This document shows positions 1-64,000 of a DNA stretch of 64,000 nt, piece after piece. The translations under genes and the position numbers were made by a program. This DNA is from Polytrichum commune (lineage: Eukaryota > Streptophyta > Polytrichopsida > Polytrichales > Polytrichaceae). The stretch is taken from positions 7,192,001-7,256,000 of the forward strand of contig OX485803.1 of assembly GCA_950295325.1 (NCBI GenBank). Reading direction: 5' to 3'. Every line of letters starts with the position of its first letter. Within the stretch, counting starts at the first letter, position 1. The notes beneath the pieces were generated by a model. That model did not search any database and was not told the DNA's origin. It worked only from the letters and a program-made list of their open reading frames with translations.

Positions 1-2400
1 AATAGTGGACGGAATACTATAGCATTGCAAAATCGACTATGTTAGCAACAAACATTCCATACCTTCCATCTTGTCATTCAATCGGTTTTAATTAGTTATA
101 CCAATGCTAAACCATTCAAAACACAACCAATAGCACTTGAATACTAAATAGAAGGTTACCAATAAACATGGAGATAAAAAAATGTTCAAGCTAACATAAA
201 CAAGTTGTAAACGCGGATAGAACAAAACAAGAAATACAATCAATTATCACAAGACATGAAAATTTGCACAACTATTTACTCCAAAAATAGAAGATTACAT
301 TAAAATGAAAGAAAGCTAAATACAAAAATTGAAATCATTTATTTTAATTGTGTTCACAAACACATTCAACCTTGTATCAAATATTTATAATGTGGAGGGT
401 TAAGATAAAACTATGCACCCTCTAATATATGTTAAGGTACATGTCAATATCCTCTACAATCTCATGATAAGACTAAAAAATTTGAAAAGGTTTAACACCA
501 ATGATGACGAATAATTAAAACTAATTATTGGCATGAGACGGGCAACCTTCAAAGTCCCCAACCACTCCAACACGTCTTCTTCCAAAGCAAAGGGCAATCC
601 TCCGAGTCTACCATGGTGAGGTTGCCAAATGTTGTAGCACACCAATCAATTATCTACAAAAGATTGTTATAACAAAAGCACAATTAATAGAATGTTGGCA
701 TATTAGACACTACTAGCAAGACAAGTAAGAGCAACAACAAAAACTGATGAAGAATGAACCATAAGCCAACTTTAATTCTCATAATTTCATGGCTTGAAAA
801 TTAGGTTTAGATTTAGAGGATTAAAGATGCTCAATCAAAAATCTATTCAAAACCAAATAACAAGAAAATGTGCAAATTTAAGTTTTAGGAGTACATAGTA
901 CCTAACTTCCTTCAAATTTGGATTAAGAGTTAACTCATCATCTTCATGCATTTGAAAAAACGAATACATGCTTATCACTTCAACCATCCAATGCTCATTA
1001 ATAAATGACATCTTTGAATGAAGCAAGAAAATTTTATATATGAGATAACACCTACCAAATTAGAAAACATTTTCTACAACAATTATTCATAATTTGTACA
1101 CTAGAAAAGAAAATTATTTATTTTGTGGTATGAATATGGGGTCACAACCAATATCCTACATCGCTATCAATTTCACGTAAATTTCTCAACAAACTCATTC
1201 AAGGAATTCTTATCAACTGGATCAAGATCAAAGACATCCCTCTCTACATCAAATGACATAGTCATTGTGCAAATTATGCTATCTACATCAACCCAAATAG
1301 AATCCAAGTGGTTAGAATTGAATTTGAAATGTCCATGGACTTTTCTAAAATAAATAAGATAGACCATAAAACCAGTTTTGGCAATACTTGTTTATTTACC
1401 TTTGTTCACCTCCCGATTGAGACGGTCAATGGGATGCCTGCAACTTTCCCACTTTGTACCTACCTTCCGTCTCATTTTTTGGACTCATCATATATACCAC
1501 GTGCCTTGGTTAACTCCATTGAGGACACATATAGGTTGCAGATTTTTGGAAGGTCTTTCCTTAGTCCTCTTAACAACCGATTTAACTGTAGATGAGATAA
1601 TTGTCATATTGCTCTGCATAAAATACACTCCACAATCTATCCCAAGACCTAACATTCTCTCTGTAGAAGATGAAGCATTGATGTAATCATCAATATCTTA
1701 TCTTTTTACGCTTACATTCAGGTCTTGTAACTCTTCATCTTTGTACATCCTACATTTAGGAGGGCGTTGGAAATCAATAGTTTGACGTAAAAAATTGATA
1801 ATAAAAGGGGAAAATCAAAGAGGTGGAGTTTGAAATCGATTCTTACTGCACGATAGCGGAGCAAGCTGAATCTTCGATGCTTGTGAAACACCTTGTATGA
1901 ATACTATGGAGCAAAGAAGAAAGCTCCAAAAAATATGTTTTACCTACCGCTTTCACGCCACTATGCTTGCCCAAACCCTAAACAAGCCCAAGGGCCATTG
2001 AGAAGTCGCAACATTCCTTCCCCAAACAAAATCCACAACATTTCCCTCCATACTAACGCATTTCATTCAAATTTGAACAAAATTTAAACAACATTCATCC
2101 AAGTAGTCAAACCCATTATATTCTATTGATCTTACTACATAAATTTGGGGGAGTCTAATATCTATGACCCTATTTTTTTCTATTAATTACTAAAATGAAG
2201 GATTTATTCACCACCTTATTTTACATATAATCATGTAGGGGACATATTTCCAATGCTATGGTAGATCTAACAAACTTAAAAAATTTACCCTCAACGAATT
2301 AAATTGACCCTATGTTTTATCTCATGTGGTTTCTAAAATTCCGATAGTCACCTCCCCGAGTTCGGATCATTGTTCTCCTTCAAATTTGACTTGACAGTGC
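1..2400. other. AT-rich intergenic DNA, no gene recognised
   Basis: I recognise no intact gene here. Short open frames on both strands do not match a known family. The minus-strand reading around 1640-1690 contains a short YINASSS...MLG stretch that resembles the minus-strand reading near 25610-25690, so both places may hold remnants of one unidentified repeat. The stretch 1770-1920 has a purine-rich part followed by a mixed part, but no clear LTR ends or primer-binding site. Confidence 0.5.
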
Positions 2401-5400
2401 CCAAGAAGGTGTGGATGCAAATAATGCCAACACATATGCAAAAGCATGACATTTTGAAACGGTCGCATCCCACGTAAGAATTGATTGTGAAGGAGGCTAC
2501 TCATGGATTGCTTTTGTAGGCTCCTATTCACAGCATGTTGACCACTCCCACGACATAATTTATGTAAATATTGTGGGCATATGTATAGTGAGATTGACCC
2601 TTCGCATCCCTATAGTGTGGCCCACTATATACGTCATTACACATGAAAATTGTAGTGTGCAATGGTGGTCACACTTGAATCTTCAACCACTCACTATGTT
2701 CTCATTGTTTAGTGTTGTGAGTGAAGTATCAATTAAAAAAAATTGCAGATGTGATCTCAAGATAACATAAATTCACTTCCTAACTTCAAGAATCAAACGA
2801 GACAACACCAAAATTCAACTTGAAGGTGTTTCTTGAAGGTATAGACATCTAATTTTTAAATGGTCGTTGTAGTCAAAGCGCTAAGAATTAGGATGCGATC
2901 TTTTTTTGTCTTTAAAGAGAGCACAAGAACTCTACATGATAGTTTGTTTGGATGTGAAAAATTGAACAAAATGTGAAGGAAATATCATTATTTGTTTCTT
3001 AGACCTTCGTTATCATATGATGTGGATTGGTGAATAGTGTCCACCCACAATTTATAGTGTGGGTATTAGTGTGGCCCAAAATAATTACCACACTCAAATG
3101 TAGCTATAAAAGGAAGATCATTCCAATAGATTGCAATTCAGTGACCTGCTACACACTACAACTACAATGTAACCCAATAATTCAAGGTGATCAAGTTTTA
3201 GTTCACAAGAAAATAGATAATAATAATAACAACAATAATAATAATCACCATTATCATGATTATAAATGTATTAGTATTAATTAGTGTGATGTGGAAATTC
3301 ATTTCGTTAAGACAGTATAGTACTTGTCATGAAGTTACACCCATGAAAAGATTGTAGGCTTTTGTTCAATACCCTTTGTATTTGATACGTACATAAATAG
3401 AACAAAGGTGGGGCGCCGCATATGTCTTGTGGAGTTGGTCAAGGGCAAAGGCTTTGCCATATACCTTGTTAATGGCACATTTCAAATGTATATAAAACTC
3501 AAACAATCTAATAGTGGAATAATGTCAACAAACGTATTGAAATGATGTGGAGCTTAGTTGGATTCTTGTTGGCTACCACGTGGCTCTCTTCCAACCATAC
3601 ATGAAAGAACTATTTCCATGTGCTAATAGAGTGTTATAATTATTAATGATATTATTGGTCCAAAAGACCAATGAGAATGAATTGGAAGTTTAGCTTGTCG
3701 TGACTTTGGTAGCTTGAGTACTACACCATGATCCCTTTAGCAGCCTTAAAACCCCGTATAATTAGGTACCTTTCTTTAACCCTTTTGTCCTACAAACGCA
3801 TGTGGGACATTCTTTTTCCGGAAAATCCTACTCATCGCCTTGTCATACAGCCAAGGTGGCGCCTTGGTGGCGCCCCTCTTGAAACACACATTCCATTGAG
3901 CTCCAACCATTAACGCGTGAAAGTTTCATGTGGATTTGACTTTGAATATATAGAGGAGGATCCTTTGATTTGTGGCTGGAGCTCATATGTGGTTAATGAG
4001 GTTTGAGGGTGAGGCAAATTTCTTTGTCCGTGGTCCCTGCCCATTAGGTATTAAGGATCAACTACACCATGTACCAAATATGTCCCAAGCATGGCATTCA
4101 CGCCTAATATGAGAGACATCCACCTCCTAGTCAATGGACTTCGACCTGGGCTTAAAATAGGCATATCATATCTAAGTTTGTAAAAACCAAAATATCATAG
4201 GTAATTATTCTTATTCAATTTTTATTTATTTTTAGCACTAGGATGTATCATATCGTCATTCAAAGCTACAAATAAAACTTTATTTTCACTAGTTGTCCCT
4301 ACACGAAAACTTCTACTTTGCAACCATTGGATCTTCTCACATTCAATCAAATTTTTGTGAAATTCTATTGTTGTCAAGATTGAGTACATGTGCCTAGAAT
4401 TGTTACTACTCTTTTGCCAACATCTAGTTTTGGTCCTAAAATTGTGCCCACTACCATTATGGATGGATCCCATCTCATCCAAGTTGGTTACCCCAAGTTG
4501 TAGGTATGAGTTCACAATGCAAACGTATATGGCATTGGACCCCCATACTCAATAATGAAAGGCTTAAATCCTTAAATAACTTTGCAGATTTTGTTAGGAC
4601 GCCTATGATTTTTTACTTTTTATTTTTTCCCGCTTATGTGCACCCAAACATTTGCAGAATTGCAAAGAGTTTTGTGGATTTGTTTTTACTTCTATAAGGG
4701 CACCGAAAGAGAAAGCTCGCTAGAAATGTCGTTTGTAGGCACACATACCTCAGATGCGTCTTGGAGTTAGCTACAATGTGAGAGTGACTCTTCATTATAG
4801 AATAGAACACAGAAAAGAGAAAGCATGGTGGCAAGTGGGATGCAAAATTGCAGGGTAAAATTCAAGAATCACAAATGACCGCACATCATAGTTTCTTCAT
4901 GCTGACCAACGTCATGTCATTTGTCTAGAAAAACGATAATCATTAGAAGAAGAGTAGACACCCCCCACGTCCCTTTGCAGTTGGCTGCAGTTGCATGCTG
5001 ATATATACACAGACGTAAGTAGCTGCTTTTGCTTTTGCTGTGTTGCTGCACTTTCAAAATTGGTGAAAAGCCCATGGATTGACAACCACTACACTTCTTC
5101 AGATGGTGGGGCTCCTCCTCCTTCCCACCCATTTCAATACAGTTGAACGACGTCGTCGTACAACAAAAATGGGCCAGCCTTCGATAGCAAGTATGCATGT
5201 AGGAGTGCTCCTACTAACTTCTGCCAAGCGACTGTGTGAGCTTCTGAGTCGTTAGCAGCGCTGCATGTTTTCTGTGAGCTTTACATGCACCATCATGTCA
5301 CTTTATTACCATGCTTCCAAACGAGTCCGCTGCAAAAAGGGGATTTGACTCGGAAGCATGGAACGATTGTGCATGTGGTAAGCAGGGAGGAAAACATTCT

Positions 5401-6518
5401 TCCCAACCTTTCTGTGTGGTATATATCACCGACCCCCCTGCAGATGTACTAGCTGGTCATGCATGCATGGCAACAGCTTCCCAGACTTCATTAAAATCCT
5501 TCATGTGCACTGTAAGTATCATCCCCATGTGGTGGATTGTTGCCTTGGCTTAACGACAAGCAAGGTGATCTTGTCAGGCTTATTATTACAAGGACATTAT
5601 ACACTTAGAAAAAAACGCTTGTCCATTACAAGCAACCGAGGTTACAATCGTCTGTTGTAATTTGCAACTCACGGTGGAGAATATATCAGACCTCGGACAG
5701 CTGCCGAAATAACTAGAGTTAACTAGATTTTTCTCAATAACATTTTAACTGTTAAAATCTCAAACCGATTTGAAGAACAACTATGGTTAACTATAAATTT
5801 TCAAGTATTATTATATATTGGGAGAAATTCGCCTCTTGATTTGCTTCAGTTGAGGGTCTTCAATATGCTCGGGCCACTGAGGATACATCAAGGAATGCCT
5901 TTATATGATCACTCACAGTGTTGGGCTCCATAACAACCTCCATGTACACCACCAACCCAAATAACACACTAGTGACACTACAACACTACAACATAATTTC
6001 GTGAACAGGATGCGCTAAACTTTAGTTAAATAGATATGAAGTTTACTAGATATGACTATAGCTAACTAGATTTTTTGGCAGACCAAATTTAAAACAACTA
6101 CAGTTAAGTACAATTTTTGACAGGTCAAATCGCGAATAACTATAGTTACAAAAGGCAACTAGTTAACTAATAGTTGAATTAGTTGGTTAGTTGTCCAAGG
6201 TCCGGAATATATACATGAATGACTTTAGTTGTCAACATGAGGTTTTTGGTTGTGGTTGGCAACCAAAAACCTCTGGTGGACAACCTATTTTGTTTATTTT
6301 TTTGCATTTCTTCACCATGAATTGTAATAGATGATTGGAATGGACAAGTTTTCTTCTAGTGATATCATACTAACTTCTAGCTAAAAAAAAACTTTGTGTA
6401 ATGTTTTTTATACCAATGTTGTTGCATGTCTATCATCTTGGAAGCCTGATTGCATGATCTGCAAATGAGATTGTTAGGTGTTCAAAACACTTGGGTGATT
6501 TTGCTTGTGATAGGAAGA
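2401..6518. other. Intergenic DNA without recognisable genes
   Basis: Only short, unconserved open frames are present. There is an AAT/AAC microsatellite near 3217-3245 and a small GGCGCC-rich inverted repeat near 3853-3872. The region 4900-5700 is less AT-rich, but I see no coherent exon chain or conserved protein motif. Confidence 0.5.
3217..3245. repeat. (AAT)n/(AAC)n microsatellite
   Basis: Short run of AAT and AAC trinucleotides seen directly in the sequence. Confidence 0.9.
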
Positions 6519-6521
6519 GCG

Positions 6522-6543
6522 CTTCTTCTTCTTCTTCTTCTTC
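6522..6543. repeat. (CTT)n microsatellite
   Basis: About seven CTT units in a row. Confidence 0.9.
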
Positions 6544-6830
6544 AAGACATGGCATTACGAGTGGCTTGGAATGCACCAAGCCATGTGAATCTCCCTTATG
6601 CCTTAAGCAAGTGAAGACATTTTGTGTTAGGCTTTCAAAAAATGTCTAGCCCTGCCTTCAAGGGCAGGCCCTTCTTTTTTGGAAAGCCCTCCCCTTGTCA
6701 CCTTCCCCTATACATTATGTTTTCTTTTGATGCGCCACATTTGTTGTAACTTCACTTCTCCTCTCCCAAAAGAAAAATCATAAAATTAAATTTGTTGTGA
6801 TTGAGGTTACTTATCCCAATCATGTGGAGG

Positions 6831-7177
6831 CCACACACATTTGAGAATGCCAGTTTTGCAATGGAGTTTGGTAACTCAAGGTAAAAGGATTTCGGCCTTA
6901 ACATGTGCCTACCTTCAAGGAGTTTGGTTTCAAGGTTGGTCCCTCCTGTATTTAGTATAAAAGTCTATTTCCAACTCCAATCCAAGAGGACGGCTTTGCA
7001 AGGCTTTTAAAATCTCCATTTCCAATCAGAGTTGGAAACACGGTTTTAGCCAAAAGGAAAGAAAGAGGGACCAATCTTGAAAGTGAGCTCCCCAAGGTTA
7101 GGCACATGTCAAGGCCCGAATTCTTTGACCTTGGCTCACCAAACTCTGTTTTGAAACCGGCATTCTTGAATGTGTGG
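6831..7177. repeat. 347-bp foldback element (long imperfect hairpin)
   Basis: The left arm (about 6831-6947) and right arm (about 7065-7177) are inverted copies. The outer ends read CCACACACATTTGAGAATGCC-like on the left and its complement on the right. The middle shares the AACATGTGCCT / AGGCACATGT pair, and the inner part the GGTTGGTCCCTC / GAGGGACCAATC pair. A second, nested inverted pair (TTTCCAACTC at 6968-6977 and GAGTTGGAAA at 7029-7038) sits in the loop. The whole segment can fold into one long hairpin. It looks like a foldback MITE, or a precursor of small RNAs if transcribed. I found no clear target duplication. Confidence 0.8.
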
Positions 7178-7777
7178 TCTTCCCTTCAGCCATAAGTGAA
7201 TATCAAAATATTGATTTCTGAAGCTTTTCAATGGATTAGTATTGAACCAAATTTCAAAGGCGTTCCATTAAGTAGGCAAGGGGGAAATTGTGTATGGGAG
7301 GTCAGGGTTTAGGTTCTAGGGTTTGACTCCCATGAGATGGTACGCATATATATATATGAATGCCAATTCTTTGCTGGCAGATATTGTGCTGAAAAAATAA
7401 GTTTGACCAGATTGTACGAGCAACAGAAATTAGCCAGGGTTGTACAATTCCTAGGACAAGTTTATTTAGTGTTTCCACTGATCCTTCAGCCACAATTGCT
7501 TGTTGAATACAAAATTAGTGCATACCATGGGTAGTAGTAACAACATGCCTGTACTAATTAAACACTAAGATAATTGCCAGAGTTTCCTGGGGCTTTCGAT
7601 TTTCTTGTGATTCTGAGGCATTCTTGGAACTGGACTCTTCATTTCTCCAGCGAGCTTGATAAATTCATGAAATACTCAAACAATGAATAGCCCTCCAACT
7701 ATTCTGCTCACTATTTCTGAACATGAAGTTAGTGGACCCCTACGGCAAGCAATCGTGCTGTGCTCTCTGCTGGGCAA
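7178..7777. other. Intergenic spacer, nothing recognised
   Basis: There is a short TA run near 7346-7357. No gene, RNA or repeat relationship is supported. Confidence 0.4.
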
Positions 7778-8113
7778 CTTAGGCCACTCACACACAAGCC
7801 CAGGGCCGTGACCATGTAGTTGTGAGGGCCCTTGACTCTCATCTAAAGGTCCTACTATGTGTTCACCAGACATGGTCTATCATATTTTACGATAGGCCTC
7901 GCTTGTGGGAGGTGGGTTTGGTGCAATTATCGACAGACCACGAAACATTATCCATAGTATGTCATGTAGGAATCCAAGCAAACTTTGCATCCAGGATAAA
8001 TTTTTTGGACCCTTAGACCTACACCTTCTAGCTTGGACGGTCTCAGCCTTTTCGACTGATGAGAGATTTTAGAATGTATTGGTCATGGGCCTTGTGTGTG
8101 GAGTGACCCTTAG
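7778..8113 (+). mobile_element. Mutator-like MITE, family A copy 1
   Basis: The ends read CTTAGGCCACTCACACACAA on the left and GTGTGTGGAGTGACCCTTAG on the right, an imperfect terminal inverted repeat. The interior matches the copies at 16766-17103, 23069-23574 (inverted), 26211-26809 (inverted) and 48553-48912. Shared parts include GTGAGGGCCCTTGACTCTCAT, the AGGTGGG box and the CATGTAGGAATCCA box. No target duplication is left. Assignment to the Mutator type rests on the 9-bp duplication at the copy in 23069-23574. Confidence 0.75.
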
Positions 8114-8769
8114 GTTAAATTACTACTTAAGGTATGTGGGACCTTATGCAGTCACTTTCCTTAATTGGGCACCTAACTTATATTTGGGTGATATGCAGAA
8201 TAGACACCATAAAGACACTTGTTATAACAAGGTTTGATCAAGTGCTCGGAATATGAATATATATACATGCACACACATTTTAAGACTAAGAATTAGTGTA
8301 ATTGAGAGGGTGTGCATATATATCATTTTAAAAGAAAAGAATCTTCAATTTGACCTCTCACAAGCTCTGGATTTACGATTTTGAAACTTGAAATGAAAAT
8401 CTTCATGATTCACAAATTCTAACCACATGAGACAAGTCCCATCTCAATCCAACCGTCAGATTTGTCCGTGGAGTTGGAAGTGCCCACAATAAGGACACGC
8501 ATCGTACACCACAAGCTTCTTGAGGAAGTGGACACATCTTACCAGGTTTAAGAAACCAAGGTCACGTCGTGACCCCTGCAGTATTAATCTTGTGACTGTG
8601 CCTAGGAGTTGCAAACCAGCCAGCCAGCCTGCCTTGCCGCTGTATCACTAAAAATCAAAAGGACAGAAGACACCTGAGGCTAATTACAACCAGCCAATGT
8701 GTTCCAAGAGTAGAGATTATCACACGCCTGATGATACTATTATACAGACTGGGGTGAGGAGGAGCATCT
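8114..8769. other. Intergenic spacer, nothing recognised
   Basis: Mostly low-complexity AT-rich DNA up to about 8580, then a slightly more GC-rich part that leads into the candidate minus-strand exon. Confidence 0.4.
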
Positions 8770-8911
8770 TCAGAATGGGTCGTCGCCAAGATCATGGAAT
8801 TCCTTGAACCAGGCACGAGGCCTAAGCTTCGTCACAGGACAAGCAAAAAAGCAGGCAACAAAAGCTGGTAACCCAAATGATGACCAATAATTGATCGACT
8901 TGTTGCCAAAA
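8770..8911 (-). CDS. Candidate terminal exon of an unidentified membrane protein, or an orphan gene fragment
   Basis: The minus-strand frame ends with a stop at 8770-8772 and carries a hydrophobic stretch (FGLPAFVACFFACPV) followed by a basic-acidic tail ending in HDLGDDPF. A pyrimidine-rich run ending in CAAG just upstream (about 8912-8930) could be a splice acceptor. The composition is more protein-like than in neighbouring short frames. I do not recognise the family, and no upstream exons are evident. The 5' part of this segment is the unit that was amplified in the adjacent tandem array. This could be a gene fragment left after that amplification. Confidence is low. Confidence 0.25.
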
Positions 8912-9690
8912 TGTGTCTTGAACCGAGAAACAGAAAATAAGATGGTCATTATTGAAGAAATAGTGAGCATACTTCAATTAACTCAAATGCCTCTGAATAA
9001 ACGACAAAAGGAAAAATTCCCTTTGCGATCCCCCGGGAACTTGTTTGGGCTACACGGAATTGGGTAAAATCCCTGAAAGTGACTTGCCACTGTCAAGTGA
9101 GAAACAGAAAATTAGATGATCACGATTGAAGAAAATAGTGAGCACGCTTCCATTAACTCAAAGGCCTCTGAATAAACGACAAACAAAATACACTTTGTGT
9201 TTGCAGGGAAGTTGTTTGGGCTACACGGAATCGGGTAAAATCTGTGAAAGCGACTCGCTAAAACATGTCAAACCAAGAGAAAAAACAAATGATCATGATT
9301 GAAGAAAATAGCAAGCATGCTCCAATTGACTCAAAGGCCTCTGAATTAACCCAATAATAAGCACATGAAATATTTAGTCAGATAAATAATAAATAAAATA
9401 AAACAAAATAAAATTATGTTCCCAAGGGAACTTGTTTGGGCTACACGGAATCGGGTAAAATCTGTGAAAGCGACTCGCTAAAACATGTCAAACCGAGAGA
9501 AAAAACAAATGATCATGATTGAAGAAAATAGCAAGCATGCTCCAATTGACTCAAAGGCCTCTGAATTAACCCAATAATAAGCAGATGAAATATTTAGTCA
9601 GATAATTAATAAATTAAATAAAACAAAACAAAATTCTGTTCCCCAGGGAACTTGTTTGGGCAACACGTAATCGGGTAAAAAATCCTGAAA
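8912..9690. repeat. Tandem array, about four units of 171-220 bp
   Basis: The phrase AACTTGTTTGGGCTACACGG recurs at about 9038, 9209 (one mismatch), 9429 and, with small changes, 9649. The spacing is 171, 220 and 220 bp. Each unit also contains GAAGAAAATAGTGAGCA-like and CTCAAAGGCCTCTGAAT-like blocks. The two 220-bp units (9206-9425 and 9426-9645) are nearly identical, which points to recent duplication. An earlier partial unit overlaps the candidate exon at 8770-8911. Confidence 0.9.
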
Positions 9691-10275
9691 GTAACCCGGA
9701 GCCCGGCTTGACACCATCCCCTCTCAATACTTATAGCCCCACCAATACACCTGCTACTTCACAAGTTCTCTGCCCTCCCGTCTGTCTCCTTGAGACCTCG
9801 CACTGCATATCTTTTGTGCTTTATTTCCGGCTGACATTAGATCGATACTTGGACGAGCTTCGTTTCTTGGACACCAAAAATTGGGAGTGAGCAAGGCTAA
9901 TATTGCGATGATCTCTCTTTGGCTTCCTGCACCCATGTTGCAACTCTTTTGAAGTTTGTGTTGGAGGCGAGGTAGTGGGAGTTGCTCTAATTCTCTGGCT
10001 ATGGGTAGTGTGCAATATCTGAGGACACTGATATCCATAATAGAAGGTGTTGGTGTAAATTAGGTGTCCTGCCGTGCTAATAATGGTTTTTGGGTGATTT
10101 CTGGCTTCAGTTTTAGAGCCTGCCATGAGGGTTGAATTTTGATAGTGTCTAAGCTAAACCACAATCCAATCACATAGCCTTGTAGTTGATAGGCACGAAG
10201 CACAGATGCTGATTGTGAGTATAGGGGAGCTAGAGATATCTGATTGCTTATTTTAATCCATAAGTCAGGTTGCAG
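9691..10275. other. Spacer with short open frames on both strands
   Basis: Frames of up to about 100 codons exist on the minus strand (9754-10126), but they overlap each other and show no conserved motif. I do not support any of them as a gene. Confidence 0.4.
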
Positions 10276-10429
10276 GAGCTGGGGATTGTACTTCTGGATA
10301 TTGCCGCGATTGGCACAAACCTCATGATGTTGAGAATCGACTTCTGGTTAGGAGCAGTTGTCTTCCTAAGCATGCCTACATATGTGAACCCAAAGTTTTG
10401 GAACTTTGTTGACCGCAGGAAGCAGGAAG
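10276..10429 (+). CDS. Candidate internal exon of an unidentified membrane protein
   Basis: A 154-nt open segment is bounded by a TTGCAG acceptor (10270-10275) and a GAAG/GTAATC donor at 10430. It reads ELGIVLLDIAAIGTNLMMLR, then a second hydrophobic part and a basic end (VDRRKQE). This looks like a transmembrane segment of a real protein. I cannot name the family and see no partner exons with matching phase nearby, so it may be an orphan or captured exon. Confidence 0.25.
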
Positions 10430-10719
10430 GTAATCTAAGCAGCAGCAACAGGAGGACTGAAACGTGCGTTTTTTTGCAATGTATGAGGTGTGGCATTCTC
10501 TGCTGTTCCACATGTCTATTTGAGGCGATGGCTTGCTCCATCAGAGACACGTGGGACAGCATAGAATGCGAGTCCTTATAGATTGAGTTTGGCATTACTT
10601 AACGGCATGTCGCAAGGAAGTAGTTTACAAGACAAGACTTGAAGGTAAGCTGCATAGATATAACTGTCACGACAGACTTATGAAGAGTTTGTTAAGTTTT
10701 GTGCATCATTTAAGGTAGA

Positions 10720-11075
10720 TAGGTCTTAAATGGTGACTTTTTCTCGAAGTTACTAGCCTACTTCTCCTACGACATGAAACACACGATTCATACAGGTTGC
10801 TTAGCAAATCCAAATTGATGGTGTAGCCACTTTCCTCATAATTTATGGAGCTGATATGAAAATCTCATTCATTATCATAATGAAGATTTTCATGCTCATT
10901 AAATGGTCTTAAAGGCCCCCCCAATCATGTTGACTATTGAGCCTAGGATGATTATTATTTTTGGAGCATGCAGTTCAATCTTTTTAATATACAAATGTCT
11001 TTTTGAAGCCACACAAAACCACGTACCACTCAAATATAGATGTCTGAATTAGATAAGTAATTGAATTAGGCACGA
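10720..11075 (+). repeat. Dispersed repeat family B, copy 1 (C-tract family)
   Basis: It begins with AGGTAGATAGGTCTTAAATGG and ends with an AATTAGGCACG-like block. It contains TTTCCTCATAATTT, GCTCATTAAATGGTC and a C-tract before AATCATGTTGACTATTGAGC. The same order of blocks occurs at 27558-28410 (plus) and, inverted, at 19975-20310, 24135-24470 and 50485-50800. Partial copies lie at 20487-20680, 40640-40830 and in LACS intron 1. I saw no transposase. Confidence 0.75.
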
Positions 11076-14000
11076 CCACCTTAGGAGGAAGGTTCGATTG
11101 CCAGGGCAGTGGGATGCTTCTTGTAGAAGAGGAACCTTTCTAAGATAAAATTGTGAATATTGACAGTTGGTTTCTGATTACAAAATTGTCAAGCTTGATA
11201 AAAGCACATACTTTCAGAGTTGGACCAGTTCTTTGCTGGAATGTGTGCAATTCGGCAAATACTGTACATGTGCCTATCATCAGATGGGAGTGCAGGGAAG
11301 CCTATCAACCTTGTTGAGTGTAGCGATGATCCACCACCTGAGACATAACCTAATTACATAGTGATGTGTGTCCTTGATGTGGTGATATGTAAGTAATCAA
11401 AGCAAACATTCCATTTCTCAAAGTTTCCACATTCCACAATTTCCGTAACCTAGAAAATAGCTCAATATTCTCACATAGTCTCGTTTGAGATTTTTCAAAG
11501 GCTGAAAAGGTTGCAACAATTGTGCAAATGTTCAAAAGAATTATCCAGGGTCACATCCTAATGTTCAAGTCACCTTTTGTTCCTTGTGTCAAAATGGCAT
11601 GCACTTGAAGACAAAGTGATGAGAATCATTATCAATTTGATCAGTATCCGAGCAGAACCATCTGCTTGACCACACAACTCAATGCAGTTCACCTTTTGGC
11701 ACATGCAAACATGCTCAAGTGAACCACTTAAGGATTATGGAGAAACACATGGACTGTCAAACTTTCATCAAGTTCCACCTAGTTAGAATGTTTGATGAGG
11801 ACTTTGAAAGCCAAACCTGGTATAAATATGTTCCGTTTCCAGCCACAAAATCTTTTGAAAATCAGGGCTTACAAAAACCCTATTGATCAACAGGTGTGAG
11901 AAACTCTTAACCCTTATCAAGATTCACACGCCACATGATTGTGGGCCTGAACTCCTAGAAAACCTAGGATTGGTCATGACCAAGTCCATTAGCAGCCCAT
12001 TAGCAAGGCTATCAAATCAGTTAGCGAATACCCTGAATTAATGTTCATTCCTTCAACTTGCGGTCATTCGGAATGTTTGGGAGATGATTCAATCGAATCT
12101 TACAAAGCATGGAAAATGAGAGGCTGATGGAATATGTTGGAGATCGATCGCAAACGATTCAGGAATGTGCAGCGAATCCTTAAAGTTGTTGTCAAAGAAT
12201 TTCCTTATGACTCCACATGACGTGGAAGCCAAACAAGGAAGCGTGTACAAGTGATCATCCTCAACGAGAGACATGACTGTCAAGCATGGCTCTGCTGTTC
12301 ATATCCACATACTTACCAACAACAAGTACTCAAGGGACTAAATAGGACTTAACATCTAACAGGTACCCGGGGCTTAAGGCTACAATGGGTTATTCAAAAG
12401 TTCGAACCCAACAACTCGAGTATGAGGGCCATTCATAATTTAAGTTTGAACTTTAAATCAATTTTCATGGAATTTGCAGATTTAACTTAAGATGATCTCC
12501 ATCGACATTGTACTAAGGATGCTCCTTTTCCAAATGGGAAGTGGAAAGTGAGAGGCTGACAATCTCCATGTATTTTGTGGGATATTTTGCAAGGGTTGGC
12601 TAGCAGGTGTCAACATTCCTAGTGTGGCCCTCAATAGGCGGACAACAATTTTTAACTATTCACAAACCATAATTTCGGTAAGGCAAGCATGAGGTTAGCT
12701 AGATGTCGGTTTCCAAAGGCATGTTGTGAACAAGACTTAGGCTGAGTCCCGGATGAGTACTACTAATTCTGTAGCTCACTTCATGATTGTACAAATGAAC
12801 TAGTATCTTGAGCCCTCCCCTCACCTATAACATTATTCAACTAAGTGACTATGTTGGGTGGGGCCAGGAATATGTCATGTAAGGAATTATACCTCATGGA
12901 TGCTTGTTAATAAGTAGATTTAGCTTGAAAAGTGAGTGAGATTCGGGAGAAGCACTGTCACTGAATGGTATTAGAATGGGATGGTTGATAACAGCTGAAG
13001 AACCTTATGCCATCCACTCAATATGTCATCGTTGAACCACATCTACTAAATTGTTGGAAGCAAATTGCATTAGTGCCCATGGACCTAACCATGTGCAATC
13101 AGGTTGCAATCGTGGATAAACTACCTCTTTACTTACCCATGTAAATCAACTTGGGTCAAAACCAAATCACAAAAGCCTATAACTTTGCTTCTTCATCCGT
13201 ATACGAACCACATTATAATAATTATAATTGTATGTTGTTGCTATGACAGTAAATATTCAAAATAGTGTGGAAAGGCAATATATTAGCATGGGAAAACCTA
13301 GTTGCACATACTACATTAATTATCCCAATCAGTGGGGGAGGGCTAATAGTGGGTGTGGGAAATTAGTGAAGGTGATACTAATTTCTTCAAGCTCTGAAAT
13401 CATTTCCACCAAAATGTTTAGGAAATATTTTTCATCTTGGATTTTTTACTCAAAATAATATTCATAGTAGCACTATTCATTGACAGTAGTGGGAGTATTC
13501 ACGAACAATCATATGTTTGCATATAATTTCTTATTTGGTCACTCTACAAACCTTAGAGCATGCACTAATTTCTCTTGAAATGCATGGTAAATGAGCATGT
13601 ATTCATGAATTTAATATCACTCGGTATAAATTTCAACCCTCACAAATTTTGAGACTTGGCAAAGTAGTGTGTGTTTCAGGAATTAGTACCACATGCATTA
13701 ATTGGGATAACCAGTGCAGAGTAGCTCTCTACATGATCCTTACCTCAAGGTCAAGAAGTTGATCTGAGGACTTGTGCATAGGAATAGCCTATGCAACCTT
13801 AGTACAATGTCCCTCTACTCAATGCAAATTTTCTATAAACTAACATCTATTGTAGTTTCGTAGCTGCTTGGGCAAGTCTTTGCTCGATAATTAATTAAAG
13901 TGACCAAAATAGTTAGGCAACCCAAAAAATAATATATGTAAATTGGGCAGTTTCAAAGCACAATTATAATAAGTTAGGCATTCATCCAAGTTTCTCATAC

Positions 14001-14677
14001 ATTTTTGGGATGGCTATTGCTAATTTATTGCTAAGGTGGTTGATTTACCTTGAACCCTTACCCTCACCTTTGAAGCTCCCATTAGTTACCCTAAACTCTT
14101 ATGTGACATGATTAGTTATGTGTGCGAGATATGTTGCATTTATAAAAGATTATGGATTAGAAGTGTTAGAATGACAAGACAAAAAAACTCACAAAAGACT
14201 TTGCAATATATGTTTAGACCTATTGATACTTAAAACCTAATGTATTGAATTACAACACATGTGAACCGAGCTTTTATGAATTAGGCATTCATCTGATCTT
14301 TTTTTATAAAAAAAAAAGGCAAACCATGTCAATAATTTCCTAAAAAATTAAGCACCCTTTTATTTACATATTTTCTGCCCAAGCTCCTAAGGAAACTAAG
14401 GTACCAAGTTCTGTGAGGAGAAGTGAAGCATGATCACCATTGATAAGTGCACATATGTTATTTACACAATCTCCTTCAGACATGATGAGCTAAGTTATAA
14501 CCAAGTTCTCATGCTAGCCAAGTTCATGAGAATGTGTAAAGCAAGCTTGCAGGGGCTTACAGACCTTTCTTATGGACTCTCCAGTGGCAAACAAGGCAAC
14601 TAGAAAGACCAATATAACGGTTATGGAGGGGTGATGAACAATGGCAGATCGCAAATGGGATCACTGATATATGTATA
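11076..14677. other. Intergenic DNA without supported genes
   Basis: Short frames only. A fragment near 13200-13300 (GTAAATATTCAAAATAGTGTGG) is matched inverted near 46155-46190, so part of this stretch is a dispersed repeat. ATTAATTATCCCAAT-type ends near 13315 and 13700 (inverted) suggest another small inverted-repeat element. Confidence 0.45.
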
Positions 14678-15271
14678 GAGTAATCCCCCGCTTAAGTTCG
14701 CACCCGTTTAAGAACGCATCCCGGTTAAGTGCGCAATTTTTTTGACAAAAATCAAGATTCATACTTTAATGTTTGAACATGTCATGCAGAGTCATTTGCC
14801 ACAAATGCATGAACTTTTTACGCTTGACTCTCAATGTCATATTGTTAACATTTTGTTGAAACGTCTCAAACGATCGTCGCATGCAATTCATCATACATTT
14901 GTCCAACTTCCAATGATTTCACATCGTTGGGCTAATCATACGATGTGAAATCATTTGGCATCATTAGACATTAGCGCCGTTCGTTGCAGTATATTCTCCG
15001 GATTGTCCCAGACTTTCCAGGTGGCGCCTTCACTGACTTCATACTCCCGCCCCAATGCCCGCTTGCTCGGTGCGTTTGGCTTGCTCAACTTTGCAATGAT
15101 TTCACATCGTTGGGCTTCGGTCAAGTGGGTTGCCTCAGGTTTCATCAGTTTCCCGTTGCAATACATTGCATCAAAGGGTCTAGAAGGCGATATGAGTAAA
15201 GTACACACCTACCAACTAAATGCACACCAACAACTCCGATTCAAAGTGGGTACTTAAGTGGGAGATTATTG
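14678..15271. mobile_element. Internally deleted pogo-type DNA transposon with TA target duplication
   Basis: The left end reads GAGTAATCCCCCGCTTAAGT and the right end, inverted, reads CAATAATCTCCCACTTAAGT. Both are flanked by TA (14676-14677 and 15272-15273), as expected for the Tc1/mariner-pogo superfamily. The left end contains three imperfect direct repeats with the core TTAAGNNCGCA (about 14690-14734), likely transposase-binding sites. Inside is a minus-strand fragment of the transposase N-terminus. A perfect 15-bp stem (ATGATTTCACATCGT and its complement) lies at 14914-14956, built from a duplicated piece of the coding part. With 594 bp it cannot encode a full transposase. Confidence 0.8.
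14951..15208 (-). pseudogene. Pogo/CENP-B-like transposase N-terminal fragment (HTH psq type)
   Basis: The reading of about 85 codons contains LTEAQRCEIIAKL, then SKRALGREYEVSEGATWKVW and DNPENIL. This is the pattern of the psq-type helix-turn-helix at the N-terminus of pogo/Tigger transposases: LT..qr.eII.kL, then ..RALareY.VS..ti..vw...e.Il. The likely start is the methionine about 15 residues into the frame or the one that begins it. The CENP-B-type second DNA-binding domain and the whole DDE catalytic domain are absent. The frame ends shortly after NDAK, where the internal deletion begins. Non-functional as a transposase, but it could still encode a DNA-binding peptide if expressed. Confidence 0.7.
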
Positions 15272-15543
15272 TATGTTGGTGATATGGTCAACATGACGTC
15301 TATTATACATTTTGGAAGGCCTCAACGACAAGGGTGCATGTGTAGGGATGCAGTCCCCATTTCAAAGCTTCTTAACACTTTGTTGTCAACAACGACGACG
15401 ATGAGGGATGGCATGGAATATTGATTCATATGCACATGTGCATCGGGCCAGGATAGCACATACCTAAATTTGTAGCATTATACAATTTGACAAGATTTGC
15501 AATTTTTGTTGTCTCCGGTTTCCACATGTAGTTGCTCTATTAA
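15272..15543. other. Spacer between two DNA transposons
   Basis: No gene or repeat relationship recognised. Confidence 0.4.
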
Positions 15544-16368
15544 CCCCTAAGTGCCCGAGCAACCATATATGGTTGATCAAAAATTTCGGCTCGTTTGTGT
15601 GTGGGCAGGTAAAATTCCTTTGACCGCGTAAATTTTTTTGGCGGGCAGTATGGAAGGGCAACTTTTGGATTGAGGCATTTTTGACCAAAAAGAGTAAATA
15701 TTCGATTTTAGAGAGGGTCAGAAAGGCATATGTGTCCGTGAAGTAGGGAATGGGTGGAGAAAGTGCTTTACTACTTCCTCAATGTTTCAGCTAATTGGAC
15801 TATTGTACTTGTTTTTGACATCCAAAGAGTTCTCATTATTCATTTCTTTTGAAAAGTGTCGTAGTGGAAAGAGTAAAAAAATTCCGTATTTTTGACCGTT
15901 GAATATTAGTATTCACAATTACCAATGTGAAGTAATTTGCAATATCAAATCGTCAAGTGTTAAAATAAAGAAAATGCATTTCAAGAATTGCAAGGAGGAT
16001 TGCGAAATGATTGGGATAGCTCTATATGCATACATAGGGTCTTTGGAATCACATTTTTGTATTCTTTCACATGTTGGAGTTGTTCATGTCACCTCAAACT
16101 CCTAAAACACTTATGAGCAAATCATACCAACATTGTGGGGAGGGGCGGCATACAAAAAAAAGAATGTATGCATTTCTCCTGTTTGTATCTCACAACTCTT
16201 ATGCAATCTCGGTCTCAAAATTGGTATGCATACTAATAAACAAGTTCTTTAAACATCTATACGGTTAGATTTTGGATAAAAGACAAATTCCTCCATTGGG
16301 GATTGTATTAAAGCCATGCACATATTTCTTAGGAAAAGTGCATTCCGAAAGGCTTGGGCACTTAGGGG
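15544..16368. mobile_element. TTAA-flanked element with 17-bp inverted ends (piggyBac-like), copy 1
   Basis: The left end is CCCCTAAGTGCCCGAGC and the right end is GCTTGGGCACTTAGGGG, complementary at 16 of 17 positions. Both sides are flanked by TTAA (15540-15543 and 16369-16372). TTAA duplication together with termini starting in CCC is the hallmark of piggyBac elements. Next to the left end lies a 14-bp palindrome (AACCATATATGGTT, 15561-15574). No transposase-like frame is seen in the 825 bp, so it is non-autonomous. A second element with the same architecture is at 51417-52273. Confidence 0.6.
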
Positions 16369-16765
16369 TTAAATCAACTTCAGTAATATATCAATGTGAG
16401 CACCTCTTAGTTGATGCTCATGCTCTGCAAACAACAAGACAATCTCCGAAAGCACTTGAGAGAAGCTCTAGGAAATTCAAAATGAGCAAACTTTGGAAGT
16501 ACTCCCAAGTCCTTGACGTCACTCCTCTTTGGAACCACCATAGTCAACAATTTTGTATGATTTTAACACCCCTAATTGCCTACATGAAACTATGATGAAG
16601 TATTAGAGTTACCAACATCATACATGTATATTAGGTGAAAGTCTATGCAACAATTAGCACAAGGAACACTTACACAAATCCTTCGAAGGTAGGGCAAGTC
16701 AACTATGTAACATTGTTTGTCTTGCAAACATGTTAGTGGTCACCTAGATTGTCTGCAAACCATCC
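16369..16765. other. Spacer with one uninformative open frame
   Basis: A plus-strand frame of about 107 codons (16272-16595) runs across the right end of the TTAA element and has no recognisable motif. I regard it as chance. Confidence 0.4.
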
Positions 16766-17103
16766 CTAAAAGTCACTTCACAAGAACCAAGGGCCCATGT
16801 CATGTGAGGACCCTTGATTCTCATCCAAAGGCCTTACAATTAACATAGTTTGCTAGAATTTGCATCATGCCCACCTCTTGAAGGTGGGTCCAACCCAAAT
16901 CCAGACATATCATGAAACATTGTTTATAATCTGCCATATAGGAATCCCTATAGACTTTTCATCCATATCTTATTCGTTAGACCCTTGGACCTTCACCTAC
17001 TAGTGTGAAGTGAACTTGGACAATCTTAACCTTTTTGACCAACAAGAGACCTTTGAATGCAATGCTCATGGGCGTTTGGTTTTGTGTGTGAAGTGGCCAT
17101 AAG
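16766..17103 (+). mobile_element. Mutator-like MITE, family A copy 2
   Basis: The ends CTAAAAGTCACTTCAC and GTGTGTGAAGTGGCCATAAG form an imperfect inverted repeat. The interior follows copy 1 (7778-8113) in order: GGGCCCATGTCATGTGAGGA, the CACCTCTTGAAGGTGGG box, and the ATAGGAATCC box. Flanks no longer show a duplication. Confidence 0.7.
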
Positions 17104-18647
17104 CATATTATGTTCATTTTTTTCAGATGAGTATGAATCACACGGACAGTATTTTTAAAATATTTTTTAAATAGATCTTTGTCAATCTAGTCTATCAATA
17201 ATCACTTTAGCTGGAGAATTCAACAATAGTACGTACTAACATGGATATGTAGGAACAGCATTTTGAAAGCACAGAAATATTCCAAAGTTGCAGTGGTCTA
17301 ATATTATTCATGTCATAGTACCAAGTGTCCAACATGTAGCGATGATAAATTGCGAAAGTAAGTTAGGCAGCCCATAAAATTATTTTCTAAAATTGGGCAG
17401 ATTCAGAAAGCAATTTCAAATAAGTTAGACATTCATCCAAGTCATTTTTCTAATTCATGGATTGTTTTCTTAATTTCATCTATGATGGCTACGATTAAAC
17501 TAAACACTTTCCTTAACCAGCATTCCTTACCCTAAAGTTTGAGTGAGATTGATGCCCCGTAAAGTCACTGTTGAAGTTATTTGATATTACTTTGCTGGAT
17601 TCCAGTATATGTCACTTGCATTATTGTGACTTTAGGCACCCTTTGAATGTTTTTTTTTGGAGGGGGGGGGTCTCAACAAAATCAATTTCTCATCAATTTC
17701 TTTTTAAATTAATTATATTCCGCCCAAGATGCTAGAGAGTTGTAGTACATGATATATAAAGATTTGTACAAATCCCCAACAAATATTGAAACTATGTTTT
17801 ATCTAATGTATGATACCTAGTCATAATTAGGACAACCTATCAAAGAGAGGAAGTGATTTAAAAATTATATGTGACAACGATGATTAGATATATGTCACAT
17901 GTGTTTTATTCTAAGTCATTTAAAGAAGCTCAAATATCCTTATGATTTAATTTACAAATACACGTACTCTAATTCGCATGTAATGCATATGCTAAATGTG
18001 CATTTCTTGAACGGATCATGTTAGAACCCGAAAAGTGATCTTAGACTCCTTTGTATGACGCATTCAAACCCACAACGGGCCTCTTGAACATGTTCATGCA
18101 CAAATCATTCCGAATTGGTGTTACAAAGTAGGCCCCGTGTCCACCTCACATGAGCACACAATAATTTGATTCACTCATAGCCAAATACTTGACCAATGTA
18201 GACTTGGCAAGACCTTAAGTTTGGCACAATTGTTGAAGCTCACTTATTACACTTTAAAAGGTCTATATTGTGGGCCACATTATTATTGAGCATAATATGA
18301 AGTTCACGATCCTTTCTTTTCCTTGGGTGGATGGCAATGAGTTTGAAAACTTTAGACCATTCTTAATGTCGATTCAAGACCATTGAAGCAACTAACTTTA
18401 ATATTGAAGATGTGAGGACAAAATTCTCTCTATATCAACAAGATTTGAGAAGATTGAATGGCCACAAAGTCATAGTTGGGGTAGCTACACTAAATATTGT
18501 ACTTAATATCATCAATTATATTTCTCTTGCTCAACGCTTATTTTAAATTGCTCTTGTAGTGTCACCAACACTAAATGTAAACCCAATATTAATTGTCATT
18601 TCTTGTAAAAACTTTTGGGCACTTTAGATTTAATAATGTTAGGTCCG
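17104..18647. other. Intergenic DNA with dispersed repeat fragments
   Basis: The part 17745-17935 shares several blocks (ACAAATCCCCAACAA, GAGGAAGTGA, ATATGTGA) with 59255-59460 in LACS intron 15, so it is a dispersed repeat. The rest is AT-rich DNA without genes. A poly-T and poly-G run lies at 17650-17670. Confidence 0.5.
17745..17935 (+). repeat. Dispersed repeat also present in LACS intron 15
   Basis: The order of blocks (ACAAATCCCCAACAAATATTG, GTTTTATCT, AGAGAGGAAGTGATTT, TTATATGTGAC) matches that at 59255-59460 on the same strand, with many changes. It is old, and of unknown class. Confidence 0.55.
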
Positions 18648-18790
18648 AGATGACCATAAACTACCGGATGATAGTGGAGAGATACCCAAACTGAACAGAG
18701 TGGTTGGCAGTTCGACCCCTGGCCGTGAAGTCATCTCTTTACTTGACAAAAAACTAGTCAGGTGGTCAAGCACCTCTTGTGTTCCAAAAT
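18648..18790 (+). repeat. SINE-like repeat, copy 1
   Basis: The block from GATGACCATAAACTACCGG to CACCTCTTGTGTTCC recurs at 28763-28905. Inside, CAGTTCGACCCCTGG resembles the B box of a tRNA-type polymerase III promoter (GGTTCGANNCC). The upstream GGATGATAGTGG could be a degenerate A box. An A-rich tail follows in this copy. This pattern suggests a tRNA-derived SINE, but with two diverged copies the class is an inference. Confidence 0.5.
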
Positions 18791-19275
18791 AAAACAATGA
18801 ATAAAAAATCCAAAGAATGTGCGAAATTTGTTTTTGTCAACGGTTTTATATCTCTAATAGTTGAATGTTGATAATTAATGGTCGTTTCACCATTCTCAGG
18901 GTCGTTAGATTCCTTTTAGGCAATTACATATTTTTTGTTTAGAATAAACAAATAAACAAACCACTAAGTTCTCATATGCAACAACATATGAAATAAATAT
19001 CCTCTTCAAATAGGCCAGTAGATAGCCTCTTCCAAAGAGATTGAAGGACATCAAATTCTTCTTCAAAACACCATCTAAAGAATGTTTAACCCTTAAAGGA
19101 TGTGTGCTCTCAATATATAACCATCTACACAATTTAAACATGGCTCACACAGTTTATTATATATTTATATTTAGATAAAACACTGATATATTTGCGGGAC
19201 ATTTGAAATCTTATCATATACATTGTCTTATGTCAAGGAGAAAATAAAAATGTACTCATACTTGACATATATGAT

Positions 19276-19317
<42 letters not shown>

Positions 19318-19974
19318 CATCCAAGTGCTCCCATGTTGAGTATTTAGATTGAAATCTTCAATAACATCAAGTTATTCAACTAATTTAGGAAGTGCACTTG
19401 AACAATAAGTTGATTCTGTATAAGTTCAACAACTTTTGACATAACTAGCTAGTAATGGAAGTATGTAGCTCGGATACATGTTTTGAGCTTCGAGAGGCCT
19501 AGTCTGGGCCTTTTAGACTCTCATGGGTTAACACTTGCAAGCTCCTTCATTGCTCATTCATTGATTGCAGATATCAATAGACTCACTAGGAACGAAAATA
19601 AGATCCATGGTGAAATACAAAGTGTTTTCCTCTGTTTTTTGGACAATATTGTTCTTTGGAAAGGTCCTCCACCGCCGGGGCTAGACGCCCACCTATTCGA
19701 GTTGGGCCCCACCAACACTACCCAAGGTGAAATTGCAAAGAACTATCTTATAGCATGTATAGATTATTTGCTTGAGACTATTAGACTATGTAATTAGCAT
19801 CAAATGCTTTGTATTATTCTTAAGGGATCCACATACAATGAATCAACAAGAATCCACAAAGGGTCAAGCTTTTACTAGGTCTCCTTAACCTCAGTCATAC
19901 CTTGGTAGTAGTGGGGGGGGGGGCAACCCAAAGTGGTAGACATGCCTAATTGAGTTGCTTCTCTTGATCACACA
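18791..19974. other. Intergenic DNA, AT microsatellite, no supported gene
   Basis: A plus-strand frame of about 104 codons at 19483-19797 has no recognisable domain. A (TA)n run lies at 19283-19314. Confidence 0.4.
19283..19314. repeat. (AT)n microsatellite
   Basis: About 16 AT units seen directly. Confidence 0.95.
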
Positions 19975-20310
19975 CCTACATTTGAGTGGCATGTGGTATG
20001 GTATAGATGCATGAACAAATGCCCAAAAACATGTGTCTGGAAGAAATTGAAACGTGTGCTCAAAATATGATGATCACTATGAGGTCAATCATCAACGTCC
20101 TTTTGGGGGAAGGGGGGGGGGTATTATGACCATCTACTGAGCACAAAATATTCACTTTGATAATTAATAAGATGTTTGTACGAAATCCAAAATTTGTGAG
20201 GAGAATGGCTACGGCATCGATTTGGATTTGCTACCCATCTCATATTAATCACGTGTTTCATATCCTAGAAGAAGTAGGCTAGTCGGAAAAAATAACCATT
20301 GAAGACCCAT
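19975..20310 (-). repeat. Dispersed repeat family B, copy 2
   Basis: This is an inverted copy of the 10720-11075 repeat. Read on the minus strand it contains the AGATGGGTC start, the CTAGCCTACTTCTTC block, a TTTGGATTTCG-like part, GCTCAGTAGATGGTC and then a C-tract (a ten-base G run here on the plus strand at about 20117-20126). Confidence 0.65.
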
Positions 20311-20486
20311 CTACCGTACATCATGATCTCAGTCTAGACCTCAAATGAAACTTTTTCAACTTCTATTTGTGGTGTAATATATATACCTTCATACATAACC
20401 TTGCTCTTTCGCACACCCACACCCTTCTCGAATTGAGTGATCCTTCATTTGCTTCCCTCCCCTCTCCCTTAACAACATCGGTGAAT

Positions 20487-20680
20487 AAGGTATGTGGGTC
20501 TTAAGTGGCTTGTTTTCTTAATCGGAACCCTAGATTTGCTTGGTATGTGGTTCGGTGAGGATCAAAGGGTACTCATCACAAAGACACATGTATAAAAGAG
20601 ATTGGACCATGTCTTCAAATATTAATGATTATTTTACACTCAATAATGAACACAATTGGGAGGACCTATGTATCCATGTA
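20487..20680 (-). repeat. Partial family B copy
   Basis: It shares TGGTATGTGGTTCGG, ACACATGTATAAAAGAGATTGG and CATGTCTTCAAATATTAATGAT with the family B copies at 24150-24270 and 50490-50590, but stops before the C-tract region. Confidence 0.5.
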
Positions 20681-22507
20681 AGAAATCAACAAACATGCAC
20701 TTACCATAACCTTAACTAAATCAAGGTAGATTCAATTTTCATTATGGTTTTTGCATATGTTTCATTATAAATTTGCTCATGCAGCACAAATTTGTAATGT
20801 AAATCAAATCGGTAGAAGTTGGAGAACATGAAAAACAAACCAAATAACAACAATGTACCTTAGTGTGGCATTGGTGTCATGAGAAGGTTGCCAGAACGAT
20901 GCACCGGGTGTTAGTGTCAATATATTTCAAGCATATCTACTTAACCGTAGAGTATCCACATAGCTCTCCAAACAGGACATGGTTGGTCCTTAACATTTTC
21001 ATACCTATAATGGGGCATTCCCACCTGACATTAGTTAGAAGTAGTTTTAGTCTAAAAGCAGTTTTAGTTGTCTAGGGTTCACACATACGGCTCTTTTTAG
21101 TGCCGAGCCTAGGTGGCAAATGATGTGGCATGGCTTAAAAGTGGAGGTTTTTAAGCCTCAACCACCCACCCTCCCATCGGTACCTAAACATGAGGCAAGA
21201 ATATAGGAACTTTAAAAGTGTCGCCTCCCACCCTTGTGATTGGTTGCTTTTTAGTCTTAGCTATGAGGGTACGAGGAGCTTCATTAACAAAAACCAATGG
21301 TAAGATAGGTGAGTAGTAAGGCATTTGGGGATGGGACAAAAACTACCCAACATTCATTGCTTGGTAGATAAAACCATGAACATGTGTGAAAGCTACTTAA
21401 CTAAAACCTACTTGAAAATCTCCAGAGCAAGTTCTTGTAGGTGCATTGGGATAGTCGGATGCCTCCGCTATAACCGAGGGAGCTTTAACCGGTTTTTAGG
21501 AAATACTTTGGGTCTTAACTAGTATTTCCATCTCGTTTCCTTACAAGACCTTGCCAAATCTCCTCATGAACATAACATTACTCAATGCCATGAAATGTTT
21601 TTCTTTTCTTTTTCTTTTTCTAAATCCAAACTAAAGTCATTAAATGAATTAAACATAAACATACCCTAGCCTATCTTACTACTTCCAGTAGGTTCATGTT
21701 CACAACACTTACCATTGTGGAGGGTAAAAATGTTGAATCCTATGTAAGTCCCACCAATTATTATTTTAAACCATTCTAACATCTAAATCAAGGTCATAGG
21801 TCCCAAATTAGTATTTATGAATCAACAACACATCTATAAAAGAAGACTTTTATTGCACCCCTGATGGTAGGTCTTGCGGAAAAAATTCCACACACAATCT
21901 CCCATACTGAGTATTGAATTTGGATGTGAGAGATCCCAAAAAGAACAGTGTTGGCACACATGCCAACTTATTCCCAATCCACAGACTCGTAGAAGTTGTT
22001 GGAGAAGCATCCATGTCTAGCAACTACAGTAAATAGTCTTATGACTGTGGGCCACAATAAGTTTCATCCTACAATAAAATTATAGTAGAAAATTGACGCC
22101 AGCCACATTACTTGTTTTTCAAGGAAATAGATGTGGGTGATTATTTTATTTTGTGCTACTTTTGTCCTAAAACTAATATTCAATGTGTTGGTAAGAAGTC
22201 TTCATGAAGACTTAGGAAAATATTTGGGATCTTGGACCCACGTTATTTCCCCCTTAACTATAAAATTAGTGTGGTCCACGTTATTTATTCCACGTTATGT
22301 TCCAACTCACACCAATAGGAGTATTTAGTGTAGTTTGTAAACCTTCCTTTCCTGCAATTAAAATGCGTTTTTGTCAACACCGTCACTCATTCGTAGAAAC
22401 CACAAAAATGTACATTTTTCTTTGCCTAGCAGGTGCAATGCCTTCTGATTTTACATTGTCTCCACGTCATTGTAGAAGGCTTCAATGCCAACAATTGTTG
22501 TAATTAA
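20681..22507. other. Intergenic DNA, no gene recognised
   Basis: Only short frames without motifs. No clear repeat pairing was found by eye. Confidence 0.4.
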
Positions 22508-22651
22508 CATTACTTAGCACTTAGTGCTAGTTTAGTGGGCCCTCATAATATAATAGTCGGATGTTCAAAAACTATGTATGAACACTTAGATTTTAACTAA
22601 GCTCCTAACATCTTGTTGTTATATTATGAGGGCCCACATCGCTAAGTAATG
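22508..22651. mobile_element. Short inverted-repeat MITE, 144 bp
   Basis: The ends are CATTACTTAGC (22508-22518) and GCTAAGTAATG (22641-22651), perfectly complementary. A second inner inverted pair, TGGGCCCTCATAATATAA and its complement, follows after a short offset. The whole unit folds into a hairpin. Target duplication is not evident. Confidence 0.75.
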
Positions 22652-22734
22652 ATATGTGGAGCTCTCGCATAGAAAGAAGAAAAAAAGAAAGAAAAAAATG
22701 AACATCACTGACGAGGAGCTTTCACATACACATG

Positions 22735-23005
22735 GCCATTTCACAAGGGGTCCCAACTCCCACACACATTAGCAAGTCCCAACATGAAGGCAAAGTCCCA
22801 ACTTTTGAGGTTCAAGACATCATTTAAATATGGTTTATTATTGTCCCAGCTGGATCTTGATTATTCTATGCACAAATATTCACAAGACTTGTGTTGCGAG
22901 TTGCAATTCTCAACACAAGTCCCAAGCCTCACCTCCAAAAAGTTTTACCATGTAGGCATCCATGTCATACTTGGGGCTTGGAACTTGGGACCCCGTGTGA
23001 AGTGG
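22735..23005. mobile_element. 271-bp MITE with 21-bp inverted ends
   Basis: The left end CCATTTCACAAGGGGTCCCA and the right end TGGGACCCCGTGTGAAGTGG are complementary at 19 of 21 positions. The interior has repeated AAGTCCCAA words and a small stem (GACTTGTGTTG with CAACACAAGTC). A related end (ACTTGGGACCCGTGTGAGCC) lies at 23576-23595, directly after the element at 23069-23574, so the latter probably inserted into a relative of this MITE. Confidence 0.7.
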
Positions 23006-23068
23006 TAAGTCCCAATTTTCATGCTCTCAACGGCTAAGATTACACGGATTGACTCAAGTGACTTGGGA

Positions 23069-23574
23069 CTTAGGGCCACTTTACACACGAGACTAAGAGG
23101 ATGTGACCCTTACACCTCAAGCATTCTCATTGGTGGAAAAGGCGGAGCCAATTTAAGTTCGCTTCACACTGCACTTGACAGACCAGCAGAGTATGCAAAT
23201 GCACCATGGATGCAAAGCCTACATGGATTCCTACATGGCATCAAATGGATCATATTTCACGGTTACTTGGACTATTTTCAAAACTTACCTCTTCGAGGTA
23301 GGCCTCACACAAAACCATGAGACCATGGCACTCCAAACGCTCACAACCATTGATTTAGTCTATTTTATCATGTGTAAGGACCCACATGAATAGAAATCCA
23401 TTGAAATAGCATTTGATCAAGGGCCCAATCACATATGACTTCAAACTACACTTAAAATTTGTGACCACACTACATGATTTTGAAGGTGTATTGGGACAAC
23501 CTTTGGACACTTTCTTTTGGACTCTCACAATTTCATGGTCACGGCTCTTGGCTCGTGTGTGAAGCGGCCCTTAG
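23069..23574 (-). mobile_element. Mutator-like MITE, family A copy 3, intact 9-bp target duplication
   Basis: The left end CTTAGGGCCACTTTACACAC and the right end GTGTGTGAAGCGGCCCTTAG are inverted copies, with similarity continuing for about 30 bp. The element is flanked on both sides by GACTTGGGA (23060-23068 and 23575-23583). A 9-bp duplication is typical of Mutator-type transposons. At 506 bp it is longer than copies 1, 2 and 5. No coding capacity is seen. Its interior, read on the minus strand, contains the GCCATGTAGGAATCCATGTA box shared by the family. Confidence 0.85.
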
Positions 23575-23609
23575 GACTTGGGACCCGTGTGAGCCGGCCC
23601 TTACTTATT

Positions 23610-24134
23610 CGGTTGGTGTTCTTGCATTCCTCACTAACTTAAGTTAAGGAATTGGCAATGCATTTCAACCTTTTTCTTTGTTAGACGTTTCGGCTGCGCT
23701 CAAATTGTGCACTCAAAGAATGAGTCAACCAACTTGTTCCAAGACGAATCCCAATACATCCAAAAGTTGGACCTTATGTCTTGGCGAAACTTATGGCGAA
23801 TCTACTTAAGTATCGCAAGTTAGTGCCCGCATTGGAGGACGACTAAATCTTCAACTTTTTGTCCGACTTCCAGTGTATGATTTAACAATCTTGTTGCTCA
23901 AGGTCAGCGTAAACAACCCATTATCCCGTTCGTTGATCTTCGTACATAACACTCAAATGGGTCATGTTATTCAGTCATACATAACAATTTTAAGCAATGT
24001 GCGTTCAATCATGTAGGCCTTGAGAAATATAAGCATCGGATGCCCCAACCTGGTGTAAATTTAGATTTAATAAACTCAAAACGTGGTTCAGAATGTTTAC
24101 AATAATCAATCTGAGATAGACAACTAGTCTACTG
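23610..24134. other. Spacer, nothing recognised
   Basis: There is a more GC-balanced part near 23690-23950, but no supported coding frame. Confidence 0.35.
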
Positions 24135-24470
24135 GTGCGTTTTTTTTATTAGGATGTCTATATTTAAGTGGCAGGATATGACTACGTGTGATTCCAAGAG
24201 CGGATATCATAAATACATGTGCTTTGAAGAGATTGGACCGTGTGTTCAAAATATGATAACCATTTTAGTCTCAACGACCAACATAGTCAAGGGGGAGCTA
24301 CATGACCATTTAATGACCACAAAAGTTTTTACTTTGGCATTCATATGGCTCTACAAAATTATGAGGAAAGCGACTACAACCTCAATTTGGATTTGTTAAC
24401 CATCTTATACTAAACGCATGATTCAAATCCTAGAGAGTGGCCTAGTCGGAAAGACGAACTATGTGAGATC
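24135..24470 (-). repeat. Dispersed repeat family B, copy 4
   Basis: It contains, in order, GGATGTCTATATTTAAGTGG, AAATACATGTGCTTTGAAGAGATTGG-like words, CAACATAGTCAAGGGGGAGC, CATTTAATGACCAC, AAATTATGAGGAAAG and TGGCCTAGTCGG. This is the inverted order of the 10720-11075 copy. Only five G occur at the tract position. Confidence 0.7.
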
Positions 24471-26210
24471 CATCTCCCTTATTGTTGTAGGAAAAGAGGC
24501 ATACTAGGTACTACACTAATTAACCAAATTAGCGCATGTGGTCCTCATTCCTGGCACATGCACTATTTTGCCAAGTCTCAAATCCAATGAGCATGAACTT
24601 TCACATACTAAATTCATGAATACATGCTCACATAGGGAGGTCACTAGCTATGTACTTTTGTAAATTATGTGCAATCGGGAGTTATTTAAAGATGGGCTAT
24701 TTATCTAATTTTCTTGAATAATTGGCACCCTATTAGTAGATGAAATGGCACTTTAAGGTATTTTTCAAGACCCTATAGGTAAATATAATATACACGGTGA
24801 ACTTATTTTATAAACTTCATTTTATTTGTAAATTTTATTATTTATCAAAATCTTGGAATATTGACAAAATTGATGTTAATCTGTAATAAAAAAATACATT
24901 AATGAAAATTTCCAAGATTAAAAATTGTGCTCAATGCTAAATGTTGCAGTTTAGTGTGGTTATCTTCAAAAACATAAACAAAAACTTTAAAAAAGGAAAA
25001 AAAAATGGTTTTCACATTCAAGTTATGTGTGCAAAAACAAAACCAAATGAACCTACAACATGAGTCGAATATCCCACATTATTATATGAAAAGAATAATG
25101 CCCAACAATATTCTCTACAAGGGGCATGTGTTCAAGCTTGATTAGCAACAATGCAATTCTTACAACTATGATTTTCCCACAAATTCATCTAAGTTTTTAG
25201 CATCTAGAAGATTGAGCATATATATCTTCCTCATTGGATCATACTCCATTGTCATATTTGACATAATTGAATCATATACCCACTTACAATATGTTTGGTC
25301 ATGATGGAATTTGAGGTGTCATGGAGTAAGCATATAATAAACCATCATGATTTCACAGGTTAGCATGGAAACTCCCTTTTTATATGTAACCTTTTTTTGG
25401 GGGAGGTCAATGAGTTACCTTCACAATTCCCATTTCGTGCCAAATTTCCTCTGCATCATCTGAACCCGCCCAATGCACCACATACCACTGCCAACTCCTT
25501 GGAATATTGAAGTTGGGGTGTTGTTCTTGGTGTTGTGTTTCTTGGCAATTTTAAATGTTGAAGAAATTATAGTTTAATTTCTAGACACAAAAAAAAGATG
25601 ATCACATCATATTCCAATCTGCCCAACATGGAAGTGGGTGAGGAGGAGGCATTGATGTAGTTGTCATTGTTATTGAAGTACATTGAATTTGTAACTTGCA
25701 TAAGCATGTCCTTAAACAAAAATGGGTTGGCATTAAGTTGGGAAACCAAAATGGGCTTGAAGATTTTGATGTTTGTCACACTCCACGATCGACATAACTT
25801 TCACGATTGCAATACTAGATTCTCTAGACACTTCATCACAATCCAACATATTTGAAATAACATGTTGTGTTTCATCCTCAATAATGAGTAGAAGAAGCAT
25901 AGTCTCCTCCATGACTGTGTCCTCTAGCATACACTCAAAGTTTTCATTTGCTTCTTTCATTTCAACCCTCAAAACTTCAACATCACCATCATTCACCATT
26001 GTAGGCTTATTGTTTGGGTTGTATTCTAGATGAGTTGGATCAGCTCTTTCTACAGTCCACGAAGTGTGGAACCATGCTTGTTGTGAAGAGGTGGTTGCAA
26101 CTTGTGTCTCAAACTTCGTTGGCTTTGCGTCGAAGTTGCAGATCGACTTGCAAGATCCAAAAGCCGGGTCACATAAGACCCTTCATGATCCAAAACACAT
26201 CCTCCAATAA
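24471..26210. other. Intergenic DNA, possible remnants of an unknown repeat
   Basis: No intact gene. Frames on both strands around 25567-26033 are open for 60-90 codons, and the minus-strand YINASSS...MLG segment (about 25610-25690) resembles the one near 1640-1690. The stretch 26076-26150 is repeated at 26286-26350 (GGTTGCAACTTGTGTCTCAA), an internal duplication that overlaps the next element. Confidence 0.4.
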
Positions 26211-26809
26211 CACTAAACTTCCTCAAAAGCACACACAAAACTCAGGGCCCACGACCATTACACTTCAAGCACTTTCATTGGTGGGAGAGGTAGTTGCAAC
26301 TTGTGTCTCAAACTTTGTTAGCCTTGTGTTAAAGTTGCATGACAGTTGCACTTCAAGCACTCTCATTGATGGGAGAGGTGGAGCCAGTCTAAGCTTGCCT
26401 CACAATATGCTTGAGGGACCAATGGAGTAAATGAATGCAAGATTACTAAAAAATCTACATGGATTTCTACATGGTATCAAATGGATTAGTTTCATGGTCA
26501 CTTGGATTATTTTCAAAAGCCACCTCTTGGAGGTGGGCCTAACACAACACTAGAGACCAAGGCACTTCGAAATCTCACAATTATTGATTTATTATATTTT
26601 ATCATGTGTGAGGACCCTACATCAATAGAAATTCCTTGAAATAGCATTTGGTTGAAGGCCCGGTCACATTTGACCTCACACTACACTTGAGGGCATGTGA
26701 CCACATTACATGATTTTGGAAGTGTCTTGGAACGGCCTTTGGACACTTCTTTTGGGCTCTCACAATTTCATGGTCGTGGCTCTTGGCTCGTGTGTGAAGT
26801 GACCCTAAA
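26211..26809 (-). mobile_element. Mutator-like MITE, family A copy 4 (rearranged)
   Basis: From about 26340 onwards it tracks the 23069-23574 copy block for block, for example CTACATGGATTTCTACATGG, ACCTCTTGGAGGTGGGCC, TTTATCATGTGTGAGGACCC and TTTCATGGTCGTGGCTCTTG. The right end GTGTGTGAAGTGACCCTAAA matches the family terminus. The left end is uncertain because a segment with GGTTGCAACTTGTGTCTCAA and CACTTCAAGCAC is duplicated there. Confidence 0.65.
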
Positions 26810-27415
26810 CCATGATATCCAAATGCAAACTTTTTAATTGGATGACTTTTAGTCAATTAAGGAAATTTCTCATTCAATTCAAATACATACATTGAACCTC
26901 AAATAAATTTTGTGTTCGTCCAAATATTACATACACTACTTTATTAATAAAAAATAAATACCACCTATACTTTTCACCTACCCTACTTTAGATGTTATTT
27001 TTTATGGGCCATTTTATCCAAGCTATAATAATTCCAATTTTTAAAAAATAAAAATTTCTCTGTTGAATTAAAAATACCCTATTTTTTCCTTGAGTGGTCT
27101 AATAGAATTTCGACAGTGACCTCCATGTACATGCTCACTTCCCATGCATTTCAAAAATTAGTGCGTTCCCTAAGGTATTTGTACATTGATTACATATATT
27201 TAGTGAATAGTGTTGTGATGAACAATACCTCCCTCACTAATTGATAGTCTACATCTATAAATAGTGACAAATACTCAACAAATTGTAATCTATGAATTTT
27301 TCCAATTCCTTAATTTTGATGTGATTTGTGAAGTGACATTATAGGTACATCACCAACTGAAAGCCAAAAGTCACAAAGGGAAAATCACCCAACTTTCCCT
27401 TTGTCAACTCATCAT

Positions 27416-27451
<36 letters not shown>

Positions 27452-27557
27452 ATGGAACAAATTGGGCACATAGTTGGTTACGGTGTGAGACCATTTTAGA
27501 TGTTTCACTCCTACATGACTTCTATTATTGGCAATATACATTACTACACTAAATCTA
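26810..27557. other. Intergenic DNA with (CT)n microsatellite
   Basis: AT-rich sequence without genes. A pure CT run lies at 27421-27448. Confidence 0.45.
27421..27448. repeat. (CT)n microsatellite
   Basis: About 14 CT units seen directly. Confidence 0.95.
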
Positions 27558-28410
27558 AAAGGTAGATGGGTCTTAAATGGCTTTTTTTTTTGACCAGCCG
27601 ACTTCTGCTAGGATATAAGACACGTAATTACTAAGGTAGAAAAATAGAAAATGGTGAAAATAAGTTGATTATGTCAAAAAGAGTGGCTTGAAATATGTGC
27701 AATATATTTCAAAGATGGAGCAGAAGAAGTGATGAGCAATGCAAGTTGTTTCATAGTTTTATTCTTTGTATTCAAATAGTTACATTTCCCACATAGGCAT
27801 GTAAGTCGAACCCCCTACTTTTATAGTAAAGTCTTTTTTTACCATCACAATATCCTACTTTGCTTACGAATGAACGCGAAATTGTCAACTCATTGGCACC
27901 CCAAAGTGATTCTAGGTGGTGTGAAACATGACCTATCCAACCAATCATTGCATCCGACCTATCGATGCATCGTTTTCATGCCATCCTTTTTACAATTAGC
28001 CATTTTGGGTCCACACAAGAATCATTCTACTCCTACTCTAGTGCACTGGTCCTGCACCAATAGTTTCATTCACCGTTTTCCATTTTTCTACCTAACGAGA
28101 TGGTTGGCAAATCCAAATTGAGGCCGTACCCACTTTCCTCATGATTTTTGGTGCTCAAATGAATAGCTTGTTCATTGTCAAAGTACATGATCACATGCTC
28201 ATTGATTGGTCGTCTACTATAGCGCCCCCCCCCCTCCCCTGCGGCCACATAATGTTGACTATTTTGATCTTAGAATAGTTTTCATTTTTTTGAGCACACA
28301 ATCCAATCTAGTTTAAAGACATGCATTTTAGTACCTGTTCTTAGAGCCACACCACTCCACATAACACTCAAATATAGGCATCCAAATGATAAGTAACCAA
28401 ATTAGGCACG
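27558..28410 (+). repeat. Dispersed repeat family B, copy 5, split by ~450 bp of other DNA
   Basis: The first part (27558-27635: GGTAGATGGGTCTTAAATGG, then CCGACTTCTGCTAGGATATA) and the second part (about 28093-28410: GGCAAATCCAAATTGAGGCC, TTTCCTCATGATTTTTGG, a run of C at about 28225-28237, ATAATGTTGACTATT) are adjacent in the 10720-11075 copy. The intervening 27636-28092 is probably a later insertion of unknown type. Confidence 0.65.
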
Positions 28411-28762
28411 TCCAACTTAAACATACAATTTAATGTGGTCCACACTATTCATGGATTATTCAATATCGACCCACATGAATTGTCTTGCAATCAATGGGCG
28501 ACAACTAGAGGGGGTGTCATATGATGCTTAGTGGTGTATGACAAATCGTGAAGACCACTCCAAATAACACAACACACCAATTTTAATGCTACACTAAATT
28601 CATACTTATTACAAGTGACCAAAGTAAATAACTTGTGATTAAGAATGCACTTTGGAAAGTTCTTCCGCACCTAACGATTGACTCTTCCATTTGAGCTGCA
28701 ATTTGAATAGCTTTCATAAGTGGAAATGTTTTGGCTACTCATACCAGGTGTGGTAACAATCC

Positions 28763-28905
28763 AAGATGACCCTAAACTACCGGATGATAGTGAAGAGGTA
28801 CTCACTACCAAATGAAGTGGTTGGTGGCTCAATTCTTGGCCGTGAAATCTTCTCTCTACTTGACAAGAAAACTATCAAGGTGGCCTTGTGCCCCCCTTTG
28901 TTCCC
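28763..28905 (+). repeat. SINE-like repeat, copy 2
   Basis: It matches 18648-18790 from GATGACCCTAAACTACCGG through TGGCCGTGAAATCTTCTCTC to TTTGTTCC. The B-box-like word is more degenerate here (GCTCAATTCTTGGCC). A C-tract and a (CA)n run follow directly. Confidence 0.5.
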
Positions 28906-28960
28906 CCCCCCCCCTCCCTCCCCCTCCTAAAAAAATACACACACACACACACACACACAC
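28903..28960. repeat. Poly-C tract and (CA)n microsatellite
   Basis: A long C-rich run with interspersed T is followed by a short A run and about 12 CA units. Confidence 0.9.
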
Positions 28961-29726
28961 TAGGTGTGATAAAAGCCAAGCTCGTAAATCGACTACACTA
29001 CACATATGATCTAGTATTGAAATTGATGTACCATGTTGGGGGTTTAGGGTTTAGGATGTACCAAATTGGTCTCTGTGATTGGTTGTAGCAACAAGTGTCT
29101 CATACCACCTTTCTCTGGCTACCACCCAGTGTTCACAATATCATTTAGTTCGATTGATGACAATTAAATGCACACCACACTAAATCACATGTATAATGTA
29201 GAGAAACTTGATGTCTCGTTTAAGGCATCTTTGATTGCTGCAAGATAAAGTTATATGGGGCCATGCCTTAAACCCCTCAAGGACCGGTGGGTCAAATTGT
29301 ACAGTGAGCGTAAAATGCAATGCAATGTTTTGCATTCCGAGACTGCATTTGGATACTACATGGACTCGTTTGTCCTTGGGATTTTCGTGAAGTCTCCTTC
29401 GATTGTGGCTCATCAGTTTCAATCGGTTGCTGTGCGATCCACATTCGCACAAAAAGTATGGAGAAAATCGAGGTAGCCGTCCTCGGATTCGGCACAATTA
29501 CACCTTTGCACGTGGCATACGACTTGGTATTTGGGGGTCTACAATTCACACACATAATAATTCTAACAAAGATAAGTAGATACTTGGGTGGGTTCAAAAG
29601 GAGACCCCCATCCAATAAATAGTCTTCGCCTACTATGTCATTTGGTGACCAAACAAGCAGGTAGTATAGTGTCACTTTGCCCTCGTGTCGTGGTCCAGGC
29701 CAATGGAGACTCTTCTCACGACACCA
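28961..29726. other. Intergenic DNA, overlapping open frames, no supported gene
   Basis: Three frames of 73-127 codons overlap on both strands between 29180 and 29675. They give no recognisable motif, and mutual overlap argues against any of them. Confidence 0.35.
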
Positions 29727-29940
29727 AATATGATATTTAGAGTGACTGACTATTTTTGGATTTACACAATGTTGTATCTTTTTACTTATTGAAATATATT
29801 TTTACCAAATAAAATTATCAATGTTCTATAATGCCCAAACTACCAATTGAACATTTGTTGGTAAAACATGAGATGTACAGTAAATAGATATAGCATTGTG
29901 TAACTCCAAATATCATATTTAGTGTAACAGCAAATGTATT
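29727..29940. mobile_element. Inverted-repeat MITE, family G copy 1
   Basis: AATATGATATTTAGAGTGAC at the left and ATCATATTTAGTGTAAC-type sequence at the right are inverted, with TTACACAATG / CATTGTGTAA further in. A relative lies at 41752-41968, sharing AAATATGATATTTAGTGTCA, the ACAATGTCCAAA-type middle and GAGATGTACA. Confidence 0.65.
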
Positions 29941-30807
29941 CTAGTAGGCTCCCTTCAGCTATAGGAAACCCATGATACTGCCTATCCCTTGAGCACGCCG
30001 TCAAGGGTGCCGCTTTTGTTTAGCTGACAAAGGTGGCTGTTGAAACAAATGAAACTTGCATGGGTCGTGACTGACCAAGATTTTGCCATGAAGCTAATTA
30101 TCATTCGGAACAGCATGTAACTACTAACTACCAACTACCAACCGCATTCTTCTTTGTTTTGTGGAATCTAAAATCTGGATACTCTAGAAAGTCGGATATT
30201 TAAGCATTCTTGTCAATGTAGATGGCGCAAATGTGTTATCGGGGAACACAAGAGGGTGTAGTCAAGCAACTGCATGAAAAATGAAGAATTTAGAAGCCTA
30301 TGATAGGGACTGTGCAGATATATTCCAAATGCATGATGATTCATTATATACAAGTGAGCATGATTAACTAACCTAGAAGGTTGTTCCTAATTAAATGCCC
30401 ACTTAGGGCGAGCGGCTAACATCAATGATCCTAATAGATTGTCTTATATGACTATTGATTGTCATAAACAGTGAAGACCGTGCCACGTACATTGAGGTTT
30501 CTGCGTCCGCTCTTGTTTGTGACGAAAACTTAGAATGCTTTAAGTTTTGCGTTCGTGGCCGTGGCGAGGGTAGAAATAGAATCAATTCAAACCTTGAGTG
30601 AGCATACTCAGAGGTTGTCACTTTGGGAAACCTTTTTTGATAGCAATATGGAGTTTCTGTTTGTTTCTCTGTAAGTTGCGCGATTGTATCCTAGTTGTTG
30701 TGGGTAGGTGGTTCATTTTAGCACTTGAGACCGATGGAGTTTTGATGAGAATTGGTGGAAGTTCTTCAGTTGATCCTTGCAGCTCAACATGAATCAGTCC
30801 AACTTTC
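29941..30807. other. Spacer at the 3' side of the Copia remnant
   Basis: The 3' LTR of the Copia element would be expected here, but I could not identify a polypurine tract or LTR ends. No gene supported. Confidence 0.4.
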
Positions 30808-32103
30808 TATGGTCTATAGGAAAAGCCAATGTCTCCTTGTGAATAATTTCATTTTTGTGATCCATTTCAAACCGAGTCGAGCTCTCAACCTCTCGAATGT
30901 AACTATGCCCAATGGCTTACTCAAAATGACAGTCAATTGGTCTCTAGTAGAAACATAATCTAGAGTAACTCGACCTAACTCCATTTTTTCTCGAATGAAA
31001 TGGTGTCTAACATCCACATGTTTTGTCTGGGAGTGAATAATTGGGTTGGGAACTAGTAACATATTTCCCTGATTCTCGCAAAAATCATTATTCGAGTTGT
31101 GCCTTGCAATACTTGAATTTCTTGGAGTAGCATGCGCAACCATATGGCATGTTTCATACATTTTGTAAGTGCCATGTATTCAGCTTCGGTTGAAGAGAGT
31201 GTTGATGTAGTTTGGTTTTTATTGTTCCAGGTAATGGGTGCCTCTCTCAACCTAAAAAGATATCATGTTGTGGATTTTCTATCATGTGAATCTCATGCCT
31301 AGTCTGCATGTACATGTCTAGTTAAGATGTATGAATCTCCTTGTTTGTAGCACAAACCTAGGTTCGTGGTCCCCTTTAGATATCTAAAGATGTCTTTAAC
31401 TACTAGCGTATGAGGTACTTTAGGTTGGTTCATGTATCTACTAACAATGCTAAGTAAATAAGCTATGTCAAGTCTAGATTGAATTAAATAGATAAGTTTC
31501 CCCACCATTCTTTCATATAGTTTTGCATCAACATAGGGTTGCTCCACATTTATCTTAAATTTAGTCCCTTCCAACATAGGAATGGGGGAAGGATTGTAGT
31601 CAATGAATCCAAAGTCCTCCAATGTAGTTGTTATATACCTCCTTTGAGTCATAGTAATTTCACACTCATGAAATATAAACTCAATTGCTAGTGAGTGAGA
31701 GAGAATTCCTAGGTCTATCATAGAGAATCGGTTTTTGATTTCTTCTTGTAACTAATTGATTTTCTCAACATGTCACCAATCATATAGAGATCATCTACGT
31801 ACATAATGAATATAGTTATTCTCCTTCCTTCTTTAGAATAATAGAGATTGTAGTCAACATATGATTTTAACAACCCTTTCTCACTTAGAAAGGAATCTAT
31901 GTTACTATACCAAGCTACGGGGGCTTGCTTAAGCCCATAAAGAGCCTTAAGAAGCTTGCATACACGTTCTTTTTTCCTTGGCCCTTTGGTTGCTTGGTAT
32001 AGAGATCACAAATAATGTCTCCGTTGAGAAATGCAGTGACTACATCCAAATGAATTTTTTTTCACCCCATGTGAGCAACTAGAGCCATTGATGTGCATAG
32101 AGT
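30808..32103 (-). pseudogene. Ty1/Copia polymerase, C-terminal part of reverse transcriptase plus RNase H
   Basis: Minus-strand translation shows reverse transcriptase motifs in order: LDVVTAFLNGD (about 32015-32056), LYGLKQAPVAWY (about 31905-31945) and YVDD (about 31790-31806). Then comes the linker GKLIYLIQSRLDIAY...VSRYMNQP (about 31435-31510). RNase H with TEAEYMAL follows (about 31170-31195), then the pol C-terminal QL..ILSKPLG block near 30915. Stops and frameshifts interrupt it, for example a stop in the segment before LDVVTAFLNGD and others between reverse transcriptase and RNase H. The N-terminal part of the same domain lies at 33336-33730, beyond the solo LTR that split the element. 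Confidence 0.9.
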
Positions 32104-33335
32104 GTTCCTATGAGCCCAAAATGGTTGCTCATATTTGTTTTATGTTTAGAACTTATTTAGAATTGCATTTGAGGTCATTATTGAAATATCAAAAAGTATA
32201 AAAAGAGTGAGGCTTGGTGTGGATTTATGTTTTAGGCCTTAAGCCTATTTTGTGTGGTTAATTAGAAGCTTAGTGGCATTAGAGAGTGTGTTGGTTAAGT
32301 AAGTAGTGTTTGATGAAGCAAGGGGAAGGTCCTTCGGTTTAAGTGTTTGAATTGGGATCTATCTTGTTGGTTTAGGGGGTGAGGGTTTAGTGGATAGGAT
32401 AAGGTCCTACTAAGTAGGAGAGGGTTAAAGGGTTTGTGGTTTTGGGTGCCCTCTCCTCCTCTTCTTTCCTCTCTTCTTTTTTTCTCTCTCTCTCTCTCTA
32501 GGAAGTTGAGCTCTTAGAGCTCGGAAAAAAATGTGGGAATTAGGTAGGGGACTTAGTAGAATTAATGGAATTAGGAAGGGGAATTAGGTAGGGGACTTAG
32601 TAGGAATTAGTTAGGAGCGGCTGGGATTAGTGCTACTACTAAGGCTCTCGGACTGCTGGGATTAATGCTGGAGCAAGGCTCTCAGACTGCTGGGATTAAT
32701 GCTGGAGCAAGAGCTCTCGGACTGCTGGGATTAATGCTGGAGCAAGGCTCTCGGACTATTGGGATTAATGCTGGAGCAAGAGCTCTCGGACTGCTGGATT
32801 AGTTCTACTGCTAAGGCTCTCGGACTGCTGGGATTAATGCTGGAGCAAGAGCTCTCGGACTGCTGGATTAATGCTACTCCTAAGGCTCTCGGACTGTTGG
32901 GATTAATGCTGGAGCAAGGCTCTCTGACTGTTGGATTAGTGCTACTGCTAAGGCTCTCGGACTACTGGGATTAATGTTGGGATTAATGCTGGAGCCGGGT
33001 ATGGGCCAGGTATGGGCCGGGTAGGGCCAAGGGCCAAGGGCTAAGGTCTTAAGGGGGATTTTGCTCCACAATTAGAGGGTGGTCTGGGGGGTGAGCTTTT
33101 GGTAGTGAGTGAGGGTTGGTGTGTAAATTAGTGTAGGGGGAAGGGGATAGATAGGGAAGAGCACTTTTCAATGCTTGTACTCTCATTATGGAATAAATTG
33201 GTGTGCAAGAATTGATGGGAATTGAAATGGAGCTTTACTAGTTGGTAAGAGGGAGCTATGCGAACATGAATGTGATACCCATTCCCTCACCCGGACTAGG
33301 ACGCTTAAGGGTGGGCGGTTTGGCCTCACAGTTCC
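32104..33335 (+). mobile_element. Solo LTR nested in Copia polymerase, with 5-bp target duplication
   Basis: The 1222-bp insert (32109-33330) is flanked on both sides by GTTCC (32104-32108 and 33331-33335). It starts TATGAGCCC and ends GGCCTCACA, consistent with TG...CA ends in which one terminal G has mutated to A. Plus orientation is suggested by a CT-rich leader (about 32480-32500), an AATAAA at about 33191 and the GGACGCTTAAGGGTGGGCGG-type 3' end. It interrupts reverse transcriptase between its first conserved motifs, and the Copia reading resumes on the other side when the insert and one GTTCC are disregarded. No internal retrotransposon domain remains, so it is a recombination product. 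Confidence 0.8.
32615..33000. repeat. Minisatellite, about eleven units of 34-35 bp, inside the solo LTR
   Basis: Units share GGCTCTCGGACTGCTGGGAT. Two sub-types occur, one with GCTGGAGCAAG and one with GCTACTGCTAAG in the middle, and they partly alternate. The last unit degenerates into GGGCC-rich short repeats (about 32995-33045). The array opens a plus-strand frame of 71 codons, which I consider a by-product. Confidence 0.9.
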
Positions 33336-33730
33336 ATTTGACAATTGATGCAAAAGTCCCCTTCCTTTTGATGGAACCCTCTAGCTACTAGTCGAGCCTT
33401 CAATTTTGCATTATTTCTTGTTTGCTCCTTTTTCCACCTTATACACCCACTTGGTCATAATAGGAGTACGGCCTAGGGGCAAAGGAACTAATTCCTTGTG
33501 TGACTATCATAAATTGATTGCATTTCCTTAACCAGTTGCTTGCCACCCTGGATGAGTAGCAACCTTGAAAAAGCTTTGAGGTTCTTGAACCGAATTAAAT
33601 GCTATAAGGACATCATAACAAATATCTAGGGAAGAGAGAAGAGCGGAGGACACCAAGAAATTGAAGGATGGAGCAATGGCCCCTAACTCATAGTTTGCAA
33701 GGCAAGAAGGAAGAATATTGACACGCATGC
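33336..33730 (-). pseudogene. Ty1/Copia polymerase, N-terminal part of reverse transcriptase
   Basis: Minus-strand reading gives EPQSFFKVATHPGWQ, then KELVPLPLGRTPIMTKWVYK and GFHQKEG. These correspond to the conserved start of Copia reverse transcriptase (EP.s...a...p.W..A; W.lVplP.gr.pi..kWVykvK; ARl.a.GF.Q.eG). Stops lie in between. It is the other half of the 30808-32103 fragment, same strand. Integrase, protease and gag were not recognised further up. Confidence 0.85.
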
Positions 33731-34331
33731 TTCTGGTTCTAAGGCCATGAACGGATGGTAACTCTAATGGCCGAGGCCTTCAATGCCAAGTGCGACGAAT
33801 TGACGAGCAATTAGGAGTATCTTCCCAATGAATTGAAATTTGAACGTGAAATTGTCCATGGGATAATTTGATAGTCAAGGATCTCACGATGGGGTAAGTC
33901 TCTTGATTCTTGGACATGTTCACTAAAATTAGGTGCATGAGAACAACAAACCTCCACTTGCAGATAATAAAGGTACAGTTGCAAAGAAAGATACACAACA
34001 CATAAAGTTGGTCATGGCCAACTTACAACAACTTATTGATATCCAAATTCTGCTTGGAGATTATTGCCTTTTGCCCATGTTGAGGTCTCTGCATTCCTTG
34101 ATGCAATTTGCTCAATGTCGTGACTTGCTTGTATGTGATTATGTGGCAATGATGCAATCATGTATGGCCGAGATCGATATTTCCGAGGTTGATCCAAGCA
34201 CCACCTTTGCCCAAAATGTATTATGAGATTACAATTCACTCATCATATGAAACATGAAGCAATTCCAATGCCATGGATTCCAACGGATGCCCATGGGTTG
34301 GACTTGAACACCAAGGGCTTAGGGGACTTGT
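33731..34331. other. Spacer with an unassigned protein-like plus-strand segment
   Basis: The plus-strand frame 33933-34226 (97 codons) contains ILLGDYCLLPMLRSLHSLMQ and FAQCRDLLVCDYVAMMQSC, which look like real protein sequence. I cannot name the family with confidence. Its opposite orientation to the Copia fragment suggests remains of another element. Confidence 0.35.
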
Positions 34332-34334
34332 ATT

Positions 34335-34666
34335 CACTAGTAAAAAATTGTGCCCCAAAAAACCGCAGTCAAAATCAGCTGCGGTTGTTTTGACCAACCT
34401 GATTTGCAGTCTTTAAACGACTACAAATTTTTCTTTTTCTTTTTGTGGCTGCAATTTTAAAATTTTGGGGGGCATGTAATATACCGTTGGAGTGGTATTT
34501 TCAAGACCTTCCCAACAATATATTTCATGCCTCCAAATTCTTGAACTTTCAGTCGCTAAACCAAAAAAACAAATATGCAGTCTTTTAGCGATTGCAAATC
34601 ATGTTGGTCAAATGAACTGCAACTGATTTCAGTTGCGGTTCTTTTTGACATAGTTTTCTATTAGCG
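34335..34666. mobile_element. CACTA-type MITE, 332 bp, with 3-bp target duplication
   Basis: The left end CACTAGTAAAAAATTGTG and the right end ATAGTTTTCTATTAGCG (inverted: CGCTAATAGAAAACTAT) are flanked by ATT on both sides (34332-34334 and 34667-34669). CACTA ends with a 3-bp duplication define the CACTA/EnSpm superfamily. The inverted similarity extends inward through AACCGCA...AATCAG...GCGGTT. Subterminal GCAGTC/GACTGC words recur, as is usual for transposase-binding sites. Non-coding. Confidence 0.85.
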
Positions 34667-34743
34667 ATTTCACTCCAATAAACCACAACAACACGATATT
34701 CAATATTTTGAGAGAGTAGGATCCTCTCAAAATAATATTGGCC

Positions 34744-34779
34744 ATTTATCAACCTAAAAGTCATGTTAGGTTGATAAAT
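34744..34779. repeat. Perfect 14-bp stem hairpin
   Basis: ATTTATCAACCTAA (34744-34757) and TTAGGTTGATAAAT (34766-34779) are exactly complementary, with an 8-base loop. The TTAGGTTGA word is shared with the array that follows at 34850-35210. Confidence 0.95.
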
Positions 34780-34800
34780 ACTAGATTATACTTTAGACGT

Positions 34801-35249
34801 GTAGTTTCCATTAAAATGAGAGTATGTTAAGCTGGGAAATCGACTCATTTAGGTTGAGTCGACCTAAATGAGGACAATATTTTGTCAATTTAGGTTGAGT
34901 CGACCTAAATGAGAACATTATGTTGTCAATTTAGGTTGAGTCGACCTAAATGAGGACAATTATGTTAGTCAATTTAGGTTGAGTTGACCTAAATGAGGAC
35001 ACTATGTTAGTCAATTTAGGTTGAGTCGACCTAAATGACGACATTATGTTGTCAATTTAGGTTGGGTCGACCTAAATGAGCACAATATTTTGTCAATTTA
35101 GGTTGAGTCGACCTAAATGAGGACATCATGTTGTCAATTTAAGGTTGAGTCGACCTAAATGAGGACAATTATGTTAGTCAATTTAGGTTGAGTCAACCTA
35201 AATGAGTCGATTTCCCATCTTAACATACTCTCATTTTAATGGAAACTAC
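34801..35249. repeat. Palindromic-unit minisatellite enclosed by ~55-bp inverted arms
   Basis: Outer arms 34801-34856 and 35194-35249 are inverted copies with about one mismatch; shared text includes TTCCATTAAAATGAGAGTAT and TCGACTCATTTAGGTTG. Between them are nine units of 41-44 bp, each with the core TTTAGGTTGAGTCGACCTAAA shape: TTTAGGT, a 7-base centre, then ACCTAAA. Unit spacers are of a few types (ACAATATTTTGT, ACATTATGTTGT, ACAATTATGTTAGT), and the order of types in units 1-3 recurs in units 6-8. The whole block can be drawn as a chain of hairpins within one large hairpin. No protein is encoded and no known family is recognised. Confidence 0.9.
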
Positions 35250-36200
35250 GGCGGAATTTACGGCGGAAAATAAAATGTTATTTTTTTACTTGTACTCTAC
35301 AACTTTCTAGTGGTTTTCACTTCATTCTTGGATTAATAGTTTGCTTTATGTACTCTCAATTCACTGGAAAACTCTCATTTTAATGAATATTGTGTTCAAC
35401 ATACAAGCCTTTTATCAAGATCATGCACTTGAGAGTCCATGTGTTGTGACTTGTTCCACGTATGAGGCGATTTGTGATGACTTCAAAGTTTTATGTGAAA
35501 GGTGATCCATAATCTTTAATATCTTCAATAAGTTGTTTCCTTAAAAGTTACTTTGAGCTTGTATATGTGGTTGTTTGGTATCAAATTTTCCATTAAATTT
35601 TGAGTTATGTTGTGCAAATCTGTTGCAGGTTATGCGGAGAGCTCAGTAAGTGAGCTGGAAGTATGCTTCCTTGCTTGCATTCTCATGGATGCATTCGGTT
35701 TTGTTTACCCTCAGTATTGGATGGCAGCTAGTGTCGATGAGTCCTTTGATTGTCACCTGGTTGTGATGGGCACCTGAAGCCACATGGAACCACAAACCAT
35801 GTGAAGACATTGGATCATGTATGTCAATTGATACATGGAATTGTTAAATCGACCATGTAGTTTGTGAGATGCATTGTGACGCACTGTGAGATGACAAGAC
35901 TTGTCAATATTTGATTTTTCGTTGCACATATGAAGAGCAAGATATCAACTCTATGTTAGAATTAATAAACTTGGTCAACTTGGATGACTAGTTAAAGTCT
36001 AGTCGACACCTTATATATTCACTTTGGTCGTTTTAACCAATGTGTGGTCGGTTTGACAATCCCCTTGATATATTGGATATGCATGCATCTCTATTTAAAT
36101 TGACTACGAAGTCTTACTCCGAGGCTAAGAGGAAACAGTGAGGAATGAGAGTTGATGTGGCCTCATAATAATGTCTCCCGAGGCTTCACACTCAATACTA
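35250..36200. other. Spacer, nothing recognised
   Basis: Mixed intergenic sequence. The GGCGGAATTTACGGCGGAA word directly follows the inverted arm at 35249. No gene supported. Confidence 0.35.
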
Positions 36201-36230
36201 GGAGGAGGAGGAGGAGGAGGAGGAGGAGGA
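36201..36230. repeat. (GGA)n microsatellite
   Basis: Ten GGA units, followed by a purine-rich AAGAAAAAGAAGAAG stretch. Confidence 0.95.
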
Positions 36231-36329
36231 ATAAGAAAAAGAAGAAGTTCATGTTGATTCCATATGTGCAAAGCTATAGGCGAGGATTTGTTTTTCCTAC
36301 TTCCACAAGTAAAACCTTCTCGAAAGTTG

Positions 36330-37612
36330 TTCCACCAAACTTGCCACCATGAATCAACCCTATAATCTTAGCAAAATGTCCACCACCAACCACCAACAAG
36401 GATCTAAACCAATTTGCATCTCAAACCGTAAACAAGCTCCCAAAACTATTTAACAATATTCCTCACACTCACTACGAAGTACACTGCCCCCAACCACTGC
36501 TATACCTAACCCTAACTCAAGAACATATCCAAATCATCCCAGAGGTCTCATATGGAAATTTACAAAAAAAAAAAAACCCACCTCTTACCATGCAACCTAC
36601 ACAAACCACTGCCAAGATCAGGAGCACTGGCCCATACACAACAACAAAATCCCTGCATCTAAAAAAAATCATAATGACTACAATACAAAGAAGCAAAACG
36701 CCAACTGATACAAACAAAACCAACCCCACAATCCATCACACCATCCTCCTCGTTCCTACCAAAAAAACACCTCACACCTTGCCAAGACACCATTTTTGAT
36801 CGCACACCTACAAACCACCTCACAACACAACAAAGCATCCCCCAAACTTTAAAATAATAATAAAATAATAATAAATTGTAGATACAATACACATACAACC
36901 TTAACTCCTGGTTGGCACCAAAATCACCAACCACTTGATACGGACCACCGCCCTCAATCACATACAATTAAATATCAACAAATCCATCAACCAAAACAAC
37001 ATCACCAAGCCTACCAATCTACAACTGCAATGATGAAGATTAAGATGCGCACTTGCCACTCCCGGCCTCACCATCGCCTCAAGCGTAAGGAAATTCTCGC
37101 TCAGTGTTACCTCAACTCCAATATGTTGGACAACTTGTCGGATGACCTGCATCCTTGCAGACTTGCATCAAACTATCGAAACCCTCTTCGAAAGCCCCTT
37201 CTGGCCAACATCAACTTCCACTAATGAGTCTCACAACTAGTAGCAAACTGGTACTTATCCATTAGGAGCTTACAGTCGTGATCTCAACAACAACCTCAAC
37301 ATCAACCCAACACATTTTACCTTAGTATCTGCTATCTTAGTTTTGTTACCTTACTTATATTACTTAATTAGAGGCTTAGAGGCATGAGGTAGAGATAGAA
37401 GTTGGTAGTTAAATATAGAGTTAGTGGTTAGTGACAAAGGTAGAGATTAAGTTAGTGACAAAGTTAGATATTAAAGCTAGAGATTAAAGCTCTAGCTTTA
37501 GTCTTGATTGAGTTTTGGCTTGGAGGGTGGCAAATAATCACCCATCCGAGTATTATTTCTCGGAATGATGACTTAACTCTCAACACTTATATTACTTGGC
37601 CAACCCAACCAA
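36330..37612 (+). other. G-poor plus strand, probable decayed upstream part of the LINE or a related element
   Basis: The plus strand is dominated by A and C, with long runs of CAAC and ACCA words and very few G up to about 37000, the same bias as in 37680-39500. A plus-strand reading near 36450-36790 stays open for most of its length (for example PHTHYEVHCPQPLLYLTLTQ), with stops. I identify no endonuclease or reverse transcriptase motif here. The part 37030-37230 has a more normal composition. The minus-strand frames in 36517-36967 are the complement of this bias. Confidence 0.4.
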
Positions 37613-37635
37613 GGGTTTAGGGTTTAGGGTTTAGG
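37613..37635. repeat. Three tandem TTTAGGG units
   Basis: GGGTTTAGGGTTTAGGGTTT is the plant telomere repeat sequence. With only three units it is most likely an interstitial remnant, a repair scar or chance. Confidence 0.7.
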
Positions 37636-37679
37636 AGTTGGGTTTAGGAGTTAGGTACTCCCATATAACAACCCTAGAC

Positions 37680-39490
37680 CTACTCAAATAAATTATCAAA
37701 TGGGCAAGACTAGCCACACACACCGATCACAACTCCACTAAATTTCTTACCATCACACACGATGAACAATCCAACCAACCCACTTCAACAACCACATGTA
37801 ACTCCTATACTTACCATCCCGCCCTTCATTTTATAATATACCGAAACATTGCATGTTCCCACATACTACAACATCAAAGAACCCCTACTCACCTCCATTC
37901 TAAAAACTTTTCCACACACCTAACACACCACAAATACCCATCTTCCTCCAACAACTCCCTACAACACTCCTCCCCACTTGCACCACCTACCCAACCACAC
38001 CCACCCCCCTTGTTTCCCCTATGCTTCCCACCCATCCAATCTTACTATACAGATGGCTCATTCACAACACCGCATGGAGAAGGAAAAGACAATAACGCTT
38101 GAGCCATAGTTTTCAATGGACCACTACAAGTCAATATCATTGGTCACCTACCCGGATACCCCAATATTCTCATAGCATAATTATACACACTCTTGGTCGT
38201 TGCAGAACACAACAATATGCTCCCAAGGGATACATTCATATTCACAAATAGCCTCAACAACATGTATCTTCTCCTCAGCCACGCAAGAACCCCAACCTCC
38301 CAATATAACCACCTAGATAAGCTCCTCATAACAAGCTCCTCATAACCCAAATAGTAAATAAGCTAAATACCTTCCACCACAATATCACCATCCGCAAAGT
38401 CAAAGCCCACACAAAACATTGTTGGAAATGACGAGGCTAATAAATTGGCCAAATAAGAAATAGAACAACCCCGCATCGTAGAAACTCCTTTCTACTTCAT
38501 CGGCCATCACACACCGTATTGGCCATCTATCCCCCTGACATCTACACAACATGATGGAACAATCCACAACTCAAAAAACTACACAAAAGAAGAATACATA
38601 AGTGCATTCATCTCTCATGCAAAACATACAATACCCTATATAGACAGATAACTCTCCAACATAAAGATACACATAAAATGGTCAAGTTTATTAAGGGTTG
38701 CCCTTTGGATTACCGATGCTCAAACAACACAAACCCTCGGATTTAGATATGGAAGCTACTTAAGGAACTACCCAAAAGAACACATCCTCAAACAAGACAT
38801 ATCCCCAACATGTAATATGTGCATATCCCACCAAAATGACAAATGCCTCCACCTACTATCATGCTACATTAATAAACAGATAAACATTTTAAGGACAAAT
38901 CGACATAATAAAGTAGTGCACGCACTAGTAAACACACTACTAGCCCACCCCCATTACCCATTGTTTTACCCTAATCAACGCCGGTAACGTTAAAGACCGC
39001 ACACCTAACAACACCATACCTTCATGGCTACTCCCATGCACATGCTATCTACCAAGATGTAAATGCCCAACTCGACTTAGACCCAATATATTATGCATTG
39101 TAGGAGCCCCACCTATAGATAAACCACCCTCCACGCCTAGTCCCAAGCCTCAAAGTACACATATTTGAATTCACTTACTACAACGATAGGTTCCCCGCAG
39201 AAGCCACTAACCGAAAATTTGATAAACATGCCATTCTCCACCCAGACCTATCCCAACTAGGGTGGATAGTACTACCACTCAATATAATCACGGCAGGGAT
39301 AAGGGGCACTATACATACAACAACTATTAGACTCCTCCAAGACCCTCAAGTCCCCAACTCCAAAATCCATAAACTAATGGAATCCTTCTCCCAAATCGCT
39401 ATGAGGTACCTAAACACACATAATCCTAAACAACAGAAGATTAGAAAAAGGAACAAGCCCCGGTTCCACTTGACTAAACACACTTACTAA
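37680..39490 (+). pseudogene. Decayed LINE: RNase H, cysteine-rich region and restriction-like endonuclease-like C-terminus
   Basis: Translation of the plus strand, with frameshifts and stops, gives YYTDGSFTTPHGEGK (RNase H start, about 38043), then AIVFNGPLQVNIIGHLPGYP and the KVKAHTKHCW block (about 38398-38425), typical of LINE RNase H. Next come CNMC...H...CLHLLSCY (about 38810-38870), a gag-knuckle-like cysteine cluster, and LRTNRHNKVVHALVNTLLAH (about 38893-38940). Then follow CTCYLPRCKC (about 39038-39067) and RLRPNILCIVGAP. After a one-base shift comes FEFTYYNDRFP (about 39163-39195), and a long open stretch runs to a TAA near 39490. Cysteines followed by RPD/N and an E-x-T core resemble the restriction-like endonuclease of R2/Dualen-type LINEs. 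The reverse transcriptase itself was not identified. Stops and shifts show it is dead. Confidence 0.65.
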
Positions 39491-40639
39491 CACCAAAAAC
39501 CATAACTAAACATAGAACACATAGCCCTAGCACTAACCACACAGTCCACCTATGAAAGTAGGCACTAAACCACCCCACTCTCATAGTCACGTAGACATGA
39601 GAGGGAGGCAGCGAACATACATCGCATGTCAAAGAAAAAAACTTTGACACCCTTTTTGCCTTTTCTTTTCTACTCCCATACTAACATGAAAGGTGATCTA
39701 CCCCCGAAACCACCAACTTGTTTGTGGTACAAAATTGATGCACCAAGGTTGCTTCAACATCATTTGTTCGCATTCATAAAGATCAACGAATTTGTCATCG
39801 AAGCAATTAATGCTTGGTTGCGTTGAAGACGAGTGGACTTGTAGCTCTCTCTCTCTCTCTATGAAGAACAAAATCTAGAATCGGATGTCACCTCGCCTCA
39901 TCTGCCAATGGTGGTTGGCATGCATGCTCATCAATTCCACAAGCTTCATGACTTCACAAACGATGTTGCTTACGACAACACGGAAAAGTAGTCTGGTTCT
40001 TCTATGTCCGGGGAGAAACTGGCAGTTACTTGCAGATGAATCGGTTGCGTTTGAGAAATAAATGGTTGAAGTTCAAGACTTCAGGAAATTTACCGATCAT
40101 TTTAGAGGAATCTATAGAATATACCCCAACTGAATAAAGCAAATCCGGAAGATGGCAACATGTAACCAGTTGGATTTAGAATCACTAGGATCTTGACCAA
40201 CTATATATGCCCAAAAACTTCCCGGGCACTAGTCTGGTTGTGTTCAAAGAGATTTGGTTTGATTTGGTAGGGTTATTCGTATGTTCATTGTTGTTGTGGT
40301 GAATTTTGCAATAAGTTTCGGAGATATGTAATTTTGTGTGAGGCTATAGCATGTTAGGTAGCGTCGTCCACATACATGAGGTACAAATTGTCAACACTTG
40401 AAAATTTTGTTTTTTCAAATTGTTTTGGAGTTGTAGCCAAACATTTTAGGTCATATCCACAAGAACGTCAGTTGTATCACTTGTATCACCAACCACAGGC
40501 ACCGATTTCTTGAAATTATGAAGCCACATAATTTATATCTATTGTATGAGTTGGCGGCTTATGATCGAGGTGAAGCATCCCTCATTCATGCCACCTTCTT
40601 CTCTTTAAATAAACAAAATCCGAAAGGGTCAATTTTTTT
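39491..40639. other. 3' flank of the LINE and spacer
   Basis: It holds a short CT run at about 39846-39861. No gene supported. Confidence 0.4.
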
Positions 40640-40845
40640 CACACGGGCCCCACACAACAGTGCCATCCAAGCTAAACATATGTTAATCAATACGAATTTC
40701 AAAAATTATGAGGAAATTACCTATGGCCGTGATTTAGATTTACTGCTCATTTGGCGCCAATCACATGCATCATACCCTACGAGTAGCAGGTGCAAAATTA
40801 AAAACGTGTTAGTGAACGGTGCCATGATAGTCAATAGATTAAGTA
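40640..40845 (-). repeat. Partial family B repeat
   Basis: AAAATTATGAGGAAATTACC, GCCGTGATTTAGATTTACTG and CATACCCTACGAGTAGCAGG follow the order of the inverted family B copies at 24370-24440 and 50690-50770. It overlaps a 137-codon plus-strand frame (40518-40931), which I reject as a gene. Confidence 0.5.
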
Positions 40846-41064
40846 CATTGATTATCCCAACGAGTACATGTTACTATTCGGAGTTACGCAGTGCAACCAC
40901 ATCTTACTCAAGAGTTCATTTTATCACTTAACAAAAGTTTGTTAAGTTGCTTGGACGTTATATAACATGAATGACTTTACTTGATAAAATATTCCGTTCC
41001 CATTAAATAGTTATGGCACTCGGTAACTCCGAATAGCAACACACACTAATTGGGGTAAGCAGTG
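40846..41064. mobile_element. 219-bp MITE with TA flanks and ~40-bp inverted ends
   Basis: The left arm (40846-40887) and right arm (41023-41064) are inverted copies; both hold GTTACTATTCGGAGTTAC-type sequence and CAATTAGTG/CCCAACGAGT. TA flanks both sides (40844-40845 and 41065-41066), suggesting a Tc1/mariner-type MITE. Confidence 0.7.
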
Positions 41065-41066
41065 TA

Positions 41067-42050
41067 GTGGATAAGTTTCTCACTGGTGCCATGATGGCAT
41101 GACTTGGACAATCTCTTCTAGAAAGTCGGCTCTCATATCACTCCATCTTGTCAAAGTAACTGTACATTTGACCCAGCTAAATAGGCCACGCAACATAACA
41201 TGAGTTGTTTGTCAATTTGAAGATCTACATTGTTTTCTCTAATTAGTGTGGGTTACCAATTGAAGTTACGTGTTGCTATACTTTTAATTGAGAGTATTAT
41301 TATTTTTACCCAAACAACATAAGTACATTGTTTTGTCTAATTAGTGTGGGTGGGAAATTCATGTGGGATGGGATTCGGTGTGGTCCATATCAATTTTATA
41401 GTACTTGCCTTGCCTTGAATTTTCATCCACAAATGCATAAGAAAAATCCCGCACTAATTTTTCACAATGGGCCACTTCAAATTATAAACATAAACAATGT
41501 GGGTAATTGGGAATTAATGTGACACACACCAATTAAACAAAAAAATTAAACTATGTAGTTAGTATGCACACTAAAGAATATGATATAACTTAATTGGTGA
41601 AAAAACAATAATGTCAATAAAAAGTTATAGCAACTGCCAACAGGTAACTCCAAATGGTAGCCCCACACTAATTAGACAAAATAGTGTAGTTATCTTATTG
41701 AATATCAACTTATTGTGTGCGGGTTACAAGCATCGATTTATAATAACTAAACTAAATATGATATTTAGTGTCACTTACTATATGGAATTACACTTTACTC
41801 TTTTTATTACTATTAATGTGATTTTTGTACCAAGTAGAGATGTTAATGCTCCACAATGTCCAAAAAACCAATTCAACCTTTTGAGTAAATATTGAGATGT
41901 ACATGACATGATTATAGCATTGCATAATTTCAAATAGTAAGTGTCACTAAAGATCATATTTACAGTACTATCCACTAAAGAAAAGAGTGTAGATTCCTCA
42001 TTACGAGTGTGGCCCACAATATTTGTTGTGATTTGTGGGACCACACAAAC
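41067..42050. other. Spacer with clustered MITE fragments
   Basis: Fragments such as GTAACTCCAAATGGTAGC (about 41645) and GTGTGGGTTACCAATTGAAG (about 41245) resemble arms of the neighbouring MITE. The segment 41752-41968 is family G copy 2. No genes. Confidence 0.5.
41752..41968. mobile_element. Inverted-repeat MITE, family G copy 2
   Basis: The left end has AAATATGATATTTAGTGTCA and the right end TAAGTGTCACTAAAGATCATATTT-type sequence (inverted), with CATTGCATAATTTC further in. It is related to 29727-29940. Confidence 0.65.
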
Positions 42051-42061
42051 GCCAAAAATAT

Positions 42062-42092
42062 CCGGATTGGCATTTTTAAATGCCTAATCCGG
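42062..42092. repeat. Hairpin at the edge of the GC-rich island
   Basis: CCGGATT-GGCATTT and AAATGCC-T-AATCCGG pair with one bulged base and a two-base loop. Confidence 0.9.
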
Positions 42093-42514
42093 TTTTGTCC
42101 GGATGACCCTAGTATCGTCCAGGGATTCTGTGAAGTGTAGGAGTTCTAGAACTATCCGTACCCGCTTATCTTCTACTCCTTAGCCGAATTTCCGGAAACC
42201 CCGATTTCCGGACTTTCGGGCTTTTGGACACTCTTCTTCTTCCGGAGTTTGCCTTTCCGGATTATATCTCTAGGTCATAATTATAATACTCACCCCTCTG
42301 ATCTAGATTTACCCCTCTACATTCTACCCTCTAGAATAGGTGATTTCTTCCGGTGAAGACGTCCCTTATAAGATTGGGATCCGGGTCTTCCCTCACAACC
42401 AATCCGGATTGGCCAAATCCGTCTTGGCAGGTCACACAGGGAGATCCGGATTATATCTTAGGACCACAACGACCGGAGTATTCCAGATTCCAACCGGAGA
42501 TCTGACTCGACGGG

Positions 42515-42975
42515 ATAAGTGGGTGATCCATACCACTTTCCGGATTGTCCCGTCCACAAGCGGTGAGACCTCTTCAGAAGATCAGTTTGGCGCAAGTCCG
42601 GATCCCTTCCGGATCTTTGCCCAGTCCTCCCCACGGCTATCTCACCTAGACGTAACCCAGACATCCGGACCAATGAGGTTCCCTTCCCGCTACACTCCGG
42701 AGACGGCCTCCAACATGGAATCCTAACTGTTCCGGTCCTTCCCTCCTCCTTCTGACGGATCGATCCGGCTACCACTTCCTGGGATTCTACTCAATCTGAG
42801 CTAACTGGGTGATCCGTACCACTTTCCGGATTGGTCCGTCTAAGGGCGGTGGGACCTCTTCAGAAGCTCGGATGGCGCAAGTCCGGATCTCGCCCAATCC
42901 TCCCAACGGCTATCCCACCTAGACGTTACTCAACCATCCGGAATAGTGAGGTTTCCCTCCCACTACACACAGAGA
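42515..42975. repeat. Two-copy tandem duplication, period 286 bp
   Basis: GGGTGATCCATACCACTTTC (42521) and GGGTGATCCGTACCACTTTC (42807) begin matching blocks. They continue through GGACCTCTTCAGAAG-type, GGCGCAAGTCCGGATC and ACGGCTATCNCACCTAGACG words. Confidence 0.85.
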
Positions 42976-43444
42976 GGATCCGCAAGGCAATAACTAGTTC
43001 TGATCAGGGTCTCTTCTCCTCTGCCCTATCCGGAACTCCTATCCACTCATGCTCTCCCTCCTCCGCTAACAATCTCATAATCATTCGTACGCAAAATCAA
43101 ACAAGGATAGTCAAGGAGTGAGAGATCAAAAAAGAATTTTTTAGAGTAGGAGCAATAAAAAAAAACAATGGAGAAGAGACCCTTCTCCAACTCCTTATTC
43201 AGCCTTAACTAGAGGCCCCTAAATCCCTAAACTGAGGGCGGCGGCCCTGGCGGCCGCCGCTAAGAAAACCCTAACTGCTTCCGTCCTCCCAGATTTCCCG
43301 GATCAAGATCCGGATTTTCCGCTGACAAAACCCCAGGGAGATTTTTATTCCTCATCTTCAAAAACTCCTAAGTCCTATCTTCCTACCTCTATTCTGCCTA
43401 ACTAATCTAGTTACCATCCTAAGCTAAGAAGAGCGGTGCTTCTT

Positions 43445-45460
43445 CTAAGCTGCTCCCTCCTTCGAATGGCTGTCGAGTCCACTGACGACGGATGAGCCCC
43501 CTCCCGGCGACGCCTTCTGTAGCCGCGTAAGCATCCTTCTCATGTTCGGAGAAGGGGCAATCTCATCCTCCGAGTCCACTGCTCCTTCGGTCCGCGGTGT
43601 TCCGGAAACTGTATTTCCCTTCCGGATGCTCCAGATCGGGGAAAGATCGCTTCCGGTGCGCTGTTCCGGATTTTGTCCGCCCGAGATCGAGGCAGTCCGC
43701 GGATCCATGTTGGAGGCCGCCCTTGAGGGTGGCGGAGGGAATGGGCTAACCATTTGGCAGTCCGGAGGAGACGACGGCGAGGCTTGGGTCATAGGGGCCT
43801 TACCCCTACTCGGAGTTGCCTCTCGATCCGAAGTCTGGTGCCTTATCGGCGTCCTAGCTCTATCCGGAGTCCGGGACCGATCCGAGGTCCGCGGAACAGG
43901 GGACTGACCTCATCCGGATTTAACAGACCCGGTGCTCTTCCGCCTCACCTAGGGAGAGCGGATCCTCTCCGGAGCTCTTCCGAAACTAGCAGGCCGAGAG
44001 CCGCCTCCCTGCTGGTTGGGTCCTGCAGATGTTGGCGGATTCTGGACCAGGGCAACTTCACCAACCACCTCGTAGAGGGTTCCGGTTGGTGACCCAGGCG
44101 GACCCGGATAGAGTACCCGCCGGGGTGTTCCGCTTGGCGGAACCACCTTCTGGATTTCCGCCAGGAGATCCTTCATCGTCCGTGAGTATTTCACGAGGAT
44201 GGGGAGGGTCTGCCTAGCGGAAGCGGGTTCTCCGGACTCCATCATCCGGTCGTAGAGATGCGCCTTGTTGACGATCTCTGCCGGATGCCCCACCAGCTCC
44301 CGGATCCGACTGAAGACCAATGCCTGCTCCGCGTGGTACTTCCGGATCTCCTCGCTCTTCTGACTCAGCTCCTGAGTCATGGCCGCTACCTGCGCGGTGA
44401 GGTGAGCATTCTCCGTCTTGGCTTGCTCGAGCTCCTTCATGTCCGCCCTCTTTGCCAACTCCCGGAGAATATTTCCGGGTCCGCAGTCGTCCAGGGCCTG
44501 GTTCGCTCCTCGGACAATGTGTTCTAGCTGGTAGTACTGGTTCTGCAGGTCCTCCAACCCCTCCTGGACCCGCTTGAAGGGATTTTCCGGAAAGTCCCAA
44601 GCGGAGAGATCCACATTCCGCCAAGTGGTCTCCCGGTTGGGTCCGGCTTCCGGATGATAATGAGGGGGGAGGGAGAGCTTGGCCTCTGGAGGGTCGGCGG
44701 CGGGCTTCCGGGTGAAGAGGGAGGCGCTTCCGGTATGATGGGGTCGCTGGAAGTCTCCGTCTCGAGGTCTTCAACTTCCGGATGGAGCTTGTAGGTGACC
44801 TCGTCCGCTGCTATCGTCAGCAGGTCCTCCTCCTCGGCCGTGATACAGTCAAAGTGCTGATAGAGGTGCAGAATGAAGGGGGAGAGGAAGGAGGGTTTCC
44901 GGCCTATATGGGGGAGGGCCCGCCCTACTATCTCTTGAATTATCAACCCCCAATTCACGGGCCGGACTCCGGACATAGCACCGAACAGGGTGTTAGCCAT
45001 GGTAAGGCTAATACGCTTAGGCTTGTCCGGGTTAAGGATGGGCAAGAGGAATTCTAACACCCTCCGCTCTCTAAGGTTCCGGCAGTTCCCGGGGTGGAAG
45101 CCGTCCTTCGGGTCCGCGTCCCCTCTAAATTTTCCGGCGAGCAGGCCATCGCGGCGGCCGGCCCATCCCTCTGCAATTCCCCTCGGGAACCCGTAGACCC
45201 TATTCCAAACATCCGGAGTCCAACTATCCGGATCCCTCCTCTTGGTCCTAGCCACTGATTATCTCTCTCGAACTTGAACTCCCGGAGGGTATCTTCCGCT
45301 CGGAGGTTCCAGGGTTTGGCGAGCAACCCGCGCAACCCATAACCCGGAGATCCTCCGCTAGCTCCTGGAGCTCCCCGTCCTCCCTCGGAATTGCGGGGAT
45401 GAGGGCTTTTAGCGGAACCGGGATGGGTTCCCTCCGATCCTCTTCCCGTGCTTCCGGCAT
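43445..45460 (-). pseudogene. Decayed gag-like / plant retroelement protein
   Basis: Minus-strand reading starts at MPEAREEDRREPIP (45460). It shifts frame near 45330 to LLAKPWNLRAEDTLREFKFE, and again near 45260 to a long frame (to 44524). That frame holds GIAEGWAGRRDGLLAGKFRG, FHPGNCRNLRERRVLEFLLP, MANTLFGAMSGVRPVNWGLI and FLSPFILHLYQHFD, then an acidic and proline-rich part. A further shift leads to a 221-codon frame (44614-43949) with a coiled coil (LAKRADMKELEQAKTENAHL, then MTQELSQKSEEI). A proline/serine-rich tail (43792-43445) may belong to it. The pattern resembles gag-like proteins of plant retroelements: a helical core in which a NTLFGA..G..PVNW motif is conserved, followed by a coiled coil. 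Recognition is from general pattern, not a search. Confidence 0.5.
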
Positions 45461-45690
45461 TTTCCTCTCTTCTCTCAACTTCCGTCTCAACTACGGAAAC
45501 TCTCTCCCCTCCGGATACCCTCTCTTCCGCTCAACTACTACGGAGTCCCGGCAAGCCAACTGCCGGTGACTGGAAATTACGGAGTCCCAGCAATCCAACT
45601 GCCGGCGGCTCGAGAAAAAAACAGCCTCACCACTCGTTCTCTCGACAATTTTTCTTCTTGCAAAAAGTGGAGAGGAGAAGGAAGGGACCC

Positions 45691-45870
45691 TTAAATATCC
45701 TTCCCCCCTCTTCCTTCCCCTTATACCGTTAGGGTTTAACGGAAAACGGTTGCCAACCGTTTTCCAACGGTTTTACCCCAACCGCCATAAGTCCGTTGTA
45801 ACCGCCACTTCCGGACCGTTGGTGAATCTTGGCATAACCGTTACTAGGTCCGGACCATTGATCCAACGGT
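45691..45870 (-). promoter_or_regulatory. Promoter-like region upstream of the gag-like frame, with AACGG palindrome
   Basis: Read on the minus strand, GGATATTTAAGGG (about 45688-45700) is a plausible TATA box about 230 bp before the first methionine. Upstream of it, many AACGG/CCGTT words occur between 45726 and 45875. They include a perfect palindrome with 12-bp arms around one base: GGAAAACGGTTG (45741-45752), C, CAACCGTTTTCC (45754-45765). Such words resemble MYB-binding sites (AACGG, CNGTTR). Function is inferred. Confidence 0.5.
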
Positions 45871-46750
45871 CCCCCCTAGTCCAATTTGCCGGACCGGTAA
45901 TAATACCCTTTTTATCATTTTTATCGTGCGAGGCGGATTTAGAACGCCTTATTTTCTAGAACAATTAATTTTAACCTAAGAGACCCTATTATCCCTATAT
46001 GAGCATGGTAAAATATGGAAAATGGATCCATATTTCCATATTTTCATATTTTCGTAGAATAGTGGGCTCCCACATGATCAGTGAAGACAAATTTCCAAAA
46101 AAGTGGCACCTTTGTACATGGATATGTGCAATTATGTTGCCCATCCTAACTCATTGACATTCCACACTATTTTGAATATTTACTACCACAGTAACAAGAT
46201 ATTGTTTAATATAATTGTTGTGGGGTTGAATAGTAGACAATGTTATAAGTTGTTTGTAATCTAATATTGACTCAAAGTGATTTGCAAACATAACAATATT
46301 CACATCCATAACATTGTTATGTGGGACTAACAATATTCCATAGAATAATCTCCACGTTCAATATGAATGCAACCTAATAACTTCTGTTCGCCAAGACAAT
46401 TTAGTATAGAATTCTCAGTTCTTTGTAAAACCTTTTATTGGATGCTTTTGAAATGTGTCCTGTTAAAAGCGGAGGAGGTGTAATAAGTACCCGGTGTTGG
46501 TGCAAATGCCATTTCTCCTCAACTAGGACAAGGACCTTAAGAATTCCACCTCACCTCCTATATGGTAACCACCTCCACCACCTTCTACACATTCAACCTT
46601 TTGAAAAGTCCACTTTTTGAAGTATAGCTCTAGTGCTACCTTCCATTTTTGGCATACCTGGGAAAAAGGAACCTCCAAGCATCATCAGTGACAATCGAGA
46701 AATCATCCCATCTTCTTGGTAAATTTACATGGGAGAGAGGGCAACATGGT

Positions 46751-46822
46751 ACACTCTAAACTCCGTAGTATCACACCTGTGGCAACCAAAGTGCATGTGA
46801 TATTACGGAGTTTTGTAGTGTT
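46751..46822. repeat. Hairpin with ~25-bp arms
   Basis: ACACTCTAAACTCCGTAGTA (from 46751) pairs with TATTACGGAGTTTTGTAGTG (to 46820), with a few mismatches and a loop of about 20 bases. Confidence 0.8.
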
Positions 46823-47219
46823 AACATGGATGTGTGATATTATAGAATTAGTGTAGCATGTGACACTATGGAATAACACAAAGGAGATGTGAGAACAATT
46901 TGAATTTGTTCTCTAGTCACCTATGCTAGTGTGATGTGGCGGATGCATGCACCAACATTTAACAAGTGGCATAAGAAGACGAAGAAGAAAAAGAAGAATA
47001 AGAAGGTGACACTCCACATGTTGACACATGGCACAATGCAAGGGTGTGGGTTGACTTCTTTGGTGGTTTGCATAAATGGCAAAATTCATGATAGAAGGGG
47101 GAGAAATGTGACAATAAGGAGTGAGATTTGAACTACAAACATATGTTCCATAGGGTATCATAAGCAAAAAAAAGTGTGTGACATGATGGAGGTCGATATG
47201 ACGGAGTTTAGGGTGTATA

Positions 47220-47520
47220 TGAGAGTATGTCTCATTCATTCCAACGTAAAAGCCTTGAAAAAAGTCCGCTCAACCTTATTAAACACCGAAAATTGTTGCC
47301 CCATGCTAGATCACATCTTCATTCAGTTGGGCCATGCCCCGCCCATGCCTCCTTCATTGTCCGGTCTTCCCCATGTCCCCTGCCCGAACCTACGTGTGAA
47401 CTTTTTCTCGTTGGGAACCAATGCGAGGGAAACATGATACATGAGAGTATCTCTCATTCATCCCAACATAAAAGCCCTGAAAATAGTGCGCAACCTTATT
47501 CAACACCGGAATTTACTCTA
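47220..47520. repeat. Direct repeat of about 80 bp, spacing 222 bp
   Basis: GAGAGTATGTCTCATTCATT...AAAAGCC...CAACCTTATTAAACACCG (47220-47298) recurs as GAGAGTATCTCTCATTCATC...AAAAGCCC...CAACCTTATTCAACACCG (47442-47520). Confidence 0.85.
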
Positions 47521-47654
47521 AAGACCCGGAATCAATCTACTTGAGATAGTAAGTGTGTTACTTTGATGTACTTATTATATGGGATTGAGTTCTAATGTTG
47601 GATGGAGTAAACATACGCTCGTATACGATAACTATTTCTCTACTTACAATGAAT

Positions 47655-47835
47655 GCTCCGGAGAGGGGCAATTATCCCATACGAACATATTTCTAATCTA
47701 TCCAACAATAGAACACGACCTATAGGTTTGTGACCAATGTATATCGAACGACTTGGACTAGACTGATTTTGGATCTTTAAAACTAAATCCAGTGTCAAAT
47801 CAACTAAAAGTTTAATAACTTCCGGTCGCATATTG
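47655..47835 (+). repeat. Dispersed repeat family F, copy 1
   Basis: Blocks ATCTATCCAACAATAGAACA, CCTATAGGTTTG, TCTTTAAAACTAA and GTGTCAAATCAACTAAAA occur in the same order at 62060-62230. Class unknown. Confidence 0.7.
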
Positions 47836-47944
47836 TTCTAGAGCTTGTAAGTTGTTGAATAAGAGGTATGTTATCATGTGATTGTTTTCTCTCTCCATCT
47901 ACTCCTCTTTTTGAGAAGGGGTTCCCAATGTGAGAAGGATGGGT

Positions 47945-47968
47945 TATATATATATATATATATATATC
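47945..47968. repeat. (TA)n microsatellite
   Basis: About 12 TA units seen directly. Confidence 0.9.
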
Positions 47969-48139
47969 CAACCGAAGGACACTTCACATGTTTCGCAGGC
48001 CACCTTGTGAAACAAAGTGTGATCAGGTCAAACTTATTTACTCAACCTCTCATCTTTTATTACAAATGTTAGAAGTTGTCAATGACCATTCAACATCAAA
48101 TATTGACCTTTCACATCTTCCACACCTACTCAACAAACT

Positions 48140-48511
48140 TGAGAGATGACTTTGATGTTGTCACCGGCGTGGATTATGGTGTTGCTCGTCGTCTAACTTA
48201 GTTAGTCTAAGTCTACGCGTAATCATGAAACATGTATTACAATAGATAACTTAGAAAGGCCACGAAGGCTATTGCCTTCTTTCAAAGGTGAACACATTGA
48301 ACATGCACAACGAAGCATGCCAAAACCCATCTCCCCCAAAAGCAAGCTCTGCCATTCCCATACAGTTGGCTAAACATATATGGTTCACCCAAGCACCCCC
48401 ACTATAACTGGGTGGACCATAGTTAGTAGGGTACATGGAAACCAAGTGTTGGGAAGGTCACTCATCCTAGTACCACTCCGGCCTTAGGCCTTTGCATCAT
48501 TGGAATCCCAA
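48140..48511 (-). mobile_element. 5S rRNA-derived repeat, copy 1 (Cassandra-type TRIM LTR or SINE3-like)
   Basis: The plus strand at about 48457-48481 reads GGTCACTCATCCTAGTACCA, which is the antisense of the conserved plant 5S rRNA box C region (GGTCACCCATCCTAGTACTA). It then diverges. Upstream (48150-48440) it matches the second copy in LACS intron 5: GGATTATGGTGTTG, GTCTAAGTCTA, GAAACATGTATTAC and AGGTGAACAC..TTGAAC occur in the same order. Plant elements with 5S sequence inside a short LTR are called Cassandra; which class this is cannot be settled from two copies. Confidence 0.65.
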
Positions 48512-48552
48512 GCTTGCACCTGAACCATGTGCCCAAGGAAACCTTGAAGACC

Positions 48553-48912
48553 CTTAGGGTCACTTCACGCACGAACCAAAGGTTGTGACCACGTAATTGT
48601 GAGGGCCATTGACTCTCGTTCAAAGGTTGTGCTAGTTGTCTAAGGCGCTTGACTCTAATACGGTTTGCCAGAATTGGTGTCTGGCCTACCTCTCGAAGGT
48701 GGGCATGACACAAATTCTAGCAGATCGTGAAACATTATCCATGGTCTGCCATGTGGGAATCCATGTCAACTTCTCATCCATGATAATTTCTTTGAGCCCT
48801 TAGACCTTCACCTTCTAGTGTGAAGTGAACTCGGATGGTCTCGGCCTTTTGGGCCAATGAGAGATCTTAGACTGGTCACGGGCCTTCACTCTTGTGTTGG
48901 ACGTAGCCCTCA
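48553..48912 (+). mobile_element. Mutator-like MITE, family A copy 5
   Basis: The left end CTTAGGGTCACTTCACGCAC is well preserved and the right end (TTGTGTTGGACGTAGCCCT) is degenerate. The interior matches copies 1 and 2 (GTGAGGGCCATTGACTCTCG, CTACCTCTCGAAGGTGGGC, GCCATGTGGGAATCCATGTC, CTTCTAGTGTGAAGTGAACT). Confidence 0.75.
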
Positions 48913-50484
48913 CATTCCAAACGTTTTACAACTCGGGGTTCAAGAGAAAAATGACCACATTTTGGTTGATGTTTGTGTGATGTTTTGTTTTGTTGGGAAG
49001 CCCACCAGAACACACGAGAAATGGCCACCTACTACAAGACTGAAATCCTGTGCGATCGGAATATGTCCAAGGACATGCAAGCGTTTGCCACAGAATATTC
49101 GACTTTTTCCAAAAACGTGCAAGTGTTTGGTAAGGGAATATCTAATAATTAATGTGCAAGCCAGGGACACTATAAATATAAAGAGAGGTTACAGTCTCCC
49201 ATTTAAGGTAACATGAATTCAGGCAGTACAAATTGCTGGGAAGTTTTCTTAAAGGTAACATTTGGGGAGTTTCATGGTTAGGTCACAAAGCACTAAAAAA
49301 AGAAAACTAATAGAATTCAATTTGTTCCTGAGGCATTGGTCTTCAGTTTCTTCAAAATTTGGACATGCTTCAATTTTTGCTTGTTTATTTATGAAACGGT
49401 GATTGTAGGGTACACTGAACCGCATCTTTGGTTTAGTGTGGGCCAAGTTATTCATTAAAGACCCACAACAATGAACAAAAGACTACTTATTGTGGGTCTT
49501 GTTATTTTTCTAATAGCACATGTCAACTTGGAATTTAGGGTTAGGATTTTTTTGAATCCATGGATGCAATAAGAGAGTATAGCAACAATTTATGGGGGTT
49601 TTTTTTAAAACTCTTACAATTAAGTTATGATTTTTCAAAGTCAAAAATCTTAGGGCCAAAAAAAAAAGATAGGTTCTCTGAACTATGTTGACTATAGTAT
49701 ATTGAGTCTACAATGATTAACAAAATTAAGACTCGTAGTCTAGTCTCTTTCAAACACATGATACTTTTTTGGTGACCGTTTTCCTAACCACACCTAACCA
49801 CACGCCACTAAACTATAGGTGTATGAATATATAAGACAAGTAAATTGAATTATGCATGTTTGCCTTAGATCTTAAACACCATGTTCTTGTTCTTATTATT
49901 CTTATTATAATACATTTTGAGAATTTAAAACATCGAAGACACATGGGCATTGACACAATAACCATTCCAAAGTTAAAAAATGTTGGCCATCAACGACGAC
50001 AACATTGTCAATTTGGGAGTAAGAAGGACCTCACTACATATCTTCCTAAAGCCAAGTACACATCATATTGGTTCTACAACCTTATCAAATCATGATCCAT
50101 ATGCACTTTTGTAATGGGTTGGGTACTTAACCCAACTAGTCTTGTACATGCTCTCTTTGATTTAGTATGGCATCAAAATTAACATGCCACAGTTTTATCG
50201 CAAGTCACACTAATTAATCAAACTCTTTAAAATTGATGTGTTGTCTTCTTTCAAATTACTGATGCCTCTTGAGTTATTGCCGTAACCCCTCATATTGGTC
50301 GTGTCATTTGTTACAATTCTTCTTCTACCAATCACAATGTCTCCTCCACTTGTCACAAATTCGCCTACTCTGCCCCACACTAATTTATGTTCATGGTAGA
50401 TCATGTGGCCCACAATAACTTTCATTAGTGTACTTAACACTAATGACAACCCTTATTTTTTTATTTTTTTATTTTTGTGTGGTA
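48913..50484. other. Intergenic DNA, no gene supported
   Basis: Overlapping short frames on both strands near 48860-49220 without motifs, otherwise AT-rich sequence. Confidence 0.4.
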
Positions 50485-50800
50485 CCTATATATTCAGTGG
50501 TATGTGGTTTAGTGTGGCTCCAAGAACGTATCCCAAAAATACACGTTTTTTAAATAGATTGGATTGCATGCTCAAACAAGATAATCATTATAGGCTCAAT
50601 GGTCAACATAGTTGAAGGGGGGGGGGGGTTGGCTTATATGACCAATTTACGAGCACAATTTTTGAATAGAGATATTCATATGAGTTCCAAATATTATGAG
50701 GAAAAGTGATTGTGGCCTTGATTTGGATGTGTTAACTATCCCGTACTTATCACGTTGTTGTATATCCTATGAGAACTCAACTAGTCGTATAAGAAAAAAG
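50485..50800 (-). repeat. Dispersed repeat family B, copy 7
   Basis: It contains GGTATGTGGTTTAGTGTGGC, AATAGATTGGATTGCATGCTC, GGCTCAATGGTCAACATAGT, a run of about 12 G (50619-50630), TTATGAGGAAAAGTGATTGT, TTGATTTGGATGTGTTAACT and CAACTAGTCG. This is the inverted order of the 10720-11075 copy. Confidence 0.7.
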
Positions 50801-51377
50801 AAGAAGATCTTTAACCATTTGGCACTTGAGGTGGTGTTATGAGCTTGGTGCCATGATGATTTTACATAGGTGCTAGGACTAGACACCCACCTATTTGAGA
50901 TGCCCCCCACCACTATTACTCAAGACGAGAACACATTCAATTCTATTGTAGCATGTGTTGTTCTCTTTAAAAATAATTTGACCCTGGAATCAATATCAAA
51001 TGCCATGAATTACTCTTGGGACGTCCGGCATAGATGAATTGGCCATAATTCTATAAGGGTAAATTTCTTACGAAACCCCTTTTACTTGTCAATAATAGTG
51101 AGGGTCCGTTGCCCAACCCTAATAGCATGCCCACACTAGGACCGGTGACTGGTCCATGATAGGTGGAAAGTTTTCATCTTTATAGGAGCTACTATCTTGT
51201 ATGCAGTGAAGGGAGTGGGCGAGATTGCAACACATTGCATCCAACAAGGTTGACTTGCGTAGGACGAAAACTCCTTATTGGTAGGAGTAAATTTTGTAAA
51301 GAGATGAACTTTCCCTATCAAAAGGGGCTTCTCCTAAGAAGCAACGATTGGCCCTAGTGTGGGCATGGCATAATAAG

Positions 51378-51411
<34 letters not shown>

Positions 51412-51412
51412 T
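50801..51412. other. Spacer with (GT)n microsatellite
   Basis: No gene supported. A long TG run (51381-51409) abuts the TTAA element that begins at 51413. Confidence 0.45.
51381..51409. repeat. (GT)n microsatellite
   Basis: About 14 TG units seen directly. Confidence 0.95.
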
Positions 51413-51416
51413 TTAA

Positions 51417-52273
51417 CCCCTAATGTCCTATGCGACCATAATTTGGTCATGAGCAATTTGCTTTGACCCCTTTGACACTCGTTCAGATGTTTTTTTGATT
51501 GTTTCAACTACTCCTCTTGTTCGTGTTCAAGTATGCTACGTTTTTCCGCACGGATACTTTTGATTCAACAAAGTTAGTTATTTTTGGATCAAATCTAACA
51601 TGGGAGTGTGCTCTCAACTGGTTTACATCGGAACCGGTCCATGAACCAAAACTTGACATTTGTCACGTCTGGGGTTTAGAGACAACAAATCCCAAACTTT
51701 GTTTTTTTTGTTTTGGTTTTGGGTTGATTCCTACGTGCTAATGATTCCCAATTCATATGAAATTTTGCATGACACTCAAACGCAACATATCCTAAACATC
51801 TATCGTTGGAGGTTATAATTGGACATGTGTTGGTGGGTGTAAATCCATGTCGAAAGTGTGCAGTTGTGGCACCTCTGCCTCAAATTATGAGGCTTCCCAA
51901 ATCATTAGAAAATAATGGTTTCAAGATTTGTGAATTGATTCGAGTAGATATATTGCCGTTCGTTTTGAACGAGGGTAGCATTTGGTCATTGGAGGTGGTT
52001 TCAGTGGAGGTTCAATCAAAACACCAACCCTAATTTGAATTTATGAACTGTTGTCCTTGAAGACCACTATTGACATCCCTATTATAATCTCCTACATAAC
52101 AGAGGTGCAGCGTGTAAAACTTGGATTGTGAGTAGTCACCTCTAACCTGCAAACATCTACACGATTGGGATTGGATTTGTCAAAAGAGGTGAAGTTCTTC
52201 AGCCATGGTCGCTGAAATCGCGGTCACATTTTCTGGCCAAATTTGAGGGGAATTGGGCTTGGGTAGTTAGGGG
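51417..52273. mobile_element. TTAA-flanked element (piggyBac-like), candidate copy 2
   Basis: The left end is CCCCTAATGTCCTATGCGACC-like and the right end reads, inverted, CCCCTAACTACCC. The ends share CCCCTAA and little more. TTAA lies on both sides (51413-51416 and 52274-52277). As in the first copy, a palindrome (GACCATAATTTGGTC, 51433-51447) follows the left end at a similar distance. The 857-bp length is close to the 825 bp of copy 1, but I could not match the interiors. No transposase is seen. Confidence 0.45.
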
Positions 52274-52277
52274 TTAA

Positions 52278-52741
52278 CTTGTGACTTCCCCCTCCCCGCT
52301 CGCTCGCTCGCTCGCTGGCTGGCTCTCACGTGCCTCCCCCGCAAACTCGCACAAATAGAGGAGCCCGATCATAGCCCATGTCTGCCACAGATTAGCCAGC
52401 CGCACGCCACGCCATTCCATTCTAGCTGCCTCCACCCACATAACTTTTATTTGGCATTCCCCTCCTGTGGCACATTTTCTAAGCTCAAACTTGGTACAAT
52501 AGCACCGCACAAACACACAAAGCCGTTCGGCGACGGACCTCTGCAATTTCCAAATCTTGAGATCTTCTCAGACCCGTCACGCATCTCGTCGGTTGGGTTG
52601 TGCGCGCACAGTCATCCAGACAGATTGGTTCGTCGAGTGGGCGGTGAATCCGAGGTGGAGACAGGCAAGCACAAGGCAGGAGAAGTCGGAGGCATACATC
52701 TTGTGCCTGAGTTGGTTGTAAGTTAGAGACGAGAAACAAAA
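52278..52741 (+). promoter_or_regulatory. LACS promoter and 5' UTR region
   Basis: This is the 464 bp between the TTAA element and the start codon. It holds a (CTCG)n run at about 52298-52316 and a perfect G-box (CACGTG, 52327-52332), the core site of plant bZIP and bHLH factors. A weak TATA-like word (CAAATAGAGG, about 52352-52361) follows. The region is more GC-rich than the upstream DNA. The transcription start is not determined. Roles of these sites are inferred. Confidence 0.45.
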
Positions 52742-55700
52742 ATGGCGACCCAATATGAGTACCTGTGGAAGTCTGGGGAAGCAGAGGCAGCGACGGAAGG
52801 AGTGCCGTCCAAGGGACCGACTTACAGGAGCATTTATGCCAAAGATGGCTTCCCTGCGCTCCCCGCTAACATGCACTCTACGTGGGACCTGTTTGTGTAA
52901 GCCATCGCTACCACTTCGTCTCCTTCTTTCTTGAATCATTCACCTTCTTGTTTCCCTTGCATTCAAGTCTCCATCCTCATTTGGGAAGCAGTCGCCTCGG
53001 TTGTAACGTCGCGCGCGCTTGGCATTTTGGCGGGGGGGAGCACAGTGCCCACAACGTGTGGAGGGTTTAAGCCCAAAACCCCGGGGTCATGGCAGCTTGT
53101 TCCAGGATGTGAAACATCATAATTAGAATCAAGTATGAGATGATTAGCAAATTCAAATCATCGTTCCCTCCGTAGCTATTTTCCTTTCCTCATAACTTTC
53201 GGAGGTTATATGATTATCTTACGCATTTGACAAAGTGAGGATTCTTGTGCTCATTAAATGGTCATATAGGTCGGCACACTTGTGTTCACTATTGTGCCTA
53301 GAATGCTTAACATCATAAGTCAAGCACGTAGTCTGATCTCGTATCAACACACACACATGGATTCAAACCCAAAACCCGGGTCACAGCTTGTTCCAGGATA
53401 TGAGCACGCAAGCACCTAGTGCAAGATGATTAGCACATTCAAATCGTTCCTGTAGACGTTTTCCTGGAGCTTTCGGCGCTCATATGCATATCTAATTTAC
53501 TTGGCAAAGTGAAGATTGTTGGGCTCATCAAATGGGCATAATAGAGGTCCGCACAATTGTGTTGAGTATTGAGCCTAGAATGGTTAAGTATCATATTTTG
53601 AGCACGAAGTAGTCCAATCTCTTCTAAACACACACATGGATCCATGCCCAAAACCTGGGTAACTGCTTGAGCAAATCTAATTTGTGCCCAAAGCCAATTT
53701 CCTCATAATTTTCGTCGCTCATAGGAATATCTTATTCATTAGTCAAAGTGAATATTCTTGTGCTCATTGAATGGTCATATTCGTCCCCCAATGATGATGT
53801 TGACTGTTGAGCCTAGAATGGTTAACAAATTTTGATTGAGTACTTAGTCCAATCCATTTTAAGTTCATGATGGCTTTTTGGTTCCTAGATTCACACCTGA
53901 CCACATACCATTCGAGTACAGGTGTCCACAGTTTTGGGGATGTTGGATCAGTACCGGTCTAGCTTAATGGTTTATGGTGAAGGAAGTGGCATCTGTATAC
54001 TTGGGTTTATTTCCTATTAGTACTATTTTTCCTCCCAAACCAGCAACAAGCTTGAGACTGGATCGTGTACATTTTGAGGTGTGAGAAAATTTGCTATCAT
54101 ATGTAAAGGCTCAGTGGTTGGATCACACCCTGGGTCACAGCTTATTCCAGGTTTCATCAGCCCGGCTTCTTGGTTCCCGGGAGACAATGACGACTGCATT
54201 TGGAAGTAGGCCAAATTTTATAAGTGATGCAGGAAATTATGAGTAAATTTGAATCACTTGATCCCATACGCTATCCTGCCGTCCACGACACATAGGCTTC
54301 GTCGTGCACTTCATTGATTGCCAGTGTTGCAGATGAAATCAGGAGGTCCAACCTTTACTGATCGTTCCCTCAAAGTAGTCGCTCTGTATGGTATTCTGCA
54401 TTCTGAGCACAAGTACTTGTGATCATTGTTGATGGTAAAGGCATTTGTATCTGTCCTTCTCTTCCAAGTTCTACTTTCTCCCAAACTATTAACAAGCTGA
54501 CACTTAATTTTCATTCAATAGTTACAGATTGGGTTCACCTAGAGATCAGAAATAAGTCGGTATTAATGACTAAATGACAACACCTTTGACCTCGTAAAAA
54601 TTATCATCGTCCACGTCTAGGTCACACAGAATGGATGCGAGTCCCATCTCGTATGTAATCGTGTCATTTGTTCAAAATTTTACAATCGCATATGTTTCTG
54701 TATTTAATGCATATGTGTGTTGACATCATGTTGTTTCTCCCATCTTTCAAACAAAGTGTTATTTTGTTTACGTGCTGAATTTTATCTAGGCATTGATGCT
54801 CATCATTTGTTATTTCAGAGCATCCAAAGACAAGTATGCAAATAACAAATTGCTTGGTCATCGTAAGATTGGCGCTGATGGAGTGGTAAGTTTCCTACTG
54901 TATGCTTTATTTTTTTTTTGGTAAATGATGTTTCGGGACGATTCAATGTTGTCTCGATCAGTCTTGACGTCTAGTTTTAGTGACAATTTCTGTGTGATGT
55001 GCAGGCTGGGGAATATGTCTGGCTGACATATCAGGAGGTCTATGACATTGTGATCCTGCTCGGTTCTGCAATTCGCCACATGGGCGTTGAACCTGTATGT
55101 TGCTGCTCCTTTATTGGCTTGCATTATTTAGTAGGAATTTGATTAGTGGAGTTACTTCAATGTGACTCAGTAATTCTACTTAACAGCATAATCGAGAAAA
55201 TATAGTACCTATAAATATATCTATTCCAGCATTGTAAATTTGATTAAAAACAAGTGTACCAAGGCAGGGTTTGATAAAGTTGACTTGGCTACAGAATTTG
55301 ATGATTTCTTGCACCGTTTATTTTGCAGAAAGAACGTTGTGGAGTTTATGGAGCCAATTGTCCAGAATGGTTCATGGCCATGGAGGTGGGAACCTATTCC
55401 ACCATAATTAAACTGAGATGCCATGAAGAAAGAGAACACACCTTATTGCACTGCTTATCATGAAACATCATTGTGCTCTGACTTCACTGTCCTGTTTGAA
55501 ATGCATATGTTTATACAATAATTCCTATTGTCTATCTAATTCTATGCATGTTGGGTTCTTTAGCTGAGCAGAATTTTCTGCTGATTTTGAGCAACCAAGT
55601 TGATATACATTGTGTGCTATTGGAAATTACAGGCATGCAATAGTCACAGCATGATGTGTGTACCTCTTTATGATACCCTTGGTAATTTTTCAACTTAACC

Positions 55701-58700
55701 ACCCTGTTCATGACCGCATTATGCATGTACAATAAGCATAGTTTCACCCAGGTAGCTTCTTTTGCCTCTCTTAAACAAGAGAAAATGAAAGAAAGAAAGG
55801 CAACTCCAATGTTGCCACTGGTGTGAATTATGGTGTTGATTCATTTTCAAGTTGGTCTAAGTCTATATGTAATTCCGAAACATGTATTACGAGAATTAGA
55901 GGCCCCCCAAAGACTACTGCCTCCTTTCGAAGGTGAACACCTTGAACGGGTGGGGACAAGCCGGTTGGCACCTATCTACCCCCAAGGGCAAGTCCCTAGT
56001 TCCCACATGGTTGGTCAAATAGATTTGGTACACCTGGATACCCTTACTATGATTGGGTGGACATGAAATCAAGTGCTAGGAAGGTTGCCCATCTAAGTAC
56101 TATTCTGATCTTAAGCGGCTCAACTTTGGAGTTCTTATGGGATCCGGATTAAGACCTTGGTTTAAGCCACCCTTGAGAGAAAATGAACAACATTGTCATA
56201 TGACTTACACCTTGGTATGAATTTTGATGTGCTCTAGGTTCTGAGGCTGTGGAGTTCATCATCAACCATGCTGAAGTTGCCATCGCCTTTGTGCAAAGTA
56301 CAAAGCTTGATATCGTAAGTATGCCTTTGCACAAACACTCATGTCTCCATAAGTTTTCCATATCATCACTGTGATTGGGAATGACTGCATCATCATTAGA
56401 TTGAGCTTGTATTCAACTATTCAGCTACACCAAATTCTAGATGAACTCTCCTACACTTATTGCTGACAAAGATTTGTGTACCCTGTATTGCAGATTCTCA
56501 CCTCTCTTCCCAAGTGTACAGAGTACTTGAAGAGTAAGATCTTCTCATTTACCAACTTCTTGCAACATAGTGCAATTCACAGTCAAGAGCTTCTAATGAG
56601 AGTACATTTCTGGTCTTCTATTTCAAGCAAATGAATTCTCCTATCAGAATAAATCTCTTTTGATAATCACTCTTACATGGCTATGCAACTCCCATATTGC
56701 AGCGATTGTGAGCTTCTCAACCATCACAGATGAACAGAAGGCTACAGCGAGTGCTTCTGGTGTGAAGCTGTATGCTTGGGAAGATTTTGTGGCTCTGGTG
56801 GGTACACATGGTTGAACATTTCCCAGCGGATTCTTTTATAATATATATTCCATATAAATCACAAATCTGAGTCAAGTGCTTTTGCACATATCTTTATGTG
56901 TTTACACACCCTTTTTTTGTTAGTCATTTTGCTGAAGGCATGTGTACCAGCTAGAATTTGCACATTTACAAAGCGAATAGTGGATGATTTCAGGGTGTGA
57001 GTAACCCAGCGCCCGCCTTGTGCCCACCAACTTCTTCTGATATCTCCACCATAATGTACACAAGTGGAACAACTGGTGAGCCTAAGGGGGTGCTCTTAAC
57101 TCACGAGAATGTCTTGACCTGTGTCAATGGCCTTGATTACTTCTTAAAGTGTAGAAACGAAACTGTAAGTAATCCCCTTTGCCTGCCTACTTGACTCTGC
57201 ACATCTTGGATCTTATTACGAAGATTTCTGTTGAAGTTTTGTACTTGTCACAGGTTTTACTAAGGTTTTCATCAAAATCAGGAAGATTGATACGATTGGA
57301 TTGGGTTGAGTGGATTATCTGTTGTATTGGTGTGCATATATATGTTTGCATTTCGGACACAATCTATACATATTCCTACTGTGACTGATCTTCCACATGT
57401 GGGTTGTCAAAAATTTCAGCTAAATGAGAAGGACGTATACTTCTCATTTTTGCCTTTGGCTCACATTTTTGATCGTGTGAGCGAAGAATTCTATGTTTAC
57501 ATTGGTGCTTCAATTGGTTTCTGGCAAGGAGTAAGTTTGATCGTCCCTCCCTATTAGGTTTAGGCTACTTTCTTGAGGATAGTATTTGTTCAGCTCTAAT
57601 TTTGCAATGCCAGCTAACTTTTTGGTTTTCTCAAATGTGGAATGTTTACATGTCCAGGAAGGGTTGGTTAATTTTTTGGGTTAATGCTTTTACCATTTTC
57701 ATGCAGGACATCAAGAAAATCACCGAGGATTTGGCAGAGTTGAAGCCAACAATTTTCATTGGAGTTCCTCGAGTCTTTGACCGAATCTACACAGGTGAAC
57801 TCCACTGTAATGTCATACAATTGCATTTTTCCATTACCATACCTTAAAAGATGGATATCTGTAATCTTCATTCAATCAACCAAGATGTGCTGGGTGTGTT
57901 TGAATGGCAGGAATATCAAGTAAGATTACTACTGCTGGTGGTATCAAGAAGTGGCTGTTTGATCTTGGTTATTCGCTGTAAGTTCTCAAATATGTGCAAC
58001 ACTATGTTTATGTCTTTCCTTAATAGCTGTATCCTGGAGCATTAGTTTGATCGTCAATGGTAATCTGATTATATATGAGGTTGGAAGAGCTTTTTCTTGG
58101 ACTTGTTTCTCTCCTCCATTGCAAATAAGAAATTTTATTTATTATTCTTAGGCACTCTGCAAGTGAGGTGCCTTTTAACATGTCTGACTTGACCTTTCCC
58201 TGGCATTGGTCTTTTTCAGCAAATTGAAGTCACTCTGGAAAGGCAGCAAGCAAGAAAAAGCTTTCCCTTTAGCTGATAAGATAGTATTTAATAAGGTTTG
58301 TTTTTCTTTTTGCTGCCTATCACTTTCTTTCACTACAGTAGTAGACAGATTTCTGTGCTTGTTGGACTTGTTTATGCTTGCATCCATATTGGCGCTGATG
58401 AAGTGGTAACTCACTGTCAGGTGAAAATGGGACTTGGAGGGAATGTTCGCCTCATTATTTCAGGAGCTGCACCACTTGCTACCCATGTGGAAGAGTTTCT
58501 CCGAGTTGTGACTTGTGCACCAGTGGTCCAGGGCTATGGTAATTACACCATTTTCTTTTGTTTAAACATGGCATTCCTTTGATTTTGATTGGCCCTGAAT
58601 GTTTGTTGGAATGTACTTAGTTTTTATTAGCTATGTTGTGCACAGGAATGTGGTCGAATTTGATGGAACTCTCCATCCTTTGGTTATGGTTTTTATTATA

Positions 58701-60973
58701 GCACCATATGCCATAGTTTGTGTCTACTATCATCACGAATGTATCCACCGTCCTACAATTTCCAACGACTTCAAATTTAAAGATCAAAAAGACATAACTC
58801 ATGCTTGTATCCCACATTTGGATGTAAAAGGGAACACTTGATAGTCACAACAAGTGGACAAAGTGTTGTTCAATGTGAAGGCAAGTGATGAGCAGGAAAT
58901 CAGTTCAAACATTCGTTGACACTGGTAACGTTTTCCTCTTTTCCAGGATTAACCGAGTCCTGTGCAGCGAGCTTCATCCAGATGCCAAATGTCATCAGCA
59001 ACCATGGAACAGTTGGGCCACCCCTGCCTAATATTGACGTCCGGCTGGTGTCTGTTCCTGAATTGAATTATGATGCCCTCTCAGATCCTCCAAGAGGAGA
59101 AATCTGCATAAAGGGGAAGACATTGTTTTCTGGCTACCACAAACGTCCTGACCTCACTGAAGAAGTGCTTAGTGCTGATGGTTGGTTCTCAACTGGTAAG
59201 CTTCTGCGGTGACCTTTACAAAAGGACTGGAGATTTGTTTAGATGGGATACGTGACAATTTATACAAATCCCCAACAAGTATTGAACTAGTGTTTTATTT
59301 GGTCTATGTTGTTATTGAAACCACATTTAGCACTACGTATAGAAAAGAGGAAGTGAATGTAAAGTCATATGTGAAAATGGTGATTATAGACAGGTGGTAT
59401 GTATTTGAATCTAGGTCATGCCCTTAAATCTCCCTATCATTCATCCTACATATATTTATGCCCTGATTATAATGCACACAATAAATGGGCCAGTCTTAGA
59501 TAGGGTTACTTTTGACACTTTTAGCTATGAATATGAAGAAGTAATCTCCAATCCCTCCATATGACATGTTGAGGCGCAGAATGGGCCTCACAGACCTTTG
59601 AGGGTTTATGTCATGAATGTGAGTCTAAAATGTGTCTCTTAGACACTCCAGCTACATCGAGAAAGAGCTGAAACTTCCTGAGTTGTTACATGTTCCAAGG
59701 CGTGCTTGAATTTCTCAAACTTATCAAACAATCTCAGTGCATAGTTTGGGATTCAGGTTGTACTTCACATTATGTCCGGCTTTTTGGCTGTATCACAATT
59801 TTCATTTGTTCCTCCAATTCAGTTCAATACTCCTGGCCAGCTTGTGAAAAAAGATAGTTACTCTTGATAACGATGTTTCTATGTATGACAGGTGATATTG
59901 GGGAATGGCAGAAAGACGGCTCCTTGAAAATCATTGATAGAAAGAAAAACATCTTCAAACTGTCACAGGGTGAATATGTTGCTGTGGAAAATCTGGAAAG
60001 CATCTATGGTCAATGTGAAGCCGTGGATCAGGTTAGAGCACTTAATTATTAATGTTGAACTGTCTTTCAAATACTGTAGAGTGTTGATAGCTAATTTCCA
60101 TTTTGGATATGGCACGTAGCAATAGTGTCCATGAAATAGTTCTTTTGTGTTGAACCCTCATTACTCTACAGTATAGGTAGTGACAGTAGAACAAATACCA
60201 GAAACTCATGTGATCATGTTGGCGACTTGTTATGCAGATTTGGGTGTATGGAAACAGTCTAGAGTCCACACTACTTGCAGTCGCCGTTCCCAATGAAGCT
60301 GCGATTAAAGATTGGGCAAAGAGTAATGGTGGCGAAGATGACATGGCTAAACTTTGCCAAGACCCAAAGGCGCAGGCCTATATTCTCTCACAGCTCAATC
60401 TCACAGGAAAAGCCAAGAAGGTAAAATATGAATGCTAACAATAAGCACACAAATATTCGATCTTTGCAGGCATCTGTCATATTCTATCGAGTAAATCATG
60501 TCAAAGTCTATTGTTATGTTTGGTTTTCGGATCATATGTCTTTGAAATTCATTAGTCCTTGTGTGAATTTAGTAGGTCAAGTGCAAACACTATGTATCAT
60601 CATGGTTGTAACTATTTTGAAATACTGTCAGGTGAAGGGATTTGAGGCTCTCAAGGGGCTGCACTTAGAGCCACTCCCATTTGATGTGGAGAGGAATCTA
60701 GTAACACCTACCTTCAAGCTCAAGAGGCCTCAACTCCTCCAATACTACAAAGTAAGCTTCCTAATCTTGACACAATTTCCAGATGCTTCCCATAATTTGA
60801 TTCTGGTTAAATCTATTTTAAAGAGCAGGCAAGGATGTTTCTGTTTTCACAAAGTTTCTTTTTTCAATGATTTGGACAAAAAGTATCCAAAAGTGAGTTG
60901 TAATCACCATTTGTGATGGGTGGTTGTACAGACCCAGATTGATGCCCTCTACGCAAATCAAAAGAAGCTATAG
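52742..60973 (+). CDS. LACS4: Long-chain acyl-CoA synthetase, LACS2/LACS4-like, 19 coding exons, 664 aa
   Basis: Activates long-chain fatty acids to acyl-CoA with ATP and CoA, for membrane, storage, cutin and wax lipids; LACS1-5-type enzymes usually sit at the endoplasmic reticulum. Exons: 52742-52896, 54819-54885, 55005-55094, 55329-55385, 55633-55681, 56238-56314, 56494-56533, 56703-56797, 56994-57164, 57420-57530, 57707-57794, 57911-57977, 58220-58295, 58421-58538, 58947-59195, 59892-60031, 60238-60420, 60632-60751, 60932-60973. All introns are GT-AG, phases join without a stop, and 1995 nt give 664 residues (family about 660). Start MATQYEYLW; the conserved [14 protein letters not shown] follows at once. 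AMP-binding loop [11 protein letters not shown] 232-242; [10 protein letters not shown] in exon 10; GYGLTES 419-425; TGD 503-505; [16 protein letters not shown] 517-532. The C-terminus QKKL is not a canonical peroxisomal signal, and no N-terminal targeting peptide is evident, unlike LACS6/7/9. Whether it is the LACS4/5 or LACS2 orthologue is unsure. Introns 1, 5 and 15 carry repeats. Confidence 0.95.
53065..53930 (+). repeat. Three ~290-bp tandem units in LACS intron 1 (family B-related)
   Basis: CCCAAAACCC recurs at 53072, 53368 and (as CCCAAAACCT) 53647, spacing 296 and 279 bp. Each unit continues with GGGTCA..GCTTGTTCCAGGAT (weaker in the third), TTTCCTCATAATTTTCG-type, GTGCTCATTAAATGGTCATA-type and GAGCCTAGAATGGTTAA-type blocks. 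The later blocks are those of family B. A further GGGTCACAGCTTATTCCAGG lies at about 54132. Confidence 0.85.
55805..56160 (-). mobile_element. 5S rRNA-derived repeat, copy 2, in LACS intron 5
   Basis: The plus strand 56083-56148 reads as the antisense of plant 5S rRNA over most of its internal promoter: GGTTGCCCATCTAAGTACTA, then TTAAGCGGCTCAACTTTGGA and GTTCTTATGGGATCCGG. The part 55818-56060 matches the copy at 48150-48440. The element is antisense to LACS and lies wholly within intron 5 (55682-56237), so it does not alter the protein. Cassandra TRIM LTR or 5S-derived SINE are the candidates. Confidence 0.75.
59255..59460 (+). repeat. Dispersed repeat in LACS intron 15
   Basis: It shares ACAAATCCCCAACAAGTATTG, GTTTTATTT, AGAGGAAGTGAATG and TCATATGTGAAAATGGTGATTA-type words with 17745-17935, in the same orientation. 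Confidence 0.55.
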
Positions 60974-61505
60974 GACTTGGTTTAGGGCGAGCAGTTTCTC
61001 TCCAGGTGGAATCACCTAGGCACCAGAAATGCCAAAGTTTTATTTTTTCTTAAAGAATGTAGAAGATACACATCCACATTCTTAGCTGCTCTTTTGGTCT
61101 TGCATGCATAGCGTAGGCGACCAAAGGCTGCCACATTGCTGTAAGTTATCCCGGAAACGAAGAACGTTCAGCTGTCTGTCTTAATGAGCATTATCATCCA
61201 CAATACCCTTGAAAATTAACTTAATATTCTGGATGACTAGGACCCCTCAGTGTAGTTGGAACTTAGGTTGACTTAAGACTAGGGAGCATTGATTTCAAAC
61301 CAGATCTTCCAAGTTGTCCACTAAGTTAGCCTCATCTTGGAACATTTCATCATCGCATTTCTATGAGCGACCATGTACCTTCTCAATCATTGTAGATACC
61401 AACAGCAACAACAATTTCATGCATAAAATTTAAAATTTTGTTCAGATCTCCGTATAAGACCTGGTCCATCCTCGAACTGTTATATACATATACTCCCTAA
61501 ACTCC
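60974..61505 (+). other. LACS 3' flank, including the likely 3' UTR
   Basis: It follows the TAG stop at 60971-60973. T-rich and A-rich stretches near 61040-61060 and 61220 could serve polyadenylation, but I see no clear AATAAA. The transcript end is not defined. Confidence 0.4.
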
Positions 61506-61509
61506 ACTA

Positions 61510-61847
61510 CACTAAATAGGTAGATTAGTGTTAGATGAAGATTAGTGTTAGATGCAATAGTTACCTAAAACACTAATTTTCAACTGATATTACAATTAGT
61601 GTTTGAATAGGGTTTGAACAAATTATACCTTTTACGAGGTTCTCAATTTCTTCTTCCTTCAATTCTTCATTCCAAGATTTACAAAATATTATCTAACACT
61701 AAATGCGCTCATGTAAATATTTAAAGTTACTACTTGGTACAAATAGTGTTAGAGTTGACATTTAGTGTTCTAACACTATAGAGACAATTTACATTTAGCG
61801 TTTTCGTCGACTATTAGTGTTTCCAACACTAATCTACCTATTTAGTG
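61510..61847. mobile_element. 338-bp MITE with long perfect inverted ends and TA flanks
   Basis: The left end CACTAAATAGGTAGATTAGTGTT and the right end are exact inverted copies over at least 23 bp (61510-61532 and 61825-61847). The complementarity continues outward through TA (61508-61509, 61848-61849). A TA flank suggests a Tc1/mariner-type MITE. The interior is packed with TAGTGTT/AACACTA words in both orientations. The perfect ends suggest recent activity. It lies about 540 bp downstream of the LACS stop. Confidence 0.8.
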
Positions 61848-61849
61848 TA

Positions 61850-64000
61850 GTTCATACATGTGAAATCTGAGGAGGAAATGAACAATGCTTTCTATTTTAC
61901 TTGAAAATGAGATATTCGGGTTACAGCAGCTCAAAATCTCTAATATGGTTTGGAATTTGATATGTTTTGCTCTTGATGACTACATTGGGCGGACACTGGG
62001 TTGGTGGTCATGAACACAAGTTAAATTGGTTAATCTAATTAAACAACCCATTAGCCCACATGGGAGAGTGGGAATTCTTGTATACGAATATACCTCATCG
62101 ATCCAACATAGAACTTTGACCCTCTATAGGTTTGCCGCCTTTCATCTCAAATGACTTTAAGTAGAATATTATGGGTTCTTTAAAACTAATTCTGGTGTCA
62201 AATCAACTAAAAACAAGAACCTCTGGGCTCCATTCTAATGCACAGCTTTTATGTCGGATGATTGAGAGGTCGTGTACACTTGTATAAGATAATTTCCTTT
62301 CCCTGCGTGCATGACATTATAGATATGTAGCCCATTGAAACAAACCTTCATTCTTCTAAGCTGTTTTAAATAATATTTGGCTCACCAAACCACGAGGTTT
62401 GTGGTCTCCACTGAACCTCAAATATCAGATTATTAAGTCATAAGATGAAACAGTCCTTTATGTTCCAGTCCACAATGATCAGTTATTTTAGGTTTATTCA
62501 AAATTAAACATTAATGATAAAGTGCAAACTAATATTGCAAAAATAATGAACTCTACGGTTTTACTTTAAACTCAATCTAGACTATTGTTATCGTAGTTAT
62601 AGTCAACATGTACTTGTAATGGCGCATGTTACATCAATTGTATATCGGGATTGTGACCACCTAATCAAGTATCATAGAGCTGCCATATGAAAAATATTGG
62701 ACTCCATTTCAAGTTGTCTATATCAAAATTGTAGGCAATGTGTGGCCATAATAGAGGTCTCTTTTCACTCATCATGAATTTCAACAAGGTTAAAAGTGTT
62801 GTAATGGCTGCCAATTGATCAAGCAATTACGGTCCTCCACAAAGAGATCAAAAGTAGATGTTAGAATTTGATCATTGTTGGAAATAAATGCGTCTCCCTT
62901 ATAAATTATCAAATGATACCGTAGTGGCCGACATGCACCCCTATCTTCTAATAGATCGACCCTCCTACTGCACATGGAAGTGCTCGGATATCACAATGTT
63001 GAGATATCTTGCACAAGGTTCCATCCATGTTAGTTGCCTTCATTGCAATCATGGAGACGGGGAGTTTGAACTTATTTTGGATTACTTCTAGGAAATCACA
63101 AATGTCACATAGCATTTTATAGGTATACTTGAATGAATACTACTAACGATGGTTCCCTCATGCAAGAGCATCCCGGAGCCCATAAGCACAACACACCGAG
63201 CAAATGCCACGATACAAGACAACAATCATCACCAAAACCAAAAAAAAAAGATGAAGCACACAAGAAACAAGCTAAGTCGAGTGACAAAACAACGATACTA
63301 GCCAAGAAACAAATGTATACATTACATCAACAAACCTACTTCACACATTAAAGCAAGCATCCCAGGAGTGTAGAAATGTTCCAAACACTACTCCTTCCAG
63401 TGAATACCTTAACTCTAGTTGGCAATACCCTCAGACAAACATACACAACCACTCCTTGCATGAACAAAGTATTGAAGCACAATAGAACCAAAGATCAAAC
63501 TGCACAAGCAAATAAACATACACATAAGCATATGAACAATGTTTGGAGTGAGATGATCATCTCCACTCTTTGCCTTGCCCTATATTGCATTTTCCTCCTT
63601 GGTTCATACAATGCATATAAGATATCTCAACTCCCACTTCCCACTAACCATATTTAAACCTTATTCAATCTTTTACCTTTAACAATCACCATCCTATGGG
63701 TATAAGCAACCTAATGCTCTACCTTCAACACAAAGCCTCGAAGACACCCCCAACAAATATCATACATGATAGCCATGCAAGGGAGTTGGAGTTTGTGCAA
63801 ACACCATTAGGATTTGCACATGACACATATGAACATGAGTGTGCATCTGGAGTTGAGGAGCCACTACACCCACCAACACAAGTGGACTGCGACTTAAATA
63901 GCCACCACCTCCGTGGATGCACATCCACCAACCCACATCCAATTCAAAACGAATGTAGCTCGCCACCAAAAAAAAAAAAAAGACCGCAATCCATCACTAA
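61850..64000. other. Intergenic DNA downstream of LACS
   Basis: Apart from a dispersed repeat (62060-62230) I see no gene. Short frames near 63100-63970 on both strands lack motifs. The plus strand from about 63130 to the window end is A/C-rich, resembling the G-poor bias at 36330-39500. Confidence 0.4.
62060..62230 (+). repeat. Dispersed repeat family F, copy 2
   Basis: It contains GTATACGAATATACCTCATC, ATCCAACATAGAAC, CTATAGGTTTG, TTCTTTAAAACTAATTCTGG and TGTCAAATCAACTAAAA in the order of 47655-47835. Confidence 0.7.

Follow-up and report, generated by a model that had tools for sequence, protein, structure and literature searches.

The nine-unit palindromic array of this region lies inside a 707-bp non-autonomous transposon (34690..35396, + strand) of the window, that is, of the whole 64,000-nt stretch of Polytrichum commune DNA that was analysed. 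We put the probability at about 85% that this element represents a family of non-autonomous DNA transposons of the MITE/foldback type in which palindromic units form an internal minisatellite. The family has discrete ends, 4-bp target site duplications (TSDs), a paralogous empty site and hundreds of dispersed copies, and its variable array is carried whole. The original prediction had described a chain of nine palindromic units at 34801..35249. The array was found in place, with a spacing of 41-43 bp; its extent had been judged correctly and its frame too small, the array being enclosed in a 707-bp element with its own ends and TSD.

Boundaries and internal organization of the element

The limits of the element were set from the matches of copies elsewhere, the terminal inverted repeats (TIRs), the TSD and the pairing of the ends. 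The word caac is present on both sides, as left (34686..34689) and right (35397..35400) TSD. The 5' end (34690..34714, +) holds a 13-bp TIR, AACACGATATTCA, within a conserved 25-bp end, and homology to other copies starts at 34684-34690. At the 3' end (35372..35396, +) the TIR reads GAATATTGTGTT (reverse complement AACACAATATTC...), so that the two 13-bp TIRs are AACACGATATTCA and, with the 3' end read reversed, AACACAATATTCA. A subterminal hairpin, TTTTGAGAG...CTCTCAAAA, is predicted by folding directly inside the 5' TIR (34704..34734, +). The window's list of open reading frames contains no frame of at least 110 aa that overlaps 34690-35396.

The array itself (34847..35203, +), delimited by unit search and spacer typing, consists of nine 23-bp near-palindromes with quasi-palindromic spacers. 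The units start at 34847, 34888, 34929, 34972, 35014, 35055, 35096, 35138 and 35181, i.e. 41-43 bp from start to start, and have the consensus ATTTAGGTTGAGTCGACCTAAAT. Tandem Repeats Finder reported 34847-35206 with a period of 41, 8.6 copies and a score of 547, as well as further periods of 126 and 167. On either side lies an inner inverted arm: the left arm (34801..34869, +), which includes unit 1, and the right arm (35181..35249, +), which includes unit 9, are 96% complementary over 69 nt. Inverted arms of ~55 bp had been noted here; they are present and inverted as described, and they exceed this length because the first and last units are included. In the window copy the spacers run A B D E B A E D. 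The first three (A, B, D) correspond to the sixth to eighth, in which A and D return on either side of a B relative that was filed as E because it was counted one base longer. The reported return of the spacer-type order of units 1-3 in units 6-8 is thus borne out. The 707-nt element folds at -321 kcal/mol, compared with -156 +/- 6 in 20 dinucleotide shuffles (z -27), and the unit has 1847 matches in the genome (at most 2 mismatches) versus 0 for the reversed control. Neither the array nor the folding of the window element is due to chance.

A perfect 14-bp hairpin had also been noted before the array, and the inverted-repeat search recovered it at 34744-34779 (+). This perfect hairpin is a minority form among copies. 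The TATCAACC arm occurs in 8 of 54 copies of the stretch, GGACACC in 42 and neither in four, and in six copies, the window element and five more, both arms are perfect; GGACACC is also the form found in the old copy L043. The perfect form would fit template switching, which in a quasi-palindrome may exchange a near-copy of the opposite arm for an exact one.

Several other repeats were noted in the window. A second fold-back stretch, with 143-nt arms that are 73% complementary, adjoins the left end of the element (34329-34672). A tandem array with a 34/69-bp unit and ~10 copies of 34 bp occupies 32641-32980, and overlapping tandem repeats of 173 and 220 bp are found at 8928-9680. Frames at 57473-57847 and 60425-60916 resemble, by eye, exons of what is presumably a long-chain acyl-CoA synthetase.

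Dispersed copies, target site duplications and an empty site

The genome searched comprises 408 Mb in 64 contigs, and contigs C1-C7 carry nearly all places listed. A 651-bp query of the region gave 116 genome matches, with 40 of 288 candidates scored. Twenty loci of 10 kb were retrieved, one of which (L009) is the window copy. The 18 further loci that have both ends (L010-L027) all match the window from 34684-34690 to 35396-35412. Some of these loci share further repeats with the window elsewhere. In the twentieth locus, L028, the array counts 23 units, and the 3' end is preceded by ~1.6 kb of other sequence. The 25-mer of the 3' end has 282 genome matches (at most 3 mismatches) and that of the 5' end 176 perfect matches, with 0 for the reversed control in both cases; like the 1847 matches of the unit, these figures are pattern counts and not whole copies read. 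With 282 matches to its 3' end, the structure for which copies elsewhere were to be sought is not a single-locus one. Along C1 to 51.2 Mb, the stretch common to both lists of perfect matches, each of the 19 perfect 3' ends has a perfect unit no more than 1 kb away.

Exact 4-bp TSDs flank 34 of the 38 insertions read, and the remaining four agree at three of four bases. When the flanks of the same 38 insertions were paired randomly, exact 4-bp agreement had a mean of 1.5 and a maximum of nine. The TSD words have no common sequence, with 28 different left words among the 38, and are 76% A+T. The joined flanks of 19 copies were searched in the sequence retrieved, which yielded one clear case of the empty site that the original prediction had proposed to look for. 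This is a paralogous relative of the L012 insertion, located in the window itself (14681..15267, +), with 80% identity over 590 columns including 43 gap columns, most of which fall together in a stretch to the left of the junction. No gap affects the junction itself, where a single ATTA stands without the element. A possible second empty site, L019 versus L041 (72 bp, 78%), is too weak to count. The tandem structure with its multi-unit duplications is what a satellite or a product of local duplication, rather than a mobile element, would display; such an origin is refuted by the dispersed copies, the fixed ends, the TSDs and the empty-site relative, and we assign it a negligible probability.

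Two pairs of family copies (L052/L053 and L059/L060) have identical 8-bp left flanks at sites ~20-50 kb apart. They are perhaps segmental duplications and could show array change after duplication. Head-to-head pairs of copies (L041, L042) were considered as a composite element with whole copies as ends; this reading was discarded since, of the four copies, three are flanked by exact 4-bp TSDs of their own and the fourth agrees at three of four bases. Between the two family copies of L042 (5619-6796) lie frames with a SWIM-like zinc-finger motif, as judged by eye, which we take to be perhaps a MULE remnant.

Ends that carry the 13-bp TIR with other inner bases gave 81 matches against 57 for the reversed control, and 48 against 10 in a second search, the latter excess including 3'-end variants such as ATTC and six of AACACAATATTCAGTG. 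This last sequence occurs six times in the genome, e.g. at C2:22299990 and C7:41854395, and perhaps marks another family with similar ends. The sole close inverted pair among the variant ends is L043, an old family member; a variant-end pair 13 kb apart (L044, L045) showed no units and no further likeness.

Array length varies between copies

Differing unit numbers were to be sought among copies elsewhere, and the copies read range from 0 to 23 units. The 190-bp copy L057 has no units and is flanked by the exact TSD agat. For a wider view, 96 of the first 100 listed perfect 5' ends were used, the four beyond the range of the 3' list being dropped. Among the matches listed, 67 of these 96 have a perfect 3' end as partner at a distance of at most 25 kb. 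The distance between the ends is 373-1409 bp in 66 of the 67 pairs and mostly follows a ~42-bp ladder, from which 4-7 units are inferred as the commonest array lengths; the 67th pair is a family copy on C3 split by a large element. Nine-unit copies are over-represented among the loci read because the search query carried nine units.

Of 251 unit spacings, 247 measure 41-43 bp. The spacer strings along 32 arrays contain alternations and blocks, for instance ABABABABE, ABDABDEC and AABADBAD; 16 of the 32 begin with AB and 15 finish with EC or DC. Strings such as ABABABABE and ABDABDEC suggest duplications of two and three units. The window copy and L010, which lie on different contigs, are 98.6% identical and have the array order ABDEBAED in common, and beyond the element no other match of at least 300 bp was detected in the window part compared. 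L018 and L021, again on different contigs, share another array order. Since sister copies at unrelated sites have the same array, arrays are carried whole during moves. The array is a variable-number tandem repeat. These observations bear on the earlier suggestion of a "foldback transposon with expanding ends": the element is mobile and folds back, and its array varies in length and shows multi-unit duplications. The expanding part, however, is the middle, and the true ends lie ~110-150 bp further out, at 34690 and 35396.

Base changes in units, spacers and flanks

The paired positions of 283 units contain 85 one-sided and 0 compensatory changes, and no sign of selection on base pairing was seen in these units. 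Non-CpG divergence amounts to 1.2% in units (found with at most 6 mismatches), 2.0% in spacers (n = 251; measured against the closest of six types) and 1.9-2.1% in flanks (54 and 33 copies). These samples are not equivalent, as 20 of the 54 copies are short loci picked for a perfect 5' end. Changes at CpG sites are in excess, reaching 6.4% per site at the unit centre and 6-11% in the flanks, a pattern that methylated, silenced DNA would show.

The array might be a functional binding platform for the transposase or a host dimer, raising transposition or recruiting silencing and kept by selection, with the 23-bp palindromes displayed on one helix face (41-43 bp, about four turns). The constancy of the spacing (247 of 251) agrees with such a role, as does the non-CpG divergence of the units, which is somewhat below that of flanks and spacers, and Galileo is reported to have extra transposase binding sites in its internal tandem repeats (PMC4079207). 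Homogenisation would, however, account for the slightly lower unit divergence, and the 0 compensatory versus 85 one-sided changes argue against maintenance of the palindrome. In addition, the unit has, by eye, only TTGAG in common with the TIR, and copies with 0 and 2 units (L057 and L030) have exact TSDs, though loss of units after insertion is possible. We therefore regard a binding platform as unlikely. Under the preferred reading, a transposon with a minisatellite interior, the array would grow and shrink by slippage, template switching or unequal exchange of unit blocks, with hairpins helping, and the palindromes would be mainly a by-product of this turnover. Any transcript of the element would form a long hairpin suited to small-RNA silencing.

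Very large DUF7869 transposons with matching ends

Judged from its ends, the array family is probably moved by very large transposons whose ends match its own. No intact coding element with family-identical AACACRATATTCA ends was found among the ends examined, which were the 19 perfect 3' ends on C1 to 51.2 Mb and 20 of 29 unpaired perfect 5' ends (among the matches listed); eight of the 29 were left out because units or a mutated 3' end had already been seen beside them, and C4:24780012 was also left out. Sixteen of the 20 lead into two or more units. In L051 one unit is followed by other sequence, L055 is the split copy on C3, L056 runs into other sequence and L057 is without a unit.

An 18.6-kb candidate for an autonomous copy (C3:2838603-2857243) was rejected, as it proved to be a family copy whose array is interrupted by a 17.3-kb element. 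The latter measures 17,321 bp (C3:2838883-2856203; L068, L069) and has the ends AACACTATATTCGTTA and the TSD attt. Among its frames, one of 539 aa encodes a DUF7869 domain (E 1.1e-38) and another of 260 aa a NIF-type phosphatase domain (E 4.3e-13); the remaining eight that were scanned gave no family match above the cut-off. This multi-frame 17.3-kb transposon is perhaps of more interest than the array. An inserted element with the ends CACGGGTAGGTC...GACCTACCCGTG was also noticed by eye inside the family copy (L055/L067; C3, ~2856500-2857100).

The 16-base end of the large elements has 1273 genome matches (635 + 638), and its reversed control none. In the first 100 ends listed, 19 adjacent pairs less than 25 kb apart face inward versus three that face outward, and 16 of the 19 inward-facing pairs are 14.4-22.8 kb long, nearly all of them 14-18 kb. 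All ten large elements read, which were picked for perfect ends and not for duplications, have an exact 4-bp TSD. At one end of large transposons a hairpin word after the TIR, TTGAGACT...AGTCTCAA, resembles by eye the subterminal hairpin of the array family.

A genome search for DUF7869 gave 1489 candidates, and the 150 that were scored all passed the cut-off; dozens (among the matches listed) have open frames of 502 or 692 aa. The domain was absent in 14 control genomes. On C1, 10 of 14 DUF7869 domains (among the matches listed and within the range of the end list) lie 1.34-2.3 kb inside a perfect large-element end. Of the four misses, one resembles the 502 type and the others are of the 692/677 or an unclear type. 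Among 19 listed cases of the 692 type, 18 have another end, ATGGGGATATTAACTAAAATGAGA. Two copies of such a second DUF7869 family, with 692-aa frames and the end ATGGGGATATTAACTAAAATGAGA, are 99.7% identical (L070 1-1510, L071 1-1500); no second end was located for them. All five DUF7869 domains read share the words LP..L..Q and VGHTH[ED]D[IV]D, which would suit a DDD/E transposase. For the DUF7869 protein, nothing was found in PDB by sequence, in NCBIfam or in PHROGs, no viral relative was confirmed in viral contigs by a scan that reaches close relatives only, and the full-text literature searched held no paper under the name DUF7869, nor one on the genome of Polytrichum commune.

Compared with the palindromic-array family, the ends of ten young large elements, AACACTATATTCGTTAAATTGAGACTTT, agree with the 3' end in 24 and with the 5' end in 20 of 28 bases; those of the C3 element (L068/L069) agree with the family in 20-22 of 28. 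None of 10^6 letter shuffles reached this likeness for the 3' end and six of 10^6 did so for the 5' end, figures that overstate the surprise somewhat, since the likeness was noticed first and tested later in a shuffle test that was not blind. Because the ends agree at 24/28 and 20/28 and the 4-bp TSD is common to both, the large elements or a close relative are the likely source of transposase. At the ends, the array family and a large element have a weak 52-bp match (75%, E 0.017), and the one 17-kb element read contains no unit and nothing significant in common with the array family beyond its ends. A simple deletion derivative would share sequence beyond the ends, and in this one element none was found.

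That a different transposase (e.g. hAT, PIF, CACTA or MULE) moves the element and that its likeness to the large elements is due to chance would be in line with a clear identity limited to ~28 terminal bases. TSDs are 8 bp long in hAT, 3 bp in PIF, 2-3 bp in CACTA and 8-11 bp in MULE elements, and the consensus-free 4-bp TSDs of the array family misfit all four. Agreement of 24 of 28 terminal bases together with equal TSD length is moreover unlikely by chance, and a different transposase is in our estimation improbable. On the preferred account, the transposase of the DUF7869-encoding ~17-kb transposons, or of a close relative, would recognise AACAC-N-ATATTC-N ends and would cut and paste the array family.

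The large DUF7869 elements are ~17 kb long, with more than 1200 perfect ends in the genome and many open frames. A broader proposal would make DUF7869 proteins the transposases of plant transposons, hardly described so far, that are very large, carry several genes and perhaps form a land-plant branch of Sola, with the palindromic-array family as their parasite and the array, at four helical turns, as a length-tunable protein platform. As a whole we consider this picture unlikely.

Classification and comparison with known elements

The window element belongs to a large set of insertions, little diverged from one another, that hold 0 to 23 palindromic units carried along by transposition. This set constitutes a natural experiment on the birth of minisatellites and satellites inside transposons, and also on the effects of hairpin arrays on mobility or silencing. 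The search for its partner exposed abundant very large transposons coding for DUF7869.

As in MITEs, the family has TIRs at fixed ends, a constant 4-bp TSD, many dispersed non-coding copies and an empty site. Elements of the FB/Tetris type are defined by long TIRs that hold tandem repeats, whereas here the TIR identity is short and the array central; the whole element nonetheless folds into one hairpin. The DUF7869-family end AACAC-N-ATATTC-N is present in the array family. The Sola superfamily is described as having 4-bp TSDs, short TIRs and lengths that can exceed 15 kb (PMC10741241, PMC3627910, PMC9033089), with A+T-rich 4-bp TSDs in Sola2 (PMC3627910). Sola is reported from the moss Physcomitrella and said to be rare among flowering plants (PMC10741241), and is listed for two Capsicum species as well (PMC9033089). 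The 4-bp TSD with short TIRs was found in 34 of 38 insertions of the array family and in all ten large elements. Ends, TSD length and the size of the large elements fit Sola, which makes them candidate members on these features.

Non-autonomous elements with variable tandem arrays are known, and include miDNA4 and Xstir of Xenopus and Pearl of bivalves (PMC9659126, PMC12628747). miDNA4, a MITE of Xenopus tropicalis, resembles the array family in being non-autonomous and in having an interior tandem array of one monomer or variable copies (PMC9659126, PMC12628747). Unlike the array family, with its palindromic unit, partly palindromic spacers, inner arms and 4-bp TSD, it is reported there as Tc1/mariner. 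The Drosophila elements Tetris and Galileo likewise fold back and have variable internal tandem repeats, and the internal repeats of Tetris are reported to have seeded a satellite (PMC4079207, PMC4168063). In these elements, however, the repeats lie inside long TIRs, with TSDs of 8-10 bp in Tetris, whereas the array family has short TIRs and a central array. A MITE of Porphyromonas gingivalis, a bacterial element, is also reported to contain a minisatellite (PMC4596501). A variable internal array in a non-autonomous element is therefore a known kind, of which the palindromic-array version is a new variant. The present family stands out in that its unit and its spacers are both palindromic, which makes the element a single long hairpin; its 4-bp, DUF7869/Sola-like affinity and the large, little-diverged series of copies are also unusual.
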